Part shown: piece after piece, positions 1-64,000 of the stretch
Numbering within the stretch: position 1 is the first letter of the stretch
Layout of the letters: each line of letters begins with the position of its first letter
Assembly (NCBI RefSeq): GCF_019039035.1
Contig: NZ_JAHNZT010000005.1
Coordinates: 62,001 to 126,000 of the forward strand
DNA from: Citreicoccus inhibens
GTDB taxonomy: Bacteria; Myxococcota; Myxococcia; Myxococcales; Myxococcaceae
DNA length: 64,000 nt
Reading direction: 5' to 3'
Position numbers and translations under genes: made by a program
Notes under the pieces: generated by a model
The model's database searches: none
The model's input: only the letters and a program-made list of their open reading frames with translations
Told to the model about the DNA's origin: nothing

Positions 1-872
1 TCCAGCCAGACATCGGGAGCGAAGACATGGAAGTGCCCGGGCGTGCGCAGACACTCCCACGCGAGCGGCCCGGTCTCGGTGGTGGCGTAGTAGTTGAGCA
101 CGGGCACGCCGAGGTCGCGCGTGAGGGTGTCGCGCAGCGCGGTGGGCAGGTGCTGCGCGGACGTCAGCATGAGCGCGGGCCGAGGCAGCTCCGGCCGCGC
201 GGTCCACCAGCGCAGCCCCTCGGGGTCCGAGAACACCACGGCCGGACGCACGCGGTGCAGCCGCTCGGCCGCGTCGGCGCGCAGCACGGAGACGCGGTGC
301 AGGGCGCCATCCTCCAGGATGGGCAGGCGCACCGAGTACTCCAGTCCGCCGGGCAGCGCGTCCAGCAACACCACGCGGGGCCGCCGAGGCAGACGGGCCC
401 CGGCGCGCGCGAGCAAGAAGCGCAGCACGGCCCACATCAGCAGGCAGTCGCGGCGGTCGCGCACGACGTTCACGGGAGCGCCCGTGGTCCCCGAGCTGCG
501 CACCACCACGCACTCCGACGACGCGGTGGGCAGGGTGGGGATGGCGTCCCAGTGCGCCGCGAGCGTCGCGCGCTCCAGGACGGGGAAGTGCCGCAGGTCG
601 TCCAGGCCACGCAGGTCGCCGGGATGCATCCCCGCGTCGCGCAGCCGCCGCGCATGGAAGGGCGAGGCGTGCAGGGCGAGCCGAAGTCCGTCGAGTCGGG
701 CCTCCACGCGCGCGCGGGCCTGGGCCTCGTCCGCGAGTGAGGCGAGCGCGGACAACTCCCGCGCGACGGCCTCCGCCCAGGGGATGTGCGGGCGCTGTGT
801 CGCGGTGTCTCGGCGGATCCTCGCCCGAGGCGCGACGCCCAGGTCCGGCGCGAGGACGGAGACAGGAGACAT
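1..872 (-). CDS. PaaK-like AMP-dependent synthetase/ligase, partial (C-terminus beyond window)
   Basis: The visible 290 residues begin MSPVSVLAPD at the ATG at 872 and run off the left edge without a stop. An adenylate-forming P-loop, SSGTTGAPV, lies near residue 123, and further on YYATTETGPLAWEC matches the A5-like motif of phenylacetate-CoA ligase and coenzyme F390 synthetase relatives. Family members activate a carboxylate as acyl-AMP and usually pass it to CoA. The start lies 12 nt after the preceding stop, so this is the last visible gene of the operon beginning with the MoxR ATPase at 5465. The substrate is unknown, and the missing C-terminal lid prevents finer assignment. Its place behind AAA+/VWA genes is unusual for a phenylacetate catabolic enzyme. 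Confidence 0.8.
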   Translation of the reverse strand, partial: MSPVSVLAPDLGVAPRARIRRDTATQRPHIPWAEAVARELSALASLADEAQARARVEARLDGLRLALHASPFHARRLRDAGMHPGDLRGLDDLRHFPVLERATLAAHWDAIPTLPTASSECVVVRSSGTTGAPVNVVRDRRDCLLMWAVLRFLLARAGARLPRRPRVVLLDALPGGLEYSVRLPILEDGALHRVSVLRADAAERLHRVRPAVVFSDPEGLRWWTARPELPRPALMLTSAQHLPTALRDTLTRDLGVPVLNYYATTETGPLAWECLRTPGHFHVFAPDVWL

Positions 873-884
873 GCGCGCCTGGCC

Positions 885-1448
885 TTACTCTCGCCAGCCG
901 CGCGCCTCGGCCTCACGCCGCGCGGCTTCCTGGAGGAGTTGCTCGCGGCGGTCGGCTTCTTTCTTTCGGGCGGCCTCCGCCGCGCGGAAGTCCGCCATGG
1001 CCTTGCGGTAATCGAGTTGCTCCAGGCGCTGCTTCGAGGCCGCTGGAGTCTCGTTCTCGAGCGCGCCCCCCATCGCGCGGATCCACACGCGGAGGAACTC
1101 CTCCTGGCGGAAGGCGTTCGCGCGCACCATCTCCGCGGTGAGCGGTTCAATCTCCTGGAAGAACTGCTCCAGGCGCGCCATGGGTGTGCGAGTCGTGTCG
1201 AGCGCCTTCACCGTCTCCTCGCGCAGCGACGTGGAGGCCAGCACGTGGGCCAGCATGCTCACCTGCTCACGCCAGAGAGCGTGGCCGCGGTGCCGCTCGA
1301 ACTGGACGAAGGCTTCTCGCCGGGGGGGCCGCTGGTTCGCGGCGCGGAACACGTCGCAGATGACGGCCACCGCCAGCTCGTGCGGATAGGGCGAGGCGAG
1401 CGGCGCCGCGGCGAGCTGCTCACGAAGTCGAGGAATCGAGAAGGCCAT
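885..1448 (-). CDS. conserved hypothetical protein with charged C-terminal coiled coil
   Basis: 187 residues starting MAFSIPRLRE. The ATG overlaps the preceding stop by one base (TGATG), which indicates translational coupling with the VWA gene upstream. The N-terminal 120 residues are predicted mostly helical; the last 45 are rich in Arg, Glu and Ala (ADFRAAEAARKKEADRREQL) and look like a coiled coil or single helix. No signal peptide or membrane segment is visible and no catalytic motif is recognised. Its fixed place between the VWA/metallopeptidase and the PaaK-like ligase suggests a structural or adaptor role in the same system, but this is inference. Confidence 0.75.
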   Translation of the reverse strand: MAFSIPRLREQLAAAPLASPYPHELAVAVICDVFRAANQRPPRREAFVQFERHRGHALWREQVSMLAHVLASTSLREETVKALDTTRTPMARLEQFFQEIEPLTAEMVRANAFRQEEFLRVWIRAMGGALENETPAASKQRLEQLDYRKAMADFRAAEAARKKEADRREQLLQEAARREAEARGWRE

Positions 1449-3109
1449 CAAGTCTCCAGCAGCGCCCGAGAGAGCGCCGCGGCCATGGGTCCGAAGTCGG
1501 ACATCCACGCCACCGTCACCAGGCGAAAGCGCCGGTCCGCCAGCGCCGGCGCGAACACCCTGCGCGCGGCCTGCGCGTCCGGCAGCGCGAGGAAGACCAC
1601 GAGCAGACGCGAACGCCGAGTCGCCTCCACCAGCTGTTTCAGCGCGCCGGGGGCCGACATGTTCGACAGGAAGTCGCTGTCCGAGATGAGGACGCGCAGC
1701 ACATCGGGCGTCTGTTGCGCGGACTCCGTCAGGCGCTCGATGGGGAACTGCGTGCCCCCACCGATGAACTGGAGGAGGAACTCGCGGGCGGTGTCCTCGC
1801 TGTACATCCAGCCGGACTCCAAGGGCGGTCCATCCGAATACACCACGGCCCGCACGCGGCCCTGCTTGCGCAGCGCGGACGCGGACAGCACCTGCGCGGC
1901 CAACGTCATCGCGTTGAGCTGCGTCTGCGGATTGGGCATGGAGCCGCTGGTGTCCAGGTACAGCTCCAAGGCTGGAATGCCGGGCTCCGAGGCGGGCGGA
2001 ACGTCCACCTCCAGGTCGCGCCGCAAGGGCGACACCGCCGCGAGCGGCCCCCGCGAGAGCACCGTCAGCGTCCAGTCGATGCTGCTCGGGTCGTCGCCGT
2101 GCTCCCATTCGGCGGGCGTGGTGCGCAGGCTCGGCTCGGGGTTCGTTGGCGCGGTGGGCAGTCGCAGCACGTGCGCGTCCACGAGCCGGCGGTAGTAGCG
2201 GCCCACCAGCGCGCGTCTCACCTCGCCCTGTCCCTTGCCGGGCAGGTGGTTCGTGGCGCGCGAGATGGTGGTGAGTGGATCCTCTTCGCGGGTGGCCTGC
2301 GACTCGGTCAGCCAGCCGCGCTCCTTCGCCTTGGCCAGCGCGTCATCCCACCTGCCGCCCGATTGCACCGCGGCGTCCAGGTCCGCCTCGTCCGGCAAGG
2401 GGATGTCCCCGCCGAGAGGAAGCGTGGGCCCGGCGTTGTCCAGCGAGTCGAGGTAACGGATGAAGGTGGCGCAGAAGTAGAGGAATTGCTCGCGTGGCTC
2501 CGACAGCGAATAGAACGTCTGCGCGAACACGCGGGCCTCCGCGCGCGTGCCGGGATACGCCTCCTCCAACGGCGCCAACCGCTCGGCAGGCACCAGGTGC
2601 CCCGGAGGCAGCCCCCACAGCTCCTCGTAGAGCGCGAGGTAGAAGCAGAACAGCGGGGACGGCGGAGCGGAGCCGGGGCGGCGCAGGAAGCCCTGATACA
2701 CGGCGCAGAGCGCGGGGGCGTGCGTGCGGCCCACGTACTCGTTCACCTGGAGGTCGAAGTACAGGTTGGTGAGGGATTGCTTCAGGCCGGGGAGCAACCG
2801 CTGCTCCAGCACGCGCAGCTCCGCGTCCCAGCCCAGCGTGTGCGGGAAGCGCACGTGATGGCCAATCTCATGCGCCAGCACCGCGGTCAGGCTGTCGCGC
2901 GCGCCCAGGTCCACCAGCAGCTCGAAGTTCACGAACACCTGACGCTTCACCAGGTCGATGTACGCGAGCGGTTCGCTCAGGCCCCGCTCTTCGGGGTGGA
3001 AGGGCAGGTGGGGCGCGGGCGGGCTGAGCTGGACGCGCATGTCCCAGAGCGCCAGCGCCTCGCGCCAGCAGTGCTCGACCTCCTCGGGCGTGAAGGCGCT
3101 CCCCCTCAT
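1448..3109 (-). CDS. HExxH metallopeptidase-like domain fused to VWA domain
   Basis: 553 residues from MRGSAFTPEE; this start forms an ATGA overlap with the preceding gene, and an in-frame start 24 nt upstream is less economical. HEIGHH (residues 80-85) is followed by NLYFDLQVNEYV (about 115-126), which resembles the N-x3-D-x3-N pattern after HELLH in the DUF2201-type putative metallopeptidases that also carry a C-terminal VWA-like domain. The VWA domain begins near 383 with an intact MIDAS: DTSGS (386-390), GGGT (about 450) and LISDSD (about 475). MoxR-family ATPases are known to pair with VWA proteins as metal-dependent chaperone complexes. Here the ATPase is two genes upstream in the same operon. 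Peptidase activity is inferred from the motif only. Confidence 0.85.
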   Translation of the reverse strand: MRGSAFTPEEVEHCWREALALWDMRVQLSPPAPHLPFHPEERGLSEPLAYIDLVKRQVFVNFELLVDLGARDSLTAVLAHEIGHHVRFPHTLGWDAELRVLEQRLLPGLKQSLTNLYFDLQVNEYVGRTHAPALCAVYQGFLRRPGSAPPSPLFCFYLALYEELWGLPPGHLVPAERLAPLEEAYPGTRAEARVFAQTFYSLSEPREQFLYFCATFIRYLDSLDNAGPTLPLGGDIPLPDEADLDAAVQSGGRWDDALAKAKERGWLTESQATREEDPLTTISRATNHLPGKGQGEVRRALVGRYYRRLVDAHVLRLPTAPTNPEPSLRTTPAEWEHGDDPSSIDWTLTVLSRGPLAAVSPLRRDLEVDVPPASEPGIPALELYLDTSGSMPNPQTQLNAMTLAAQVLSASALRKQGRVRAVVYSDGPPLESGWMYSEDTAREFLLQFIGGGTQFPIERLTESAQQTPDVLRVLISDSDFLSNMSAPGALKQLVEATRRSRLLVVFLALPDAQAARRVFAPALADRRFRLVTVAWMSDFGPMAAALSRALLET

Positions 3110-3933
3110 GCCGGCACGAGCACCGCCAGCCACTGCGACGTTTGCATCGTCGCCACCGCGCGCCAGTCATTGGCTCCCGTGGTGAACCACTCTCCGGCGC
3201 GGGCGTCGCGTTGCTCCAGGCTCACCAGGGCGGCGGTCGGCTCGCAGGTGGGGGGCGGCGCTTCCTTGCACCCCATGGCGCCCAGCGGGAGCGGCGTCTC
3301 CGTCAGCCACACGCCTTGGGTCGCGGCGTCTCGCCCCGCCGCGGCCAGGCGGTGACGGTCATGAACGCAGACCACGGTGGGGGCCAGGAAGTGCACCGCG
3401 CCGGGGAGGAAGCGCGTGTCCTCGCGAGACAGGTCCACCCACTGCGCCTGCGCGGACGCGTGCAGCGGCGTGCTCGGGGCCTCCAGGACGGACGCGGCCA
3501 CGCGGCGCAAGCGCGCCTCGATGTCATCGAGCGACGGCAGGTCCCGGCACACGCGGCAGAACACGCGCTGCACCCAGGGCGGCGCGGCCTCCAGGTTCTC
3601 GCCCAGGTTCCACAGCTGCGCGAGCGTGTCCGCGCGCCGCGCCGACGGCACCGCGGCCAGCAAGCGCGGCACCAGGGTGGACCACGCCAGCGTGAAGACG
3701 TTCAGTCGCCCCGAGGTCGCGGGGTACAGGTAGCCCAGCCCGATGCCCTCGGCGCCGAGCTGGAGGTAGCTCCGCATCAACTGGCCGGCCTCGTCCTCGC
3801 TGACGCCCGCCGCGTCCAGGGATTGGCCCAGCGCCTGGGCGGGCCCCTGGAGCAGCTCGCTCCACAGCGCGGGATGCCACCGCACGAAGCGGGCCCGCGC
3901 GTTCTCCTCCAGCTCGCGTACGAAGTCGCTCAT
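3106..3933 (-). CDS. hypothetical protein of AAA+/VWA operon
   Basis: 275 residues beginning MSDFVRELEE. Both ends overlap neighbours by four bases (ATGA), the MoxR-type ATPase before it and the VWA protein after it, so the three are probably made in fixed proportion. The protein appears soluble, without signal peptide or transmembrane segment. The first 150 residues are helical, with Trp-rich patches and a CRVC motif near 127. The second half looks beta-rich (RFLPGAVHFLAPTVVCVHDR). I do not recognise the family. Position suggests a third component or substrate adaptor for the ATPase-VWA pair. Confidence 0.75.
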   Translation of the reverse strand: MSDFVRELEENARARFVRWHPALWSELLQGPAQALGQSLDAAGVSEDEAGQLMRSYLQLGAEGIGLGYLYPATSGRLNVFTLAWSTLVPRLLAAVPSARRADTLAQLWNLGENLEAAPPWVQRVFCRVCRDLPSLDDIEARLRRVAASVLEAPSTPLHASAQAQWVDLSREDTRFLPGAVHFLAPTVVCVHDRHRLAAAGRDAATQGVWLTETPLPLGAMGCKEAPPPTCEPTAALVSLEQRDARAGEWFTTGANDWRAVATMQTSQWLAVLVPA

Positions 3934-5465
3934 GGCGTGCCGCCCGGGCTCTCCTTCAACCACGTCGCGTAGTTGCGATAGCGGCTGTACATGGACTTGA
4001 GGTGGATGAGGTCCTCGTAGAGGGGCCCCGACAGCTCGTGGCGCGACAGCAGGTCGTTCATCAGCGCCGTCACCGCGGCCAGGCGCCTCTCCGTGGTGCG
4101 CAGGTCCACGCCCGCCAGGCCCTTGTCCAGCTCCTTGCGCAGCGCATCCACCTTGCGGCGCAGCGGCAGGTGCGCGTCGTACTGCGTCCCCGCCATGTCG
4201 AACATCTGACGGATCCACGCCACGCGGTCCTGGAGCAGCGGCCGGTGGCCCTTCACCTCGAAGAACGGGCTGCGCGCGTTGGGCACCAGCTTCTCATGCA
4301 GCACCCAGGGGGCAATCTGCCGGAAGTCCTCCAGCTCCACGGTGGCGTGGCCCCGGAAGAACGCGAGCGCCTTCGCGAAGTGGAGGATGGTCTGGTACGC
4401 GCGCACGCTCACGCCGTTCTCGGTCTGCGTGCACAGGTGCACCTTCTTGTCGAGCGGGCACTGCTCGTTGCACACGGCGGACACCGTCTGGCCGGCCAGC
4501 TTCAGCGTGTCCTTGTGCTTGAACTCGAAGCGCGGCGAGGCCATGCGACAGAAGTCGAGCTGCCCGAGGAAGAAGGCCACGCGCTCGAGCACGTCCGGGG
4601 GCACCTCCACCGCGAGGATGGAGGCGTGGATTTTCTCCAGCTCGCCGGGCGTGAAGACAATCTCGCGCGGCAGCATCTCCTCGGGAGAGCGGTCCGCCTC
4701 GATGCGCTGGAGCAGCGTGTCGATGAAGTGCGAGTTGAAGGGCACTGCGCGCACGACGACGTCGATGCGGTCCTTGAGCGCCTCGATGACCTGGAACGTG
4801 CCGCCGCCCTGGTCGTCGTTGGCGGTGAGGAACCAGGACGAGCGCCCCGCGTAGACGTACTGGTCCATCATCTCCGCGTAGCCCTCGGCCATGAGGGACA
4901 GCAGGGCGGACTGCGTCTTGGTGGGGATGCGGTTGTACTCGTCGATGATTTTCACGCGCTGGCCAATCCACTTGCGCCAGCTCACCTTCACCTGCGCCAT
5001 GTCCTCGGCCTTGAGCATGTCCGAGGGCAGGGGCGCGCCGAGCAGGTCCGCGATGGACAGCTGCGGATGGCCGCGCTGGATGCCGCGGTGCACCTCGTCG
5101 CGGCTCATGCCGGACAGCAGCGCCATGAGGATGGCGGAGGTCGTCTTGCCGCGCCCCGGGCCGCCCACGAGCATCGCGCGGCGGCAGGTGAAGAGCGTGA
5201 GCAGCGGGATGAGGACGAACGAGCTGTAGCTCATGTCCTCGGGCAGGTGGACCTCGTCACCCGCGGCGTTCTTCAGCGCGGCGCGGCCCCCGAACTCGAT
5301 GTCGTAGTAGGGGCAGATGACGGCGTTGTTGGTGATCCACCAGTACGCCTGCCGCATCTTGTCGTGGAGGCCGCCGCCGTCGCGCTCGGAGAGGTGGACG
5401 TTGAGTCCTTTGTCCGCCGACGCACGCCCGGTCAGCAGGCGCGACACCCAATCCTGATTGGCCAT
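3930..5465 (-). CDS. MoxR-family AAA+ ATPase
   Basis: 511 residues, longer than the roughly 330 of a simple MoxR. Walker A is GGPGRGKT (101-108), Walker B VKIIDEYNRIP (171-181), sensor 1 TAND (214-217), and EALKDRID (228-235) supplies a probable arginine finger. After the AAA+ core is a segment with CNEQC and a nearby third Cys (about 335-350), then a long helical C-terminus. MoxR ATPases remodel client proteins, typically handing them to a VWA partner that binds metal at its MIDAS. The partner is probably the HEIGHH-VWA protein downstream. This is the first gene of the operon, and the 46-bp gap to the regulator upstream may hold its own promoter. The Cys cluster could bind zinc, but this is unverified. 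Confidence 0.88.
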   Translation of the reverse strand: MANQDWVSRLLTGRASADKGLNVHLSERDGGGLHDKMRQAYWWITNNAVICPYYDIEFGGRAALKNAAGDEVHLPEDMSYSSFVLIPLLTLFTCRRAMLVGGPGRGKTTSAILMALLSGMSRDEVHRGIQRGHPQLSIADLLGAPLPSDMLKAEDMAQVKVSWRKWIGQRVKIIDEYNRIPTKTQSALLSLMAEGYAEMMDQYVYAGRSSWFLTANDDQGGGTFQVIEALKDRIDVVVRAVPFNSHFIDTLLQRIEADRSPEEMLPREIVFTPGELEKIHASILAVEVPPDVLERVAFFLGQLDFCRMASPRFEFKHKDTLKLAGQTVSAVCNEQCPLDKKVHLCTQTENGVSVRAYQTILHFAKALAFFRGHATVELEDFRQIAPWVLHEKLVPNARSPFFEVKGHRPLLQDRVAWIRQMFDMAGTQYDAHLPLRRKVDALRKELDKGLAGVDLRTTERRLAAVTALMNDLLSRHELSGPLYEDLIHLKSMYSRYRNYATWLKESPGGTP

Positions 5466-5511
5466 GCGCGGCCGAGCCTAACACCCGCGCACGTGCCCGG
5501 GGGGCTTCTGC

Positions 5512-6153
5512 TCACAGCGTCACCAGCCCCAGCCGCGCCGCGCGCACCACGGCCTCCGTGCGCCGCTGCACCCCCAGCTTGGCCAGCACCGCGTTCACGT
5601 GGAACTTGGCCGTGTGCTCGCTGATGGCGAGCCGGTCGGCGATGGCCTTGTTGGACAGCCCCTCGGCGAGCAGGGCCAGCACTTCACGCTCCCGAGGCGT
5701 GAGCGACTCCGCGTTCGTCGGCGATGAGGCCGCGCTCGCTCGGGGCGCGCCGCGCAGCTCCGCGAGGCCGGGCTCGAACACGGTCAGCCCCCGCGCCACC
5801 GCGTGCAGCGCCGCGAGCAGTGACGCGGGCGGCGCGTCTCGGAACAGGAGCCCTCGCGCGCCCACCGTCAGGGCCACCTCGCCCGCGGCCTCGTCCGTCA
5901 CCAGCGCGAGCACCGGCGCGCCCAGGTCCGGCGCCTCCACGCGGCCCTCGCGCTCCGGTGGACGCAGCCCCGTGTCCCAGAGCACCGCGTCCGGCGCGTC
6001 TCCGCCCGCCGCCTCCAGCTCCGCCTGCGTGCCCGTCGCGAGGACCACCTGGTCGCCTCCCTGGTCGCTCAGCGCGCGGCTGAGCGCACCCCGCGCGAGC
6101 GGGTCCTCGGCGACCAGCGCGAGGCGGAAGGGAGCGGCGAGGGCATCCAGCAC
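5512..6153 (-). CDS. NarL/FixJ-family response regulator
   Basis: 213 residues starting at GTG. An N-terminal receiver domain (1-125) has the acidic pair AED (15-17) and the probable phosphorylated Asp60 in PDAVLWD. A LuxR-type helix-turn-helix fills about 148-213 ([25 protein letters not shown], then [18 protein letters not shown]). The usual conserved lysine of the receiver (GYLLKDA in relatives) reads GLLFRDA here, so Lys is replaced by Arg. The threonine position also reads ALVTDE instead of the usual LTA. Such drift is common in atypical receivers that may work without phosphorylation. It could control the ATPase operon downstream on the same strand. No cognate kinase lies directly beside it. 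Confidence 0.88.
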
Positions 6154-6228
6154 GGACTATCCCTAACCGCGCGGGCGCGCATTGCCACCCGACTCGGCAC
6201 CGTGGCCGATGCTCCGCTGCCTAGCGCC

Positions 6229-7305
6229 TCAGGCCAGCGTGACGCCGTGGCCGGGCGCGTCGGGGTCCAGGCTCAGCGTGGAGCCCTGGTAGCGCCCTCC
6301 GCCCTGGAACGGGTGGCGGGCGATGAACAGCGGCGTGTCCAGGTCCGCGTAGGCGAAGCCGCCCAGCCCCGCCGCCAGATGCGCGGACGTGCTCATGGCC
6401 AACACGCTCTCCACCATGCCGCCCACCATCAGCTCCAGCCCGGCGGCGCGCGCCAGGCTCCACATGGTCATCGCCTCCACCACGCCGCACTTCATCGTCT
6501 TGATGTTGATGGCATGACAGGCGCCCTCGCGGATGAGCCGCAGCACGTCCCGCGCCGAGCGCGCCGATTCGTCCGCGCACAGGCTCACGCGGGTGCGCCG
6601 CGCCAGCTCCGCCATGCCGGCGACGTCGGTCGCGGACACTGGCTGCTCGAACAGGGCGAGGGGCACGCCCGCGCGCTCCAGGCCCTTGAGGAACGCGAGC
6701 GCCTCGGCCACGTCGTAGCCGCCGTTGGCGTCCGCGAACAGCCGCGCTCGGGGGGCCTCCTGGTGGATGGCCACCAGCCGCGCGGCGTCCTCATCCGGAG
6801 AGAGCGCGCCCACCTTGACCTTCAGCGTGCGGATGCCGCGCGCGAGGATGGCGCGCGTGGAGCTCACCGCGTGCGCCACGTCTCCGGCGGTCACCGTCAT
6901 GTCGATGTCCAGCGTCGTGCCGGCGCCGCCGAGGAAGACATGGAGCGGGACGCGGTGGTGCCGGGTGAGCGCGTCCAGCAGCGCGGTCTCCAGGCCGCAG
7001 CGCGCGGCGGGGGCGAGCGCGAGCACGTCGCCGAGGAACTCGGACAGCGGGCGCCAGGCGCGCGCGTCCTTTCCCTCGAGCACGCCGCGCGCGGACTCCA
7101 GGGCGGCCAGCGTGCTGGCCTGCGTCTCGCCGCTCACGGCGGTGAAGGGGGCCGCCTCGCCCAGGCCCACCGTGCCGTCCGCGAGGGTCAAGCGCACGAG
7201 CACGTTCTCCGCCGCGTGCTGCGCGCCGGTGGCGATGGCGAAGGGCTCGGTGAGGGGCAGGTGCAGCGGCTCGAAGGACAGGCCGGTGACGAGGGTGGGG
7301 CGCAT
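6229..7305 (-). CDS. enolase-superfamily dipeptide epimerase / muconate-cycloisomerase-like enzyme
   Basis: 358 residues from MRPTLVTGLS. The superfamily residues of the muconate lactonizing/L-Ala-D/L-Glu epimerase group are present: KVKVG (162-166) with the first acid-base Lys, metal ligands in DANGG (192-196), FEQP (219-222) and CADES (244-248), and NIKTMK (267-272) with the second Lys. In this group, N-terminal dipeptide epimerases interconvert L-Ala-D-Glu and L-Ala-L-Glu during murein recycling. The two-lysine pattern fits 1,1-proton transfer. It follows the membrane sensor-like gene after 11 bp and is probably cotranscribed with it. Substrate is not fixed by sequence alone. Confidence 0.88.
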   Translation of the reverse strand: MRPTLVTGLSFEPLHLPLTEPFAIATGAQHAAENVLVRLTLADGTVGLGEAAPFTAVSGETQASTLAALESARGVLEGKDARAWRPLSEFLGDVLALAPAARCGLETALLDALTRHHRVPLHVFLGGAGTTLDIDMTVTAGDVAHAVSSTRAILARGIRTLKVKVGALSPDEDAARLVAIHQEAPRARLFADANGGYDVAEALAFLKGLERAGVPLALFEQPVSATDVAGMAELARRTRVSLCADESARSARDVLRLIREGACHAINIKTMKCGVVEAMTMWSLARAAGLELMVGGMVESVLAMSTSAHLAAGLGGFAYADLDTPLFIARHPFQGGGRYQGSTLSLDPDAPGHGVTLA

Positions 7306-7316
7306 GGCGCCGCAGT

Positions 7317-8234
7317 CTAGTTCCGACGGCGCTGAAGCTCGCGGGTGAGCGACTCCTCCAGGTTGCGCAGCACGGTGTCCGCGTCGAAGGACTCCTCGCC
7401 CTTGTGCCAGATGACCAGCGGGTCCGACGAGGCCATCTGCTGGGTGAGCCGATGCAGCCGGTCCAGGGCCCGGTCCATGGCATCCAGCGTCACCTCGCAG
7501 CCCGGGGCCCGCTGGCGCAGCAGCGCGGTGCCCACCTCCAGGGTCTGCAAGGGCGTGCTCACCGCGTCGCGCAAGGCGAGAATCAGCGCGGCCATCCGCT
7601 CCAGCGACTCGGCCTCCACCCGGGCGTGCCGCAGCTGGTGCTCGGCGCGGCGGCTGCGCAGGCGAGAGCCCAGCAAGGCCAGGCCCGCGGCCGCGTAGAC
7701 GAGCGTCGCCCACGGCTCCCACACCATGGCGGGCAGATGGGTGGACAGGTGGAGGCCGTACCAGAGCGCCACGGCCTCCGTGGCGAACGCGCCGATGAGC
7801 GCCGTCCCGGGCCAGAAGCCCAGCGGCGCGAACACGCCGATGCTCAGCAGCGTGAGCCGGTGGCCCATGAGCGGCGCCCACGTCGTGTGGTGCTGGGCCA
7901 GGACCTGCTCGGTGAGCGCGAACACGGGCAGCAGCGGCACCGCGGCGACCAGGAAGGCCGTGGAGGACACGAAGCCGGTGGGCGTCCGCCGCCGCGCATA
8001 CAGCCAGCCCAGCAGGCCCAGGCACAGCGCGATGTGCGCGCCGCGCAAGAGCGGCAGCAGGCGCGAGACGGGCAGCACGGTCAGGTCGATGAAGAGCGAG
8101 GACAGCTGGCAGAGCACGAGCAGCAGGAGGGCCGCGGTGCTCGACCGCCACGCGCGCGCCCTGCGCTCCTGCTCCACCGTCATCAACCCGCGCGGCGCCG
8201 GCGCGGGGGGTGAGGAGGGCCGCGTGCTATGCAC
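7317..8234 (-). CDS. membrane sensor-like protein lacking a kinase ATPase domain
   Basis: 305 residues from GTG, overlapping the end of the response-regulator gene by 8 bp; an internal ATG (MTVEQERR) at 8183 is an alternative start. About six hydrophobic segments lie between residues 32 and 195. They are followed by a helical linker (HQLRHARVEAESLERMAALI) and LRDAVSTPLQTLEVGTALLR, which resembles a histidine-kinase dimerisation helix but has no phosphorylatable His where one is expected. The protein ends about 60 residues later, with no N, G1 or G2 boxes. It therefore cannot be a normal kinase and may act as a membrane receptor or dimerisation partner. Adjacent receiver and hybrid-kinase genes make a signalling role likely. 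Confidence 0.75.
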   Translation of the reverse strand: MHSTRPSSPPAPAPRGLMTVEQERRARAWRSSTAALLLLVLCQLSSLFIDLTVLPVSRLLPLLRGAHIALCLGLLGWLYARRRTPTGFVSSTAFLVAAVPLLPVFALTEQVLAQHHTTWAPLMGHRLTLLSIGVFAPLGFWPGTALIGAFATEAVALWYGLHLSTHLPAMVWEPWATLVYAAAGLALLGSRLRSRRAEHQLRHARVEAESLERMAALILALRDAVSTPLQTLEVGTALLRQRAPGCEVTLDAMDRALDRLHRLTQQMASSDPLVIWHKGEESFDADTVLRNLEESLTRELQRRRN

Positions 8235-8604
8235 CCCGAGGTTCCTCCAGCAGCGCGCGCAGCGCCCGCGAGTCCACCGGCTTGGCGAGCACCTTCACCT
8301 GGGTCTGCTCGTAGGCCAGCCGCACCAGGGGGTGCGAGCGGGCGTGGCCCGTGAGGAACACGGCGCGGCCGCGGTAGGCCTGCGCGAGGAGCCAGTCGAG
8401 CGCGTCCAGTCCGCTCTGCACGCCCGCGCCCAGGTTCACGTCCAGGAGCGCCAGCTCGCAGCCCAGGGCCGCGTCGCGCTGTTGGACCAGGGCCTCGAAG
8501 GAGTCCACGTCCACGCAGGCCGTGACCCCATACATCCTCAGCAGGTCGCAGAGCATGCCCCTGAGGTCGTCGTCGTCCTCGAGTACGAGCACTTGTCGCA
8601 CCAC
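8227..8604 (-). CDS. single-domain response regulator (CheY-like receiver)
   Basis: 125 residues if translation starts at the tandem GTG at 8604, just after a GGGAG, giving VVRQVLVLEDD. All receiver residues are intact: acidic cluster at 10-13, phosphorylated Asp55 (LLDVNLG), Thr85 (FLTGHA) and Lys108 (VLAKPVD). There is no output domain, so it probably relays phosphate or binds a partner. An upstream ATG at 8706 or 8700 with GGGAGG in front would add about 32-34 residues, but that stretch has lower third-position GC and no recognisable fold. It overlaps the sensor-like gene by 8 bp. The hybrid kinase divergent at 8877 is a plausible phosphodonor. Confidence 0.82.
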   Translation of the reverse strand: MVRQVLVLEDDDDLRGMLCDLLRMYGVTACVDVDSFEALVQQRDAALGCELALLDVNLGAGVQSGLDALDWLLAQAYRGRAVFLTGHARSHPLVRLAYEQTQVKVLAKPVDSRALRALLEEPRGA

Positions 8605-8876
8605 ACCGCTCTCCCGACGCTTGGGCCCGCAGGGTCCGCCTCCGGGCGCCGCGCCGCAAGGCACCCGCCCCGCCAGCGGTGCTGTTTCAGACAGCGACAT
8701 GCCCATTCCGCCTCCCAGCCGATACGCCGGGCCCGTGGAACGCCCCAGGTGACTTGTGAAAGACGCCCTTTCATGGCGACATGCGGGCCCTTCGGCCGTC
8801 TGTCTTCCAGGGGCGCGTCGCCGAGCCCAGCCGAAAGCCTTATCCAGCCACCCGTTCTTTCCGCCAGAGGAGGCGG

Positions 8877-10904
8877 ATGTTCGCATCTGACATCACGCTG
8901 GCGCCTCCGCCTCCGGCGGATGTCCTCCTCCGCGCTCTGGAAGAGAGCGAGGCCCATGACCCGGAGGGGTGCATGGTGTTGCGGGCCGTGCGGGATGGGA
9001 GCGGGGGCATCGCTGACTTCGAGTGGCTGTGGGCCAACCCCACCGCCGCGCGCGCCCTGGGTCGCGCCCCCGAGTCCCTCCGGGGCCGCCGCCTGCGCGA
9101 GGTCTCCTCCGCGCAAGGTCTGGCGGGCCGCCTGGAGCTCTTGTGCCGGGTGGTGGAGACGGGACGTCCGACAGAAGACAGCTTCGCGGAGGGCGACGCC
9201 TGGCTGCACGGCACCGCGGTGCCCCTGCGCGATGGGGTGTTGTTGCGGATTCGTGACATCACCAGCGCGCAGCGTGTCGAGGAGGGGCTTCGCGAGACGC
9301 TGGACTGGGTGAGCGACGTGCTGGAGAGCACGCCGGACGCGTTCTTCACCGTGGATGCGGACTGGCGCCTCACCTACGTCAACCGCAACGCGGCGGCGCT
9401 CACGGGCCGGGGCGCGGACATCCTCTTCCGCCGCGTGTTGTGGGAGGCCTGTCCGGAGCTGCAGGGCACGCGGCTGGAGCGCGAGCTGCGTCGGGTGGCG
9501 GACGAAGGGACGCCGGCCCTCTTCGAATTGCGCACCGCGCCGGAGCGCTGGCACGAGGTGCATGCGTGGTCCTCGGGCCGCAACTTGAGCATCACCGCGC
9601 GCGACATCTCCGACAAGAAGCGCATGGAGGCAGAGCGCGACGGGCTGCTCGCCCGAGAGCACTCGGGCCGCCTGGAGGCCGAGGCGCTGGTGCAGCAGCG
9701 GACCCAGGAGTTGGTCGCCGCGCGCGAGCGGCTGGTGCAGTCGGAGAAGCTGGCCATGGCGGGGCAGCTCGCCTCGGGCGTGGGCCACGAAATCAACAAC
9801 CCACTCTCCTACGTCACCGGCAACATCCAGTTCGCGCTGGAGCAGCTGGAGCAGTTGGAGCGCCTCCAGCTCATCCCCGCGCGCGTCGGGTGCGCGCCGC
9901 TCCAGGAGGCGCTGGACTCGCTGCGCGAGGCCCGCGAGGGCGCCGAGCGGATCCGCGTCATCGTTCGGGACCTGCAGACCTTCGCCCGCGCGGACGCGCC
10001 CCAGCTGGTGCCGGTGGATGTGCACGCGGCGCTGGAGTTTGGGCTGTCCATGGCCATGCCGCGCCTGCGCCACCGCGCGAAGGTGGTGCGTGCCTTTGGC
10101 CAGGTGCCCACGGTGATGGCGCACGAGGCCCGCCTGGGTCAGGTGTTCCTCCACCTGCTGCTCAACGCCGCGCACGCCATCCCCGAGGGGGACTCCTCGC
10201 TGCACCGCGTGACGCTCACCACGCGCCGCGAGGATGCCTGGGTAGTGGTGGAGGTCTCCGACACGGGCCACGGCATGACGCCCGAGGTGCTCCATCGCGC
10301 GTTCGAGCCGTTCTTCACCACGCGCCCCATGGGCGAGGGCTCGGGGCTGGGGCTGTCCATCAGCCTGGGCCAGGTGCGCGCCATGCGCGGCGAGCTGGCG
10401 GCGACCAGCACCCCGGGACAGGGCAGCACCTTCCAGGTGCGTCTGCTGACCAGCGAGGCCGCGGCGCGCCCTCGGCCGCCGCCGTCCGTGGAGGACGCGT
10501 CCCAGCGCAAGCGCGTGCTGGTGGTGGACGACGAGCCACAGCTCGCCAGCGTGCTGCGCCGGCTGTTGGGCCGTCAGCACGAGGTGGTGGTGGCGCACAG
10601 CGGTCGTGAGGCCCTGGCGGTGCTCGCGCGGGACGACGCGTTCGACCGCGTGTTCTGCGACTTGATGATGTCCGACCTGACGGGGATGGACGTGCACGCG
10701 GCGCTGGTGGGCCGCAGCCCGGAGCTGCTGTCGCGCTTCGTCTTCATGACGGGCGGCAGCTTCACCGAGCGGGCGCGGGCCTTCCTTCAGGCCGTGCCGC
10801 TGCCCCGGCTGGAGAAGCCCTTCGACCCGGGCACCCTGCTGGCGCTGGTGGAGGGGGCGCCGCCGCGCGCCGGGGCCTGGAGACCGCCGGCGCGCGAGGA
10901 GTGA
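8877..10904 (+). CDS. PAS-containing hybrid sensor histidine kinase with C-terminal receiver
   Basis: 675 residues from MFASDITLAP; AGAGGAGG sits just before this ATG. It is a soluble protein without transmembrane segments. Two PAS-like domains (about 20-120 and 145-250) are followed by a coiled coil, then an H-box GVGHEINNPLSYV with His304, and a catalytic domain with N-box LLLNAAHAI, G1 DTGHGM and G2 GEGSGLGLSI. A receiver follows from about 540 with VVDDEP, phospho-Asp595 (FCDLMMSD), Thr in FMTGG and Lys in EKPFD. The kinase group with HEINNP is common in Myxococcota. It is divergent from the receiver gene at 8604, across a 272-bp gap that must contain both promoters. It should autophosphorylate and pass phosphate to its own receiver and perhaps to the neighbour. 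Confidence 0.93.
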   Translation: MFASDITLAPPPPADVLLRALEESEAHDPEGCMVLRAVRDGSGGIADFEWLWANPTAARALGRAPESLRGRRLREVSSAQGLAGRLELLCRVVETGRPTEDSFAEGDAWLHGTAVPLRDGVLLRIRDITSAQRVEEGLRETLDWVSDVLESTPDAFFTVDADWRLTYVNRNAAALTGRGADILFRRVLWEACPELQGTRLERELRRVADEGTPALFELRTAPERWHEVHAWSSGRNLSITARDISDKKRMEAERDGLLAREHSGRLEAEALVQQRTQELVAARERLVQSEKLAMAGQLASGVGHEINNPLSYVTGNIQFALEQLEQLERLQLIPARVGCAPLQEALDSLREAREGAERIRVIVRDLQTFARADAPQLVPVDVHAALEFGLSMAMPRLRHRAKVVRAFGQVPTVMAHEARLGQVFLHLLLNAAHAIPEGDSSLHRVTLTTRREDAWVVVEVSDTGHGMTPEVLHRAFEPFFTTRPMGEGSGLGLSISLGQVRAMRGELAATSTPGQGSTFQVRLLTSEAAARPRPPPSVEDASQRKRVLVVDDEPQLASVLRRLLGRQHEVVVAHSGREALAVLARDDAFDRVFCDLMMSDLTGMDVHAALVGRSPELLSRFVFMTGGSFTERARAFLQAVPLPRLEKPFDPGTLLALVEGAPPRAGAWRPPAREE

Positions 10905-10916
10905 TTCAGGCCGCGA

Positions 10917-11603
10917 CTACAGCTTCACTTCGTCGCGGTCCGCGTTGGTGATGAAGGCGGGGCCCGTCGTGGCCAGCTTCTCCAGCAGCTTGTTCATGCC
11001 GTTGGAGCGCGCGAAGGCCATCTCGTTGCGCGTGACGCCCACCAGCGTCAGCAGCTCCACCTTGCCGCTGGGGAGCTGGAAGTGGCTGGGGCGCTCGGGG
11101 TCGCGCACGAACACGAAGCCGCCCAGCTTGGACTCGCCGCCGTCCAGCGTGCCCTCCACCGGGTAGCGGTGGCCCATGGCGAAGGCCCGCAGGCACACGA
11201 GGTTGTAGGCCATCATGTCCAGCAGCCGCAGCACCGGCCAGCGCGCCTCCTCCGGCGTGTGGATGACCATCTCGTAGCCCAGGCCGCTGGGCGCGTCGTC
11301 CGGGAACTCCTCTCCGGGGGCCACGGTGAAGGGGTTGGACAGGCCGCTGGTGACGTAGGTCCAGTAGGGGTACTCGGGGCTCGGCGGCGCCACGCGCACG
11401 CCCATGGGGGCCCAGTTCGGGTCCAGCTCCTTCACCTCGGCCAGCTCGCTCTCCATCCACGCTTCGAGCGCGCCAGTCTGTTCGAGGGTGAAGACGTTCT
11501 CCTGGATGGCGCCGAACATCTTCGGGTACTCCACCTCGTCGCGGTCGGCCCAGCAGTCTTCGTACCACTGGATGAAGTCTTCGTCCGTCTCGGGGGCTTT
11601 CAT
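10917..11603 (-). CDS. suppressor-of-fused (SUFU) domain protein
   Basis: 228 residues from MKAPETDEDF. The central part (YPYWTYVTSGLSNPF, then GLGYEMVIHTPEEARWPVLRLL) and the C-terminal GVTRNEMAFAR match the bacterial SUFU-domain family, related to the animal Hedgehog-pathway inhibitor. In bacteria this fold often occurs as immunity or adaptor proteins of polymorphic toxin systems, though many copies stand alone. No signal peptide is visible, so it is probably cytoplasmic. It converges with the hybrid kinase (12 bp between stops). No obvious toxin partner is adjacent; the gene upstream on the same strand is a FemAB-like acyltransferase 93 bp away. A start 36 nt upstream is possible. Confidence 0.82.
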   Translation of the reverse strand: MKAPETDEDFIQWYEDCWADRDEVEYPKMFGAIQENVFTLEQTGALEAWMESELAEVKELDPNWAPMGVRVAPPSPEYPYWTYVTSGLSNPFTVAPGEEFPDDAPSGLGYEMVIHTPEEARWPVLRLLDMMAYNLVCLRAFAMGHRYPVEGTLDGGESKLGGFVFVRDPERPSHFQLPSGKVELLTLVGVTRNEMAFARSNGMNKLLEKLATTGPAFITNADRDEVKL

Positions 11604-11696
11604 GTCACGAGACTCTAAAGGTTCCCGCCCGCCGCACAACTTGTTCAGAGCGCAGAGGCCGCAAGGGCCGTGGCCCGGTGGACGGACGGGCAGCCT

Positions 11697-12887
11697 TCAG
11701 TCCGCCCTGGGCTCGGGCCGCGTCGCCCGGGCCCAGGGCTTGAGTCCGCAGATGCGCTCGGCTTCCTCCACTGCGAGTTGTAGCTGGTGCCGCTCGCGGC
11801 GGACGAAGTCGCGCACGGCGGAGTCCAGGCGCCGGTCGAACACGAGGTGCGCGCTGTGCACCGCGGTCGGCTCGAACCCTCGGGACACCTTGTGTTCACC
11901 GCCCGCGCCCGGCTCGAACACCTTGCGCCCCGCGCGGATGCAGTCCTCCACCGACTGGTAGAGGCAGACGTTGAAGTGCAGGAAGGGGTGCTCCTCCACG
12001 CAGCCCCAATAGCGGCCGTAGAGCCGCTCCGCGGTCGCCAGGTTGAAGGCGCCCGCGATGACCTTGCCCTCCCGCACGGCCTCCACCATCTCCACGGTGC
12101 CGGGCATGGCGCGGAACAGGCGCGTGAAGAAGTCCGGCGTGAGCTGCACCTGCCCCCAGGCGTGGCGCTCGCAGGTGGAGGCGTAGAACTCGAAGGCGCG
12201 ACGCGCGTGCTCGGGGCCCAGCTCGGCGCCGCGCACGGTGCGCAGGGTGATGCCCTGGGTGGCGGCGGCACCGCGCTCGCGCTTGAGCTGGTTGCGGCGC
12301 TTGGAGTCGAAGCGCGACAGGTAGTCGTCGTAGTGCTGGTAGCCCGGGTTCTTCCACTGGAACTGCAGGGTGATGCGGCGCGCGAGGCCCGCCTCCTCGA
12401 GGAAGCCGGCCTCGTCGTCGGTGGGATAGAGCACGTGCACCGAGGAGCAGTCCGCCTCCTTCGCGCTCTCCACGGCCGCTTCCAGCAAGGCGCGGCGCAG
12501 CGCGGGCACGTCCTCGCCGGGCGCGATGAGCAGGCGCGGCACGGTGGCGGGAGACAGCGGCCCTCCGACGATGAGCTTGGGGTAGTACTCCACGCCCAGG
12601 CGGGCCGCGGCGTTGGCCCAGCCGAAGTCGTAGATGTACTCGCCCATGCTGTGGAACTTGAGGTACGCGGGCGCCGCCGCGACCAGCCGGGGGCCTCGCC
12701 ACAGCGTCAGGTGATGCGGAGCCCAGCCGGTGTCCTGCGTGGCGCTGCCGCTTTCTTCCATGGCGGCCAGCCAGGCATGTCTCACGAAGGGCGGGGCGTC
12801 TGGCTCCAGGAGCGCGTCCCACTCCGCGGCGGGGACGTCGGTGATGGCGGCCTGGATGCGGAGGCGGAGCGAGGGGGCGGCGGGCAC
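11697..12887 (-). CDS. FemAB/COG3146-like GNAT acyltransferase (peptidogalycan-family)
   Basis: 396 residues from GTG (MPAAPSLRLR). The sequence fits the COG3146 family, in which a degenerate and a complete GNAT fold stand side by side: N-terminal WDALLEPDAPPFVRHAWL, central HSMGEYIYDFGWANAA and VEYYPKLIVGGPLSPATVPR, then FDSKRRNQLKRER and RYWGCVEEHPFLHFNVCLYQ near 300. The C-terminus has FEPGAGGEHKVSRGFEPTAVHSAH, a family signature. Relatives are described as peptidoglycan or exopolysaccharide biosynthesis/recognition proteins, but the acceptor is not established. No membrane segments are seen. The gene appears to stand alone, since 145 bp with a hairpin separate it from the lipoprotein gene upstream. 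Confidence 0.85.
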   Translation of the reverse strand: MPAAPSLRLRIQAAITDVPAAEWDALLEPDAPPFVRHAWLAAMEESGSATQDTGWAPHHLTLWRGPRLVAAAPAYLKFHSMGEYIYDFGWANAAARLGVEYYPKLIVGGPLSPATVPRLLIAPGEDVPALRRALLEAAVESAKEADCSSVHVLYPTDDEAGFLEEAGLARRITLQFQWKNPGYQHYDDYLSRFDSKRRNQLKRERGAAATQGITLRTVRGAELGPEHARRAFEFYASTCERHAWGQVQLTPDFFTRLFRAMPGTVEMVEAVREGKVIAGAFNLATAERLYGRYWGCVEEHPFLHFNVCLYQSVEDCIRAGRKVFEPGAGGEHKVSRGFEPTAVHSAHLVFDRRLDSAVRDFVRRERHQLQLAVEEAERICGLKPWARATRPEPRAD

Positions 12888-12979
12888 CGCACAGTCCTAA
12901 CGCGGACCTCGCGGGCTCGCCGCTGCTCACGCGTTCACACCCGCCCGGCTCGCCAGCGACCGTTCGAGCGCGCGCGCCA

Positions 12980-13007
12980 GGTGCCCCACGCCAACAGGTG
13001 GGGCACC
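12980..13007 (-). terminator. hairpin at the 3' end of the TonB receptor-lipoprotein operon
   Basis: GGTGCCCCAC and GTGGGGCACC form a perfect 10-bp stem with an 8-nt loop, 26 nt past the lipoprotein stop. No T-tract follows in the minus direction, so it may be a processing barrier or a weak terminator. Confidence 0.5.
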
Positions 13008-13032
13008 CGCGCGACGGGTGACTGCCAACGGG

Positions 13033-13767
13033 TTACTTCAACGACGGGATGGCCTTCTCCGGGACGCAGAGCTTCAGCGTCGGGTCACACACCACGGCGA
13101 AGTCCGGGTTGACGCCCGAGCCCTGGCCGCAGCTGAGCGCGGGGACTTCCGAGCCCGGCGTGCACGCCACCGCCGGCCACATGCCCCGGACCTTGTAGGT
13201 GCTGGTGCAGCCGTTGTCCGTGTACTCGAGGTCCGCGCTGAACTGCGTTCCGGGAGCCGACGGCGCCGAATACACCTTCACGTGGGTGAAGACATACGCG
13301 AGCTTCTTCGGCTCCTCGGCGGAGATGCCCGGCTTGCCGTCCTTGCCCGGCACCGCCTCGCGCGCCACCGCGTCCACCTTGGCCACCGACAGGTCATCGG
13401 CCGAGCAGAAGTACTGCGCATCCTGCTGGAGGTTCAGGTTGCCGAAGGCCGTCTGCTCGCGCTGGTTGGTGACGTTGTCGCGCGCGCCGCGGCTCGCCAG
13501 TCCATCCGGGCGGATGGCCAGCGTGCTGTCGCCGCCCTTCTCCAAGTCGATGTACTTGAAGATGCCCGCCAGCTCTCCGACGGGAGCGAAGCGCTTGTTG
13601 GCGACGCACACGTCATCCGTGGCCTTCTGCACCTCGTCGTACTTCAGGATCCAACTGGCGCTGTCCTGCACGATGCAGCCCGAGTTGGGCTGCTCGAAGC
13701 CGCAGCCCGCCAGGAGCAGGAGCGGCGCGGCCGCAATCAATCGCTGGGTCATGGGATGGGTTCTCAT
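13033..13767 (-). CDS. lipoprotein partner of the TonB-dependent receptor
   Basis: 244 residues with a lipoprotein signal (LLLLAGC, lipidated Cys22) and no Asp at +2, so outer-membrane delivery is plausible. The start is MRTHPMTQ at 13767, with a second ATG 15 nt later. The mature part has about seven cysteines (CIVQDS, DVCVAN, YFCSAD, GCTSTY, VACTPG, LSCGQ, CDPTLKLC), which suggests disulfides. I do not recognise a family. It starts 8 bp after the stop of the Oar-like receptor gene and must be cotranscribed, as expected for a surface lipoprotein serving a TonB receptor in SusCD-like fashion, although it is not SusD-like in sequence. Confidence 0.8.
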   Translation of the reverse strand: MRTHPMTQRLIAAAPLLLLAGCGFEQPNSGCIVQDSASWILKYDEVQKATDDVCVANKRFAPVGELAGIFKYIDLEKGGDSTLAIRPDGLASRGARDNVTNQREQTAFGNLNLQQDAQYFCSADDLSVAKVDAVAREAVPGKDGKPGISAEEPKKLAYVFTHVKVYSAPSAPGTQFSADLEYTDNGCTSTYKVRGMWPAVACTPGSEVPALSCGQGSGVNPDFAVVCDPTLKLCVPEKAIPSLK

Positions 13768-13775
13768 GGGCGGGC

Positions 13776-16700
13776 CTAGAAGGTGTACCGGAGTCCCAGG
13801 CGCACCTGCCGCGGCGGCTGGTACTGGGTGGGCTTGCCGAAGTTCGGGTTCACGTCGTCATCGGTGAGGAACACCTTGGGGTCCGAGTCCGGCGCCTTCT
13901 GCACGCTGCCGGGCAGGTCTCCCTTCTTGCCATTGGCCACGGGGTACACGGTGGCCGTGGTGTAGGTGTTGTCCACGCTGGTGACGCCCTGGAAGTTGAA
14001 CAGGTTGAAGAGGTCCACCGTGAACGCCACCGACTGCTCCTTGGCCAACCGGTAGGTGAGGCCCAGGCTCGTGTCGATGGTGTTGATCCACGGCGTGCGG
14101 CCACCCGAGCCGCGCGGCAGGATGAACGTCTCACCCTGGCCGTAGCGCAGGTACGCGCCCAGGTAGTTGATGGGCGTGCCCGAGCTGCCGCGGTACGACA
14201 GGCCCACGTTCGCCACCAGCTTCTGGGTGAGCGCCACCTCCTTGGCACCGAACAGCTTGATGGCGTGGGTGCGGTCCGCCGGCAAGAGGCCCGTGCGGTT
14301 CTGGAGGATGGGGATGATGTCGAAGTCCGCGTTGGTGTTCGGGTCGAGCTGGTTGGTCTCCGGGCGGTAGAGGCCCGCGTAGTTTCCGTACAGCCGCGAC
14401 CACGTGTAGCTGGCCTGCGCGAGCCAGCCGTCGCTGAACGACCGGGTCAGGTAGACGGTGGCGGCGTCGTAGTCGCGCTTGGCCTCCGGGAAGTCCTTGG
14501 CGAAGCCGAAGCCCGGGTTGCCGAGGAAGTACGTGTTGCCCTCGTCGCGGCTCATGTCCTCGATGACCGCGTTCATCTTCCGGTGCGTGTACGTCAGGCC
14601 CACGCGGGTGCTGGTCATCACCTCGTACTCACCGCCGAGCGCCAGCTCATCCGAGGACTGGGGCTTGATGTCCGGGTCCACCGGCCGGGCCTCGGCCTTG
14701 CCGCCCGAGTAGAGGCGGCTCGGGTCGCGCGAGGACTCGGGGGTCGCCACCTCGTTGTGGCTGTTGGGGTCCACGCACGCGCGCTGGCCCTCCACGGTGG
14801 AGGGGTCGCAGCCGTTCGGGTGGTTGGTGTCCTTGGCGTAGTGGTTGGCCACGTAGCGCGGATCCGGCGGGTAGCCGCGATCCAGCATGCGGATGGGCAC
14901 CTGCTCGTAGTAGCGCGAGAAGCTGGCGAACAGCTTGCTCCGGCCGTTGCGCATCGGATCCACGATGACGCCCAGGCGCGGAGACACCTGGTTGCCCATG
15001 GAGAAGGCCAGCTTGCCGTCGCTGCCGTAGAGCCACTGCGCGTCGTAGCGGAGGCCGGCGTTGATCGTCACCATGCTCGCGATGGTGTAGCTGTCCTGAA
15101 GGAAGCCGCCCACCGTGTTGCTGGTGCTGTGGGACTCGCGGACCATCAAGACCTGCGGGTCATCCGGCGCGTGCAGGTAGCCGTAGCGGCGCGCGTCCGT
15201 CCAGCCCAGCACGCCCGTGGCGACCTCGGCCTCCTGGAGGAGGACGCCGCCCGTATAGGCCTTCCGGTTGTCGTAGCTGAGGAACTCCGCGTCCGCGCCC
15301 GCCTTGATGATGTGGCTGCCGCCGAAGTTGTTGAGGATGTAGGTCAGCTTGGTGTTGACCTGGTAGCGGTCCAGCTTCGAGTCGAAGATGGCGCCGCCGC
15401 CGAGGTTGTAGTTGGTCACCTGGCAGCGCAGCCGCTGCTCGGCCAGCGTGGTGCCGCAGTACGTGTCCGCGTCCGGGACGGACTCGAACTCGGTGAGGGC
15501 GCGGGGGAACTTGTTGAGCGTGGCGTACGTCACGCGCGCGGTCCCCGCGAGGCCCTCGTCGCTGCCAATCTTGCTGCCGTCAGACGGGAGCTGCGAGGAG
15601 ATCTGGTGGAACCAACCCGCGTTGGCGTCCACGAGCAGCCGCTTGTCCATGAACGCGCCCGCGTAGGCCGCGCCCAGCGTCCGGGCGCTCGCGTCCTGGA
15701 CCAGCGCGGTGTGGTACGCGGGAGACGAGCTCATGCGCGTCAGGATGACGGTGCCCTGCTGCGGGTCCACCAGGAGCTTGCCATTGCCACCGGTGGTGGA
15801 CGGCGTCCCCAGGAGGCTCAGCGAGACGTTGTGGTCCTGATTGATGAGATACGTGAGCTTGCCCATGTACTGCACGGAGCTCGAGTCCGCGAAGTACGTG
15901 CGCTGGGAGCCGGGGATGGGCGTCGTGGCGAAGAAGCCACGCCCATCCACCACGCGGGACGCCTTGCCCTGGTCGTCATACGTGACGTTGAACGAGTTGA
16001 ACGCTCGCTCGTGCGCGAAGCGTGTCACGGAGGGCGCCAGGCCCGCGAAGAACCAGAGCTTGTCCTTCAGGATGGGGCCGCCCAACGTGGCGCCGAAGTC
16101 GCCGAGGTTGTGCAGCTTGGTGACGCCGCTGATGGCGGAGCCCTGGCTCACCACCAGCTCGCGCTTTCCCTCCAGCGCGCCCGGCGTGAGGTTGGCGAAC
16201 ACCGTGCCGTGGAACTCGTTGGAGCCTGACTTGGTCGCGGCCGTGATGACGCCACCCGTGGAGCGGCCGAACTCCGGCATGTAGCCGCCGGTGATGACGT
16301 TCACGTCCTGCACGAACTCCACGGTCATGGGGCTGGCGTTGATGCCCACGGACGGGTCGCCGGTGGAGATGCCGTCCACCAGATACCCGTTCTCCGGAGA
16401 CGTGGCGCCGTTCACGGACACGCCGAAGGTGTCCGTCTGCGCGCCCGGCGCCAGCTCGGCCAGGCTGTCGAAGGAGCGGGCCGCGCCGCCCTTGCCGCCG
16501 GGGCGGTTCACCGCGATGCGCCGGATGAAGTCGTCTCCGACGTTCACGCCGGTGCTCGTGGAGCCCACGTCGATGGTGGGCGCGAGGGGGATGACCGTGA
16601 CTTCCTCGGTGAATGCCTCGGGAAGCAGCTCGACGTTGACGCGGATGGTGCGGTTGAGCCGCAGCTGCACGTCGGACCGGGCGAACGGCTTGAACGACTC

Positions 16701-16958
16701 CTTCTCGAACCGGAGCGCGTACGTGCCCGGTGGGAGCTGCGGGATGCGGTACTGGCCCTGCGCGTCTGTCACCACGGTCTGCTCACCCTGGAGGTTGGGT
16801 GAGGTGGCGGTCACCACGACGTCCGCCGCTGGCTGTTTGGTCTCGGTGTTGAGGACCGTGCCAATGATGACACTGGATTGAGCCAGAGCCGTGGACCCGC
16901 ACAGCAGGCCCGCGACGAGGACGGCACCGGATGTCCGGCGCCAGGGGATTGATGTCAT
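13776..16958 (-). CDS. TonB-dependent receptor, Oar-like, with carboxypeptidase-regulatory N-terminal domain
   Basis: 1060 residues with a signal peptide cut near ALA-QSS (26-27). Residues 29-110 form a carboxypeptidase-regulatory-like beta-sandwich (IIGTVLNTETKQPAADVVVT, then GQYRIPQLPPGTYALRFE). The plug spans about 115-260 (NGYLVDGISTGDPSVGINA, FGRSTGGVITAATKSGSNEF). The rest is a beta-barrel ending in an aromatic C-terminal strand, RLGLRYTF, as required for outer-membrane insertion. This architecture matches the Oar family of Myxococcus, needed for export or uptake of large substrates such as protein signals. No TonB-box or transducer extension is obvious. The gene leads a two-gene operon with the Cys-rich lipoprotein; the AT-rich stretch near 17040 upstream is the likely promoter region. 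Confidence 0.93.
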   Translation of the reverse strand: MTSIPWRRTSGAVLVAGLLCGSTALAQSSVIIGTVLNTETKQPAADVVVTATSPNLQGEQTVVTDAQGQYRIPQLPPGTYALRFEKESFKPFARSDVQLRLNRTIRVNVELLPEAFTEEVTVIPLAPTIDVGSTSTGVNVGDDFIRRIAVNRPGGKGGAARSFDSLAELAPGAQTDTFGVSVNGATSPENGYLVDGISTGDPSVGINASPMTVEFVQDVNVITGGYMPEFGRSTGGVITAATKSGSNEFHGTVFANLTPGALEGKRELVVSQGSAISGVTKLHNLGDFGATLGGPILKDKLWFFAGLAPSVTRFAHERAFNSFNVTYDDQGKASRVVDGRGFFATTPIPGSQRTYFADSSSVQYMGKLTYLINQDHNVSLSLLGTPSTTGGNGKLLVDPQQGTVILTRMSSSPAYHTALVQDASARTLGAAYAGAFMDKRLLVDANAGWFHQISSQLPSDGSKIGSDEGLAGTARVTYATLNKFPRALTEFESVPDADTYCGTTLAEQRLRCQVTNYNLGGGAIFDSKLDRYQVNTKLTYILNNFGGSHIIKAGADAEFLSYDNRKAYTGGVLLQEAEVATGVLGWTDARRYGYLHAPDDPQVLMVRESHSTSNTVGGFLQDSYTIASMVTINAGLRYDAQWLYGSDGKLAFSMGNQVSPRLGVIVDPMRNGRSKLFASFSRYYEQVPIRMLDRGYPPDPRYVANHYAKDTNHPNGCDPSTVEGQRACVDPNSHNEVATPESSRDPSRLYSGGKAEARPVDPDIKPQSSDELALGGEYEVMTSTRVGLTYTHRKMNAVIEDMSRDEGNTYFLGNPGFGFAKDFPEAKRDYDAATVYLTRSFSDGWLAQASYTWSRLYGNYAGLYRPETNQLDPNTNADFDIIPILQNRTGLLPADRTHAIKLFGAKEVALTQKLVANVGLSYRGSSGTPINYLGAYLRYGQGETFILPRGSGGRTPWINTIDTSLGLTYRLAKEQSVAFTVDLFNLFNFQGVTSVDNTYTTATVYPVANGKKGDLPGSVQKAPDSDPKVFLTDDDVNPNFGKPTQYQPPRQVRLGLRYTF

Positions 16959-17397
16959 GTCGAGACGCTTTCCAGGGGGGAGTCTGTGGGTGGCAATGTG
17001 GCGAACGCTCGCGCCGGCCCAGCGTATCGGACCATGTCATATTTCAAACGATTTCGATACTGCGAGTCCCGTCCGACCCCCGGACACGCGTTTCTCACCG
17101 CGCGGACCCAGGTGTTGGACCTCAGAAGGTTGAGAGGGAACCACTGTTGAGGGGCTCCACCGTGTGGTGTCCCGGGGGAGGGGGCCGGGCCCGCGGGCGG
17201 CGAGGTGTCATTCGCGGCGCGGGCAGGCAGGCCGGCATGATTTGCAACGAATTGGCGGGGTGAGCTGTGTTCAGGAGCAAGGCCTGTAGAGCACGGCACG
17301 TTCCTCGTGATGCGTTTGACGCGCCACTGACAAGTCCTGCCCCTTTTTTCGTTGCACCGGCTGTGGGGCGTGACGTGGCTGATTACAAATATCGGCC
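16959..17397. other. 439-bp divergent intergenic region
   Basis: It lies between the TonB receptor (minus) and the GNAT pair (plus). No gene is supported. An AT-rich patch at about 17036-17062 has TTGAAA on the minus strand, and GTATCG/CGATAC inverted arms spaced about 25 bp flank it; this is the best candidate for the receptor promoter and an operator. Just before 17398 the sequence GATTACAAATATC could serve as a -10 region for the GNAT genes. None of these is a strong consensus match. Confidence 0.4.
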
Positions 17398-18102
17398 ATG
17401 AACGTGATGCAATGGCGAAGTCTGGAGGAGATGTTGAAGGGGCTGGTGGTGCCGGAGATCTACTCCGTGGAGCTGTTGGCGAGGGAGGACATCCCGAAGG
17501 TCACGGCGTTGCTGCGGGCGTGGTATCCGGACATCCGGGTGGGGACGGAGAGCCGTCACCTGGAGCCCGCGTTCTATGAGCGCGAGTTCTCCCTGCGGGG
17601 CGAGTCCGAGGACCGCCCGCTGACCGCGCTGGTCTGCCGCGCGCGGGAGAGCAATGACATCATTGGTCTGCTGACGCTGGAGAAGAACGTGCGAGGGCTC
17701 CAGATCTCCGCCCCCATGGGCGCGGTGGAGCCGACGTATCGGGGCTTGGGGATTGGCCAATTGGGTGTCCCCGTGCTGGAGGTGGTGGGTCGGAGCATCG
17801 GGGCGGAGGTCGCGTTGTATTACTCGACGCTCAAGGTCGCGCGGACCCAGCGCAATGCCGAGCGCCATGGCTTCAAGCTGGTGGGGCTCGTGCCTGCCTT
17901 CGACGTGGATGCCATTGGGCCTGGCACCGTGAAGCGCGTGTATGAGGCGCTCTACGCCAAGGTGTTGGTGGGGCCGGAGAAGGTGCACCTGCCGGATTGG
18001 AATGTGTTGATTCCATCCACGCGAGCGCTCTTCACCCACCTCTTCGGCGCCCACCCGGCGGACACCGCTGGCTCGCCGCCTCTGGAATTGCGCCATGGTT
18101 GA
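17398..18102 (+). CDS. GNAT-family N-acetyltransferase
   Basis: 234 residues from MNVMQWRSLE. The acetyl-CoA-binding signature is VEPTYRGLGIGQLGVPVLE (about 119-137), and NAERHGFKLVGLVPAF (about 160-175) is the typical distal GNAT strand. The substrate is unknown. The last 8 bp overlap the next gene, also a GNAT, so the two are translationally coupled. The N-terminal 35 residues are an extension ahead of the domain. No signal peptide is seen. The gene looks like the first of a two-gene operon with its promoter in the 439-bp region before it. Confidence 0.82.
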   Translation: MNVMQWRSLEEMLKGLVVPEIYSVELLAREDIPKVTALLRAWYPDIRVGTESRHLEPAFYEREFSLRGESEDRPLTALVCRARESNDIIGLLTLEKNVRGLQISAPMGAVEPTYRGLGIGQLGVPVLEVVGRSIGAEVALYYSTLKVARTQRNAERHGFKLVGLVPAFDVDAIGPGTVKRVYEALYAKVLVGPEKVHLPDWNVLIPSTRALFTHLFGAHPADTAGSPPLELRHG

Positions 18103-19144
18103 GGTCCGTACCTTCGAGGGGGATGCCGCGGAGGCGTCGCGCTTCACCAACCGGGTCTGGCAAGCAAGCTACGGGGGGAAGGTGCCACTCGCGCTGTGGG
18201 ACGAGCGGTATTTCGACTGGCTTCTCTTTGGCAATCGCCACGCGGGTACGGATTTTCTGCTGGGGGCCTACCTGAACGGGAAGTTGGTGGGGACCCTCTT
18301 CGCCGAGCGCACGCGGATCCGCCTGGGCGAGGGCGAGGTGGATGGCACGTTCGCGAGCTGGGCCAGCGTGGACACGTCGCATCGTGGGCTGGGCATCGGG
18401 CGCAAGCTCGCCGCCGAGCTGTTGCATCGGCACCGGGAGCGCGGCGCGCGGCTGGCGCTGGGCTGTGTGGCGCACGGCTCCGAAGGGGCGGGGTTCTGGG
18501 GGAAGAATCAACAGACGCGCTTCATGGACGAGATGGGGCTGTGGATTCATGTCTTTGAGCCGGAGGCGATGACGCGTTGGTCGTTTCATCGTTCCGAGCG
18601 CGCCTTCTTCCGCCTGCTGCGCCCCTTTCAGCGGCACAGCTACCGGGCGGCCACGAAGGAAGGCATCCGGCTCTACCGGCCCACGGACCTGCCGCAATGC
18701 ACGGCGCTCATCCAGCATGTGATGAAGCCCGTCACGTTTGGCTATGCGTACACCACGGAGCGGCTGGCGCATCAGCTTCAATATCGAGACATGCCGAGGA
18801 CCTTCGTCCTGGAGCGCGACGGCGTCATCCAGGGGCTCGTCAATTACTACACCCTCCAGCTGCGGGCGCGCGAGACCCGGTCGATGGGCGTGGTGGACCT
18901 GATGGCCTTCAAGGACGGCGTCTCGCCAAGCGAGCAGCGCCGGTTGCTCCAGGTCACGATGCAAGACATGGAGCAGCAGGGCGTGAGCACCGCCGCGATG
19001 CTGCGCCTGGCGGGCGGGCCCTCGAAGGTGATGTGGCGCTCGGGCTGGCTGCCGTGGTTGAGCGGTGGCCGGGTGGCGTGTCTGCTCCCTACCTCGGATG
19101 TGGTGCTGCCCGCCTCGCCGCGTGTCTTCACGCACCTGCGCTGA
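18095..19144 (+). CDS. two-domain GNAT acetyltransferase-like protein
   Basis: 349 residues from MVEVRTFEGD. The first GNAT domain has the CoA motif VDTSHRGLGIGRKLAAELL (about 92-110) and then CVAHGSEGAGFWGK. The second half (190-349) repeats a GNAT-like fold (GIRLYRPTDLPQCTALI, FVLERDGVIQGLVNYY, VDLMAF) but lacks a clear CoA loop, as in many tandem GNATs. It overlaps the upstream GNAT gene by 8 bp, suggesting that the two proteins act together or are paralogues in one pathway. Substrate cannot be predicted. It converges with the Ser/Thr kinase gene, the stops being 51 bp apart. Confidence 0.8.
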   Translation: MVEVRTFEGDAAEASRFTNRVWQASYGGKVPLALWDERYFDWLLFGNRHAGTDFLLGAYLNGKLVGTLFAERTRIRLGEGEVDGTFASWASVDTSHRGLGIGRKLAAELLHRHRERGARLALGCVAHGSEGAGFWGKNQQTRFMDEMGLWIHVFEPEAMTRWSFHRSERAFFRLLRPFQRHSYRAATKEGIRLYRPTDLPQCTALIQHVMKPVTFGYAYTTERLAHQLQYRDMPRTFVLERDGVIQGLVNYYTLQLRARETRSMGVVDLMAFKDGVSPSEQRRLLQVTMQDMEQQGVSTAAMLRLAGGPSKVMWRSGWLPWLSGGRVACLLPTSDVVLPASPRVFTHLR

Positions 19145-19198
19145 GACGCGCCGCGGAGGGACGCGCTCGGATGCGCGCGCCTCTTTCGCGGTGTCTCA
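19142..19198. terminator. possible bidirectional hairpin between convergent genes
   Basis: TGAGAC (19142-19147) pairs with GTCTCA (19193-19198), and inner CCGCG (19151-19155) with CGCGG (19187-19191). The arms include both stop codons. The stem is interrupted and has no long T-tract, so this is a weak call. Confidence 0.3.
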
Positions 19199-21166
19199 CT
19201 CGGGCCGGGCCTGGGCGCTCTCCAGCCGCACGAAGAACTTGCAGAGCTTGTCTCCGGGGCGGACCTCGCAGTCGGTGCTGTAGGTCCGCTTCGTGGGCTC
19301 GTGACGGAGCGTGAGCTGGTGGCGCCCTTCGTAGAGCGTCACCTGCGGTGGGCCGTGCAGCGGCTGTCCGTCCACCGTCAGGACGGTCATGTCGTCCGGC
19401 CTGCCTCGCAGCGTCACGCTGAGCTGCTGGGGGTTCAAGGAGACGGTGCGCTTCTCGCCCGCCTTGAGTTGAAGCCGAGCGGACTTGTCGAAGCGTGACT
19501 TGTTGGCGGTGCCGGACAGCTCGATGCGCACCACGCCCGGGTCCACCGAGAGCGCGAGCGGCGTGCGCCCGACGACGCGGTCATTGAGTCGCACCTGGCC
19601 GGATGGGCGTGACTCGATTCGCAGCAGCGCCTGGGTGGCGGTGGGCTCGGGCGCATCGGCGGCCTGTGTGCCCGTGGTGTCGGCCTCCGGTGTGGCTTCA
19701 CCCATGTCCAGGGCTCGAGCCGTGACCGCGGTGGGGTGGTCCGCGCCGTGGGGGGCATTGTCCGCGGGCGCGGCGGGGTTGCCCGCCTGGATGTCATTGC
19801 CGCGCGCGACCTGCGTGCCATTGCCGCCGGGCGAAGTCGGGGTGCCCCTCTCGGTGGGCGCGGGAGGAGGGGCCGCTGGCGGTGCTCCAGGCGCGGTGCC
19901 CTGTGCGCCCGCGGCTGGCCGAGGCGCGTCCGCCTGCGCGACCGGCGTGGGCTCGGCGTGGTTGCGGTTTGCCCACCACGCCCCCGCGCTCGCGGCGAGC
20001 CCCAGGCCCGCGAGGATGCCGAGCCCCGCCACCCACGGCCGCGAGGCGGAGCGCCGAGGCAGCGCGGCGGTGACCACGTGCTCGGGCGCGGCCTTCGATG
20101 CGGACTGGTGCGTGGCCTCGGTATGAGACGCGACGCCGCTCACCGAGGACACCGGGCGGGGCGTGCGCGACGTGTTCACCCGGGCCGACGGCGTGGACGG
20201 CGAGGAGGGAGATGAGGGCGGGGGCGCTGATTCATCGGAGGGGAGCGTGGGAAACAGCTCCTTCACCTGATTGCCAATCTCGCGCATCCCGACCCGCCGC
20301 CCCCATTGGAGGAGCAGGTCATCCAGCGCCGCCTGCAACGCGTGGCAGCTGGCGTAGCGGTTCTCGGGCTCGCGTGCGAGCGCCTGGTCGATGACGAGCG
20401 CCAGCGCCTCGGGAGTCTCCGGGCTCAGCTCCCGCACGTCGATCAACGGCTCTTGGAGCACCGCGCGCATGAGCTGCGCGTCGCTCTCGCCCTCGAAGGG
20501 TTTGCGCCCGGTGACCAGCTCATACAGCACCACGCCCAACGCATACAGGTCCGAGCGCGCGCTGGCGGGCTGCCCCATCAGGTACTCGGGCGCCATGTAG
20601 CCCAGCTTCCCCTTCAGGATTCCCGAGCGGGTGTGTTGACTGGCATTGGCGGCCTTCGCGATGCCGAAGTCCATCACCTTCACGTTGCCCGAGCGTGAGA
20701 CGAGCAGGTTGTCCGTGCTGATGTCTCGGTGGACGATGCTCAGGGGCTCGCCCGTGCGCGAATCACACAGCTCATGGGCATAGGCCAATCCCTCACAGGC
20801 CAGCGCGACGATGCGAGTGCTCAACTCCAGCGGAATGCGACGGCCCTGCTGAAGCGCCCGTTTGAAGAGGGCGCGGAGGTTGGGGCCCTCCACGTATTCC
20901 ATGGCAATGAAGTACGCGTCCTCCTCCTGTCCGAAGTCGAAGATTTGGACGATGTTGGGATGGTCCAGCTTCGCCACCAATTTCGCCTCGGAGAGGAACA
21001 TCTCGACGAATTGGGGGTCCTCCGCGAGGTGGGGGAGGATGCGTTTGACAACCAACAGTTTCTCGAAGCCCATGGGGCCGGCTGTCTTGGCGAGGAAGAC
21101 TTCAGCCATGCCGCCCGTGGCGAGCTTTCTCGTGAGCAGGTATCGGCCCATTTCCATCTGCGCCAT
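19196..21166 (-). CDS. Ser/Thr protein kinase with transmembrane segment and PEGA-like repeats
   Basis: 656 residues from MAQMEMGRYL. The kinase domain (8-280) is complete: glycine loop LATGGMAEVF, Lys41 (VVKRIL), Glu60, HRDISTDN (146-153), DFG (166-168) and GYMAPEY in the activation segment. The loop is HRDIS rather than the usual HRDLK, a variant seen in Myxococcota kinases. A Pro/Ser-rich linker, one transmembrane segment (GLGILAGLGLAASAGAWW, about 378-396) and a long Pro/Ala-rich extracytoplasmic stretch follow. The last 150 residues hold one or two PEGA-like modules (SRPSGQVRLNDRVVGRTPLAL; TVDGQPLHGPPQVTLYEG). It is predicted to signal across the inner membrane. AAAGGA precedes the start. 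It is divergent from the kelch gene, 54 bp away. Confidence 0.92.
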   Translation of the reverse strand: MAQMEMGRYLLTRKLATGGMAEVFLAKTAGPMGFEKLLVVKRILPHLAEDPQFVEMFLSEAKLVAKLDHPNIVQIFDFGQEEDAYFIAMEYVEGPNLRALFKRALQQGRRIPLELSTRIVALACEGLAYAHELCDSRTGEPLSIVHRDISTDNLLVSRSGNVKVMDFGIAKAANASQHTRSGILKGKLGYMAPEYLMGQPASARSDLYALGVVLYELVTGRKPFEGESDAQLMRAVLQEPLIDVRELSPETPEALALVIDQALAREPENRYASCHALQAALDDLLLQWGRRVGMREIGNQVKELFPTLPSDESAPPPSSPSSPSTPSARVNTSRTPRPVSSVSGVASHTEATHQSASKAAPEHVVTAALPRRSASRPWVAGLGILAGLGLAASAGAWWANRNHAEPTPVAQADAPRPAAGAQGTAPGAPPAAPPPAPTERGTPTSPGGNGTQVARGNDIQAGNPAAPADNAPHGADHPTAVTARALDMGEATPEADTTGTQAADAPEPTATQALLRIESRPSGQVRLNDRVVGRTPLALSVDPGVVRIELSGTANKSRFDKSARLQLKAGEKRTVSLNPQQLSVTLRGRPDDMTVLTVDGQPLHGPPQVTLYEGRHQLTLRHEPTKRTYSTDCEVRPGDKLCKFFVRLESAQARPE

Positions 21167-21220
21167 GAGTCCTTTTGCTGTGATATGGGTTCGAGAGGAG
21201 GTGCTCCCCCTTAGCACACC

Positions 21221-24200
21221 ATGCAGACCCCCGCTCTTGCTCGCCTTTCCTGGTCGTGGCTGTGTCTCGTGATGGCGTGTACGCCCCCAACTCCTGGCGG
21301 CGAGAGCGCATCGACACCGTCCCCCCATGTCGAGAAACAGACAGTTGTCATCGCGGACCCAGGGCGCCCGTTGGCGGCCCCGCCTGCGATTGCGGCGCTC
21401 GCGCCTGTCTGGGATGCCGTGCAGCCCCTGGGGACCGCGCGCCATTCCCATTCGACCACCTTGCTGCCTTCGGGAAAGGTGCTCGTGGCGGGTGGCTCCA
21501 ATGGCGCGCAAGCTGTTGCCACGGCGGAATTGTATGACCCCACCACCGGCCTCTGGACGCCCACGGGCGCCATGCCGGGCGCGCACTTCGTCCATTGCGC
21601 CACGTTGCTGCCCTCCGGGCAGGTGCTGGTCACGGGCGGCGAGGATGGGACGAAGCCCATTGGCACGGCGGAGCTGTATGACCTGGCCAGCGGGACCTGG
21701 CGCTCCGCCAGGCCGATGTCGACGGCCCGGTCTGGACACACGGCCACGGTGTTGAAGGACGGGCGCGTGCTGGTGGTGGGCGGCAGCTCGGGGACGACCT
21801 CGCTGGCTTCGGCGGAGCTCTATGACCCGTCCACCAACGTCTGGACCGCCACGCGCTCGCTGGTCAACCCGCGCTCGGGCCACACGGCCACGCTGCTCCC
21901 GTCTGGCAAGGTGCTCGTGGGCGGCGGCGCGGGCGTCACCAACGCGGAGCTGTATGACCCTGCGTCGGGGACTTGGAGCCCGGCGGGGACCATGACGACC
22001 CTGCGCAACTACCCGGCCGCCACGGTGCTGGTGTCAGGCCGGGTGCTGGTGGCGGGGGGCCAGTCGAGCAATGGGATGGTGGCCAGCGCGGAGCTGTATG
22101 ACCCTGCAACAAACAGCTGGAGCGCGACGGGCTCGATGTCGATGGCGCGCATGTATCCATCCGCCACGGCGCTGCCGTCCGGAAAGCTCCTGGTGGCGGG
22201 GGGCCTGATTGGAGTCGCGCCGATCCCCGTCGTCGCGGCGGCGGAGTTGTATGACCCCGCGACGGGGACGTGGAGCGCGGCGCCGTCGCTGAGCGTGGGG
22301 CGCTACTGGCACACGGCGACGTTGCTTCCTTCGGGGCGGGTGCTGGTCGTGGGCGGCTTCGACACGAACACCGCCCTGGCCACCAACGAACTGTATGACG
22401 CCGAGTCGCCACACTGGGGCAGCACGGGGACTGTGGCGAGCGCGCGCAACTCCCATGTGGCCACGCTGCTGTCCACGGGCAAGGTCCTGATCGCCGGGGG
22501 CGTGGCCGCTCAGGATGGCCACGTGCTGGCCACCACCGAGCTGTATGACCCGGAGCCGGGGACGTGGGCAGGTGCGACGCCCATGTCCGTGGCGCGCATG
22601 AACCATACGCTCACGCCGCTGCCCTCCGGGCGCGTGTTGGCGGTGGGCGGCTTCGATGGGACGCGGGTGCTCGCGTCGTCAGAGCTGTTCGATCCGCAGG
22701 CGAGTGTCTGGGTTCCCGTGGGGGACATGACCCTGCGTCGGGGACATCACACCGCGACGCTGTTGCCGTCGGGGAAGGTGCTCGTCACGGGAGGCCAGAA
22801 CGAGGATGGCTTCACCAACACGGCGGAGCTGTATGACCTCGCCACGGGGACGTGGAGCCCCACGGGAGTGATGCCCAATATCCGGGCGCGGCACGTGGCC
22901 GTGCTGCTGTCCACGGGCAAGGTGTTGGTGGCGGGGGGCACGGATGGCACCGCGACGCTGGGCCGGGCGGACCTGTACGACCCGGTCACCGGCAAGTGGT
23001 CCGTGACGGGCGACATGTCGGTGGCGCGCCAGGACCCCACGGTGACGGTGTTGCCGTCGGGGCGGGTGTTGGTGGCGGGCGGCTCGGATGGGACGGCCTT
23101 CCTCACCAAGGCGGAGGTCTATGACCCCGTCACGGGGACGTGGACCGCGACGACCAACACGATGACGGCGGGGCGCCGAGGGGCCACGGCGACGTTGCTG
23201 CCATCGGGCCGCGTGCTGCTGGCGGGGGGCTCCAAGACGACACAGCCGCTCACGGCGGAGCTGTATGAGCCGGCGACGGGCTTGTGGACGTCGATTCCTC
23301 CGGCGGGCGGCGTGTATGTGAATCACTCGGCGACGTTGCTGCCTCGGGGCAAGGTGCTGTTGACCGGCGGGCTCACCGCGAACGTCGAACTGCTGGACGA
23401 CCGCGGCGCGTTGGAGGAGTGGCGTCCCGAGGTGACCTCGCCGGACCTGCTGCCCCCCGGAACGACGGTGGTGCTGGCCGGCAAGCTGCTGCGCGGTTTG
23501 TCCGAGGCGAGCAGTGGCGGCTTCAACTCCTCGCCGAGCGGCATCCCGCTGTTCGCGCTCACCTCGCTGGAGTCGGGGGCCCGGGTGACGCTCACGGTGG
23601 ACCGCTTCACGGACACGTCCGCCACGGTTCAGGTGCCGCGCATCGCGCCGGGCGCCTATGTCCTCTCCGTCCTGGTCAACGGGGTGTCGTCGAGTCGCGA
23701 GGTGCGCGTCGCGGATGACACGTTGCCGGAGACGCGGTTCACGACCGCGCCCGCGGCGATCACCAACGTGCGCGCCGGGCCGTTCACGCTGGATTCGCCG
23801 GACAGTGATTTGATGGGCTTCGAGTGCAGCCTGGACTCGGCGGCCTTCGCGCCCTGCGGACGGACGCCCACGCTCCCCGCGCTCGCGGACGGTTCGCACA
23901 CGCTCGCGGCGCGCGCCATCGACACGAGCGGCAACATGGACGCCACGCCCGAGCGCCGCACCTGGACCTTGGATACGCAGCCGCCCGCGCCGCCCGTGGT
24001 GACGTCTCCCGCCGAGGGCGACGAGGTGACGGGATTGGCCACCATCACCGGCACCGCGGAGGTGGGCAGCCAGGTGTCTGTCTATTTCGATGGGGAGCTT
24101 GCGGGCACCGCGACGGCCACGGATGGAAAGTGGAGCGTCGAGTCCGGCCTGGATGTGGACTCGCGCACCCACGCGCTCACCGCCACCGCCACGGACGTCG

Positions 24201-25273
24201 CGGGCAATGTCAGCCAGGGCTCCCCCGCGCTCAAGATCCAGACGCGGCCGGATAGCTATTACGCCGGCTGCGGCAGCGCGGGTGGGGCGCCCAGCCCGTG
24301 GGCCTGGGTGTCGGCGCTGTTCCTCTTGAGCGCGCGCTGGCTGCGGGGCGCCTCGCGGGGCGCCGCGGTGGTCCTGGCGCTGTGTGTCTTCACCGTGCCG
24401 TCGCGCGCCGTCGCGGAGCCGGCCTCGTGTCCCACGTGTCCGCGTCCGCACAATCCCTCGCTGCGCCGCGTGGAGCGGCTCTATGGAGACCTGGAGTACG
24501 AGAAGGCGCTGTCGCTGCTCCAGAAGGTGCGTGCCCAACCGGGCAATGGCCCCGAGGATGTCCTCTGGATGGATTTGATGGAGGGCATGCTGCAGTACGG
24601 GCTGGGCCGCATGGAGCCGTCCGACGCGGCCTTCGGGCGCGCGTTGGCGCAGGACGCCACGGTGTCGCTGCCGGTGGAGGACGCGTCGAGCACGCTGCGC
24701 GAGCGGTTCACTCGCCTGCGTCAGCAGCGCATGCAGGCCCGCGCGCCCGCGCCTCCGGTCACGCCCCCGCCGGCCCCCGCGGCGCCGCCTCCGACACCCG
24801 AGGCGTCTCCGTCGCTGCCCCCCTCCCCCGAGGGGGGCTGGGCGTTGCGCATGGTGGGCCTGCGGGGCGAGCGGGACATGGTGGGCTCCGGGATGTTGCC
24901 CGCGGTCACCGCCGAGGTGGTCCACGCGCCCCACGAGGCGCCGGACGGCTTCGGGTATGGCGCGGCGCTCACGGTGCTGGGCCAGAAGGCGGGGCCGGAC
25001 GTGCGCGCGGAGGGGCGCCTCTTCCTGCCTGGGATTCAAGGCTCGGGCGGGCTGCTGCTGCGGCCGTATGGGTTGCTGGGCGCCACCGCCTTCATTCCGC
25101 AGGGCGCGGTGGGCGGGCGCGCGGGGCTGGGGTTGGGCCTGCGCACGGGGCGCTTCCACGTCTTCGCGGACGTGGCCTACGAGCGCTTCGTCAACACGGA
25201 GCGAGGCTTCGGCGCGGACGCGCTCCTGCTGGCCGTGGGAGCCGGGTGGGCCCCCATGGCCACGAGCTGGTGA
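21221..25273 (+). CDS. kelch-repeat surface lipoprotein with MYXO-CTERM-like tail, fused in frame to a second exported protein
   Basis: 1350 residues without an internal stop. A lipoprotein-type signal (LCLVMAC) leads to 14 kelch-like repeats (75-727) forming two beta-propellers or one large one, then a galactose-oxidase-type C-terminal sandwich (730-830) and two Ig-like domains (835-1010). At 1014-1045, YYAGCGSAGG, a hydrophobic run (WAWVSALFLLSARW) and Arg residues match a MYXO-CTERM sorting tail, which normally ends a protein. Here the frame continues at once into a signal-peptide-like segment (GAAVVLALCVFTVPSRAVA, about 1046-1064), a Cys-containing mature start, TPR-like helices, a Pro-rich linker (1173-1205) and a beta-rich, possibly barrel-like end. 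It may be a true fusion or two genes with the first stop lost. No internal ATG with a Shine-Dalgarno is present at the junction. Confidence 0.82.
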   Translation: MQTPALARLSWSWLCLVMACTPPTPGGESASTPSPHVEKQTVVIADPGRPLAAPPAIAALAPVWDAVQPLGTARHSHSTTLLPSGKVLVAGGSNGAQAVATAELYDPTTGLWTPTGAMPGAHFVHCATLLPSGQVLVTGGEDGTKPIGTAELYDLASGTWRSARPMSTARSGHTATVLKDGRVLVVGGSSGTTSLASAELYDPSTNVWTATRSLVNPRSGHTATLLPSGKVLVGGGAGVTNAELYDPASGTWSPAGTMTTLRNYPAATVLVSGRVLVAGGQSSNGMVASAELYDPATNSWSATGSMSMARMYPSATALPSGKLLVAGGLIGVAPIPVVAAAELYDPATGTWSAAPSLSVGRYWHTATLLPSGRVLVVGGFDTNTALATNELYDAESPHWGSTGTVASARNSHVATLLSTGKVLIAGGVAAQDGHVLATTELYDPEPGTWAGATPMSVARMNHTLTPLPSGRVLAVGGFDGTRVLASSELFDPQASVWVPVGDMTLRRGHHTATLLPSGKVLVTGGQNEDGFTNTAELYDLATGTWSPTGVMPNIRARHVAVLLSTGKVLVAGGTDGTATLGRADLYDPVTGKWSVTGDMSVARQDPTVTVLPSGRVLVAGGSDGTAFLTKAEVYDPVTGTWTATTNTMTAGRRGATATLLPSGRVLLAGGSKTTQPLTAELYEPATGLWTSIPPAGGVYVNHSATLLPRGKVLLTGGLTANVELLDDRGALEEWRPEVTSPDLLPPGTTVVLAGKLLRGLSEASSGGFNSSPSGIPLFALTSLESGARVTLTVDRFTDTSATVQVPRIAPGAYVLSVLVNGVSSSREVRVADDTLPETRFTTAPAAITNVRAGPFTLDSPDSDLMGFECSLDSAAFAPCGRTPTLPALADGSHTLAARAIDTSGNMDATPERRTWTLDTQPPAPPVVTSPAEGDEVTGLATITGTAEVGSQVSVYFDGELAGTATATDGKWSVESGLDVDSRTHALTATATDVAGNVSQGSPALKIQTRPDSYYAGCGSAGGAPSPWAWVSALFLLSARWLRGASRGAAVVLALCVFTVPSRAVAEPASCPTCPRPHNPSLRRVERLYGDLEYEKALSLLQKVRAQPGNGPEDVLWMDLMEGMLQYGLGRMEPSDAAFGRALAQDATVSLPVEDASSTLRERFTRLRQQRMQARAPAPPVTPPPAPAAPPPTPEASPSLPPSPEGGWALRMVGLRGERDMVGSGMLPAVTAEVVHAPHEAPDGFGYGAALTVLGQKAGPDVRAEGRLFLPGIQGSGGLLLRPYGLLGATAFIPQGAVGGRAGLGLGLRTGRFHVFADVAYERFVNTERGFGADALLLAVGAGWAPMATSW
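21443..23400 (+). repeat. 14 kelch-type coding repeats
   Basis: Each unit is about 45-50 codons with the pattern H-x-A-T-L-L-P-S-G-[KR]-V-L-V-x-G-G, then A-E-L-Y-D-P-x-[TS]-G-x-W. The DNA copies are similar enough to cause recombination or assembly errors. Confidence 0.9.
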
Positions 25274-25316
25274 GCGACGGCGCTCACCCGCTCAGCGCAT
25301 CGGGTGGAAGGTGCGC

Positions 25317-26363
25317 TCAGCGCACCTGGTTGTTGCTGTTGGCAATGCCCGAGGCGCGCAGGGTGGACAGCATCGAGGAGTCAGGGGTGGTCAGGGCGAC
25401 CTTGATCTTCTGGTCGCCCACGAACACGGTGCCCATGGCCTGGATGCCCGTGCCCTCGGGCATCTTGAGCTGACTGCGCTTCGACCCGGGGATCTGCATC
25501 ATCTTGTTGAAGCTCGCCTCGGAGGTGCAGACCATTCCCTTGAGGTTGTCCTTGAGGGGAATCTTCTCCCAGTGGAGTTGCTCGTTCTGGACCTTGAGGT
25601 CCGAGCCGCTCACCGTGGTGTTGAAGTTGTCATTGCGGCCCGACTCGGTCTGCTTGCCCCACATCTCCTTCGTCCGAGTGAGGGGATCTCCCTTGGGGAG
25701 GCCCACCTGGTCCTTCTTCGCCGCGCCCGGCACCAGGCCCATGTTGTCCGTCGAGGACGCGCGCCAGGCTTCGGTGCCACCGCCTCCGCTGGAGGAGGCC
25801 TCGAAGGTGTGGCCGGGCTTCATGAGGAAGTTGGGACTGAGGATGAGCTGCACCTTGTCCGCGTTGCTGCCCACCCCGTAGCCCTCGGCCTTCCACCCCT
25901 TCTGCTCCGTGCCCACGGCGCGGGTGTAGACCCCCAGCGCGCCGCCGCCGTTGCGGTCCGCGTCCCGCGAGTACTTTCCGCTCTTGCCCAGCCGGTTGTA
26001 CGCGGAGCTGAGCTGCCCGTTGCTCAGCGCGTCCTTGACGAAGTCCGGGCTCATTCCGTGCGTGAGGCACGCGGTCTTGTCGATGCTCAGCGGCTTGCTT
26101 TCGCGCGTGCCCTTGGCGAGCGCGGGCGCCGGACCTTGTGGATGCAGCGTCGGGGCCGCGGGCTTCTTGGCCGAACTGGAGACCGCGCCCGCCGGGCTGA
26201 AGGCGCTGGAGTCGAGCGCGATGGGAGGGTGGCTCGGGGCGGCGGTGCTGCTGGTGTGCGGGGGGATGATGGGGGGCGGCTGCTTGGGGGGATCCGCGCG
26301 GGCCTTCAGCTTCGTGTTTCCAACCTGTGTCAGGGTGGGCTTCGGGATTTGGGTGGCCTTCAT
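25317..26363 (-). CDS. proline-rich protein with possible ADP-ribosyltransferase-like domain
   Basis: 348 residues from MKATQIPKPT (ATG at 26363, GGAG 10 nt before; an in-frame TTG at 26396 is less likely). Residues 15-90 are Pro/Ala/Ser-rich and probably disordered. The globular part starts near 95: TACLTHGMSPDFVKDALSNG, then GGALGVYTRAVG, LILSPNFLMKPGHTF and later NEQLHWEKIPLKDNLKGMV. The spacing of an early His, a central (V/I)YT and a late E-Q-x-H-x-E before an IPL strand resembles the H-Y-E layout of ADP-ribosyltransferase-fold toxins such as DarT relatives. That is inference from pattern only. There is no signal peptide. It lies 248 bp from another Pro-rich gene on the same strand. Confidence 0.65.
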   Translation of the reverse strand: MKATQIPKPTLTQVGNTKLKARADPPKQPPPIIPPHTSSTAAPSHPPIALDSSAFSPAGAVSSSAKKPAAPTLHPQGPAPALAKGTRESKPLSIDKTACLTHGMSPDFVKDALSNGQLSSAYNRLGKSGKYSRDADRNGGGALGVYTRAVGTEQKGWKAEGYGVGSNADKVQLILSPNFLMKPGHTFEASSSGGGGTEAWRASSTDNMGLVPGAAKKDQVGLPKGDPLTRTKEMWGKQTESGRNDNFNTTVSGSDLKVQNEQLHWEKIPLKDNLKGMVCTSEASFNKMMQIPGSKRSQLKMPEGTGIQAMGTVFVGDQKIKVALTTPDSSMLSTLRASGIANSNNQVR

Positions 26364-26611
26364 GGCGTCCGGACTCCAATCTGACTGCGCGACCAAGCAG
26401 AGCTAACACAGACATGCGGGCGCCGCGGGTATTCCCGGAATGGGCTTGCACGCCAGGGCACATCCGGTCCTCCTGGGATGTGCTGGCTTGCCGCGAGAAT
26501 GAAATGTCGCCGTCGGGCTGAAGGGGCCCGGAGCGCGACTGTTCGCTGTCTGACATTGCCCCGCTCCCGGAGCGCCGGGGGCGGGACGACGGGGGCGCAT
26601 GCCCCCATGGC

Positions 26612-27496
26612 CTACTTGTTGTTCACGGGCGTGGACTTCTTCACCACGAAGCCCACGGGCGGAGGGAGCGCGGGCGCGCTGGAGCGGCGCAGGGGCAGCA
26701 TGGCGAAGGTGAGCTGAATCACCGTCTTGAAGCCTTGCACCTTCTCCGGAATGTTCTTCAGGGAGGCCTGGCTGAGGCTGCGATTGGCTTTGACGAGCAG
26801 CACCGTCTCGCCCGCCGCGTTCCTCCGGGGCTCGATGCCGTCGACTTCCTTGAGGAAGGAGGTCACCAGCTTGGCGGCCTCGGCCAGGGCCTTGCCCACC
26901 GCGGTGTGCGGCGCGGACTCCTCGGCGGAGAGCGGCGGGTGCTGGCTTGCGTGCGTGCCCGCGGGCTTCGAGGTGCTGAGCACGAACTGAGGGCTCATGC
27001 GCGGCGCGGCGCGCGTGCTCGCGGGGGTGGCCTGGGGCATGCCTCCCATGGCGGCGGAGGTGGTTCCCAAGCGCTGCGCCTGCGCGGCCTTCATGGGGGC
27101 GTTGACGCTGGCGGGTTGGAAGTCCGTCTGCGCCACGAGCTGTGAGCCGGTGGTGGTCCGGGCCATGGCCGCGGCGCGGCTGCCCGAGGAGGACTCCCCG
27201 CCCACGCCGCCCGTCTTGCCGCTCTCCTGCTCGGTCTTCGAGGTGCCCTGGCGGTCCCGGGTGCGGCCCTCCTCGAGCTGACGGAAGGTCTCTTCTTCGC
27301 TCGCGGAGCGCTTGCGCTCACCGCCTTGGCCCAGCGACATGCCTGGGTCCTGGGTGAGGTCCTCCTCCTCGTCATCCTCTTCCTGGCCCGGAACGTAGGG
27401 GCCATTCTTTCCCGCGACGTTGCGTCGAGGACGGACCTCGCGGCGCGTGGTGGGGCGCAGCGTGAGCGGGGGCGGGCGACGGGGGATGTGAGCCAC
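26612..27496 (-). CDS. hypothetical protein with long disordered N-terminus
   Basis: 294 residues from a GTG (MAHIPRRPPP); no Shine-Dalgarno is seen and the start is 26 bp from the divergent zinc-finger gene, so a leaderless transcript is possible. Residues 1-190 are low complexity: basic Pro-rich, then acidic (GQEEDDEEEDLTQD), then Ser/Gly/Thr- and Ala/Met-rich. A small folded domain of about 85 residues follows (AVGKALAEAAKLVTSFLKEV, then ETVLLVKANRSLSQASL and VIQLTFAMLPL). I do not recognise it. The composition is similar to the Pro-rich gene downstream, so the two may belong together as secreted or surface-delivered proteins. No signal peptide is visible. Confidence 0.65.
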   Translation of the reverse strand: MAHIPRRPPPLTLRPTTRREVRPRRNVAGKNGPYVPGQEEDDEEEDLTQDPGMSLGQGGERKRSASEEETFRQLEEGRTRDRQGTSKTEQESGKTGGVGGESSSGSRAAAMARTTTGSQLVAQTDFQPASVNAPMKAAQAQRLGTTSAAMGGMPQATPASTRAAPRMSPQFVLSTSKPAGTHASQHPPLSAEESAPHTAVGKALAEAAKLVTSFLKEVDGIEPRRNAAGETVLLVKANRSLSQASLKNIPEKVQGFKTVIQLTFAMLPLRRSSAPALPPPVGFVVKKSTPVNNK

Positions 27497-27522
27497 GGTA
27501 TCTGCTAGAATAGCCGAACGTC
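27497..27522. promoter_or_regulatory. very short divergent promoter region
   Basis: Only 26 bp separate the GTG of the disordered protein from the ATG of the zinc-finger gene. It contains TAGAAT (plus) and its complement ATTCTA. At this distance the -35 elements must lie inside the opposite coding sequences. Confidence 0.35.
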
Positions 27523-27735
27523 ATGGCGGAGAACCATCGAGGCAATGAGATCGACTATGGCAAGTGCCCCTGCACCGGCGCGTACGAGCACAGGTTGATC
27601 GAAGTGGAATTGACGGTGGCCCAGCGCAGCGTGGTGCTCACCGACATCCCGCAGGGCGAGTGCGCCCAATGTAGTTCACAGGTCTACAAGATGCAGGTGA
27701 TGGAGCGTCTGGAAGGACTGATGCGCACGGAGTGA
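27523..27735 (+). CDS. YgiT/MqsA-type zinc-finger protein (antitoxin-like)
   Basis: 70 residues. KCPC near 14-17 and CAQC near 47-50 flank a beta-hairpin (IEVELTVAQRSVVLTDIPQG), and the end is a helix (YKMQVMERLEGLM). This is the layout of YgiT-type zinc fingers, where CxxCG ... CxxC binds zinc and the C-terminal helix often precedes a DNA-binding domain. Here the first pair reads C-P-C rather than C-x-x-C, so zinc binding may be altered. In many genomes such short proteins are antitoxins of type II modules, but no small toxin gene is adjacent. It is divergent from the Pro-rich protein at 27496. Function remains uncertain. Confidence 0.75.
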   Translation: MAENHRGNEIDYGKCPCTGAYEHRLIEVELTVAQRSVVLTDIPQGECAQCSSQVYKMQVMERLEGLMRTE

Positions 27736-27857
27736 GAGGAATTCCTCCGGGCGTCGTGCGAATTGCGCGGCAAGGACCGGAGTGTTTGCCCGAGGGGGCT
27801 CGCCTATCTCCTGGCTCGCGTCGGAACACCCCGGCGCCACCTTGGAGTGCGCACCCC

Positions 27858-28976
27858 ATGTCTGTTGGACCTATCGAATCCCTCTCGCGCTATCACCTGC
27901 TTGGCCAATCCGGACTGCGGGTCAGCCCGTTGGCATTGGGCACCATGTCCTTCGGCACGGACTTCGGCTGGGGCATGCCCGAGGAGCGCGCCCACTCCCT
28001 TCTGGCGCGCTACCTGGAGGCGGGCGGGAACTTCATCGACACGGCGGATGGCTACACCGCCGGTTCGAGCGAGCGCATCATCGGCGACTACTTCGCGCGG
28101 CAAGGCGGACGCGAGCGCTCCGTCATCGCGACCAAGTTCACCGCGAATGCCTCGCCGGGGGACCCGAACGCGGGCGGCAATGGTCGCAAGAACATCTACC
28201 GCGCGCTGGAGGCGTCGCTGCGGCGCCTGAAGACGGACTACGTGGACCTGTACTGGGTTCACCTCTGGGATGGCCTGACGCCCGTCGAGGAGGTGATGCA
28301 GACGCTCACCACGCTCGTTCGCGAGGGCAAGGTGCGCTACCTCGGCCTGTCGGATGTCCCTGCGTGGTACTTCGCGCGGGCGCAGACGCTGGCGGAGCGC
28401 CACGGCTGGGAGCGGGTGGTGGCGCTCCAGTTGGAGTACTCGCTGGCGGAGCGCAACATCGAGCGCGAGCACATCCCCGCCGCGCTCTCGATGGGGGCGG
28501 CGATTACGCCGTGGAGTCCGCTGGCCGGCGGCCTCCTGACTGGCAAGTACACCCGCCAGGGCAATCAGCCCAAGGGCGAGGGCCGCGCCCACGCGCTTCT
28601 CCAGGCCGTGCCGCTGGTGGCCGAGAAGTTCCTGAAGGATCGGCCGTGGGCGTTGCTGGACGAGGTCCTCGCCGTCGCACGCGAGGTGGGGCGCACGCCC
28701 GCGCAGGTGGCGCTCAACTGGGTCGCGACGCGGCCCGGCGTGGGCTCGACGCTGGTGGGTGCCAGCTCGCTCACGCAGTTGGAGGACAACCTTCATGCGC
28801 TGGACTTCACGCTGCCAGCCGAACTTTCCGCGAGGCTGGAGAAGGCGAGCCGGCCGGAGCTGCTCCACCCCTACGTCTTCTTCGAGAGCCCGTTCTTCAC
28901 GCGAGGAATGGTGGCGGGTAACACGCACGTGACGGCGGAGCCGGCGTGGTTCCGGGGGCCGCTCCAGGCGCCCTGA
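27858..28976 (+). CDS. aldo/keto reductase
   Basis: 372 residues starting at the ATG at 27858 (GGAG ten bases before), giving MSVGPIESLSRYHLLGQSGL. The AKR fold residues are visible: FIDTADGYTAGSSE with the catalytic Asp and Tyr, IATKF with the Lys, and YWVHLWDG with the His. YLGLSDVPAW, ITPWSPLAGGLLTGKY and VLGAS-type GSTLVGASSL form the NADP(H)-binding end. Family members reduce aldehydes and ketones with NADPH in the cytoplasm. It resembles the YajO/AKR11-12-type sequences found beside many unrelated genes. A longer reading frame from 27732 exists but lacks ribosome-binding support. No operon partner is evident. Confidence 0.92.
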   Translation: MSVGPIESLSRYHLLGQSGLRVSPLALGTMSFGTDFGWGMPEERAHSLLARYLEAGGNFIDTADGYTAGSSERIIGDYFARQGGRERSVIATKFTANASPGDPNAGGNGRKNIYRALEASLRRLKTDYVDLYWVHLWDGLTPVEEVMQTLTTLVREGKVRYLGLSDVPAWYFARAQTLAERHGWERVVALQLEYSLAERNIEREHIPAALSMGAAITPWSPLAGGLLTGKYTRQGNQPKGEGRAHALLQAVPLVAEKFLKDRPWALLDEVLAVAREVGRTPAQVALNWVATRPGVGSTLVGASSLTQLEDNLHALDFTLPAELSARLEKASRPELLHPYVFFESPFFTRGMVAGNTHVTAEPAWFRGPLQAP

Positions 28977-29119
28977 GGCGGGGAAGTGAAGCGCCGGAAG
29001 GCTCGACCGTCATGAGACGGGCGGCCGGGCATTCCGGGGGACCCAGGGCTGTTCGGCCTCCGGACGTGTCACCTCGTACACTGCCGTCGCCCTGAGGCGG
29101 CGGCTCACCGGAGGAACCC

Positions 29120-30028
29120 ATGACGACGTTGCGAACCCTGTCCCTGTCCGCGCTGCTGTTGGCCGCGGGAACCACCGAGGCCCGGGCGGATGTGGGAGGC
29201 GCCACGCCTCGGCTGGCGATGCAGGCCGAGACGGGGAAGGGCGCGGCGAGCCCCAAGCTGGAGTCCGGCACGCCCTTCACCGCGGCGTACATCGTGGAGC
29301 ACTGGCGCCTGCACCCGGACTCGCCGCCGCTGGAGAACACGCCCTCGGCGCAGGCGCCGGGCTACGTGGCCAAGAAGCTGGTGGTGGGCGCCAGCGCGGG
29401 CGACCTCAAGCTGCCCGGGGCCAGCGAGATGTCCAAGAAGCTGCAGCGCATCCTGGAGGCGATGAAGGCCAACCCGGCGCTCAAGAATGTCCGAGGCGTG
29501 AGCCTGGGGCAGGGCGTGGCGCTGGGAATGTCGCGGGGCGGCCCCATGGAGAAGGGCATCGCGGGCAAGACCTACCTGATGGCCTTCCCCCTCCGGCTCG
29601 AGGACAAGTCGACCGTGCACCGGACGGACGGCACGTACTACACGCCCGGGGAAGGCGACTCGCTCAACGTCGTGGTGAATGACCCGTCGCTGCTGGAGAC
29701 GACCCCGGAGGTGCTGGGCACCTACAACGGGCACTCGGTGGTTCGCGTGGGGTCGGGGCTGGGCGTGGTGGTGCTCAACACGAAGCGCCCGCTGACCGTC
29801 ACCGTCAACACGCCGCGCGGTCCGCAGCAGGAGCTCAATCCGGACCTGATGGATGCCTCGCGGCCTCCCGCGGACATCCAGATGTTGGTGGCGTACCTGG
29901 GCTCGGGCACGCCCACCTGGAATGACCTGGCGCGCGGCAACGTGAGTCCCACCAGCGGGCCCGGCCGGCTGCTGGGGGCCCTGTTCACCATGGACTGGAA
30001 GACCCTCGTCACGCAGAAGGCCAGATAG
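29120..30028 (+). CDS. secreted hypothetical protein
   Basis: 302 residues with a signal peptide (MTTLRTLSLSALLLAAGTTE, cut near ARA-DVG at 25). GGAGG five bases before the ATG fixes the start. The mature protein is soluble in appearance, without cysteines or further hydrophobic segments. Residues about 165-235 look beta-rich (YLMAFPLRLEDKSTV, SVVRVGSGLGVVVLNTKRPL). I recognise no family or catalytic motif. It stands alone: 143 bp separate it from the aldo/keto reductase, and a hairpin separates it from the convergent desaturase. A periplasmic or exported role is inferred from the signal only. Confidence 0.78.
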   Translation: MTTLRTLSLSALLLAAGTTEARADVGGATPRLAMQAETGKGAASPKLESGTPFTAAYIVEHWRLHPDSPPLENTPSAQAPGYVAKKLVVGASAGDLKLPGASEMSKKLQRILEAMKANPALKNVRGVSLGQGVALGMSRGGPMEKGIAGKTYLMAFPLRLEDKSTVHRTDGTYYTPGEGDSLNVVVNDPSLLETTPEVLGTYNGHSVVRVGSGLGVVVLNTKRPLTVTVNTPRGPQQELNPDLMDASRPPADIQMLVAYLGSGTPTWNDLARGNVSPTSGPGRLLGALFTMDWKTLVTQKAR

Positions 30029-30050
30029 CGCGCCCCCGCGGTGGGGCCGG

Positions 30051-30073
30051 GGGCGAGGCGGAGAGCCTCGCCC
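30051..30073. terminator. hairpin between convergent genes
   Basis: GGGCGAGGC and GCCTCGCCC form a perfect 9-bp stem with a 5-nt loop between the secreted-protein stop and the desaturase stop. No T-tract; probably acts in both directions. Confidence 0.5.
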
Positions 30074-30080
30074 GTGGGAC

Positions 30081-30872
30081 TCAGGCCACCTGGGGGGCCT
30101 CGCGGGCGGCGACCTCGCGGGGCTCGGGGTACACGGCGCGCTGGGGCGTGGTGATGCGGATGATGCCCAGCTTCGCCAGCACGCGCATGACCTGCCACGT
30201 GGGGTCGATCTCGAACACGCGGGCCGCGAAGTTCGGGCTGCTGCCGTACTTGTGGTGGTTGTTCTGGAACAGCTCGCCCATGCACAGGAAGTCCACCGGC
30301 AGGGTGTTGCGCGACTTGTCGCTGCCCTGAAAGTTCCGGTAGCCGTACTTGTGGCCGCACCAGTTCACGATGGCGCCGTGCACGGGCCCCATCAGGAAGT
30401 GGATGGGCAGCAGCAGGAACATCCAGGGCGACGTGGCGAACGCGATGTAGAAGAGCGAGTACAGCACGCCCCAGGAGATGGGCGCCCACCAGGACATGCC
30501 CAGCGTGCGGTCGATGAGCTTCCAGTCCGGATAGCCACCGAGGAACCGGGCCTCCGGCTGCTCGTACTCGTGGACGTACGCGTGGTAGCGCTTCTTGGTG
30601 TGCCACATCATCCGCATCACATCGCGGAAGTTGTGCGGCGAGTGCGGATCCTTCTCCGTGTCGGAGAAGGCGTGGTGCTCGCGGTGCAGGATGGCGTACG
30701 CGCGCGGTGAGAGATACGACGAGCCCTGGACCAGATAGGTCAACAGGTGCACCACGCGCTCGGTGCGCGGCCCCATGCTGTACATGCGGTGCGCGGCGTA
30801 GCGGTGCTGAAAGAAGCTCTGGAAGAAGACACAGAGCAACCAGTGGCTGACGAAGAAGACGAGGACGGCCAT
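30081..30872 (-). CDS. acyl-CoA/fatty-acid desaturase
   Basis: 263 residues of a membrane di-iron desaturase. The three histidine boxes are HRYAAH (23-28), HREHH (63-67) and QNNHHKYG (about 197-204). Hydrophobic segments lie at 1-20, about 40-58 and 150-180. Delta-9 desaturases of this type introduce a cis double bond into saturated acyl chains, using oxygen and a ferredoxin or cytochrome donor. It is shorter than the yeast and animal forms because it lacks a cytochrome b5 domain. Membrane-fluidity adjustment is the usual role. No regulator or electron donor gene is adjacent; bioA is divergent 281 bp away. Confidence 0.9.
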   Translation of the reverse strand: MAVLVFFVSHWLLCVFFQSFFQHRYAAHRMYSMGPRTERVVHLLTYLVQGSSYLSPRAYAILHREHHAFSDTEKDPHSPHNFRDVMRMMWHTKKRYHAYVHEYEQPEARFLGGYPDWKLIDRTLGMSWWAPISWGVLYSLFYIAFATSPWMFLLLPIHFLMGPVHGAIVNWCGHKYGYRNFQGSDKSRNTLPVDFLCMGELFQNNHHKYGSSPNFAARVFEIDPTWQVMRVLAKLGIIRITTPQRAVYPEPREVAAREAPQVA

Positions 30873-31139
30873 GAGTTCTCCACGAGCGGTGGCAGTGTCT
30901 GGCTAACATCGACCCTGTCACCGGCGTGTCAGCGATGCGCACGAAGGTGGGGACGCCCAGGGCGGGCGGCATCCGCGAGACGGGCCGCTGGCGCCGGCGG
31001 GCGGGCGCCCTGTCTTCCGGGGGATAAGCCGCGGTGCGGCAATCCATTCGGTCGAGCGAGGGCGGGTGAACGTGAGGGTTGCGGGTGGTGCGGTGGGCGG
31101 GCAGAACGCCCGTCATCGCGCGTCATCGCGCGTCTTCCC

Positions 31140-31146
31140 GGAGGAG
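31140..31146 (+). promoter_or_regulatory. ribosome binding site deciding the bioA start
   Basis: GGAGGAG lies 7 nt before the GTG at 31154. This selects the GTG over in-frame starts as far upstream as 31079. Confidence 0.8.
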
Positions 31147-31153
31147 CACGCAC

Positions 31154-32485
31154 GTGGAGCGGGCGAACATCATTGGCCTGGACAAGCAGCACGTCTGGCA
31201 CCCCTACACCGCGATGGCGCAGTACATCGCGGAGACGGATCCGCTGGTGGTGGTGGGCGCCGAAGGGCCCTACCTCCTGGATGCGGATGGCAGGCGCTAC
31301 CTGGACGCGAACAGCTCCTGGTGGGTGACGACGCTGGGGCACCGCCACCCGCGCCTGGTGCGCGCGCTCACCGAGCAGGCGGCGAGCCTGGCGCACGTGT
31401 CGCTCGCGGGCATCACCCACGAGCCCGCGGCGCGGCTGGGCGCGGAGCTGGCGGCGATTGCCCCGGGCGCGGACCGCGCGGACGTGCCGGCCGAGCAGAG
31501 GTTGTCGCGGGTCTTCTACTCGGACAACGGCAGCACCGCGGTGGAGGTGGCCATCAAGATGGCCGCGCAGTACTGGGCGCAGAACGGGCGCCCGCGCCGC
31601 ACGCGCTTCATCACGCTGACCGAGGCCTTCCACGGCGAGACGGTGGGCTCCACCAGCGTGGGCGGTGTGAAGGTGTTCCGCGACGTCTTCGGGCCGCTGC
31701 TCTTCGACGTGGTGCACGTGCCGTCGCCCGCGGAAGAGGGGGGCTGGGCGCGCGCCTTCTCCGAGGTAGAGGCCGCGCTGCGCGCACACCCGGAGGAGAT
31801 CGCCGGCGTCATCCTGGAGCCGGTCATCCAGGGCGCGGGCGGCATGCTCATGTACTCGCCGGACTTCGTGCGCGCGGTGCGCGAGGCGACGCGCGCGGTG
31901 GACACCTTCCTCATCGCGGACGAGGTCTTCACCGGCATGGGGCGCACGGGCGCGCGCTTCGCGGTGGACCTGGCGGGCGTGGTGCCGGACCTGCTGTGTC
32001 TGGCCAAGGCGCTCAGCGGCGGACTGCTGCCCTTCGCGGTGACGCTCGCGTCCGAGCGCGTCTTCTCCGGCTTCCTCGGTGAGAAGAGCCGGGCGCTGTA
32101 CTACGGCCACTCGTACTGCGGGAACCCGCTGGGCGCGGCCGTGGCGCGCGAGGTGCTCGCCGTCTATCGCGACGAGGACGTGCTGGGGCAGGTGGTGCGC
32201 AAGGCGCCGCGCATCCAGGCGGCCTTCGAGCGCATGGCGCGCGAGATTCCCGGACTGACTCGGCCGCGCGCGGTGGGCATGGTGGGCGCGGTGGACCTGG
32301 GCGGCGGCGGCTACCTGGCCAACCGGGGCTGGCGCGTCTACGAGGCGGCGCGGCGCCGGGGGCTGTACCTGCGTCCGCTCGGCGACACGGTGTACATCGC
32401 GCCTCCGCTCAACATCCCCGACGCCGCGCTCGACGTGTTGCTGGCGGGCGTGGAGGACAGCCTGCGCGAGGTCGCGAAGGACTGA
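31154..32485 (+). CDS. bioA: adenosylmethionine-8-amino-7-oxononanoate aminotransferase
   Basis: 443 residues from a GTG, MERANIIGLD, after a strong GGAGGAG. It is a PLP-dependent class III aminotransferase of biotin synthesis, converting 7-keto-8-aminopelargonate to 7,8-diaminopelargonate with S-adenosylmethionine as amino donor. Diagnostic parts are KQHVWHPYTAM near the N-terminus, the SSWWVTTLGHRHP substrate-site strand, YSDNGSTAVEVAIKMA, LIADEVFTGMGRTG and the PLP lysine in CLAKALSGGLLPFAV. WHPYTxM and SSWW separate BioA from other class III enzymes. No other bio gene is present nearby. Its last 77 bp overlap the 3' end of the convergent dedA-like gene. Confidence 0.95.
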   Translation: MERANIIGLDKQHVWHPYTAMAQYIAETDPLVVVGAEGPYLLDADGRRYLDANSSWWVTTLGHRHPRLVRALTEQAASLAHVSLAGITHEPAARLGAELAAIAPGADRADVPAEQRLSRVFYSDNGSTAVEVAIKMAAQYWAQNGRPRRTRFITLTEAFHGETVGSTSVGGVKVFRDVFGPLLFDVVHVPSPAEEGGWARAFSEVEAALRAHPEEIAGVILEPVIQGAGGMLMYSPDFVRAVREATRAVDTFLIADEVFTGMGRTGARFAVDLAGVVPDLLCLAKALSGGLLPFAVTLASERVFSGFLGEKSRALYYGHSYCGNPLGAAVAREVLAVYRDEDVLGQVVRKAPRIQAAFERMAREIPGLTRPRAVGMVGAVDLGGGGYLANRGWRVYEAARRRGLYLRPLGDTVYIAPPLNIPDAALDVLLAGVEDSLREVAKD

Positions 32486-33113
32486 GGCCCGCGTGGGACG
32501 TGGGGGACGGGGCGCTGGCGCGTCGCGTGCGTCGCCAGCGCACGACCAACCCCCCTAGCACGAGCAAGACCGCGACCAGCGCGACGAGGTGCTCGACGTG
32601 TCCCACGCCGCGCGCCAGGCGATCCACGCTGCTCGAGCCCAGGTAGCCCAGCGTCACCAGCGCGGGGCAGTTGATGCACAGGGCCAGCGCGTCCCACAGC
32701 AGGAAGTGCGCGAGCGGCATGTCCTCCACCGCCGCCATGGCGAACACCGGCACCCGCAGCACGGACATGAAGCGCCCGAAGAACACCATCCGCGGGCCGT
32801 GTCGCGCGTAGAGTTGCTCGACGCGCGCGCGACGCTCGGCGGGGAAGAGGCGGCCGGTGTAGCGGTTCGTGTACAGCGCCGGGCCCAGCCGGCGAGACAC
32901 CAGGAACAGCGCCGTGTCCCCGCTCAATACGCCGGCCATGCACACCGCGTAGGCCACCGGCAGCGCGATGACCCCCCGGTGCGCGAGCACGCCCGCGGCC
33001 AGGTGCACCACATCCTCGGGGAGCGGCAGGCCCAGGCCGCCCATCACCAGCGCGCCATACAGCAGCGGCGCCGAGCCATGCGCGAGCAGCAGTCTCAGCG
33101 GGCTGTCGCTCAC
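32409..33113 (-). CDS. DedA/SNARE-associated family membrane protein
   Basis: 234 residues from a GTG that overlaps the preceding stop by four bases (GTGA). LGLPLPEDVVHLAAG (about 26-40) and FFGRFMSVLRVPVFAMAA (about 109-126) are the two conserved re-entrant motifs of the DedA family. Hydrophobic segments are at 12-40, 48-70, 130-160 and 172-190. DedA proteins take part in lipid (often undecaprenyl-phosphate or phospholipid) translocation and membrane homeostasis. The 45-residue Arg/Pro/Ser tail lies antisense to the end of bioA and is not conserved in appearance, so the true stop is an accident of a run-on frame or a recent extension. It follows the AI-2E/PerM-type permease and is coupled to it. 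Confidence 0.87.
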   Translation of the reverse strand: MSDSPLRLLLAHGSAPLLYGALVMGGLGLPLPEDVVHLAAGVLAHRGVIALPVAYAVCMAGVLSGDTALFLVSRRLGPALYTNRYTGRLFPAERRARVEQLYARHGPRMVFFGRFMSVLRVPVFAMAAVEDMPLAHFLLWDALALCINCPALVTLGYLGSSSVDRLARGVGHVEHLVALVAVLLVLGGLVVRWRRTRRASAPSPTSHAGLSPSRPRAGCPPRPPATRRARRRGC

Positions 33114-34195
33114 GGTGGGGCCTGATGAGGGGACGCGTCGCGCCGCTCCTGACGAAAGAGCAGGAGCTCGCGCGCGATGATTTGGGCGGTGGCGGCCACG
33201 GGCACCGCCACCACCGCGCCCACCACGCCCCCCAGCTCCGCGCAGAAGAGCACCGCCAGCAGGGTCACCAGCGGGTTGACGTGCGTGGTGCGCTTGAACA
33301 CGAGCGGGGCCAGCACGTTGCCCTCGAGCTGGCCGTACAGCAGGAAGTAGACGAGCACCGTGACGGCCTTCCACAGCCCGCCCGTGGCCCACGTCAGCAG
33401 CGTGATGAAGCCCCCCGCGACGATGGGGCCCGCGTAGGGCACCAGGCTGGAGAAGCCGCTGGCGATGCCCAGGGGCAGGAAGAAGGGCATGCCCAACACC
33501 GCGAGGCACGTGGTGGTGAGCGTGGCGTTGATGGTGCAGATGAGCGTGATGCCGGAGAGGTAGCCGCCCGTCGCCCGGTACACGTTGCGCATCACGCGCA
33601 CGTAGCGCAGGCGGTGCTCGGGCCCGGCCAGGTCCAGCGCGCGGCGCAAGAGGCCGCCGCCGAACGACAGCATGAAGACCACGAGGAAGAACACGCTGAG
33701 CGCGCCGCCCAGCACGCCCACGAGCCCGCCAATGGCGCGGGCGAGCAGCGAGGGCAGCGTGCCGGCGAGCTCCGGCGTGGCCTGCTCCAGCCGCTGGGCC
33801 CAGCCCAGGCTGCGCAGCCGCTGGTTCACCACGCGCAGCGCCCGCTCCTCGCGCAGTTCGCTCCACAGGGTGGGCCACTGCTGCACGAGCGCGTCCACTT
33901 GCGACACCGCCGCGGGGATGACCAGGAGCGCCATCGCCGCGAGCACCAGCAGCGCGGCGGTGAGCACCACCGCGATGGCCAGTCCGCGCCGCAGCTTGCG
34001 CCGCTCCAGCCACGACACGCCGTGCTCCAGCGCGAGCGACAGGAGCGCCGCGATTCCCACCAGCGTGAGCGCCATGCGCGTGCGCATCACCAGCGCGACG
34101 AGCACGAGCACGGACAGCGCGGTGAAACACACGGTGTAGACCGTGCGCGGCGTCACCTGGGACCGCGGTCTTGTCGCCTCGTGCTCCGCCACCAT
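33110..34195 (-). CDS. AI-2E/PerM-family permease
   Basis: 361 residues from MVAEHEATRP. The length and hydrophobic pattern (about eight segments) fit the AI-2E transporter (PerM, UPF0118) family. Visible signatures are LERRKLRRGLAIAVVLTAAL near 70-90, the cytoplasmic amphipathic stretch VDALVQQWPTLWSEL, then VYRATGGYLSGI, PYAGPIVAGGFITLL, LYGQLEGNVLAPLVFKR and LFCAELGGVVGAVVAVPVAA. Members export small molecules or ions; the named AI-2 role holds only for some. The stop overlaps the DedA start, so the two membrane proteins are coupled. The start was chosen by position of the first hydrophobic segment; longer reading frames upstream look non-coding. Confidence 0.88.
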   Translation of the reverse strand: MVAEHEATRPRSQVTPRTVYTVCFTALSVLVLVALVMRTRMALTLVGIAALLSLALEHGVSWLERRKLRRGLAIAVVLTAALLVLAAMALLVIPAAVSQVDALVQQWPTLWSELREERALRVVNQRLRSLGWAQRLEQATPELAGTLPSLLARAIGGLVGVLGGALSVFFLVVFMLSFGGGLLRRALDLAGPEHRLRYVRVMRNVYRATGGYLSGITLICTINATLTTTCLAVLGMPFFLPLGIASGFSSLVPYAGPIVAGGFITLLTWATGGLWKAVTVLVYFLLYGQLEGNVLAPLVFKRTTHVNPLVTLLAVLFCAELGGVVGAVVAVPVAATAQIIARELLLFRQERRDASPHQAPP

Positions 34196-34335
34196 CCCCG
34201 TGCCCCGGGGCCGCTCGACGTAGCGCCCCGTTCCCTCGGGATGTGCATGGCGCGGGGCCGAGACCAGCCCCGCCGTGACGCGGATGTCGCGCCGTGGACG
34301 GAGGTGCGATGCCCTCCGCCCGGGCGCGCGTGGGA

Positions 34336-34869
34336 TTAGTTGCGCGAGGGGTACACGCCCTGCAGCGCGATGATGAAGCTCACGCACAGGTACGGCGCCA
34401 TGTTGTTGTGCGGCTGGCTGCCCCCGGCGATGCCAATGGCCTGAGGGCTCATCGTCGTGCCGGCGGTGGCGTTGTACATGTTGACCGGCTGCTGCGTGCT
34501 CGAATCCACCTGGATGGCGTTGAACATGCCTTCGGGGTTGGCCGCGTCGGCCTGTGTCACGCTCGCGACCAGCGAGTGGGTGTGCGCGGGCATCTGGTTG
34601 GCGACGAGCGTCACGGTCTCCGTGCCGCCCTGCTCGCCCAGGGTGCGCGGCGACAGGCCCGGTCCCTGGCCCCACTGCATGGGCGAGCGGCCGCGCAGAT
34701 CCGGCAGCGCGAACGTGGTCTGCCCGTTGCCGCCGTAGGTGATTCCCAGAATGGAGAACAGCGCGGAGTTCTGCGCGATGGAGAGCAGTTGGCCGTTGCA
34801 GAACGCCCAGCCGCGCGGGGCGAAGTTTCCACCGAACATCCGGATTTCACCGATGAATGGATCCGACAT
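34336..34869 (-). CDS. phage tail-collar domain protein (MdpB/microcystin-dependent-protein family)
   Basis: 177 residues. MSDPFIGEIRMFGGNFAPRG, WAFCNGQLL, ILGITYGGNGQTTFALPDLRGR and MSPQAIGIAGGSQPHNNMAPYL, ending FIIALQGVYPSRN, are the full signature of the tail-collar family. In phages and phage-derived tail machines these form fibre or collar tips. Single copies without other tail genes, as here, are common in myxobacteria and cyanobacteria and are often called microcystin-dependent proteins; their role is unclear. No baseplate, sheath or tube gene lies in the window. The collagen-like lipoprotein is divergent 347 bp away. The GC content is like the surroundings. Confidence 0.9.
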   Translation of the reverse strand: MSDPFIGEIRMFGGNFAPRGWAFCNGQLLSIAQNSALFSILGITYGGNGQTTFALPDLRGRSPMQWGQGPGLSPRTLGEQGGTETVTLVANQMPAHTHSLVASVTQADAANPEGMFNAIQVDSSTQQPVNMYNATAGTTMSPQAIGIAGGSQPHNNMAPYLCVSFIIALQGVYPSRN

Positions 34870-35216
34870 GAGCGACTACCTCTCGGGTGCGGTGTTGCGT
34901 GGTCGACAGTGCGTGCGGGCCCACACGTGGAGGACTCGGGCGTTCCCGATGCGCGCAAGGGGAGCGTCCTCGCGCGAGGCGAGCGGAGAGTCCGGGGGGT
35001 GTGGGGTCAGCGAAAGCCAGGCGAAAGGGGCCGCATCCGGCTGGGCGTCCCGTGGGGACGCAAAAGCATGGTCTAGTCAAAAATCACCCTTCGAGGCAAG
35101 ATTCCTGTCCGTTGTCGTTGAGTTGGTGTGCGCGGCCCCGCACGTGATTCCGCGGTCCGGTCTACCTGCTGTGTCGACCGACTCTGACCGCATCTCTCGA
35201 ACTCACGGAGTTGTTC
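34870..35216. other. 347-bp divergent intergenic region
   Basis: It lies between the tail-collar gene (minus) and the collagen-like gene (plus). No gene is supported. A comparatively AT-rich patch at about 35060-35100 (TCTAGTCAAAAATC) is the best promoter candidate. GGAG six bases before 35217 serves the collagen-like start. Confidence 0.4.
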
Positions 35217-37427
35217 ATGGCCGACGCACGCGCGCACAGCCTTACGGGCTGGAAGATGTTCCGCAGTTTGTCTCTCACGACCCTGCTGGTCCTCTCCGGA
35301 TGCTCGGAGTCCACGGGTCCACAAGGCGCGCAGGGCGCCCAAGGCGCGCAGGGCGCCCAAGGCGCGCAGGGCGCCCAAGGCCCCGCTGGCGCTCAGGGCG
35401 CGGCGGGAGCGCCCGGCGCGAAGGGAGAGAAGGGCGACAAGGGTGACGTTGGCCCGCAGGGCCCCGCAGGTCAGGCGGGAGGCGCGCAGGGGCCCGAAGG
35501 CCCGGTGGGCCCGGTGGGACCTCGCGGCTTGGGCGCGGTCGCGCGCACGGCCCCGGAGCTGCCGGGGCTCTCGTGTGCCATGGGCGGCGTGAGGCTGGAG
35601 GTCGGCGTCGACAAGGACCTGGACGGCATCCTCGACGATGAGGAAGTCGACGCGGAGCTGACCCGCTACGTGTGCAACGGCGCGCAGGGCGCCACCGGTG
35701 CCGTGGGCCCGCAGGGGTTCAAGGGCGACATGGGCGGCACGGGCGCGAAGGGTGACACGGGCGCGACGGGCCCCAAGGGAGACACCGGCGCGACCGGTGC
35801 CACGGGCTCGCAGGGCCTCAAGGGCGACGTGGGCCCCAAGGGAGACACCGGCGCCACGGGCGCGGTGGGCCCGCAGGGCGTCCAGGGTCTCAAGGGCGAC
35901 ACGGGCGCGACGGGCCCCAAGGGAGACACCGGCGCGACCGGTGCCACGGGGGCTCAAGGCGCCGTGGGCCCGCAGGGTGTGAAGGGCGACAAGGGTGACA
36001 AGGGCGATGTCGCGCTGGTGAAGACCACCACCGAGCCCGCGGGCGCGAACTGCGCCACGGGTGGCGTGAAGGTCGAAGTGGGGCTCGACACGGACCGGGA
36101 CGGCACGCTGGATCCGGGTGAGGTGGATGCGGCCCAGACCCGCTATGTGTGCCACGGCGCGCAGGGCCCCCAGGGTGTGCAGGGCGCCACCGGTGCGACG
36201 GGCGCGACGGGCGCGACGGGGCCTCAGGGCGCGCAGGGGCTGCACTCGCTGTCCGCCACCGCCGCGGAGCCCGCGGGCGCGAACTGCGCGACGGGCGGCA
36301 CGCGGATCCAGATTGGCACGGACACCAACGGCAACGGCGCGCTGGAGTCCGGTGAGGTGAATCCCGCGTTCACGCGCTACGTGTGCAACGGCGCGCAGGG
36401 CCCCCAGGGTGTGCAGGGCGCCACGGGAGCGACGGGGCCGCAGGGGGCCACGGGCGCCACCGGCGCGACGGGCGCCACCGGCGCGACGGGACCGCAGGGC
36501 GCCGCGGGCGCGATGAATGTCTACGGGGATGGCTCGGGCGGCGCGCTCAGCGTCGCGGTGGGCTCGACCTTGGACCTGACCACGGCGGCGGGCTTCGACT
36601 CGCTCGCCGGTCGCCACCACCTGCAGTTCTCGAGCATCAACATCAGCGGCTCGCTGGTCCTGCCGAGCGGCACCACGCTGCGCGCCACGGGCGACGTCGT
36701 CGTGAACGGCTCCATCCTCGTGGCGCCGGGGACGCAGGACACCGGCGTGGGCACCGCGCCGCCGGGCCTCGCGCTGTCGGCGCCCACCACCATCGGAGGC
36801 GGCGTGGGCCTGGGCAAGCTGCAGGCCTCGCACGTGCTGCGCCCGGTGGCCGCGGCGGGCGGCGCGGGTGACCGGGTTCCCGCGATGAGCGGCGGTGAGG
36901 GCGGCGGCTCGGTGTTCATCGCCGCGCGCGGCAACGTCACCATCGCGGCTGGCGCCTCCATCCTCGCCAATGGCAACCCCGGGACGGATCCGGCCAGCAC
37001 CACCGCGGACACGGGCGGCGCGGGCGGAGGCGCGGGTGGCGTCATCGTCATCGCGTCCCGAGGCACCATCATGGTGAGCGGCGTGCTGCGCGCCAATGGC
37101 GGCGCGGGCGCTCCGGGCCGCAACGTGAACGGGGGGACGGCGGGCGCGGGCGGTGGCGGCGGTGGTGGTGGCGGCATCATCCACCTCATCTCGCCGAACT
37201 CCATCAACCGTCCGGGCACGATTGAAGTGAACGCGGGCGCGGCGGGCGCGGACAGCGTGGGCTCCGCCTCCAACTCGGCGGGCAGCGGCGGCGGCGCGTG
37301 CGGCGGCAACGGCGGCAACGGCGGCAGCAACCCCGTCTTCGGCGCGGCCTTCGTGGCCGCGTCGGCGGGCTCCCCGGGCTACGTCTTCACGACGGTGGTG
37401 CCCGAGCCGGAGGACCTGCTGCTGTGA
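35217..37427 (+). CDS. collagen-like lipoprotein with interspersed Ca-loop modules and beta-helix-like C-terminus
   Basis: 736 residues from [10 protein letters not shown] (GGAG six bases before). The lipobox LVLSGC puts the lipidated Cys at 29. Collagen-type GXY triplets (34-433) are interrupted three times by a module of about 40 residues: [11 protein letters not shown] plus [23 protein letters not shown] plus [23 protein letters not shown] plus [12 protein letters not shown], each ending RYVC(N/H)G. The acidic loops resemble EF-hand/dockerin Ca2+ sites and two Cys per module could pair; relatives are annotated as DUF7151. Residues 433-736 are Gly-rich repeats ([23 protein letters not shown]) like a right-handed beta-helix. 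It is a surface stalk plus a head. The role is unknown; adhesion or matrix is plausible. Confidence 0.88.
35316..36515 (+). repeat. collagen-type GXY codon repeats
   Basis: Units such as [15 protein letters not shown] recur; the block starts with GCGCAGGGCGCCCAAG repeats and has long near-identical runs, so copy number may vary between strains. Confidence 0.9.
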
Positions 37428-37459
37428 GGTGACCCCGAGCGTCCCCGCTCATCGCGACG

Positions 37460-37500
37460 CGGCCCGCGAGTGCCTGATGGCTCGCGGGCCGTTCGCGTTT
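37460..37500. terminator. intrinsic terminator between convergent genes
   Basis: CGGCCCGCGAG (37460-37470) and CTCGCGGGCCG (37481-37491) form a perfect 11-bp stem with a 10-nt loop, followed by TTCGCGTTT. It ends the collagen-like gene and could serve the convergent GNAT gene. Confidence 0.75.
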
Positions 37501-37513
37501 CAAGGGGCGTGTT

Positions 37514-38017
37514 TCAACGGCTGGGGGCACTCCACTGCATGGCCACGGAGGGGGCGCCCGGCTCCGGGTTCGGCTGCTCCTGGAAGCCGAGCCGCGCATA
37601 GAGCCGGCGCGCCGGGTTGTCCGCGCGCACGCTCAGGTGCAGGGGGCGTCCCGCGCGCGCCGCCTCGGCTTGGAGGGACTTCAGCAGGTGGGTCCCCAGG
37701 CCCACGCCGCGGTGCTCGGGCAGGAGCGACACGTCCACCAGCCGCCAGGCTTCCGCGTCTTCCGCGCGGGCCACCAGCAATCGTCCGGCGGGTCGTCCGT
37801 CGTGGAGGACGACATGGTGCTCCGCGCCGGGGAAGCGCAGGGACCAGTCCCGCTGCTGGGCGAGCCATTGCAGGCGCAGGAAGGCATCCGATTGGGCGGG
37901 AGCCCAACCCCAGGCGGCGAGCTCCTCCGCGCGGGTGCTGGCGTACAGCGCGAACAAGAAGGCGGAGTCCTCGGGGGTGACGGAGCGAAGGGTCGCGAGC
38001 ACGGTGCTCGTGAGCAT
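37514..38017 (-). CDS. GNAT-family N-acetyltransferase
   Basis: 167 residues from MLTSTVLATL. The acetyl-CoA loop is LPEHRGVGLGTHLLKSLQAE (about 105-124), followed by HLSVRADNPARRLYARLGFQ, the typical distal GNAT motif. FLFALYASTRAEELAAWGW and FLRLQWLAQQ near 20-55 form the acceptor side. Such small GNATs are found beside many loci, and the substrate cannot be given. The start is the first ATG; GGAG lies only 2 nt before it, so a start a few codons downstream (GTG at VLATLRS) is possible. No operon partner; it converges with the collagen-like gene. Confidence 0.85.
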   Translation of the reverse strand: MLTSTVLATLRSVTPEDSAFLFALYASTRAEELAAWGWAPAQSDAFLRLQWLAQQRDWSLRFPGAEHHVVLHDGRPAGRLLVARAEDAEAWRLVDVSLLPEHRGVGLGTHLLKSLQAEAARAGRPLHLSVRADNPARRLYARLGFQEQPNPEPGAPSVAMQWSAPSR

Positions 38018-38179
38018 GGCTCCGGGGTCCTTGGTGCGTCCACCGTCGGCGCGGGGTTGCTCGCCACACGGGTCGCGCGCGGCCCAGACACGCAGCTCGT
38101 TGCTCACGCGTTGAGGGGACGGCCTCCGCGCGTCAGACCGGAATGGGAGCCTCGGGCGTTTCCCCGACAGGAGCACGGC

Positions 38180-38704
38180 ATGATGAAGAAGACGCGAGAA
38201 CACGACCTGACGGCGGCGCTCCAAGAGGCACGTGAGACCGAGGCCCGGTGGCGCGGACTGGCCGCGCGCCTCATGGAACTCGGCGACGACGCGATGGACG
38301 CGCAGCTCCTGGTCGCTTTCCGCGGAGCCCGGGACGAGGGCTCGGTGCCGCCGGACGCGGGCTTCTTCCTCGTGGCCCACCTGCTCACCGCCATGGCGGA
38401 TGAGTCCATCTCCGATGACGCGCGTGTTCGCTTCCTCGCGCGAGAGCTGGACGCGCTGGAGCGCGAATATGGCCTCGGTGACGAGGGCTGGCCCGAGGAC
38501 GAGCCGCCCCCCGAGGACTGGGAGGCGCTGTGCGCCGCCTACGAGGAAGCCTGCGACGAGGCCCGCGCCGTCTTCTTCCGCGCCTACGGAGAAGAGGAGA
38601 TGGCCCGGCTCTACCTGGTGGATCGCTCCGCGTTTCACCGCCGCTTCGAGAACGGGCGCCGCTTCTTCCACGGTCTGCCCATGCTCCCCGACCATCTGCA
38701 CTGA
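38180..38704 (+). CDS. hypothetical acidic helical protein
   Basis: 174 residues from MMKKTREHDL, with AGGAG six bases before. The composition is strongly acidic with long Ala/Glu/Arg helices (ALQEARETEARWRGLAARLM, ARFLARELDALEREYGL) and an EDEPPPEDW stretch. No signal peptide, cysteine pair or catalytic motif. I do not recognise a family. It is divergent from the GNAT gene at 38017, with 162 bp between them. Its 3' side has a 487-bp stretch without genes. Confidence 0.72.
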   Translation: MMKKTREHDLTAALQEARETEARWRGLAARLMELGDDAMDAQLLVAFRGARDEGSVPPDAGFFLVAHLLTAMADESISDDARVRFLARELDALEREYGLGDEGWPEDEPPPEDWEALCAAYEEACDEARAVFFRAYGEEEMARLYLVDRSAFHRRFENGRRFFHGLPMLPDHLH

Positions 38705-38946
38705 GGGCGGCGGCTCGCTGCCGCGCGACTGTCTTTCAACAATTCCGAGAAAGCGTCAGTGACCTGAAACGTTGGAAACACGGGGAGGACGTGACGCGCC
38801 GGCGCAGGGCAGGGGGACTCTCAGAAAAGTCTTGGAGTGACGGCGGGTTGCGTGAGTGGGGACAATACACACCCATGGCGCAATCTTACGGTCAAGAAAG
38901 AGTAAATTAGACAGACTTAATGGCGGTGCGATGTGGTTCTGATGAA

Positions 38947-38972
38947 AGACCTTGCAACGGTCTGGCTTTTCT
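38947..38972 (+). terminator. small hairpin with T-tract
   Basis: AGACC-TTGCAAC-GGTCT is a 5-bp stem and 7-nt loop, then GGCTTTTCT. It lies 240 nt past the nearest plus-strand stop, so it may end a separate short transcript. Confidence 0.4.
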
Positions 38973-39096
38973 CCTCCGCACACCCTATTCCCCCGCGCGC
39001 TTTCGAGCGCCGCCGCAGGATCGCTTGACGGATGTCAACGCGTACTGGGAGTGGGTGGGTGTCGGCGGGAAGCCATAGGTCTTCGCAGGTCGCTCT

Positions 39097-39153
39097 CGGC
39101 GGCGCGCGACTCCGATGAAATCCCCTCCAAGGATCGGGAGTCGCGCGCCGCCG
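39097..39153. repeat. 20-bp near-perfect inverted repeat
   Basis: The left arm CGGCGGCGCGCGACTCCGAT (39097-39116) pairs with ATCGG(G)AGTCGCGCGCCGCC plus G (39133-39153), with one bulged base and a 16-nt loop. It ends 38 nt before the DUF1338 gene. It could be a stem in the 5' leader, a terminator without T-tract, or a remnant of a mobile repeat. Confidence 0.75.
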
Positions 39154-39191
39154 CTCATTTCTGGCGCATGAGCGGTGCATAGACTGCGCGC

Positions 39192-39944
39192 ATGTCGACG
39201 ACCGCCGCCTCGCATCTGCTGGACCTGCTGTGGGAGCGCTACGCCTCCGAGGTGCCATACGCGCGCACCTTCGTGACGCTCTGTGGAGGCACCTTCCGCA
39301 ATGACCACGTCGCGCTGCGCTCGCTGGCTCGCCCCGGGGGCGGCATCGCGTTGATGTCCCGCCCGTTCGAGCGGCTCGGCTGGCGCGCGGCGGGCGCGTA
39401 CACGTTCCCGGATGCACGCCTGTCCGCCATCTACCTGGCCCATCCGGAAGGATTGCCGCGCGTGTTCATCTCCGAGCTGAGGTCGGAGGAGCTGTCGGCC
39501 CGGGCCCGCGAGCTGCTCGCGACGCTGCCGGAGGATCCGCCGCCGCCCGAGGAGGTGGACGCGCTGGCCGCGTGGTTCCACGCGCCGCCTCCTCCGTCCG
39601 AGGCCGCGTTGCTGGAGCTGGAGAAGGAGAGCCAGTACGGGGCCTGGCTCCTGGCCTTCGGGCGCAAGGTGAACCACTTCACCGGCGCGGTGGATGACGT
39701 GGAGGTCTGGCAGCGGCGCATGCGCGAGGCGGGCGTGCCCATGAAGGCGGACATCGAGGGCGAGCCCGGCACGGCGCTCCGGCAGACGGCCACGCACGCC
39801 TCACCGCTGCCCGTGCTGCTCCAGGGCGGCGCGACGCGCGCGTGGCCCTATGCGTATTTCGAGATCGCCCAGCGAGCGCCCCACTTCGACGGCTTCCTGG
39901 GGCCGCAGGCCCGCGCGCTGTTCGACATGACCCGGCGCGGGTGA
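39192..39944 (+). CDS. DUF1338/HglS-like non-haem iron enzyme
   Basis: 250 residues. The family's metal ligands are visible: FRNDHVALR (His39), KVNHFTGAVDD (His162) and YFEIAQR (Glu224), with the VOC-type arrangement. The best known member, HglS/YdcJ, is an Fe(II) 2-oxoadipate dioxygenase/decarboxylase making D-2-hydroxyglutarate in lysine catabolism, but that enzyme is over 450 residues. This short form is typical of the plain DUF1338 group, whose substrate is less certain. Soluble, no signal peptide. It stands alone behind a strong hairpin and converges with the RimJ-like gene at 40551, the stops being 10 bp apart. A role in amino-acid breakdown is inference. Confidence 0.85.
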   Translation: MSTTAASHLLDLLWERYASEVPYARTFVTLCGGTFRNDHVALRSLARPGGGIALMSRPFERLGWRAAGAYTFPDARLSAIYLAHPEGLPRVFISELRSEELSARARELLATLPEDPPPPEEVDALAAWFHAPPPPSEAALLELEKESQYGAWLLAFGRKVNHFTGAVDDVEVWQRRMREAGVPMKADIEGEPGTALRQTATHASPLPVLLQGGATRAWPYAYFEIAQRAPHFDGFLGPQARALFDMTRRG

Positions 39945-39954
39945 CGCCGCGAGC

Positions 39955-40551
39955 TCAGGGGCCCGCGAGCAGGCCGGGCTCCGGTGGCGCCACGAGCGAG
40001 GTGAGCACGTGGTCTCGCCAGTGTCCGTCGATGAGGAGGAAGTCCCGCGCGTAGCCCTCCACGGCGAAGCCCAGGCGCCGCAGCACCGCGGCGCTCTTGA
40101 GGTTCTCCGGCAGGTGGTTGGCTTGGAGTCGGTGCAGGCCCATGCCGCTGAAGGCGTAGTCGCACACGGCGCGCAGGGCCTCGGTCATGAAGCCGTGTCC
40201 CGTGTGGTTCCGGTCGAGGCCATAGCCCAGGTCCGCGGCCTGGAGCGGCCCCCGGCGGATATGGGTGAGTGAGATGTTGCCGATGACGGGCGCCGAGGAC
40301 GGCGGTGCATCGCGTGGCAGCACATACAGGCGCAAGGAGATGTCGTGGCGGAAGTCCTCGCGGTCCTGCGCGAGCCGCGTGCGCCAGTACGCCGTGGAGA
40401 AGAAGGTGGCGGGCCGCGTGGGGGACACCGCGCCCAGGTGCTCACGGTTGGTGTCGTAGTACGCCAGCACGCGCGCCGCCGCATCCGAGGGCAGTTGCGT
40501 GACGTGGAGGCGCTCGGTGGTGAGCAAGAGGGGAGGGCTGTCGCTCGTCAT
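39955..40551 (-). CDS. RimJ/RimL-type GNAT acetyltransferase
   Basis: 198 residues. LTTERLHVTQLPSDAAARVL at the N-terminus and DLGYGLDRNHTGHGFMTEALRAV (about 108-130), with MGLHRLQANHLPENLKSAAVLRRLGF after it, are the hallmarks of the RimJ/RimL subgroup, which acetylates N-terminal residues of ribosomal proteins or small amines. The target here is unknown. Cytoplasmic. It lies 126 bp before the OmpA-like gene's 3' end and faces the DUF1338 gene. Start is the ATG at 40551; no strong Shine-Dalgarno is seen. Confidence 0.88.
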   Translation of the reverse strand: MTSDSPPLLLTTERLHVTQLPSDAAARVLAYYDTNREHLGAVSPTRPATFFSTAYWRTRLAQDREDFRHDISLRLYVLPRDAPPSSAPVIGNISLTHIRRGPLQAADLGYGLDRNHTGHGFMTEALRAVCDYAFSGMGLHRLQANHLPENLKSAAVLRRLGFAVEGYARDFLLIDGHWRDHVLTSLVAPPEPGLLAGP

Positions 40552-40677
40552 GGCGCGGACCTGGGTGAACGCTAGCGCGTCCAGGCGTGAGGTGCGCGCC
40601 TGACGACAGCGCCTGCTTGTTCCGTCCGCGTGACGACGCCCCGGCCGGAGGGAGCTCCGGCCGGAGCGTCCAGGTCC

Positions 40678-41829
40678 TCACGGCTGAGGCGAGGTGGGGG
40701 CGGAGTCCTGCTGCGGCGATGACGGGCTCTCGCTCGACGAGCCTTCGTGCGACGACGTGTCATGCGACGTGTCGTGCGACGGATGCGCGTGCGACGACTT
40801 GCCGTGCGACGGCTGCTGGTGCGGTGGCTTCTCGCCCTTCGCGCCGCTGCCGCCCACGCCGCCGGGCTGCTGCCCGCCTGCGTTCGCCATGCCGCGCTCG
40901 ACGACAATCTCCACGCGGCGGTTGTTGGCGCGGCCCTCGGGCGTGCGGTTGCTCGCCACGGGCTGGTGCTTCCCCAGACCGCGCACGTCGATGCGGTCCG
41001 CGGGCACGCCCTGGCTCACCAGGAAGTCGCGCACGCGCTCGGCGCGGTGCAACGAGAGCTGCTCGTTGAAGGCATCCGAGCCTTGCGAGTCCGTGTGGCC
41101 CTCGATGAGCAGCGGCCGACTGGACTCCTTGAGCGCGCCGGCCACATCCGCGAGCCGGTTGCGCGCGGCGGGCAGCAGGTCCGTCTGCCCCGAGGCGAAG
41201 AGGACGCTGCCAGACAGGGTCACCACGGTGCCCCGGGCCTCCTCCTTCACCTTCACGTTGGACAGCTTGTCCAACTGGTTGACCGCATCCTGGGCGCGCT
41301 GCTCCGCCTCGGCGCGAGCCTGACGCTCGGCCTCCAGTTGTTGCTGCGACGCGGACTGCTGGGTCTGCGCCATGGAGCTGGCCTCGGAATGCCGGCGCTC
41401 GGCTTCCTGCCGGGCGTTCTCCGCGGCCGCCAACTGCTGGCGCGTGGAGTCCAGCTCCGCCTGCGTGCGCTGCTGTTGTTGTTGCTGCGCCTCCAGCAGC
41501 GCCTGTTGTGACAGGGCCTGCTGACGCGCGGCCAGCTCCGCCCCACCTCGCACCTGGGCGAGCTGCGCCTTGCGCAGGGCCACGTAGGACAGCGAGCGCG
41601 TGCGCGCCGAGTCCTGGCTCTTCGCGTACTCCTTCTCCGCCTGCTCGAGCGCTGCGTGGGCGGCGGCCACGTCCTTGGGACGTGCCTGGCCCTCGGGGCT
41701 CTCGGCGGTGCGCTGATAGGCCGAGCGCGCCTCGACCAGCTCGCGAGGCGCCGGCGCATGGGCACATCCCACCGCCGTGAGCGCCAGGGCTCCGGCGATG
41801 ACCTTCCATCCGTGCTTCCAAGGCAACAT
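40678..41829 (-). CDS. OmpA-family lipoprotein with DUF4398 and coiled coil
   Basis: 383 residues from MLPWKHGWKV. The lipobox is LTAVGC (Cys22). A DUF4398 stretch (about 28-90, ELVEARSAYQRT, HAALEQAEKEYAKS) is followed by a Gln-rich coiled coil (90-195). The OmpA C-terminal peptidoglycan-binding domain (about 200-320) has SVLFASGQTDLLPAARNRL, IEGHTDSQGSDAFN and NRTPEGRANNRRVEI. The last 60 residues are His/Ser/Pro-rich (HGKSSHAHPSHDTSHDTSSH), unusual for the family and possibly metal binding. The protein should link outer membrane to cell wall. It follows the DUF4398 lipoprotein gene by 22 bp, so both are cotranscribed. Confidence 0.9.
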   Translation of the reverse strand: MLPWKHGWKVIAGALALTAVGCAHAPAPRELVEARSAYQRTAESPEGQARPKDVAAAHAALEQAEKEYAKSQDSARTRSLSYVALRKAQLAQVRGGAELAARQQALSQQALLEAQQQQQQRTQAELDSTRQQLAAAENARQEAERRHSEASSMAQTQQSASQQQLEAERQARAEAEQRAQDAVNQLDKLSNVKVKEEARGTVVTLSGSVLFASGQTDLLPAARNRLADVAGALKESSRPLLIEGHTDSQGSDAFNEQLSLHRAERVRDFLVSQGVPADRIDVRGLGKHQPVASNRTPEGRANNRRVEIVVERGMANAGGQQPGGVGGSGAKGEKPPHQQPSHGKSSHAHPSHDTSHDTSSHEGSSSESPSSPQQDSAPTSPQP

Positions 41830-41851
41830 GACGCTCTCTCCTCTCGGCTCT

Positions 41852-42211
41852 CTACTGCTGGCCTCGGCGCAGGGCCTCGACCTGATCGGTGGTGCGGCGC
41901 GCCTGCTCCTCGAGGGGCACCGCTCGGGCCAACGCCAGCGCGAGGTCCGCGTCCGCCGCGGCCTGTTCGAACTGGAGCGCGGCGCTCTTCTGTTCACCCT
42001 GGCCCAGCAGGTGCTCGGCGCGGGTGAGTTGCTGGCGCGCGTAGGTCATGTGTCGCGCGGCTTCGGGGATCCGCTCGCCGCCGGACTCCTCGGCGGCGCG
42101 CAGGGACGCCTCCGCGTGGACGCGCTGCGATTGGGTCGCGGGACGCACCTGACTGCCGGCGCAGCCCGCGAGGGTGAGGCAGAGCAAGCTGGCACAAAGC
42201 TTCGGTCGCAT
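41852..42211 (-). CDS. DUF4398 lipoprotein
   Basis: 119 residues, lipobox CLTLAGC (Cys17), then an all-helical mature part (SQRVHAEASLRAAEESGGER, ARHMTYARQQLTRAEHLL) typical of DUF4398. Gly-Ser after the Cys does not suggest inner-membrane retention. It is the first gene of a pair with the OmpA-like lipoprotein, whose own N-terminal part has the same domain, so the two proteins may interact through it. Function is unknown; a structural role in the envelope is likely. Confidence 0.82.
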   Translation of the reverse strand: MRPKLCASLLCLTLAGCAGSQVRPATQSQRVHAEASLRAAEESGGERIPEAARHMTYARQQLTRAEHLLGQGEQKSAALQFEQAAADADLALALARAVPLEEQARRTTDQVEALRRGQQ

Positions 42212-42409
42212 CGTTCACCTCCGGCCGAGGCGCGAGGGGGCGCGCGAGCGCACCGCGCCTTCATTCACAGGACGAGAGGTGTGTCCCCGTTGGGTGCATG
42301 ACAACGGGGGCAGAGGCGCTCGCGTGCCGGGCGGGTGGGCATGACCGTCCCGCCCGGCGGGCGCGCTCCTTGCTGGCCGCCGCGCGCGAGGAGCGGTAGA
42401 GGGGAGCCC

Positions 42410-43294
42410 ATGCGCTTGCACTTGGTGGATGGCACGTATGAGCTGTTCCGCGCGCACTTCTCGCCGCGCCCGGGGACGGTGTCTCCGGATGGGCGGGACG
42501 TGAAGGCGACGGTGGGCGTGATGTCGTCGCTGCTGGCGCTCCTGCACGACCCGGCCGAGGCCGTCACGCACGTGGCGGTGGCCTTTGACAACCCCATCCG
42601 CTCGTTCCGCAACGCGCTGTTCGCGGGCTACAAGAGCGACGAGGGCGTGCCGCCCGAGCTGCTCGCGCAGTTCAACCTCGTGGAAGCGGCGGTGCGCACG
42701 CTGGGCGTCCGCGTGTGGTCCATGAAGGAGCACGAAGCGGATGACGCGCTCGCCACCGCCGCCGCGCGCTTCGCGGGCGAGGTGGAGCAGGTGCGCCTGC
42801 TCACGCCGGACAAGGACCTGGGACAGTGCGTCCGCGGCCGGAAGGTGGTGCAGGTGGACCGACGGCAGGAGAAGGAGCTGGACGAGGACGCGGTGCGCGC
42901 GAAGCTGGGCGTGCCGCCCGCGAGCATCCCCGACCTGCTCGCGCTGATGGGCGACGACGCGGACGGCATCCCGGGCCTGCCGGGCTTCGGAGAGAAGGGC
43001 GCGGCGGCGGTGCTGTCCGCGCATGGCCACCTGGAGTCCATCCCCGATGACGCCTCGGCGTGGGGCGCGAAGCCCCGAGGCGCGGAGAAGCTGGCCGCCA
43101 CGCTGCGCGCGCACCGAGAGGAGGCGCGGCTCTACCGCACGCTGGCCACCCTGGTGACGGATGCGCCGCTGCCGGACACGCGGTCACTCGCGGACCTGGA
43201 GTGGAAGGGGGTCCCCGAGGCGGCCTTCCTGGCCTTCTGCGATGGGCTGGGCCTCACCACGCTCAAGAAGCGCCCCAAGCGCTGGGCGAAGTGA
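42410..43294 (+). CDS. 5'-3' exonuclease (FEN-like, Pol I N-terminal domain type)
   Basis: 294 residues from MRLHLVDGTY, with GAGGGGAG upstream. Metal-binding acids are in HLVDGTYELFRAHF (Asp7), HEADDALATAAARF (about 107-120), LLTPDKDLGQCV and LMGDDADGIPGLPGFGEKGA, the last being the helix-hairpin-helix that binds DNA. It carries only the FEN domain, without polymerase, like stand-alone ExoIX/flap-endonuclease homologues. It probably removes flaps or RNA primers on DNA. It is divergent from the DUF4398 gene at 42211 and followed after 90 bp by a truncated haemoglobin gene. FAGYKSDEGVPPEL is a family signature in the helical arch. Confidence 0.9.
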   Translation: MRLHLVDGTYELFRAHFSPRPGTVSPDGRDVKATVGVMSSLLALLHDPAEAVTHVAVAFDNPIRSFRNALFAGYKSDEGVPPELLAQFNLVEAAVRTLGVRVWSMKEHEADDALATAAARFAGEVEQVRLLTPDKDLGQCVRGRKVVQVDRRQEKELDEDAVRAKLGVPPASIPDLLALMGDDADGIPGLPGFGEKGAAAVLSAHGHLESIPDDASAWGAKPRGAEKLAATLRAHREEARLYRTLATLVTDAPLPDTRSLADLEWKGVPEAAFLAFCDGLGLTTLKKRPKRWAK

Positions 43295-43384
43295 GCCCGT
43301 GCTTCCGGCCGTGTCCCCTGCGCTGGGTTGGGGCACACTCCGCCGGCGCGAATGGCCGAGCCCGGCCCGACGTTGAAGGAGACC

Positions 43385-43825
43385 ATGCCCATCGAGTTGA
43401 AGCTGCCCCCCTCTGATGACTGGGTGCCCACGCTGGACGACACGCCCTTCGCGCGCCTGGGCGGCGAAGCGGCCGTCATCGCGCTGGCCGAGGCCTTCTA
43501 TGACGCCATGGACGCGACCGAGCCCGCGCTCGCCCGCATCCATGAGCTGGATGAGGCGGGCCGGGTGAACCGCGGCACGCGCGAGCGCTTCGGCCTCTTC
43601 CTCATCGGATGGCTGGGAGGCCCCCAGCACTACGCCGCCCAGCACGGCCATCCCCGCCTGCGGATGCGCCATGGCCATGTGCCCGTGAATGTCGCCATGC
43701 GCGATGCGTGGCTGCGCAGCATGGCCAGGGCCCTGGATTCGCGCGGCGTCACGGGCGGCCTGCGCCGCTTCCTGGATGACCGGTTCGCCCAGGTGGCCGA
43801 CTTCCTCCGGAACACCGAGGGCTGA
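43385..43825 (+). CDS. group II truncated haemoglobin
   Basis: 146 residues from MPIELKLPPS, with AAGGAG just before. FARLGGEAAVIALAEAFYDAM is the A-B helix region, and FLIGWLGGPQHYAAQHGHPRLRMRHGHVPV covers E to F helices with the proximal His in RHGHV. NVAMRDAWLRSMARAL (G helix, Trp) is diagnostic of group II (trHbO). Such globins bind oxygen or nitric oxide and are often linked to redox protection. Two further in-frame ATGs lie upstream (43328, 43352) but have weaker ribosome-binding support. The downstream gene is a TetR regulator 65 bp away. Confidence 0.9.
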   Translation: MPIELKLPPSDDWVPTLDDTPFARLGGEAAVIALAEAFYDAMDATEPALARIHELDEAGRVNRGTRERFGLFLIGWLGGPQHYAAQHGHPRLRMRHGHVPVNVAMRDAWLRSMARALDSRGVTGGLRRFLDDRFAQVADFLRNTEG

Positions 43826-43854
43826 GTCGGCCGCCCACGGGGGCGACGGACTTG

Positions 43855-43879
43855 CGAAAAAAGCACGACCGTTTTATCT
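43855..43879 (+). promoter_or_regulatory. probable TetR operator at its own promoter
   Basis: CGAAAAAAGCACGACCGTT matches TGAAAATAGCACGAACGTT before the hydrolase gene in 16 of 19 positions. It ends 18 nt before the TetR ATG. The second half of the palindrome is weaker here (TTTTATCT). Confidence 0.6.
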
Positions 43880-43890
43880 CAGGGAGCGTG

Positions 43891-44493
43891 ATGCGGAAGG
43901 GCGAGCTGACGCACCAGGCGATTCTCGAGCGGGCGGTCCGCGTGGCGAGCCGCGTGGGGTTGCAGGGCTTGAGCATTGGCGGGCTGGCGGACGAGCTGAA
44001 CCTGTCCAAGAGCGGCCTGTTCGCGCACTTCCGCTCGAAGGTCTCCCTCCAGGTGGAGGTGCTGGAGGCGGCCAGCGCGCGGTTCACCGAGCGGGTCATC
44101 CGTCCCGCGCTGACGCAGCCGCGTGGCGAGCCGCGTGTGCGGGCCCTGTTCGAGAACTGGCTGACGAACTGGGCGCGCGACGAGGAGCTGGAGGGCGGCT
44201 GTCTCTTCGTGGCGGCGTCGGTGGAGCTGGATGACTCGCCCGGGCCCGCGCGAGACCGGCTGGTGCAGACGCAGCGGGACTGGCTGGACTGCCTGGCACA
44301 GGCGGCCCGCATCGCGGTGGCGGAGGGGCACTTCCGGGCGGACACGGACGTGGACCAGTTCGCCCATGACGAGTACGCGGTGTTCCTGGGGTACCACCAC
44401 GCGGCGCGCCTCTTGAGGGACCCGCGAGGTGAGGCGCGCGCCCGGCGTGCCTTCGAGGTGTTGCTCTCCTTTGTTCGCGCCCGGCCCACCTAG
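43891..44493 (+). CDS. TetR-family transcriptional regulator
   Basis: 200 residues from MRKGELTHQA (GGGAG before it; a TTG at 43852 would run through the operator). The N-terminal HTH (about 8-52) has ILERAVRVASRVGLQGLSIG, GLADELNLSKSGLFAHFRSK and VSLQVEVLEAA. The C-terminal domain ends RAFEVLLSFVRARPT and contains GGCLFVAASVELDDSPG, common in TetR proteins with a ligand pocket for hydrophobic effectors. Likely a repressor of itself and of the alpha/beta hydrolase gene 96 bp downstream, because the same motif precedes both starts. The ligand is unknown. Confidence 0.9.
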   Translation: MRKGELTHQAILERAVRVASRVGLQGLSIGGLADELNLSKSGLFAHFRSKVSLQVEVLEAASARFTERVIRPALTQPRGEPRVRALFENWLTNWARDEELEGGCLFVAASVELDDSPGPARDRLVQTQRDWLDCLAQAARIAVAEGHFRADTDVDQFAHDEYAVFLGYHHAARLLRDPRGEARARRAFEVLLSFVRARPT

Positions 44494-44564
44494 GGCCGCG
44501 CGTCTTTCGACTCTCCCGGAGCCCGTTGGGGCTCCCTGTCCGAGGCCCACGTCATGGCTGAAAA

Positions 44565-44584
44565 TAGCACGAACGTTCGCACTA
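44565..44584 (+). promoter_or_regulatory. probable TetR operator before the hydrolase gene
   Basis: TAGCACGAACGTTCGCACTA is a 20-bp near-palindrome with a perfect core CGAACGTTCG. It sits 5 nt before the ATG at 44590. The related site at 43855 lies at a comparable distance (36 against 31 nt) before the TetR start. Confidence 0.65.
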
Positions 44585-44589
44585 AAGTG

Positions 44590-45423
44590 ATGTCCCAGGC
44601 GCTGCGGGTGGCGGTGCAGGGCGCGGGCACGGTGGCGCCGGGGTGGGTGGCGTCCTGGGCGGAGCAGGCGTTCCTCACGCCTCGGCGTCCGCGCCGCTCG
44701 CGCACGTCCGAGGCGGTGCTGGCGACGGGCCGCCGCCGCTTCCTCCGGCTGGGGGGCGAGCAGGTGGCGGTGTGGAGCTGGGGGCATGGGCCGCGCGTGC
44801 TGCTGGTGCACGGGTGGAGCGGCTACGGTGGGCAGCTCACCGCCTTCGTGGCGCCGCTGGTGGATGCGGGCTTCTCGGTGGTGACGTACGACGCGCCGGC
44901 GCATGGCGAGTCGTCGGGACGCACCAGCTCGTTGCCCGAGATGAAGGACATGGTGTCGGCGGTGGCGCGAGCGACGGGTGGGCCGCACGCGGTGGTGGGG
45001 CACAGCTTTGGCGCGGCCGCGTCGGCGCTGGCCATGCGGGATGGGTTGGCGGTGCAGCGCGCGGTGTTCCTGGCGCCGCCGTCGGACCCCACCACGACCG
45101 TGCGTTGGTTCTCGGACCACGTGGGGCTGCCGGAGCGCGTGGAGTCACGGCTGATGGGGAAGATGGAGGCGCGCGCGGGTCATCGCCTCGCGGAGGACCA
45201 GGCATGGCTCTTCGCGCCGCGGATGCGCGTGCCGCTGCATGTCTTCCACGATGAGGGAGACGCCGAGGTGCCGCTCGCGTCCGGAGAGGTCTACGCGCGC
45301 CTGTGGCCGGGGGCTCGCATCACGCGCACGACGGGGCTGGGCCACCACCGCATCCTGCATCATCCGGACGTGGTGCGGGACGCGGTGGCGTTTCTCCAAG
45401 AGGGGCGCGCCGCTGCCGCGTGA
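44590..45423 (+). CDS. alpha/beta hydrolase
   Basis: 277 residues from MSQALRVAVQ. The oxyanion strand LLVHGWSGYGG (71-81), nucleophile elbow GHSFG (Ser139), an Asp in HDEGDAEV (probably Asp224) and His252 in GLGHHRI form the full triad. YDAPAHGESSG is typical of the serine-esterase/BAAT-like group. An ATG at 44554 with GAGG eight bases before could start a protein longer by 12 residues, but that start would put the operator inside the coding region; parallel spacing favours 44590. Probably repressed by the upstream TetR. Substrate unknown, perhaps a lipid or ester. It converges with the next gene, stops 3 bp apart. Confidence 0.88.
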   Translation: MSQALRVAVQGAGTVAPGWVASWAEQAFLTPRRPRRSRTSEAVLATGRRRFLRLGGEQVAVWSWGHGPRVLLVHGWSGYGGQLTAFVAPLVDAGFSVVTYDAPAHGESSGRTSSLPEMKDMVSAVARATGGPHAVVGHSFGAAASALAMRDGLAVQRAVFLAPPSDPTTTVRWFSDHVGLPERVESRLMGKMEARAGHRLAEDQAWLFAPRMRVPLHVFHDEGDAEVPLASGEVYARLWPGARITRTTGLGHHRILHHPDVVRDAVAFLQEGRAAAA

Positions 45424-45426
45424 GCG

Positions 45427-45960
45427 TCAGCGCGAGACGACCTCCAACCAGACGGAGTTGATGGTGACGGGCAGCGTGGCGGCGCTCGCGTTCGCGTAGG
45501 CCTTGAGCGTGCAGCTCGCGTTCAGCGGCGAGGACTGGCAGGACAAGGCGCTGGTGGGAATCCAGCCGTTCACCACGGCCCCGCTGTCGCTGTAGTTGGA
45601 GCACGCCTGCTTCGACACCGTCGAGGACGAGCCCGTGGTGTTGAAGAGCCAGTAGTGCGCGTTCGAGCCCGTGTAGAGGTACGGGATGATGGCGACCCAG
45701 ATGCCCTCGTTCGCCGAGAGCGAGCCGCTGTCTGTATAGGACATGCACAGGCGCGCATAGAGGCTCTGTCCGGCGGGCGCGGTGTAGCCGCTCCAATCGA
45801 GCGCGATGTACGGCTGGGTCGAGATGACCTGCAGCGCGTTGGACGGCATGTTGCCGGCATAGTGCGCCGGCAGCGGCACGGAGCCTTGGAACGTGTCGGC
45901 GTGGGCGGACGTGGTGCAGAGGACGGCGGCGAGCGCGGCGGTCATCAGGACAGGCTTCAT
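45427..45960 (-). CDS. secreted hypothetical protein
   Basis: 177 residues with a signal peptide cut after SAHA (MKPVLMTAALAAVLCTTSAHA). Four cysteines (ARLCMSY, KQACSNY, ALSCQSS, ASCTLKA) and an even beta pattern rich in Ser, Tyr and Thr suggest a small disulfide-bonded beta-sandwich. No recognised family or motif. The stop is 3 bp from the convergent hydrolase stop, leaving no room for a dedicated terminator. Exported to periplasm or medium. Confidence 0.75.
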   Translation of the reverse strand: MKPVLMTAALAAVLCTTSAHADTFQGSVPLPAHYAGNMPSNALQVISTQPYIALDWSGYTAPAGQSLYARLCMSYTDSGSLSANEGIWVAIIPYLYTGSNAHYWLFNTTGSSSTVSKQACSNYSDSGAVVNGWIPTSALSCQSSPLNASCTLKAYANASAATLPVTINSVWLEVVSR

Positions 45961-46030
45961 GTCATTCCTCGCGACTTCGGGGTGGCGTCTCCCGAACGCG
46001 CGCGAGGCCGAATCTTCCCGGCCGCGCCGC

Positions 46031-46867
46031 TCAGCCCGCGAGGTGTCGCTCCAGCCTCGCCAGCACGTCCCGCTCCGCGCGCGCTCTCTCCGCGAGCGGG
46101 GAGAAGAGCAGCCGCGAGCGCAGGCCCATGCCCTGCGTCAGCTCGAAGTGGCGGAGGTCCTCGGGAAGGGCGAGCAGCAGCTCGGCCAGCGGGCGCACGC
46201 GGTGGAGTTGGTACGAGCCCGCGGCTTCCAACTCGCGGGCGATGTCCGCTTCGGGCATGCCGCGCGCGAGCGCATCTCGGGTTCTCGACTCGTACTTCAG
46301 TCCCGCGCTCACGCGCTCCTCCAGGTCCTGCAGCACGGCGCTCGCGGTGCGGTGGGCCTCGCGCACGAGGCGCAGTGGATCCAATGCCCGCTCCACGCGG
46401 CGGCGGACGGAGAGCGACGGCGCGCGGGCTCGGCCCTCCACGCGTGAGAGCACCGCGGCGCGATAGCTGGCCGCGAAGCAGACGACGAACAGGGCCTCCT
46501 CCAGGGGCGCGCGGTCTCTCGCGGCGACCCCCTCCGCGAGCAGCGCGAGGCCCTCGTCCGTGAGGATGTAGCGCTGGCCGCGCGCGACGCCGCGGTCCTT
46601 CATGCGGGTGCTGGCCTCCGCGTAGCCCGCGCGGCGCAGGCGCTCCAGCGTGCGCCGCACCTGCGTGAGGTCGATGTCCTGCGAGGGGCGGGTGACGTCG
46701 TGCTCCGCCCAGTTGGTGAACAGCAGGAAGTAGAAGCGCACGTCCGAGACGCGGAACCCGCCGGCCCGCGCGCAGGCGCCATGGGCCGCGAGGAAGGCGG
46801 CCTGAACGAAGGTGGCCTGGGTGTCCACGTAGCCAAGCCGCGCGGAGAGAGCAGAGGGGCGTGCCAT
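46031..46867 (-). CDS. putative winged-helix transcriptional regulator
   Basis: 278 residues from MARPSALSAR. Residues 30-125 look like a winged helix: RFYFLLFTNWAEHDV, then DLTQVRRTLERLRRAGYAEA (recognition helix region) and GQRYILTDEGLALLAEG (wing and end), as in MarR/PadR-like folds. The remaining 150 residues are helical with many Arg/Glu/Leu. The first 25 residues may be an extension, and the ATG at 46867 has no clear Shine-Dalgarno. Ligand and targets are unknown. It is divergent from the fatty-acid-hydroxylase-like gene at 46962 across only 94 bp, a typical repressor-target layout. Confidence 0.65.
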   Translation of the reverse strand: MARPSALSARLGYVDTQATFVQAAFLAAHGACARAGGFRVSDVRFYFLLFTNWAEHDVTRPSQDIDLTQVRRTLERLRRAGYAEASTRMKDRGVARGQRYILTDEGLALLAEGVAARDRAPLEEALFVVCFAASYRAAVLSRVEGRARAPSLSVRRRVERALDPLRLVREAHRTASAVLQDLEERVSAGLKYESRTRDALARGMPEADIARELEAAGSYQLHRVRPLAELLLALPEDLRHFELTQGMGLRSRLLFSPLAERARAERDVLARLERHLAG

Positions 46868-46961
46868 GGACGGCAGCATGCCAGGGTCTCTCCGGAGCGA
46901 GCCGCGGCGAAGTGACAGTGTCTGTGGCATCCGCTGGAACCGACGCGAGTTCCCGGGAGTC

Positions 46962-47711
46962 ATGACGGGGCCGCAATCCATGAGGGGTCCCATGTTGCCC
47001 ATCCTTGTCGCCATCGCCGGGGTCTGTTTCGTCATCGAGCACGTCTTCCGTGGCTGGACGCTGCCTCGTGTGCGTAGCTGGCACCTGCGTGTGGTGGCCA
47101 TCAACCTGGTGCAGGTGGCGGTGGTCGTGCTGGCGGGCTTCACGTGGGAGCGATGGCTGTCCGCGAGGTCCCTCCTTCACCTGTCCGCGCACGTGTCTCC
47201 CGTCGTGGGCGGGGTCGTGGCGTACTTCATCGCGACGTTTGTCTTCTATTGGTGGCACCGCGTGCGACATACGAACGATGTGCTGTGGCGGCTGTTCCAC
47301 CAGATTCATCACAGCCCGCAGCGGCTGGAGGTCATCACCAGCTTCTACAAGCACCCGCTGGAGATGACGGTCAACAGCATCATCGGCGGGCTGCTCGTCT
47401 ACACGGTGTTGGGCTTGAGCCCGGCGGCGGGCGCCGTCTACACGGCCTGCACCGCGCTGGGCGAGTTCTTCTACCACACCAACGTGCGCACGCCGCAGTG
47501 GGTGGGCTGGTTCTTTCAGCGCCCGGAGATGCACCGCATCCACCATGAGCATGGGAAGCACCGCAACAACTACGGCGACATCCCGTGGTGGGACATGCTC
47601 TTCGGCACGTATGAGAACCCGCCGCGCTGGGACGCCACGTGCGGCTTCGACGATGCACGCGAGCAGCGGCTCCCCGAGATGCTGGCCTTCAAGGATGTGC
47701 ACCAGGACTGA
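46962..47711 (+). CDS. fatty-acid hydroxylase/sterol desaturase superfamily membrane protein
   Basis: 249 residues from MTGPQSMRGP (GGGAG near the ATG; the second ATG at 46980 is equally possible). Di-iron histidine boxes: HRVRH, HQIHH (FHQIHHSPQRLEV), and HRIHHEHGKHRNNYGDIPWWD near the C-terminus. Three to four hydrophobic segments. The superfamily hydroxylates or desaturates lipids and sterol precursors; in myxobacteria members act in membrane lipid and carotenoid-related chemistry. Divergent from the winged-helix regulator. The product cannot be deduced. Confidence 0.88.
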   Translation: MTGPQSMRGPMLPILVAIAGVCFVIEHVFRGWTLPRVRSWHLRVVAINLVQVAVVVLAGFTWERWLSARSLLHLSAHVSPVVGGVVAYFIATFVFYWWHRVRHTNDVLWRLFHQIHHSPQRLEVITSFYKHPLEMTVNSIIGGLLVYTVLGLSPAAGAVYTACTALGEFFYHTNVRTPQWVGWFFQRPEMHRIHHEHGKHRNNYGDIPWWDMLFGTYENPPRWDATCGFDDAREQRLPEMLAFKDVHQD

Positions 47712-47764
47712 GCCCCTGGATGGGCATGGCAGACTCGCGGCCCCTCTTCTCCGCAAGGACGCCC

Positions 47765-49561
47765 ATGTCCAGCTCGCGCAGGCAGTTCCTGACCCATGCC
47801 GCCCTGGGGCTCGCCGCCACCGCAGTCCCCGCCGCCGCATCCACCGAGGCGGGCTCGTCTCCCCCGCCGGGCGCACCGCCCACCTTCGGCGCGGGCCCCA
47901 CCGTGGGGCCCGAGGTGAGCGCCGCCACCTTCGCCGAGGCCGAGAAGCTGGCGCAGGTGCACTACACGCCCGCCGAGCGTGCCCAGGCCGTGGGCAACTG
48001 GCGCGAGTCGATGGCGCCCTTCCTGGAGCGCCGCACCGGACCTCGCAAGGTGGCGCTGGAGCCGTCGCTCGCGCCCGCGTCGCAGTGGAGCCCCGCGATG
48101 GGCAGCACGAACGTGGGGCCCACGCGAGACCGCTTCGTGCGGAGCCGCGCCACGGCGACGCCGCTGCCCGCGCGTGACGAGGACATCGCCCATGCTCCCG
48201 TCACCCAGCTCTCGCGGTGGATTGAGTCGCGCGTGCTGTCCTCCGAGCGGCTCACGAACATCTACCTGGAGCGCCTGCGTCGCTTCGACCCGCAGCTCCG
48301 CTGTGTCATCACCCTGACGCCGGAGCTGGCGCTCGCGCAGGCGCGCCGCGCGGACGCGGAGCTGGCCGCGGGCAAGTACCGGGGCCCCCTGCATGGCATC
48401 CCCTGGGGAGCCAAGGACCTGGTGGACACCGCGGGCATCCCCACGACGTACGGCGCCGAGCCCTTCCGCAACCGCGTGCCCACCGCCGATGCGACCGTGG
48501 TCGAGCGACTGCATCGCGCGGGCGCGGTGCTCGTCGCCAAGCTCAGCCTGGGGGCGCTCGCGCTCAACGACATCTGGTTCGGAGGCGAGACGAAGAACCC
48601 CTGGTGTCTGGAAGAAGGTTCGTCCGGGAGCAGCGCGGGGCCTGGGTCGGCCACCGCGGCGGGACTGGTGGGCTTCGCGCTGGGCAGCGAGACGGGCGGG
48701 AGCATCATCGCGCCGTCCATGCGCTGCGGCGTCACGGGCCTGCGCCCCACGTTTGGTCGCGTGCCGCGCACGGGGGCCATGACGCTGTGCTGGTCGCTCG
48801 ACAAGCTGGGGCCCATGGCGCGCGGCGTGGAGGACACGCTGCTCGTCCTCTCCGCGCTCACCGGGCCGGATGCGGGAGACGTGGCGAGCGTGCCGTCCAG
48901 GCTCGACTTCGACGCCACCGCGAAGGTGAAGGGCCTGCGCGTGGGCTACGTGCCGGCGTGGATGGAGCAGAGCCCCGCCACCGAGGTGGATCGCGCCGCG
49001 CTGGAGACGCTGCGAGGGCAGGGCCTGGAGCCCGTGGAGGTGTCCCTGCCGGACTGGCCGTACTCCTCCCTCCAGGTCATCACCTTCGCCGAGGCCGCCG
49101 CGGCCTTCGAGGACCTCACGCTGTCTCACGGCGTGGATGCGTTGACCATGCAGGTGCCAGATGCGTGGCCCAATCTCTTTCGCCAGGCGCGCTTCCTGTC
49201 CGCCGTGGACTTCGTTCAGGCGGACCGACTGCGTCGCAAGATGGCCGCTGAGATGGCGCGCGTCATGTCTCACGTGGACGTGCTGCTCGTGCCCTCGCTG
49301 CGTGACGAAATGCTCACGCTCACCAACTTCACCGGTCACCCCTCGCTGACCGTGCGCACGGGCTTCGTCGACATCACCCGCGCGCGCAGCGACTGGGCGC
49401 CGAACCCGCGACGCCCCCTGCCATCCTTCGCGCCGCCGCGCCGCGTTCCGCACGGGGTGACGTTGATTGGCCGACTCTTCGACGAGGGCACGCTCGGGCG
49501 AGTCGGTATCGCCCTGGAGCGCGCCTCGGGTGTCGCGGACGCACGCCCGCCTGCCTTTTGA
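47765..49561 (+). CDS. Tat-exported amidase (amidase signature family)
   Basis: 598 residues from MSSSRRQFLT, AAGGA before the ATG. The signal has a twin-arginine motif SSRRQF and cuts near AAA. The Ser-cisSer-Lys triad is present: Lys217 in GIPWGAKDLVDTAG, the GSSGSSAGPGS loop near 285-292, and the nucleophile in GSETGGSIIAPSM near 310. The N-terminal 170 residues are a non-catalytic extension. The family hydrolyses amides, peptides or aryl-amides; this secreted form may act on peptide or antibiotic amides. It lies 53 bp after the hydroxylase gene but is probably separately transcribed. Confidence 0.88.
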   Translation: MSSSRRQFLTHAALGLAATAVPAAASTEAGSSPPPGAPPTFGAGPTVGPEVSAATFAEAEKLAQVHYTPAERAQAVGNWRESMAPFLERRTGPRKVALEPSLAPASQWSPAMGSTNVGPTRDRFVRSRATATPLPARDEDIAHAPVTQLSRWIESRVLSSERLTNIYLERLRRFDPQLRCVITLTPELALAQARRADAELAAGKYRGPLHGIPWGAKDLVDTAGIPTTYGAEPFRNRVPTADATVVERLHRAGAVLVAKLSLGALALNDIWFGGETKNPWCLEEGSSGSSAGPGSATAAGLVGFALGSETGGSIIAPSMRCGVTGLRPTFGRVPRTGAMTLCWSLDKLGPMARGVEDTLLVLSALTGPDAGDVASVPSRLDFDATAKVKGLRVGYVPAWMEQSPATEVDRAALETLRGQGLEPVEVSLPDWPYSSLQVITFAEAAAAFEDLTLSHGVDALTMQVPDAWPNLFRQARFLSAVDFVQADRLRRKMAAEMARVMSHVDVLLVPSLRDEMLTLTNFTGHPSLTVRTGFVDITRARSDWAPNPRRPLPSFAPPRRVPHGVTLIGRLFDEGTLGRVGIALERASGVADARPPAF

Positions 49562-49587
49562 GCGGGGCGCTTCCGACTCCAGGGTTG

Positions 49588-49616
49588 TTTACCGTGAAAA
49601 ACGTGTCATCTATTAA
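49588..49616 (+). promoter_or_regulatory. sigma-70-like promoter of the metalloprotease gene
   Basis: TTTACC (-35) and TATTAA (-10) are spaced by 17 bp, each matching four of six consensus positions, in a strikingly AT-rich island. The -10 box ends 57 nt before the ATG at 49674. Confidence 0.6.
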
Positions 49617-49673
49617 AGTCGAGCAATTGATGAATATAAGGCCGGCCGACTCACCCCTGGAGGAGCAAACCGA

Positions 49674-51218
49674 ATGAAGCGAATGCTGCCGGCCGCTGTC
49701 GCTACGCTTGCGCTGTGGGGTTGTGGTGATTCGAATCACGCGATCGTCAATGACTCGCGTGAGGTCATGGACGCGTCCCAGCAGTCCGTCATCGCCTCGC
49801 GGGCGATGGGGCTGGTTGCGAGCAGCGACGCCTCCGAGAAGTTCGTGACGCGGACCGTCTTCGTGGACGACACCGGCGCGGAGCACGTGCGGTTCGACCG
49901 CACCCTCGGCGGCCTGCGCGTGCTGGGGGGTGACGTGGTGGTCCACAACCGGGGCGCGGGGCTGGCCTCGGATGTGACGTGGGCCTCGGATGTGTCGCTC
50001 AAGGGCCTGTCGACCAAGCCGGTGCTGGATGCGGCCGCGGCGACGACGTACGCGGAGAAGGCCTTCGTGGGCAAGCGCAGCGGCCCGTCCAGCGCGGAGC
50101 TGATGGTGGACGCGCGCCCGGACCTGAAGCCGGCGGTGTCCTACGAGGTGGTGCTCGAGGGCGTGCGCCCGGACGGCACGCCGAGTGAGCTGCACGTGCT
50201 GGTGGACGCGCGCACCGGCGAGCTGCGCGGCTCGTGGGAAGGCGTGGAGACCACCGCGGCGGTGGGCACGGGCAAGTCCATCAACTCGGGCACCGTGAGC
50301 ATCGGGACGAACACCATCTCCGGTGGCTACGAGATGCGCGACGTGACGCGCGGCAACGGCTTCTACACGATGAACTACGCGACCGGTCTGGTGTTCACCG
50401 ACGCGGACAACGTGTGGGGCAACGGCGCGACGAGCGACGCCGCGTCCTCGGGCGTGGACGCGCACTACGGCCAGCAGGTCACGTATGACTATTACAAGAA
50501 CGTGCACAACCGGAACGGCATCGATAACGCCGGCAACACCGGTTACAGCCGCGTGCACTACGGCACGAAGTACAACAACGCGTTCTGGCAGGACAGCTGC
50601 TTCTGCATGACGTACGGCGACGGTGACGGCACCACCTTCCGTCCCCTCACCGCGCTCGACGTGGCCGGCCACGAGATGTCTCACGGCGTGACGAGCCGCA
50701 CCGCGGGCCTCGTCTACTCCGGTGAGTCCGGCGGCCTGAACGAGGCCACCAGCGACATCTTCGGCTCGATGGTGGAGTTCTACGCCAACAACGCGAACGA
50801 CCCGGGTGACTACCTCATTGGCGAGGTCATCTACACGCCGACCAAGGCCGGCGACGCGCTCCGCTACATGTACAAGCCGAACACGGACGGCTCCTCGGCC
50901 AACTGCTGGTCCAGCACCGTGGGCTCGCTGGACGTGCACTACTCCAGCGGTGTCGCCAACCACTTCTTCTACCTGCTGGCGGAAGGCTCCGCGGGCAACC
51001 CCGTCAGCCCGACCTGCAACGGCCTGGCGGTCGCCGGCATTGGCCGCGACGCTGCCGCGAAGATCTGGTACCGCGCGCTGACCGTCTACATGACGTCTTC
51101 GACGAACTACAAGGCGGCGCGCACGGCCACGCTCAACGCGGCCAAGGACCTCTACGGCAATCCCAGCACCCAGTACACCGCGGTGGGCGCGGCCTGGACC
51201 GCCGTCAGCGTGAACTGA
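49674..51218 (+). CDS. thermolysin-family (M4) secreted zinc metalloprotease
   Basis: 514 residues, lipoprotein-type signal LALWGC (Cys17). Residues 20-200 are the FTP/PepSY propeptide (FVTRTVFVDDTGAEHVRFDR). The mature enzyme has the zinc site HEMSH (333-337), third ligand Glu in GLNEATSDIFG, and the M4 catalytic-site sequence DVHYSSGVANHFFYLLA. The C-terminal helix (AARTATLNAAKDLYG) completes the family domain, so length is normal. GGAGGAGC before the ATG. Likely used to digest prey or matrix protein. Promoter and terminator flank it as a single transcription unit. Processing removes the propeptide in relatives. Confidence 0.94.
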   Translation: MKRMLPAAVATLALWGCGDSNHAIVNDSREVMDASQQSVIASRAMGLVASSDASEKFVTRTVFVDDTGAEHVRFDRTLGGLRVLGGDVVVHNRGAGLASDVTWASDVSLKGLSTKPVLDAAAATTYAEKAFVGKRSGPSSAELMVDARPDLKPAVSYEVVLEGVRPDGTPSELHVLVDARTGELRGSWEGVETTAAVGTGKSINSGTVSIGTNTISGGYEMRDVTRGNGFYTMNYATGLVFTDADNVWGNGATSDAASSGVDAHYGQQVTYDYYKNVHNRNGIDNAGNTGYSRVHYGTKYNNAFWQDSCFCMTYGDGDGTTFRPLTALDVAGHEMSHGVTSRTAGLVYSGESGGLNEATSDIFGSMVEFYANNANDPGDYLIGEVIYTPTKAGDALRYMYKPNTDGSSANCWSSTVGSLDVHYSSGVANHFFYLLAEGSAGNPVSPTCNGLAVAGIGRDAAAKIWYRALTVYMTSSTNYKAARTATLNAAKDLYGNPSTQYTAVGAAWTAVSVN

Positions 51219-51242
51219 GCCCGCTCACGCGGCTCGGAGACT

Positions 51243-51282
51243 CGGCCGGTCCATCCTCGTCTGGATGGGCCGGCCGTTGTTT
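51243..51282 (+). terminator. intrinsic terminator of the metalloprotease gene
   Basis: CGGCCGGTCCATCC and GGATGGGCCGGCCG form a 14-bp stem with one G-T pair and a 6-nt loop, followed by TTGTTT, 24 nt past the stop. Confidence 0.85.
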
Positions 51283-51432
51283 CACACCCGTCCTGTAACG
51301 CCATGAGCACGATGTATCCCGGGTTCTGAGCACCCCGCGGAGACACTCCCGGGAGGGGGAGGCGAGCGACCCGTGGCGGACATCCTTCATGTTCCTTGCA
51401 CCGGAGTGGCCTGGGCACGCGATGATGGCGGA

Positions 51433-51792
51433 ATGTCGTCGTCCCCCGCGACCAACGAGACTGCGTTGCAGGCCTCCGTGCTGACCACGATGCGCGCGTT
51501 CGCCACCGCACTCGAGGAGCGCTACCCCTCACCGGCCACGGCCTTCCATGACACCGCGGAGCAGGCGCGGCTCGTGTTCGACTCGGCCGAGGAGTATGCG
51601 AAGTACGAGTACGCCGTGAGCCTGATGGGCATGTTCCACGGCGGCATGGGCTCCATCAACGACCTGGCCGCGTACGCGCCGGAGGCGGATCGCCGCCGTG
51701 AGGCGTGCGTGAACGCCATCCAGAAGCTGGTGGGGCATTACTACGCTCGGCTGTTCGCGCAGGGGTGGTATCCCCGACCCCGCTCGCCCTGA
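51433..51792 (+). CDS. hypothetical protein
   Basis: 119 residues from MSSSPATNET. The body is helical: LQASVLTTMRAFATALEERY, FDSAEEYAKYEYAVSLMGMF, then a Gly-rich turn HGGMGSIND and RRREACVNAIQKLVGHYYAR. No signal peptide or known motif. The homoserine dehydrogenase gene follows after 50 bp in the same direction, and an ATG at 51373 is an alternative start with no Shine-Dalgarno. It may be cotranscribed, but a functional link is not evident. Confidence 0.7.
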   Translation: MSSSPATNETALQASVLTTMRAFATALEERYPSPATAFHDTAEQARLVFDSAEEYAKYEYAVSLMGMFHGGMGSINDLAAYAPEADRRREACVNAIQKLVGHYYARLFAQGWYPRPRSP

Positions 51793-51842
51793 GCGCGGGG
51801 GCCTTCGTCGCGCGAGGCCACTTCGGCGAGGATGACGGCGCG

Positions 51843-53174
51843 ATGAGCTCGACACAGATGAAGCCGCTCCAGGTGGGCCTGCTGGGCTTTGGCACGGTGG
51901 GCAAGGGCACCTGGGATGTGCTCCAGCGCAACGGTGAGGAAATCACCCGTCGCGCGGGGCGCCCCATCCGCATCACGTGGATTGCCACGCGCACGCTGGA
52001 GAAGGCGCGGGCGGGGACGCGCGGCGCCACCGGGGTGGAGCTGACGGCGGACCCCGCGGTGGTCATCGCGCATCCGGACGTGGACATCGTGGTGGAGGCG
52101 ATGGGCGGCATCGAGCCCGCGCGCACGCACGTCCTGGCCGCCATCGCGCAGGGCAAGCACGTGGTGACGGCGAACAAGGCGCTGCTCGCCTTGCACGGCA
52201 ATGAAATCTTCGCGGCGGCGCATGCCCGAGGCGTGATGGTGGCCTTCGAGGCGGCCGTGGCCGGCGGCATCCCCATCATCAAGGCGCTGCGCGAGGGCCT
52301 GTCGGCCAATCGCATCGAGTGGATCGCCGGCATCATCAACGGCACATCCAACTTCATCCTCTCCGAGATGCGCGCGCGCGGCGCGTCCTTCGAGACGGTG
52401 CTGAAGGAGGCGCAGTCGCTGGGCTACGCGGAGGCGGACCCCACCTTCGACGTGGAGGGGATTGACGCGGCGCACAAGCTCACCATCATGGCGTCCATCG
52501 CGTTCGGCGTGCCCATGCAGTTCGACCGCGCCTACGCCGAGGGCATCTCGCACCTCACGCGCGAGGACATCCGCTACGCGGAGGAGTTCGGCTACCGCAT
52601 CAAGCTGTTGGGCATCACCCGCCGCACGCCCGCGGGCATCGAGCTGCGCGTGCACCCCACGCTCATCCCCACGCGGCGCCTCATCGCCAACGTGGAGGGC
52701 GCGATGAACGCGGTGCTGGTGAAGGGCGACGCGGTGGGGGCCACACTGCATTACGGCCCGGGCGCGGGCGCGGAGCCCACCGCGAGCGCCGTGATTGCGG
52801 ACCTGGTGGACGTCACCCGCATGCACACCGCCGACCCCGAGCAGCGGGTGCCGCATCTGGCGTTCCAGCCGGACCGCCTGTCCGACGTGCCCTTCCTCCC
52901 CCTGGGTGAGACCACCACCAGCTACTACCTGCGGCTGCGCGTGGAGGACCGCCCCGGCGTGGTGGCGGACATCACGCGCATCCTGGCGGACCGCGGCATC
53001 TCCATCGCCGCGATGATTCAGAAGGAGCCGCGCGCGGGAGAGCCGCAGGCGGACATCCTCCTGCTCACGCACCGCACGCAGGAGAAGCACGTGGTGGCCG
53101 CGCTGGCCGCCATCGAGGCCTTGCCCACCGTGGCGGGCAGCGTGGTGCGGATCCGCTTGGAAGAGCTGAGCTGA
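51843..53174 (+). CDS. hom: homoserine dehydrogenase
   Basis: 443 residues from MSSTQMKPLQ, GAGGA nine bases before the ATG. It reduces aspartate semialdehyde to homoserine with NAD(P)H, the branch point to threonine and methionine. The Rossmann motif is GLLGFGTVGKGTWD (12-25). Catalytic Lys lies in VVTANKALLA, and the NAADVEAV-type substrate loop is FEAAVAGGIPIIKALREGL with GIINGTSNFIL; AEADPTFDVEGIDAAHKL is the signature. The C-terminal ACT domain (about 365-443, VEDRPGVVADITRILADRG) suggests feedback control by an amino acid. Complete for the family. Confidence 0.96.
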   Translation: MSSTQMKPLQVGLLGFGTVGKGTWDVLQRNGEEITRRAGRPIRITWIATRTLEKARAGTRGATGVELTADPAVVIAHPDVDIVVEAMGGIEPARTHVLAAIAQGKHVVTANKALLALHGNEIFAAAHARGVMVAFEAAVAGGIPIIKALREGLSANRIEWIAGIINGTSNFILSEMRARGASFETVLKEAQSLGYAEADPTFDVEGIDAAHKLTIMASIAFGVPMQFDRAYAEGISHLTREDIRYAEEFGYRIKLLGITRRTPAGIELRVHPTLIPTRRLIANVEGAMNAVLVKGDAVGATLHYGPGAGAEPTASAVIADLVDVTRMHTADPEQRVPHLAFQPDRLSDVPFLPLGETTTSYYLRLRVEDRPGVVADITRILADRGISIAAMIQKEPRAGEPQADILLLTHRTQEKHVVAALAAIEALPTVAGSVVRIRLEELS

Positions 53175-53221
53175 GCCTGCCTGGGTGGAAATGAAACCCG
53201 CCGCCAAGCGTAGTGGGCTTC

Positions 53222-54133
53222 ATGCTCACTTTGCGCAATCTGGTGAAGGTGTATCCGGGGCCCGTGGCGGCGCTGCGGGGCGTGGACCTGGAGATACCGC
53301 GGGGAATGTTCGGGCTGCTGGGGCCGAACGGGGCGGGCAAGTCCACGCTGATGAAGATTCTGGCGGGCTTGCTGGAGCCCACCTCCGGTGAGGTGACGCT
53401 GGAGGGGATGGACCTGGTGCGTCACCCCGAGCAGCTCCGCCCGCACCTGGGCTACCTGCCGCAGGAGTTCGGCTTCTATCCGTACCTCTCCGGCCAGGAC
53501 ATGCTGCTGTACCTGCTGCGCCTCAAGGGCGTCAGTGCGCCGCAGGGCCTGCCCACGCTGTGCGCCGAGCTGCTGGAGCGCGTGAACCTCACGTTCGCGG
53601 CGAAGCGCAAGGTGAAGGAGTACTCGGGCGGCATGCGGCAGCGGCTGGGAATCGCGCAGGCGCTGGCGGGCAACCCCAAGCTCATCATCGTGGATGAGCC
53701 CACCGCGGGACTGGACCCCGAGGAGCGCCTGCGCTTCTACCGGCTGCTCGCGGAGGTCGCCAGCGAGCGCACCGTGCTGTTGTCCACGCACATCGTCGAG
53801 GACGTGGCCATGCTGTGCCCGCGCTTCGCCGTCATCCGCGCGGGCCGCGTGGTGGCCATCACCAGCCCCACCGAGGCGAAGGCCGCCATCCAGGGCACGC
53901 TCTTCGAGGGCTCGGTGCCGCCCGCCCAGATGGCCGCCTTCCAGCAGGCGCACCGCATCACCCAGGCGGTCCTCTTCGAGGGGAGGAACCGCGTGCGCAT
54001 CCACGCGCCCTCCGGCGCTGTGCCCGCGGGCTTCGAGCACGTGCCGCCCACGCTGGAGGACGCGTACCACCTGCTCATGCGCGACGTGCCCGCCGAGTCC
54101 CCCGCTCCCGCGGCGCTGGAGGTGGCGCGATGA
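53222..54133 (+). CDS. ABC transporter ATP-binding protein
   Basis: 303 residues from MLTLRNLVKV (an in-frame GTG at 53213 is an alternative). Walker A GPNGAGKS (34-41), Q-loop in YLPQEF, signature SGGMRQRL, Walker B LIIVDEPTAGLD and switch His in STHIVED make a complete ATPase. The C-terminal 80 residues (TLFEGSVPPAQMAAFQQAH) are an extension seen in the ATPases that work with ABC-2 permeases. It overlaps the permease-peptidase gene by four bases (ATGA) and clearly forms one exporter with it. Substrate unknown. Confidence 0.95.
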   Translation: MLTLRNLVKVYPGPVAALRGVDLEIPRGMFGLLGPNGAGKSTLMKILAGLLEPTSGEVTLEGMDLVRHPEQLRPHLGYLPQEFGFYPYLSGQDMLLYLLRLKGVSAPQGLPTLCAELLERVNLTFAAKRKVKEYSGGMRQRLGIAQALAGNPKLIIVDEPTAGLDPEERLRFYRLLAEVASERTVLLSTHIVEDVAMLCPRFAVIRAGRVVAITSPTEAKAAIQGTLFEGSVPPAQMAAFQQAHRITQAVLFEGRNRVRIHAPSGAVPAGFEHVPPTLEDAYHLLMRDVPAESPAPAALEVAR

Positions 54134-57100
54134 ATCGCTCCCGCCTGGGCACCGTGCTGCGCACGGAGCTGGGCCATCAGATGCGGCGCCCGCTGTACTG
54201 GATCCTCATCGTCCTCGCCTTCCTGGTGGTGTGGGGCGTGTCCTCGGGCAACGTGACCATCGACTCGGGCGCGAGCCAGGTGGGCGGCAAGAAGGCGTGG
54301 GCCACGAGCGAGTTCGCCGTCTCGCAGATGGTCGTCTTCCTCACCTTCCTCCTGCAGTCCTTCTTCGTGTCCGTGGGCGCGGGCATGAGCGTCATCTCGG
54401 ATGAAGAGGCGCGCGTGCAGCCGCTGCTGCACAGCTCCCCGCTCACGCCGGGCGAGTACGTGTGGGGCAAGTTCCTCGCGGTGGTGCTTGCCTACGCGGT
54501 GTCGCTCTGCGCCACGGTGGGCTTCCTGATGTTCTTCCACCACGTGGTGCCCGCGGGCGAGGCCGCCGAGTTCCGCGGCCCGTTCATCCTGTCCGCGTAC
54601 CTGCGCCCGGTGTTGTGGTTCGGGCTGCCGCTGCTCGTGGTGATGACGGGGGCGGCGTTCGCGATGGGCGAGGCCACGCGGCGGCCGGTGCTCGTCTACT
54701 TCCTGCCGGTGGGCCTGTTCTTCCTCTGCATCTTCTTCCTCTGGGATTGGTCGCCCGGGTGGTTGGATCCGCGCATCAATCGCGTCCTCATGGCCGTGGA
54801 GCCGGCGGGCTTCCGCTGGCTCTCCGAGACGTGGCTCAAGGTGGACCGGGGCGTGGACTTCTACAACACGCAGCCGGTGGGCCTGGACGCGCTCTTCGTC
54901 ATCAGCCGCGGGGTGCTCGTGGGGTTGGGGCTGGGCGCGGTGGCGTGGAGTCAGCGGCACTTCGCGCGCGCGCTCCGAGGTCAGGTGGCGGTGCGCGTGC
55001 CGCGACTGGCTCAAGCCGAGGCGCTGACGGGCTCGGCGCGGCATGGCGCGGCGGGGCGGGTTGAAGGCGCGCCGCTCGCGTCGCTGGGCATGGGCGCGCG
55101 GCCTCCGAGCATCCTGCTGGGGATGTGGCATGTCGCGCGAGCGGAGGTCCGAGGCCTGTTGTCCCAGCCGGGCCTGTACCTGTTCGTGCCCATCATCCTC
55201 TTCCAGACGGTGGTGACCGCGCTGAGCGCGGTGGGGCCCTTCGACACGCCACTCCTGCTGACGCCCGGACGCTTCGCGCTGCGGATGTCGAACGAGGCGA
55301 CGGTGCTCGTGTGCTTGCTGCTCCTGTTCTACACGGTGGAGTCCCTGGAGCGGGAGGCGGCCAGTGGCTTCTCTCCCATTCACTCGGCCACGCCGGTGCG
55401 CACGCTGTCCGTGCTCGCGGGCAAGGCGATCGCCAACAGCGTGGTGGGCGTGGCGATGCTGGGCGCCCTGTCGCTCGCGGGTGTCGTCGTGCAGGGGGTG
55501 CAGGGGACGGTGTCGCTGTCGCTCATGCCCTACGTCATGGTCTGGGGCCTGCTGCTCGTGCCCACCTTCGTGTTGTGGACCAGCTTCGTGCTGGCGGCGC
55601 GCGCGCTGGCGGGTGGGCGCTTCGGGGCGTATGGCCTCGCGTTGGGCGCGCTGGGGCTCACCGGCTTCGGCGCGGCGCGCGAGAAGCTGACGTGGGTGAC
55701 CAACTGGCCCATGTGGAGCACGGTGCGCTGGTCGGACATGGGGCCGCTGGAGCTGGACCGGCCCGCGGTGGTGCTCAACCGGCTGGCCGCGCTCGGGATG
55801 GCGGTGTTCTTCACCGCGCTGGCGGTTCGGTTGGATGCGCGGCGCGCGCGGGACTCCGTGAGTCTGCTCGAGCAGGTGCGTCCCTCGGGGCTGTTGCGCG
55901 GTGCGCGTCGGCTGGCGCCGTTCGCGGTGTTCCCCGGCGCGGTGCTGCTGTTGCTGGGCCTGCGCGTGGGCGAGGGCTTCGAGGGCGACGCGGCGAAGAA
56001 GCGCGCGAAGGAGTACTGGCAGAAGAACCTGGCCACGTGGAAGGACGCGCCGCAGCCGGCCCTCGTGGACGTGGAGCTGTCCGTGGACCTGGAGCCCGCG
56101 TCGGGCGCGCTGCGCACGCGCGGGACCTACACCCTCATCAACCGGCACGCGCAGCCGCTGGAGCGCTTTGCCCTCTCAGGAGGTGACCACTGGCAGGACG
56201 TGCGCTGGACGGTGGAGGGCCAGGAGGCGACGCCGGAGGACCGCTCTCGCTTGTACGTCTTCACGCCCGCGCACCCCCTGGCGACGGGCGCGACGACGAA
56301 GGTGGGCTTCGAGTTCCACGGCGTCTTCCCTCAGGGCGTGTCGCGCAACGGCGGTGAGCGCAGCGAGTTCATCCTGCCCTCGGGGGTGGTGCTCACCAGC
56401 GAGTTCCCGACCTTCGCGCCCGTGGTGGGGTACTTGGAGACGGTGGGCGTGGACAAGAAGGAGAACCAGTACGAGCCGCGCGTCTACTCGGACCACTTCT
56501 ACGAGGGGCTGACGACAGCGGGGTGGGGCACGGGAAAGCCTTTCACCACGCGCATCCAAATCACTGGCCCGGCGGAGTACACCTTCAACTCGGTGGGCAC
56601 GCTGACCTCGGATGACGTGAAGGACGGGCGGCGCGTGATGGTGTGGACGAGCGACCAGCCGGTGAGCATGTTCAACATCGTCGCGGGCCGCTGGAGCGCG
56701 GCGAAGGGAGACGGCACCGTCGTCTTCCACCACCCCGCGCACGGCTACAACGTGGCGCGCATGGTGCGAGGACTGGACGCGGCGCGGAAGTATTACTCCG
56801 AATGGTTCTATCCCTATCCGTGGAAGGAGCTGAAGCTCTCGGAGTTCCCGGGCATCGCCACCTACGCGCAAGGCTTTCCCACCAACATCACCTTCTCGGA
56901 GTCCATTGGCTTCCTCGCCCGCGCCTCACCGCGCGCGGACGCGGTGCTGCTCGTCACGGCGCACGAGGCGGCGCACCAGTGGTGGGGCAACCTGCTCATC
57001 CCGGGCAAGGGGCCCGGCGGCAACGTGTTGTCGGAGGGCATGTCCCATTACTCGGCGCTCCGGTTGATTGAACAGCTGGAGGGCTCCTACGAGCGGATGG

Positions 57101-57741
57101 AGACAGCGCGCCGGTTGGAAGATCGCTACGGGAAGAGCCGCCGCGTGGACGGAGAGCAGCCGCTGGTGAAGCTGGATGACTCGCGCGAGGGCGACAACAC
57201 CGTCCTCTATGACAAGGGGGGGTGGACGTTCTGGATGCTGGAGGACCTGATGGGCCGGCCCGCCATGCAGGCGGGGCTCCAGGCGTTCCTGCGCCACTAC
57301 ATCCCCGACGAGGACCACCCCGTGCTGCAGGACTTCCTGGCGGAGCTGCGGCCCTTCGCGCCGGACGCCGCCGCGTTCGACGCCTTCGCGCAGCAGTGGT
57401 TCTTCCAGGTGTCGGTGCCCGAGTACCACCTGTCCGAGCCGCGCGTGACGGCGGACGGCGCGAAGTGGGTGACGAAGGTGGTGGTGCGCAACACGGGCAC
57501 GGGCCGCATGCCCGTGGAGATCGCCGTGGCGAAGGGCGAGCGCTTCCCCGAGCGCGACGACGCGACGGGCCCGGTGCAGCCCTCGCCCGACTATCGCGAC
57601 GCGCGCGAGACGCGGGTGCTGGGCCCGGATGAGCAGGTCGAGGTGACGCTGCGCTCGGACTTCAAGCCCGAGCAGATTCTGGTCGACCCCGACGTGCGCG
57701 TGCTCCAGCTCCGACGCGCGCAAGCCCTCCTGAAACTCTAG
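54130..57741 (+). CDS. ABC-2 permease fused to M1-family aminopeptidase-like domain
   Basis: 1203 residues. The first 630 carry two ABC-2 permease units of about six transmembrane segments each (LYWILIVLAFLVVWG, LVVMTGAAFAMG, FVPIILFQTVVTAL, VMVWGLLLVPTFVLWTS, SLSLMPYVMV). Residues 640-1203 are extracytoplasmic and resemble M1 metallopeptidases, with HEAAH (945-949) and a Glu in LSEGMS as the third zinc ligand (19 residues after the second His, one more than the standard 18). The usual GAMEN exopeptidase motif is replaced by FPTNITFS. Proteins of this plan are described in Bacteroidetes and Myxococcota as ABC transporter permease/M1 family. They probably export and trim or sense peptides. No separate permease gene exists. 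Confidence 0.9.
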   Translation: MNRSRLGTVLRTELGHQMRRPLYWILIVLAFLVVWGVSSGNVTIDSGASQVGGKKAWATSEFAVSQMVVFLTFLLQSFFVSVGAGMSVISDEEARVQPLLHSSPLTPGEYVWGKFLAVVLAYAVSLCATVGFLMFFHHVVPAGEAAEFRGPFILSAYLRPVLWFGLPLLVVMTGAAFAMGEATRRPVLVYFLPVGLFFLCIFFLWDWSPGWLDPRINRVLMAVEPAGFRWLSETWLKVDRGVDFYNTQPVGLDALFVISRGVLVGLGLGAVAWSQRHFARALRGQVAVRVPRLAQAEALTGSARHGAAGRVEGAPLASLGMGARPPSILLGMWHVARAEVRGLLSQPGLYLFVPIILFQTVVTALSAVGPFDTPLLLTPGRFALRMSNEATVLVCLLLLFYTVESLEREAASGFSPIHSATPVRTLSVLAGKAIANSVVGVAMLGALSLAGVVVQGVQGTVSLSLMPYVMVWGLLLVPTFVLWTSFVLAARALAGGRFGAYGLALGALGLTGFGAAREKLTWVTNWPMWSTVRWSDMGPLELDRPAVVLNRLAALGMAVFFTALAVRLDARRARDSVSLLEQVRPSGLLRGARRLAPFAVFPGAVLLLLGLRVGEGFEGDAAKKRAKEYWQKNLATWKDAPQPALVDVELSVDLEPASGALRTRGTYTLINRHAQPLERFALSGGDHWQDVRWTVEGQEATPEDRSRLYVFTPAHPLATGATTKVGFEFHGVFPQGVSRNGGERSEFILPSGVVLTSEFPTFAPVVGYLETVGVDKKENQYEPRVYSDHFYEGLTTAGWGTGKPFTTRIQITGPAEYTFNSVGTLTSDDVKDGRRVMVWTSDQPVSMFNIVAGRWSAAKGDGTVVFHHPAHGYNVARMVRGLDAARKYYSEWFYPYPWKELKLSEFPGIATYAQGFPTNITFSESIGFLARASPRADAVLLVTAHEAAHQWWGNLLIPGKGPGGNVLSEGMSHYSALRLIEQLEGSYERMETARRLEDRYGKSRRVDGEQPLVKLDDSREGDNTVLYDKGGWTFWMLEDLMGRPAMQAGLQAFLRHYIPDEDHPVLQDFLAELRPFAPDAAAFDAFAQQWFFQVSVPEYHLSEPRVTADGAKWVTKVVVRNTGTGRMPVEIAVAKGERFPERDDATGPVQPSPDYRDARETRVLGPDEQVEVTLRSDFKPEQILVDPDVRVLQLRRAQALLKL

Positions 57742-57892
57742 GCGAGTGCTCGAGGGTCGTTGTCCCAACGCGTTCATGGCGTCGCCGCGGAGGTCCCGTG
57801 TCTGTGCCGGTGGTGAGGGACCCCCGCTGTCTTCGTTGAGGCGGGCCTGCGGTCATCTCGCCGCTTCAGAGCAAGAAGCGGCAATGGAAGCG

Positions 57893-58231
57893 CTATGGAG
57901 CGTGAGCGGACGCGGCCCACTTGGGCAGCCCGCAGTGGAGGCAGCTCGGGGTTGTGCAGAGGGCCACCTCCCCGCGTTGATGAAAGGGGTGTCCGCAGCG
58001 AGGACACGGCCAGCGCGCCACCCGGTACGAGGTGATGGGCAGCGTGATGAACCACGAGAGGCCCAGGTACTTGAGCCCGGCGACCGGGCCTCCCAGGACG
58101 GCGCCTCGCATGACCGCCAGCAGCGCGGCGGAGAGGAATCCCCCCAGGAGGGCGCCAAGGTGCGCGAGGGCGCGCCAGCGATAGCGCTGCCACGCGGCTT
58201 CGTAGGATGGGTCCTTGAATACCTGTCGCAT
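57893..58231 (-). CDS. small membrane protein with C-terminal zinc ribbon
   Basis: 112 residues from MRQVFKDPSY. After a basic N-terminus (AAWQRYRWRAL), two hydrophobic segments (LGALLGGFLSAALLAVM; GLKYLGLSWFITLPI) cover about 25-65. The C-terminus, CPRCGHPFHQRG and CTTPSCLHCGLPKW, has five Cys and matches a zinc-ribbon pattern, probably facing the cytoplasm. No family name assigned. It is convergent with the ABC/M1 fusion gene and separated from the DUF4440 gene upstream by 124 bp. Confidence 0.72.
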   Translation of the reverse strand: MRQVFKDPSYEAAWQRYRWRALAHLGALLGGFLSAALLAVMRGAVLGGPVAGLKYLGLSWFITLPITSYRVARWPCPRCGHPFHQRGEVALCTTPSCLHCGLPKWAASAHAP

Positions 58232-58355
58232 GCCGGTGGGGCGCCGCCGGAGTGTGGGCCCGGGGTGCGCGAGGGCGCACCGGCCGGCGCCCTTTGGGCC
58301 GTGCAACACCGGGCGCCAGCTGAAGTGTCACCACGAATTTCGTGGCGTGTTCCCG

Positions 58356-58787
58356 TCACGACTTCGTGAGGCGGGACACGTGGCCCGCCAGCGGGCGCCA
58401 CCGTCCCTTCACCTTGGCGAGCGTGTCGGTGAACTGGAACTCCGCGCTGAAGGGTTTGCCCCCGGAGACACCCTTCACGACGGTGCGGCCCGTGACGACG
58501 GCGGTGTCGCCATGCACGCGCACCTTCATGTCCCGATTCTCGAAGACCTCGTATTGGGGGTCGCCCTGCTTCGCCTCGGCGACGTCGTTGGCCTTGGTGG
58601 TGACGACGCCGGTGGAGCCGGTGAGCGTGTAGTCGTCGAGCAGGAGCTGGTCGAGCGCCGCGGCATCTCCTCGGAGCGCGGCGGCGCACCAGTCGCGCTC
58701 GACCTGGAGGATGGCTTTCTCCTCGGCACTCTCAGCCAGCACGGGGGCGGTGAACAGCAGACTCAGCAGGAGGAGGGGGCGGTTCAT
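58356..58787 (-). CDS. secreted SnoaL/DUF4440-like (NTF2-fold) protein
   Basis: 143 residues with a signal peptide cut after VLA (MNRPLLLLSLLFTAPVLA). The mature part is a DUF4440 NTF2-like cone: EEKAILQVERDWCAAALRGD, LDQLLLDDYTLTGSTG, VFENRDMKVRVHGDTAVVTGR and FQFTDTLAKVKGRWRPLAGH. Such proteins bind small hydrophobic ligands or act as isomerases; no catalytic residue set is clear here. Alone between the zinc-ribbon protein and tag. Confidence 0.87.
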   Translation of the reverse strand: MNRPLLLLSLLFTAPVLAESAEEKAILQVERDWCAAALRGDAAALDQLLLDDYTLTGSTGVVTTKANDVAEAKQGDPQYEVFENRDMKVRVHGDTAVVTGRTVVKGVSGGKPFSAEFQFTDTLAKVKGRWRPLAGHVSRLTKS

Positions 58788-58888
58788 GCCGCGAATCTAG
58801 CGGCGCGATGCGAAGCCCTGGCGGGATGCCGCTCGAATGGCGGTGACCCGCGCGAAGCATGGGGCTCCGCCTTGACACCGGGAGGGGG

Positions 58889-59527
58889 TCACTTCGGACG
58901 CTTCAGTCGGTCGCGACGGCGCTCCGCCTCGGCGCGGACGCAGCAGGCGTCCAGGTGGTCGTTCACGAGCCCCATCGCCTGCATGAAGGCATACACGGTG
59001 GTGGGCCCCACGAAGGTCCAGCCGCGCTTCTTGAGGTCCTTGGCCAAGGCCTGCGACTCGGGGGTCTGGGTGAGCGAGGCGGCGACGGCGCGGGTCATGC
59101 GCGCGGGGCGCGATTGCGGCCCGGGCTCGAAGCGCCAGAAGTAGGCCGCGAGCGAGCCGAACTCATCGCGCAGCGCGCGCACCTGCTTCGCGTTGTGGAT
59201 GGCGGACTCAATCTTGCCCCGGTGCCGGATGATGCCGGCGTTGCCCAGGAGCTTCTCCACGTGCTTCGGGGTGAAGCGCGCGACCTTCTCGGAGTCGAAG
59301 CCCTCGAAGGCCTCGCGGAAGGCCTCGCGCTTGCGAAGGATGGTCAGCCAGCTCAGCCCGGACTGGAACCCCTCCAGGCAGAGCTTCTCGAAGAGGCGCG
59401 TGTCGTCCACGACGGGGAAGCCCCACTCCGTGTCGTGATACGGCTCCAGCTCCGGGGCGATGCCGGCCCAGCCGCAGCGCACCTGTCCATCCGCTCCCCG
59501 CACTCCCTCCTGCTCCGTCCCGCTCAT
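58889..59527 (-). CDS. tag: DNA-3-methyladenine glycosylase I
   Basis: 212 residues. RCGWAGIAPELEPYHDTEWG (Cys18, His31), GLSWLTILRKREAFREAFEG, NAGIIRHRGKIESAIHNAK and GPTTVYAFMQAMGLVNDHL plus ACC at the end cover the Tag family, including the zinc ligands near both ends. The enzyme removes 3-methyladenine from alkylated DNA, starting base-excision repair. Length and order match the family. It is followed by the secreted DUF4440 gene 101 bp later on the same strand; no other repair genes nearby. Confidence 0.95.
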   Translation of the reverse strand: MSGTEQEGVRGADGQVRCGWAGIAPELEPYHDTEWGFPVVDDTRLFEKLCLEGFQSGLSWLTILRKREAFREAFEGFDSEKVARFTPKHVEKLLGNAGIIRHRGKIESAIHNAKQVRALRDEFGSLAAYFWRFEPGPQSRPARMTRAVAASLTQTPESQALAKDLKKRGWTFVGPTTVYAFMQAMGLVNDHLDACCVRAEAERRRDRLKRPK

Positions 59528-59608
59528 TCCCCGCTCCTGATGCGTCGTGCCGCGTCGCGCGCGGATTGTTCCACAGGCGCGCCAGGGCGGGGGCTTCGTC
59601 GCGCGTCG

Positions 59609-61105
59609 CTACTTCTCCGGGAGCAGCGCGCCGAGCGTCCACGGCGTGGGCGCGGTGTCCACCAGCAGCAGGCGCAGGCTCCACGCGTCCGAGCCGCCCG
59701 GCGGATTGGCGGCCACGGCGAACAGGCGCTGGCCCACCCGCGTGCCCGAGTCGAGGTGGAAGCGGGCGCGCGGGTAGCGGTTGGCCTCGGAGGAGGGCGT
59801 CACGCCCAGCAGCAGGTTGTCCGGAGGCAGCGGCAGTCCCGAGGCCGCGGACGCGCCGCCGAAGGATTGATCGACGAAGGGCGCATCCTGGAGGACGCGC
59901 TGCTCCGGCCCCACGAGGCCCACGTCCACTGCGGGGCTGCTCGGCGCCGCGTGCACGAGCCGCACGAGGACATTGCTGGAGTCGTGGGAGAAGCCCTCGG
60001 CGAAGGGCAGCAGCGTGAAGGCCGGGGACTGTGGCGTGGGCGGCGCGAGGTAGCCCGACGCGACGAGCAGGTAGCGCTCGCCAGCCACCAGCTCCGGCGT
60101 GCGAGACGACGCGGCGGGCGCGCCCGCGGGACGCACGTGGTCCAGCGTCACGCCGAAGGCATCGAGCGTGTACTCGCCGGGCGGAACCTGCACCGGGCCG
60201 GACATCGTGCCGAAGGACAGTGGGGCGAAGAGGGCCCGCGCTCCGGCGAACAGCTCCATCGTCGGCGCATCCGGCGAGGCGTGCACCGCGTACACCACGG
60301 GGTTCTGTCGCAGGATGGCGAGCGTTCCATCGCGGCCCGCCATGAGCAGCGAGAAGCCGTTGCCGGCGCGCGCGGGCTCGGTCATCAGGCCCGTGGCGAC
60401 GATGAGCGTCTGGGTGCCGGCCACGAGCGGTGGCAGGGTGAAGGACGTCACGTGCTCGGCGTTCGTCCCCAACACCACGCCGAGCTGGAGCGGCTCACCC
60501 GCCGGAACGTCCCCCGTCGCATCGCCCGTGCTCGCGAAGCGCTCCAGCAGCTCGGTGTCCACGGTGCCGTCGTCGCCCACGTCGAAGCCGAGCGTGGGGG
60601 CGTCCACGCCCGCGTTCACCAGCCGGACCTGCGCCTGGTCGGGAGCGACCGCGTCGCGCGGGGGTTCGCGCAGGGACAGCGCGCGGAAGACGGAGGCCGG
60701 GTCATGCCCGGCGAACAGGCCCGCGACCACCACCGTCCATCGCGCTTCCTGCTCCAGCGTGACGTGCGTGGTGAGCAGCGGCGCCGTGGTCGCGGCCGAG
60801 CCCGAGGCGCGCAGCTCCACGGTGATGTCGCCGGGAGGCAAGGTGGCGTAGGTCGTCGTCGAGCCATACGCGACGCGCACGGCCAACGGGCGCGTGCTGC
60901 CCTCGACATAGACATCCACGGGCGGCGCGTCCGGCGAGGCGTGGAGCACGCGAATCTGGGCGGGGACGAGCGGGCGCTCCGGGATGGGCGGCGGGGGCGG
61001 GGGGGGCGCCTCGGCGACCTCGGTCCGGTTGCAGCCAGCCACGAGCACCATCAAGCCCACCTGCACCGTGACGAGCAGGGCCTTCCAGCAGCGCGTGCGG
61101 TTCAT
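59609..61105 (-). CDS. DUF4397 repeat lipoprotein
   Basis: 498 residues from MNRTRCWKAL. Lipobox LMVLVAGC (Cys24), then a Pro run (PPPPPPPIPE). Four DUF4397-like modules follow: IRVLHASPDAPPVDVYVEG, VRLVNAGVDAPTLGFDVGDD, VYAVHASPDAPTMELFAGA and VRLVHAAPSSPAVDVGLVG, at about 47, 150, 260 and 365. The modules are beta-sandwiches of unknown function, common in extracellular proteins of Myxococcota and in pairs in Haloarchaea. It is on the outer surface or periplasm. Divergent from the S9 peptidase gene (312 bp). Confidence 0.9.
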   Translation of the reverse strand: MNRTRCWKALLVTVQVGLMVLVAGCNRTEVAEAPPPPPPPIPERPLVPAQIRVLHASPDAPPVDVYVEGSTRPLAVRVAYGSTTTYATLPPGDITVELRASGSAATTAPLLTTHVTLEQEARWTVVVAGLFAGHDPASVFRALSLREPPRDAVAPDQAQVRLVNAGVDAPTLGFDVGDDGTVDTELLERFASTGDATGDVPAGEPLQLGVVLGTNAEHVTSFTLPPLVAGTQTLIVATGLMTEPARAGNGFSLLMAGRDGTLAILRQNPVVYAVHASPDAPTMELFAGARALFAPLSFGTMSGPVQVPPGEYTLDAFGVTLDHVRPAGAPAASSRTPELVAGERYLLVASGYLAPPTPQSPAFTLLPFAEGFSHDSSNVLVRLVHAAPSSPAVDVGLVGPEQRVLQDAPFVDQSFGGASAASGLPLPPDNLLLGVTPSSEANRYPRARFHLDSGTRVGQRLFAVAANPPGGSDAWSLRLLLVDTAPTPWTLGALLPEK

Positions 61106-61417
61106 GCTCCGTCCCCCTCTTCTGGAGGACATCGCGCACGGGCGCGACGTGCCTCGGTCCCAGGACGCTAGGCAGGCGCGGCGCGCCTCCGAAGGCGTCC
61201 CGGTGGGGAGGGTTGACCGGCGACTCAGGGCGTTGTGCGCGAGTGAACGTCGCAAGGGCGCGAACTCGTGGCGGCCGCGCGGGGCGTGCCGGCCGGCCCG
61301 GGCGATGCGTGTGGGCGGGCAGGCTCACCTGCTCGCCCCGGCGTCGAGGCCCGGTTCGAGGCTTGAGACCGGACATGTCCGAGACACCGAAGCCGCTCTG
61401 GTAGGTTTGGTGGAACC
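61106..61417. other. 312-bp divergent intergenic region
   Basis: It separates the DUF4397 lipoprotein (minus) and the S9 peptidase (plus). It is GC-rich and no gene is supported. A perfect 12-bp palindrome lies at 61370-61381. No consensus promoter was recognised by eye. Confidence 0.4.
61370..61381 (+). promoter_or_regulatory. 12-bp palindrome CGGACATGTCCG before the S9 peptidase gene
   Basis: A perfect palindrome ending 36 nt before the ATG at 61418, in operator position. No partner site was found nearby, so binding is speculative. Confidence 0.3.
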
Positions 61418-63412
61418 ATGATGACCCTTGGAGCCCTCCCTCTCCTCGCCCTCCTGTTCGCCGCGCCGCCCGCGCCTTCGTCCTCTCCCTCGGGCGTGGC
61501 GGGCATTGCCCCGCTGCCTGGCCAGCCCAACCTGTGGGTGAGTCAGGTCCCGCCCGTCCCGCCTGAGCTGTCCCAGCGCGCGCGCCAGTTTCTGGAGTCC
61601 CGCGCCGCGTCGCTGCTGGACGTGACGGGCGACGGCAAGCAGGTGCTCATCAGCACGCGCTTCGCGGACACCAACCAGTTGCACGGGGTGGAGCAGCCGT
61701 TGGGCATGCGCACGCAGCTCACCTTCGCGCGCGAGCCCATCAATCAGGCGAAGTTCCTGCCCGGCAACCCGCAGGTCCTCTTCTTCTTGCAGGACCAGGG
61801 CGGCGGAGAGTTCTTCCAGGTGTTCCGGTTGGATCGCCACACGGGCCGCTCCGAGCGGTTGACCGACGGCAAGAGCCGGCACGAGTCGCTGCGCGTGTCG
61901 CCGGATGGTCGCTGGCTGGCGTATGGCGGCACGGGCCGCAACGGCAAGGACACGGACGTGTACGTCGCGCCCACGGCGGCGCCCACGCAGGCCCGGCGCG
62001 TGACGGAGGCCGAGGGCAACTGGACGCCGATGGAGTTCTCGCGCGATGGCTCGAGGCTGCTCGTGCGGCAGTACCGCGCCGCGGATGACGCGGACCTGCA
62101 CGTGGTGGACGTGAAGACGGGCGAGCGCCGCCCGCTCACCCCGAAGGAGGACAAAGGCAGCGTGGACAGCGCCGTGTTCTCCCAGGACGGCAAGGCCGTG
62201 TACCTGGTGACGGACCGCTACAGCGACTTCGCCGAGCTATACCGCGTGGAGCTGTCCCAGGCGCCCGGCACCGCGGCGCCCCGCGCGTTGACCTCTTCGC
62301 TGCACTGGAACGTGAAGGATGTCTCGCTGTCCGCGGACGGGCGCCGGTTGGCGGTGCACGTCAACGAGGATGGGTACAGCCGCCTGTACCTGCTCGACAC
62401 GCGCACTCAGGCCCTGGCTCCGGTGGAGTTGCCGCGCGGCGTGATGGGCGACGTGTTGTTCCCCGCGTCGCGCTCGGATGCGGTGTTCTTCTCGCTGATG
62501 TCCGCGCGCGTGCCCTTGGATGTCTTCTCGGTCGACCTGCGCGCGCGCAAGACGACGCGGTGGACTCGCTCCGAGGTCGGCGGGTTGGATGCGGAGACCT
62601 TCGTGGAGCCCGAGCTGGTGCGCTATCCGTCCACGGATAGCGTGCGGGTGCCGGCCTTCCTCTACAAGCCGCGAGGCGCCGCCGGAAAGCTGCCCGTGGT
62701 GGTGCTCTTCCACGGCGGTCCGGAGGGCCAGAGCGTGCCGGGCTTCAGCACCTTCATTCAATTGCTGGCGACCGAGCTGGGCATGGCGGTGCTGGTGCCC
62801 AACGTGCGGGGTTCGGACGGCTACGGGAAGGCCTACCGCGCCATGGATGACGGCGTGAAGCGCGAGCAGAGCCTGGCGGACATCGGCGCGACGCTGGACT
62901 TCGTTGGCACGCGCCCGGACCTGGATGCCGCGCGGGTGGGCGTCTACGGCGGCTCATATGGCGGCTACATGACGCTGGCCACCGTGGCCTTCTTCCCCGA
63001 GCGCGTGCGCGCGGCGGTGGACGTGGTGGGCATCTCCTCGCTGCCGTCGTTCCTCCAGAGCACCCAGGCCTACCGGCGGGACCTGCGACGCGCGGAGTAT
63101 GGTGACGAGCGCGACCCGGCCGTGCGCCAGGTGCAGGAGCGCATCTCCCCGCTGGGGTCGGTGCAGAAGATTCGCGCGGCGCTCTATGTCCAGCAGGGCG
63201 CCAACGACCCGCGCGTGCCCCAGTCCGAGGCCGAGCAGATCGTCCAGGCGGTACGCGCGAAGGGCTCGGACGTTTGGTATCTGCTGGCTACGGATGAAGG
63301 CCACGGCTTCCAGAAGAAGGAGAACCGCGACTTCGCGCAGGTGACGGCCGCGATGTTCTTCGAGAAGTATCTGGGGGCGGACGAGGCACCCGGGAAGAAA
63401 GAGGGGCGCTGA
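61418..63412 (+). CDS. S9-family (prolyl oligopeptidase) secreted serine peptidase
   Basis: 664 residues with a signal peptide cut near FAAPPAP (MMTLGALPLLALLFAAPPA). Residues 60-400 form a beta-propeller with WD/TolB-like strands (RVSPDGRWLAYGG, FSRDGSRLLVRQY, FSQDGKAVYLVTD). The catalytic alpha/beta domain (about 420-655) has HGGPEGQ, the nucleophile elbow GGSYGGYMT, Asp in YVQQGANDPRVP and His in DEGHGFQ, so the triad is complete. DPP-IV/acylaminoacyl-peptidase-type enzymes cleave short peptides. Likely periplasmic or secreted, in line with predation. A lone gene, 36 bp before the next. Confidence 0.93.
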   Translation: MMTLGALPLLALLFAAPPAPSSSPSGVAGIAPLPGQPNLWVSQVPPVPPELSQRARQFLESRAASLLDVTGDGKQVLISTRFADTNQLHGVEQPLGMRTQLTFAREPINQAKFLPGNPQVLFFLQDQGGGEFFQVFRLDRHTGRSERLTDGKSRHESLRVSPDGRWLAYGGTGRNGKDTDVYVAPTAAPTQARRVTEAEGNWTPMEFSRDGSRLLVRQYRAADDADLHVVDVKTGERRPLTPKEDKGSVDSAVFSQDGKAVYLVTDRYSDFAELYRVELSQAPGTAAPRALTSSLHWNVKDVSLSADGRRLAVHVNEDGYSRLYLLDTRTQALAPVELPRGVMGDVLFPASRSDAVFFSLMSARVPLDVFSVDLRARKTTRWTRSEVGGLDAETFVEPELVRYPSTDSVRVPAFLYKPRGAAGKLPVVVLFHGGPEGQSVPGFSTFIQLLATELGMAVLVPNVRGSDGYGKAYRAMDDGVKREQSLADIGATLDFVGTRPDLDAARVGVYGGSYGGYMTLATVAFFPERVRAAVDVVGISSLPSFLQSTQAYRRDLRRAEYGDERDPAVRQVQERISPLGSVQKIRAALYVQQGANDPRVPQSEAEQIVQAVRAKGSDVWYLLATDEGHGFQKKENRDFAQVTAAMFFEKYLGADEAPGKKEGR

Positions 63413-63448
63413 GCCGTAGAGGGCTTCGCGTCCCAGAGGAGGGCAGCC

Positions 63449-63994
63449 ATGAAGCGTGTCATGCGGCCGTTGCGCCGAGGCGTGGGAATCCTGGGAGTGC
63501 TGGTGGGCGCCGGGGTGGCCTTGGCCGCCAGCCGTCCGGATGCCATCGGGCTGCACATCGCCCGGGAGTCCTGGAACCTGGTGCTGACGCAGGATGCGAT
63601 CTCCGGCCCGGAGTTCCAGCTCGCTCGCAAGCCGGGCGTGCTCCGGGGGCGCACCGTCCTGGGCGACGTGCACCTCACCCTCACCGACACCACCGTGACG
63701 GGCGTGGTGGGTGTGCAGACGGTGAACCTGAAGGTGAAGCGCGAAGGCGCGGCGCTGGTGGCGGAAGGTGGCTTCGCGGGGCGCCCCGCGGAGCTGCGGC
63801 TGTCCCCGGACGGGCTGCGCGTGTATGTGCGCGACTGCACCTACACGCTGAAGGCGAAGGAGGCGGGGCGCGTCTACGAGGGGCGCCGCAGCTGCGACAG
63901 CCTCACCGTTCCGGAGAGCGAAATCTCGCTGCCGGAGGAGTTCCTGGCCGCTCCCATCGCCGAGCAGGCCGCGGTGCTGTTGTTGGCGCTGTAG
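63449..63994 (+). CDS. secreted hypothetical protein
   Basis: 181 residues with a signal peptide (GVGILGVLVGAGVALAASR, cut near ALA). GAGG precedes the ATG by about 10 nt. The mature protein is a beta-rich sequence (VHLTLTDTTVTGVVGVQTVN, GFAGRPAELRLSPDGLRVYV) with a Cys pair (RDCTYTL, RRSCDSL), then a helical C-terminus ending LLLAL. No family recognised. It follows the S9 peptidase by 36 bp and may be cotranscribed. Confidence 0.75.
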   Translation: MKRVMRPLRRGVGILGVLVGAGVALAASRPDAIGLHIARESWNLVLTQDAISGPEFQLARKPGVLRGRTVLGDVHLTLTDTTVTGVVGVQTVNLKVKREGAALVAEGGFAGRPAELRLSPDGLRVYVRDCTYTLKAKEAGRVYEGRRSCDSLTVPESEISLPEEFLAAPIAEQAAVLLLAL

Positions 63995-64000
63995 TTCTCG

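What the first reader, a model, noticed from the sequence alone, without database searches (positions are those of the whole stretch)
21221..25273. Kelch surface protein continues in frame past a MYXO-CTERM-like tail into a second signal-peptide-like segment and a different protein
A sorting tail (AGCGSAGG, hydrophobic run, Arg) should end a protein, yet here about 300 more residues follow: a signal-like sequence, TPR-like helices, a Pro-rich linker and a beta-rich end. Either two adjacent genes have fused by loss of a stop codon, or this is a natural architecture in which the tail becomes an internal transmembrane segment. The consequence for the sorting of both halves is a clear question.
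Basis: partly seen in the sequence, partly recalled or inferred. Interest (0 to 1): 0.7.

Follow-up and report, generated by a model that had tools for sequence, protein, structure and literature searches.

The report
Kelch surface protein fused to barrel
One uninterrupted myxobacterial gene encodes a kelch surface protein, a membrane-sorting tail, a second export signal and a predicted outer-membrane barrel protein, and the same two-in-one layout is found in many other myxobacterial genomes, which suggests that one precursor is cut into two envelope proteins.

Summary
In detail: window 21221-25273 is one open frame of 1350 codons that runs through a MYXO-CTERM-like tail into a second signal-like segment and 285 more residues. 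A sequencing error is very unlikely: the one other species of the genus held has the same frame and neighbours. The added part is a TPR-like helical domain, a proline-rich linker and a predicted 8-stranded outer-membrane barrel. Eight full-length relatives in four other genera, including Archangium and Hyalangium, are separate genes with their own signal peptides, in four of eight loci near kelch genes; the simplest reading is a gene fusion in this lineage. It is not unique. A profile of the junction finds the layout (Cys motif, helix, arginines, signal peptide) stop-free in at least 88 of 142 genomes of the order; I read 82 such cases, many of them orthologues. Second parts are mostly TraB-like or other barrels. 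One such protein (MXAN_5598) is published as a rare case. Best reading: a secretory polyprotein cut by myxosortase and by signal peptidase, giving a lipid-anchored surface protein and its outer-membrane partner 1:1. Cleavage and partnership are inferred, not shown. New variant of a known kind.

The parts
21221..25273 (+). Whole ORF, 1350 aa: kelch/Ig part, internal MYXO-CTERM-like segment, second signal peptide, TPR-like domain, Pro-rich linker, predicted 8-strand barrel
   Evidence: same frame in the second species of the genus
21221..21280 (+). N-terminal signal, by eye of lipoprotein type (LCLVMA|C), Cys at residue 20
   Evidence: sequence; six kelch genes in related loci also have a hydrophobic stretch ending in Ala-Cys; cleavage type inferred
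21434..23236 (+). Kelch repeats (residues 72-672)
   Evidence: Pfam PF13418 3e-94, PF01344 2.1e-86 and others
24041..24232 (+). Bacterial Ig-like domain (residues 941-1004)
   Evidence: PF19077 7.9e-11
24266..24346 (+). MYXO-CTERM-like segment: Cys motif, hydrophobic helix, start of Arg cluster
   Evidence: TIGR03901 10.9 bits, below its cut-off of 20; leave-out junction profile 13.6 bits
24347..24415 (+). End of basic loop and second signal peptide, predicted cut SRAVA|EPAS
   Evidence: hydropathy and charge; -3/-1 Ala invariant in the 10 aligned fused and separate sequences
24455..24742 (+). TPR-like helical domain (five helices)
   Evidence: AlphaFold2; one TPR chain among the 50 fold rows shown (4ymr, Z 8.9); no Pfam hit
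24752..24829 (+). Proline-rich stretch, low confidence in the model
   Evidence: pLDDT under 50
24839..25249 (+). Predicted 8-stranded outer-membrane beta-barrel
   Evidence: 8 strands; OprF N-domain Z 16.4, NspA 15.6, OmpA 14.5; Foldseek NspA E 5e-4

Best explanation
The gene encodes a secretory polyprotein. The N-terminal signal exports the kelch/Ig part. The MYXO-CTERM-like helix stops transfer, with its arginines in the cytoplasm. The next hydrophobic stretch acts as a second signal peptide and exports the TPR/barrel part. Myxosortase (MrtX, encoded in this genome) would cut at the Cys motif and leave the kelch part lipid-anchored for the cell surface. Signal peptidase I would cut at AVA|E and free the TPR/barrel part for the outer membrane. 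The products are made 1:1 and are probably partners, as TraA and TraB are. The single frame most simply arose by fusion of a kelch gene with a downstream barrel gene in this lineage. Shown here: frame, conservation, homology of the parts, predicted fold, presence of MrtX, recurrence of the layout. Inferred: both cuts, localisation, partnership, direction of the change.
For: Same frame and neighbours in the one other species of the genus held. Purifying selection is strongest on the added half: barrel 3 amino-acid changes in 147 codons against 20 silent, TPR part 9 of 110 against 18. Eight separate full-length homologues carry a signal peptide at the same place; the -3/-1 alanines are invariant in all 10 aligned sequences. 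Predicted 8-strand barrel. MrtX in the genome, 443.2 bits against a cut-off of 180. In 82 of 82 profile-selected junctions read the two hydrophobic stretches are separated by net charge +3 to +7; 76 of 82 have AxA after the second one, against 869 of 4100 random windows (21%) of the longest frames. Two cases have, by eye, a lipoprotein-type second signal (L167, L191; the script recognised only L167) and one has a second part with several CxxCH motifs (L201); such proteins are normally exported (own knowledge).
Against: No cleavage data. The window's tail falls below NCBI's MYXO-CTERM cut-off and has GCGS where many others have GCGC. MrtX has been shown to cut C-terminal tags; I saw no test of it on a tag followed by more protein. 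Between the two species the junction has as many amino-acid changes (14 of 62 codons) as silent ones (12), as relaxed signal sequences would, which is no proof of function. Kelch genes were found near only 4 of 8 separate barrel genes, and upstream of them in only two loci. Kelch plus a TPR-like part is fused in another family too (L043), so the fusion may be older than this genus. The 82 junctions were chosen by a profile made from 13 of them and many are orthologues.
Confidence: 0.66

Rival explanations
1. Stable joined protein: the two helices stay as a hairpin in the inner membrane and both halves remain linked across the periplasm.
For: One open frame; no proof of cleavage. A hydrophobic hairpin with a basic loop would be a stable topology.
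Against: The barrel half resembles outer-membrane barrels, and a helical domain plus linker would have to bridge the periplasm. AxA follows the second stretch in 76 of 82 cases against 21% of random windows.
Confidence: 0.12
2. The second half is also, or only, translated from an internal start, so the frame is a near-overlap of two genes of the TraA/TraB kind.
For: GTG and TTG codons lie in frame before or in the second signal. traA and traB overlap by four bases in M. xanthus (PMC3325183, passages) and as ATGA here. ATG lies in 36 of 76 linker windows against 206 of 1766 control windows, by eye mostly as Met inside the first helix; ten lie after the arginines.
Against: No in-frame ATG in the linker window of the window's gene or its sister species. 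In-frame start plus Shine-Dalgarno-like motif in 3 of 76 junctions against 144 of 1766 control windows. That test is weak: only 3 of 9 separate genes used as positive controls have such a motif.
Confidence: 0.15
3. Neutral accident: the fusion changes nothing and one half is no longer used.
For: Only the two species of one genus carry this kelch-TPR-barrel fusion among the matches. A similar-looking case, L103 1-3150, appears to be chance read-through with a long unconserved linker and the barrel out of frame.
Against: The added half is the more constrained one between two species. The same layout recurs with unrelated second parts.
Confidence: 0.05
4. Assembly or sequencing error hiding a stop or frameshift at about 24330-24380.
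For: Draft genome of 123 contigs.
Against: A separate genome of another species has the same frame without gaps in the junction.
Confidence: 0.02

Closest known systems
MXAN_5598 of Myxococcus xanthus (internal MYXO-CTERM; Guo, Haft, Wall 2025, PMC11980579)
   Same: Large surface part, internal MYXO-CTERM, then an outer-membrane barrel in one ORF; the authors propose that the N-terminal part is processed and anchored.
   Different: Its second part is described as barrel plus OmpA domain; the window has a TPR-like domain and a different 8-strand barrel. The paper treats it as rare and perhaps a gene fusion; the passages I read do not mention a second signal peptide.
TraA/TraB outer-membrane exchange pair (PMC3325183)
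   Same: MYXO-CTERM surface protein plus envelope partner encoded next to each other; mutants of either have the same phenotype.
   Different: Two ORFs overlapping by four bases, not one; the window's second half has no hit to the TraB model NF033763.
MXAN_2561 / MXAN_2562 families of NCBIfam (MYXO-CTERM protein; outer-membrane beta-barrel)
   Same: Five of the 70 fused ORFs have an MXAN_2562-type second part; two of them were tested with the NCBIfam model and pass its cut-off (L128, L146).
   Different: Different barrel family. That the M. xanthus genes are neighbours is guessed from their numbers, not tested.
Archaeosortase ArtA substrate with an internal tripartite signal (Abdul Halim 2017; only the title seen, in a reference list)
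   Same: A sorting signal that is processed although it is not at the C terminus.
   Different: Archaeal enzyme and signal; I know of no second signal peptide or barrel there (recalled).

Membership tests
MYXO-CTERM sorting signal (TIGR03901) | Score above the curated cut-off of 20 bits | tested here: not met
   10.9 bits
MYXO-CTERM sorting signal (TIGR03901) | Cys motif, hydrophobic helix, Arg-rich stretch | tested here: met
   charge +3 between the two hydrophobic stretches
MYXO-CTERM sorting signal (TIGR03901) | Position at the very C terminus | tested here: not met
   335 residues from motif start to the stop
MYXO-CTERM sorting signal (TIGR03901) | Myxosortase in the same genome | tested here: met
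   NF040593 443.2 bits, L196
MYXO-CTERM sorting signal (TIGR03901) | Lipidation and cleavage at the Cys motif | not testable with these tools
   needs protein chemistry
Internal MYXO-CTERM fusion of MXAN_5598 type | Surface part, internal motif, outer-membrane barrel in one ORF | tested here: met
   barrel by predicted fold, motif MYXO-CTERM-like only
Internal MYXO-CTERM fusion of MXAN_5598 type | OmpA cell-wall-binding domain and TraB-like barrel in the second part | tested here: not met
   no Pfam or NCBIfam hit for window 24416-25270
8-stranded outer-membrane barrels (OmpA/OprF fold) | Eight-stranded barrel fold | tested here: met
   predicted model only (pLDDT 78, pTM 0.45)
8-stranded outer-membrane barrels (OmpA/OprF fold) | Sequence homology to a solved family member | tested here: inconclusive
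   profile of the barrel finds no PDB sequence up to E 1
Signal peptide of type I | Basic start, hydrophobic core, small residues at -3 and -1 | tested here: met

The most novel reading that the evidence does not exclude
Myxococcota make systematic use of two-cut secretory polyproteins: the MYXO-CTERM tag serves as an internal cleavage site, and a second signal peptide (signal peptidase I or lipoprotein type) launches a second envelope protein, usually the outer-membrane barrel partner of the surface protein. This fixes 1:1 expression and couples the two export steps. It arose several times from adjacent gene pairs, with TraA/TraB as the unfused form.
Probability: 0.5. Interest if true: 0.75.

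Novelty: new variant of a known kind. Interest (0 to 1): 0.62.

Why it matters
Bacterial secretory polyproteins with two export signals in one chain are unusual (own knowledge). If both cuts happen, a sorting tag known as an end tag also works as an internal processing site, and the pairing of a surface protein with an outer-membrane barrel can be read from the genome. That gives candidate partners for MYXO-CTERM surface proteins of unknown role and a handle on how TraA-like receptors reach and work at the surface.

Tried and rejected
Sequencing artefact: set aside, the second species has the same frame. Plasmid homologues of the second half: none at E 1e-5. PDB sequence relatives of the barrel: none up to E 1. 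AlphaFold2 of a class B second part from a single sequence failed (mean pLDDT 37) and was not used. The Shine-Dalgarno test for internal starts has little power. The first genome-contig scan found no relative; the second, with an alignment, found four.

Rows dropped before counts. One search gave 22 barrel matches; the eight separate full-length genes leave out L103 2562-3503 (apparently frame-broken, behind the read-through frame L103 1-3150), L103 7892-8491 (barrel without the helical domain), L114 (183 aa, weak), L113 and L115 (class B type, separate) and the fused ones. Of 150 rows listed, 23 were not counted as full junctions: 12 short, 11 with a stop. The list was cut off there, and the profile was made from 13 such junctions, so the counts are lower bounds for the layout and not a frequency among MYXO-CTERM proteins. 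In the own genome 30 TIGR03901 matches were listed at E 10, many of them weak; I count three as internal MYXO-CTERM-like (L057, L064, L080). Four more weak ones (L071, L072, L075, L079; 16.0 bits or less, under the cut-off) also lie more than 200 residues before a stop; by eye I took them for unrelated membrane or chance matches and did not test them. L199 starts as a class B second part but then runs into unrelated sequence near the contig end. A locus with a stop after the arginines (L203), read on as a control, shows no second signal directly behind it; a second (L204) gave no match.

Print: 'MYXO-CTERM' or 'myxosortase' 14 papers; sorting-signal searches 11 and 15 papers; myxobacteria with polyprotein, signal peptide and outer membrane 1 paper; MXAN_5598, MXAN_2561 or MXAN_2562 2 papers; TraA/TraB with paralog 7 papers. 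Of these I opened three in part (PMC11980579, PMC3325183, PMC4158809). Only PMC11980579, in what I read, describes internal MYXO-CTERM, as rare. Haft's earlier myxosortase survey, cited there, did not appear in the listings; it may say more.
Full report
OBSERVATION. The frame 21221-25273 is open for 1350 codons. Pfam's kelch models have their best stretches between residues 72 and 672 and an Ig-like domain reaches residue 1004. The sequence then reads SYYAGCGSAGGAPSPWAWVSALFLLSARWLRGASRGAAVVLALCVFTVPSRAVA|EPAS, and 285 residues follow from E1066 on. NCBI's MYXO-CTERM model aligns to this tail with 10.9 bits, below its cut-off of 20, so I call it MYXO-CTERM-like. A junction profile built from other loci, leaving out the window and its sister species, ranks this frame first among the window's six-frame ORFs of 40 aa or more (13.6 bits with a bias term of 9.9, E 0.0027; next best 7.1 bits) and places the match at residues 1013-1068.

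NOT AN ARTEFACT. The other genome of the genus held, G001, has the same frame (open frame 1354 aa; 90% identity over the last 338 residues) and the same neighbours, a protein kinase gene and a downstream gene, both on the other strand. Between the two species the barrel has 3 amino-acid changes in 147 codons against 20 silent ones, the TPR-like part 9 in 110 against 18, the kelch part 100 in 700 against 111, the proline-rich stretch 9 in 28 against 12, and the junction 14 in 62 against 12, with no stop and no gap in the junction. The added half holds the most constrained part of the protein.

WHAT THE SECOND HALF IS. No Pfam or NCBIfam model matches it. An AlphaFold2 model from five sequences (mean pLDDT 78, pTM 0.45) has five helices, a low-confidence proline-rich stretch and eight strands. 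VIA-align gives the OprF barrel domain Z 16.4 (rmsd 2.3, 119 aligned), NspA 15.6, OmpW and OmpA 14-15; Foldseek's best is NspA, E 5e-4. So the second half is most likely a periplasmic helical domain plus a small outer-membrane barrel.

SEPARATE RELATIVES. A profile of the barrel finds it in 17 of 145 genomes of the order at E 1e-6, 22 matches. Eight full-length relatives of the whole second half (34-38% identity) in four other genera are separate genes with their own signal peptide. Three of their loci are named by a second search: Archangium violaceum, Hyalangium versicolor and a Myxococcaceae MAG. The -3/-1 alanines of the signal are invariant in the ten aligned sequences, fused and separate. 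In 4 of the 8 loci kelch genes lie near the barrel gene. In two of these (L103, L109) a kelch gene ending in a MYXO-CTERM-like tail and stop lies upstream; in the other two (L106, L108) the kelch gene was seen only downstream. In the remaining four no kelch gene was found in the stretch fetched. The simplest reading is that such a pair fused in the window's lineage. Against a young fusion: in another family of the order (G056, L043) a kelch part, an internal MYXO-CTERM and a TPR-like part with some resemblance to the window's (39% over ~150 residues) are also in one frame, and a similar second part sits behind a MYXO-CTERM at a contig end (G010, L047). No tree was built.

OTHER SECOND PARTS. 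The same barrel also occurs behind a different domain (weakly like DUF3280, LpoB or FlgO, all below cut-off). There the ORF is fused to a MYXO-CTERM surface part in G019 (twice), G017, G089, G056 and G035 (twice). In G042 the two genes are separate, the first ATG of the second following directly on the stop of the first; in G006 the second part also looks separate, near a contig end. In the window's own genome two more ORFs have an internal MYXO-CTERM: L116 (1291 aa) and L117 (3001 aa). Their second parts match NCBI's TraB model below its cut-off of 700 (93.9 and 316.5 bits), while the TraB of this genome scores 998.6. In this genome traA and traB overlap as ATGA, as reported for M. xanthus (PMC3325183, passages read).

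SURVEY. Thirteen junctions were aligned and the profile run on 142 genomes of the order. The output lists 150 matches and was then cut off. Of these, 127 cover the whole junction without a stop, in 88 genomes; 12 are short and 11 contain a stop (from the retyped table). I read 70 of the 127. All 70 have the junction in one open frame. In 66 of 70 the second part matches one of the families found above at E 1e-3: TraB-like 52, class B 8, MXAN_2562-like 5, class D 1. The four others are two with, by eye, a lipoprotein-type second signal before IPT-like domains (L167, L191), one behind a metalloprotease-like part (L170) and one cut by a contig end (L171). A run over 193 genomes of the phylum listed further full matches outside the order in three genomes. 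The four loci read there have, by eye, a class B beginning that runs into unrelated sequence near a contig end, a repeat protein, a part with several CxxCH motifs and a propeller-like part. Without duplicates, 82 junctions were read, many of them orthologues of one another. All have net charge +3 to +7 between the two hydrophobic stretches; 76 have AxA after the second one, against 869 of 4100 random 18-residue windows of the longest frame of each locus. The profile was made from such junctions, so these counts show that the layout is widespread, not what share of MYXO-CTERM proteins has it. In the own genome three of 30 listed TIGR03901 matches are internal and MYXO-CTERM-like.

HOW IT MOST LIKELY WORKS. 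Published work shows that MrtX cuts C-terminal MYXO-CTERM tags, with lipidation of the Cys proposed (PMC11980579: abstract, introduction, first part of the discussion, passages and part of the reference list read). MrtX is encoded in this genome. The layout fits a polyprotein: first part exported, MYXO-CTERM-like helix with its basic end in the cytoplasm, second signal peptide back out, second part exported; myxosortase and signal peptidase release the two products. Everything after the sequence is inferred. MXAN_5598 is listed as an OmpA domain protein in a mass-spectrometry table of M. xanthus vesicle cargo (PMC4158809, table passage), which says that it reaches the envelope but not whether it is cut.

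INTERNAL STARTS. In-frame start codons with a Shine-Dalgarno-like motif lie in 3 of 76 junction linkers against 144 of 1766 control windows, but only 3 of 9 separate genes have such a motif, so the test is weak. ATG is more frequent in the linker windows (36 of 76) than in controls (206 of 1766), by eye mostly as Met in the first helix; ten lie after the arginines. The window's gene and its sister have none there.

NOVELTY. The 2025 myxosortase paper names MXAN_5598 as an atypical internal MYXO-CTERM, perhaps a gene fusion, and likens it to TraA plus TraB. The kind is therefore known. New here, as far as the searches in the library held show, are the kelch/TPR/8-strand-barrel member, its separate relatives, the second signal peptide as a regular part of the layout, and its spread over at least 88 of 142 genomes of the order with several unrelated second parts.

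Noticed in passing
window 21221-21280; L103, L106, L108, L109: The kelch protein and six related kelch genes start with a hydrophobic signal ending in Ala-Cys, as lipoproteins do, so the mature protein may carry lipid at both ends.
   Followed up: partly
L103 (G085:C1:8474000-8487000): Array of kelch genes and barrel genes in alternation, one barrel gene apparently broken by a frameshift and read into from the kelch frame before it.
   Followed up: partly
L167, L191: Internal MYXO-CTERM followed by what looks like a lipoprotein-type second signal and IPT-like domains, in family f5 of the order.
   Followed up: partly
L201 (G153:C165:8500-13500): Internal MYXO-CTERM followed by a second signal and a part with several CxxCH haem-binding motifs.
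   Followed up: no
L116 (G000:C37:114500-122500): A second TraB-like fusion in the same genome, without a Pfam OmpA hit.
   Followed up: partly
window 19196-21883 (-): Protein kinase gene divergent from the kelch gene; kept beside it in the sister species.
   Followed up: partly
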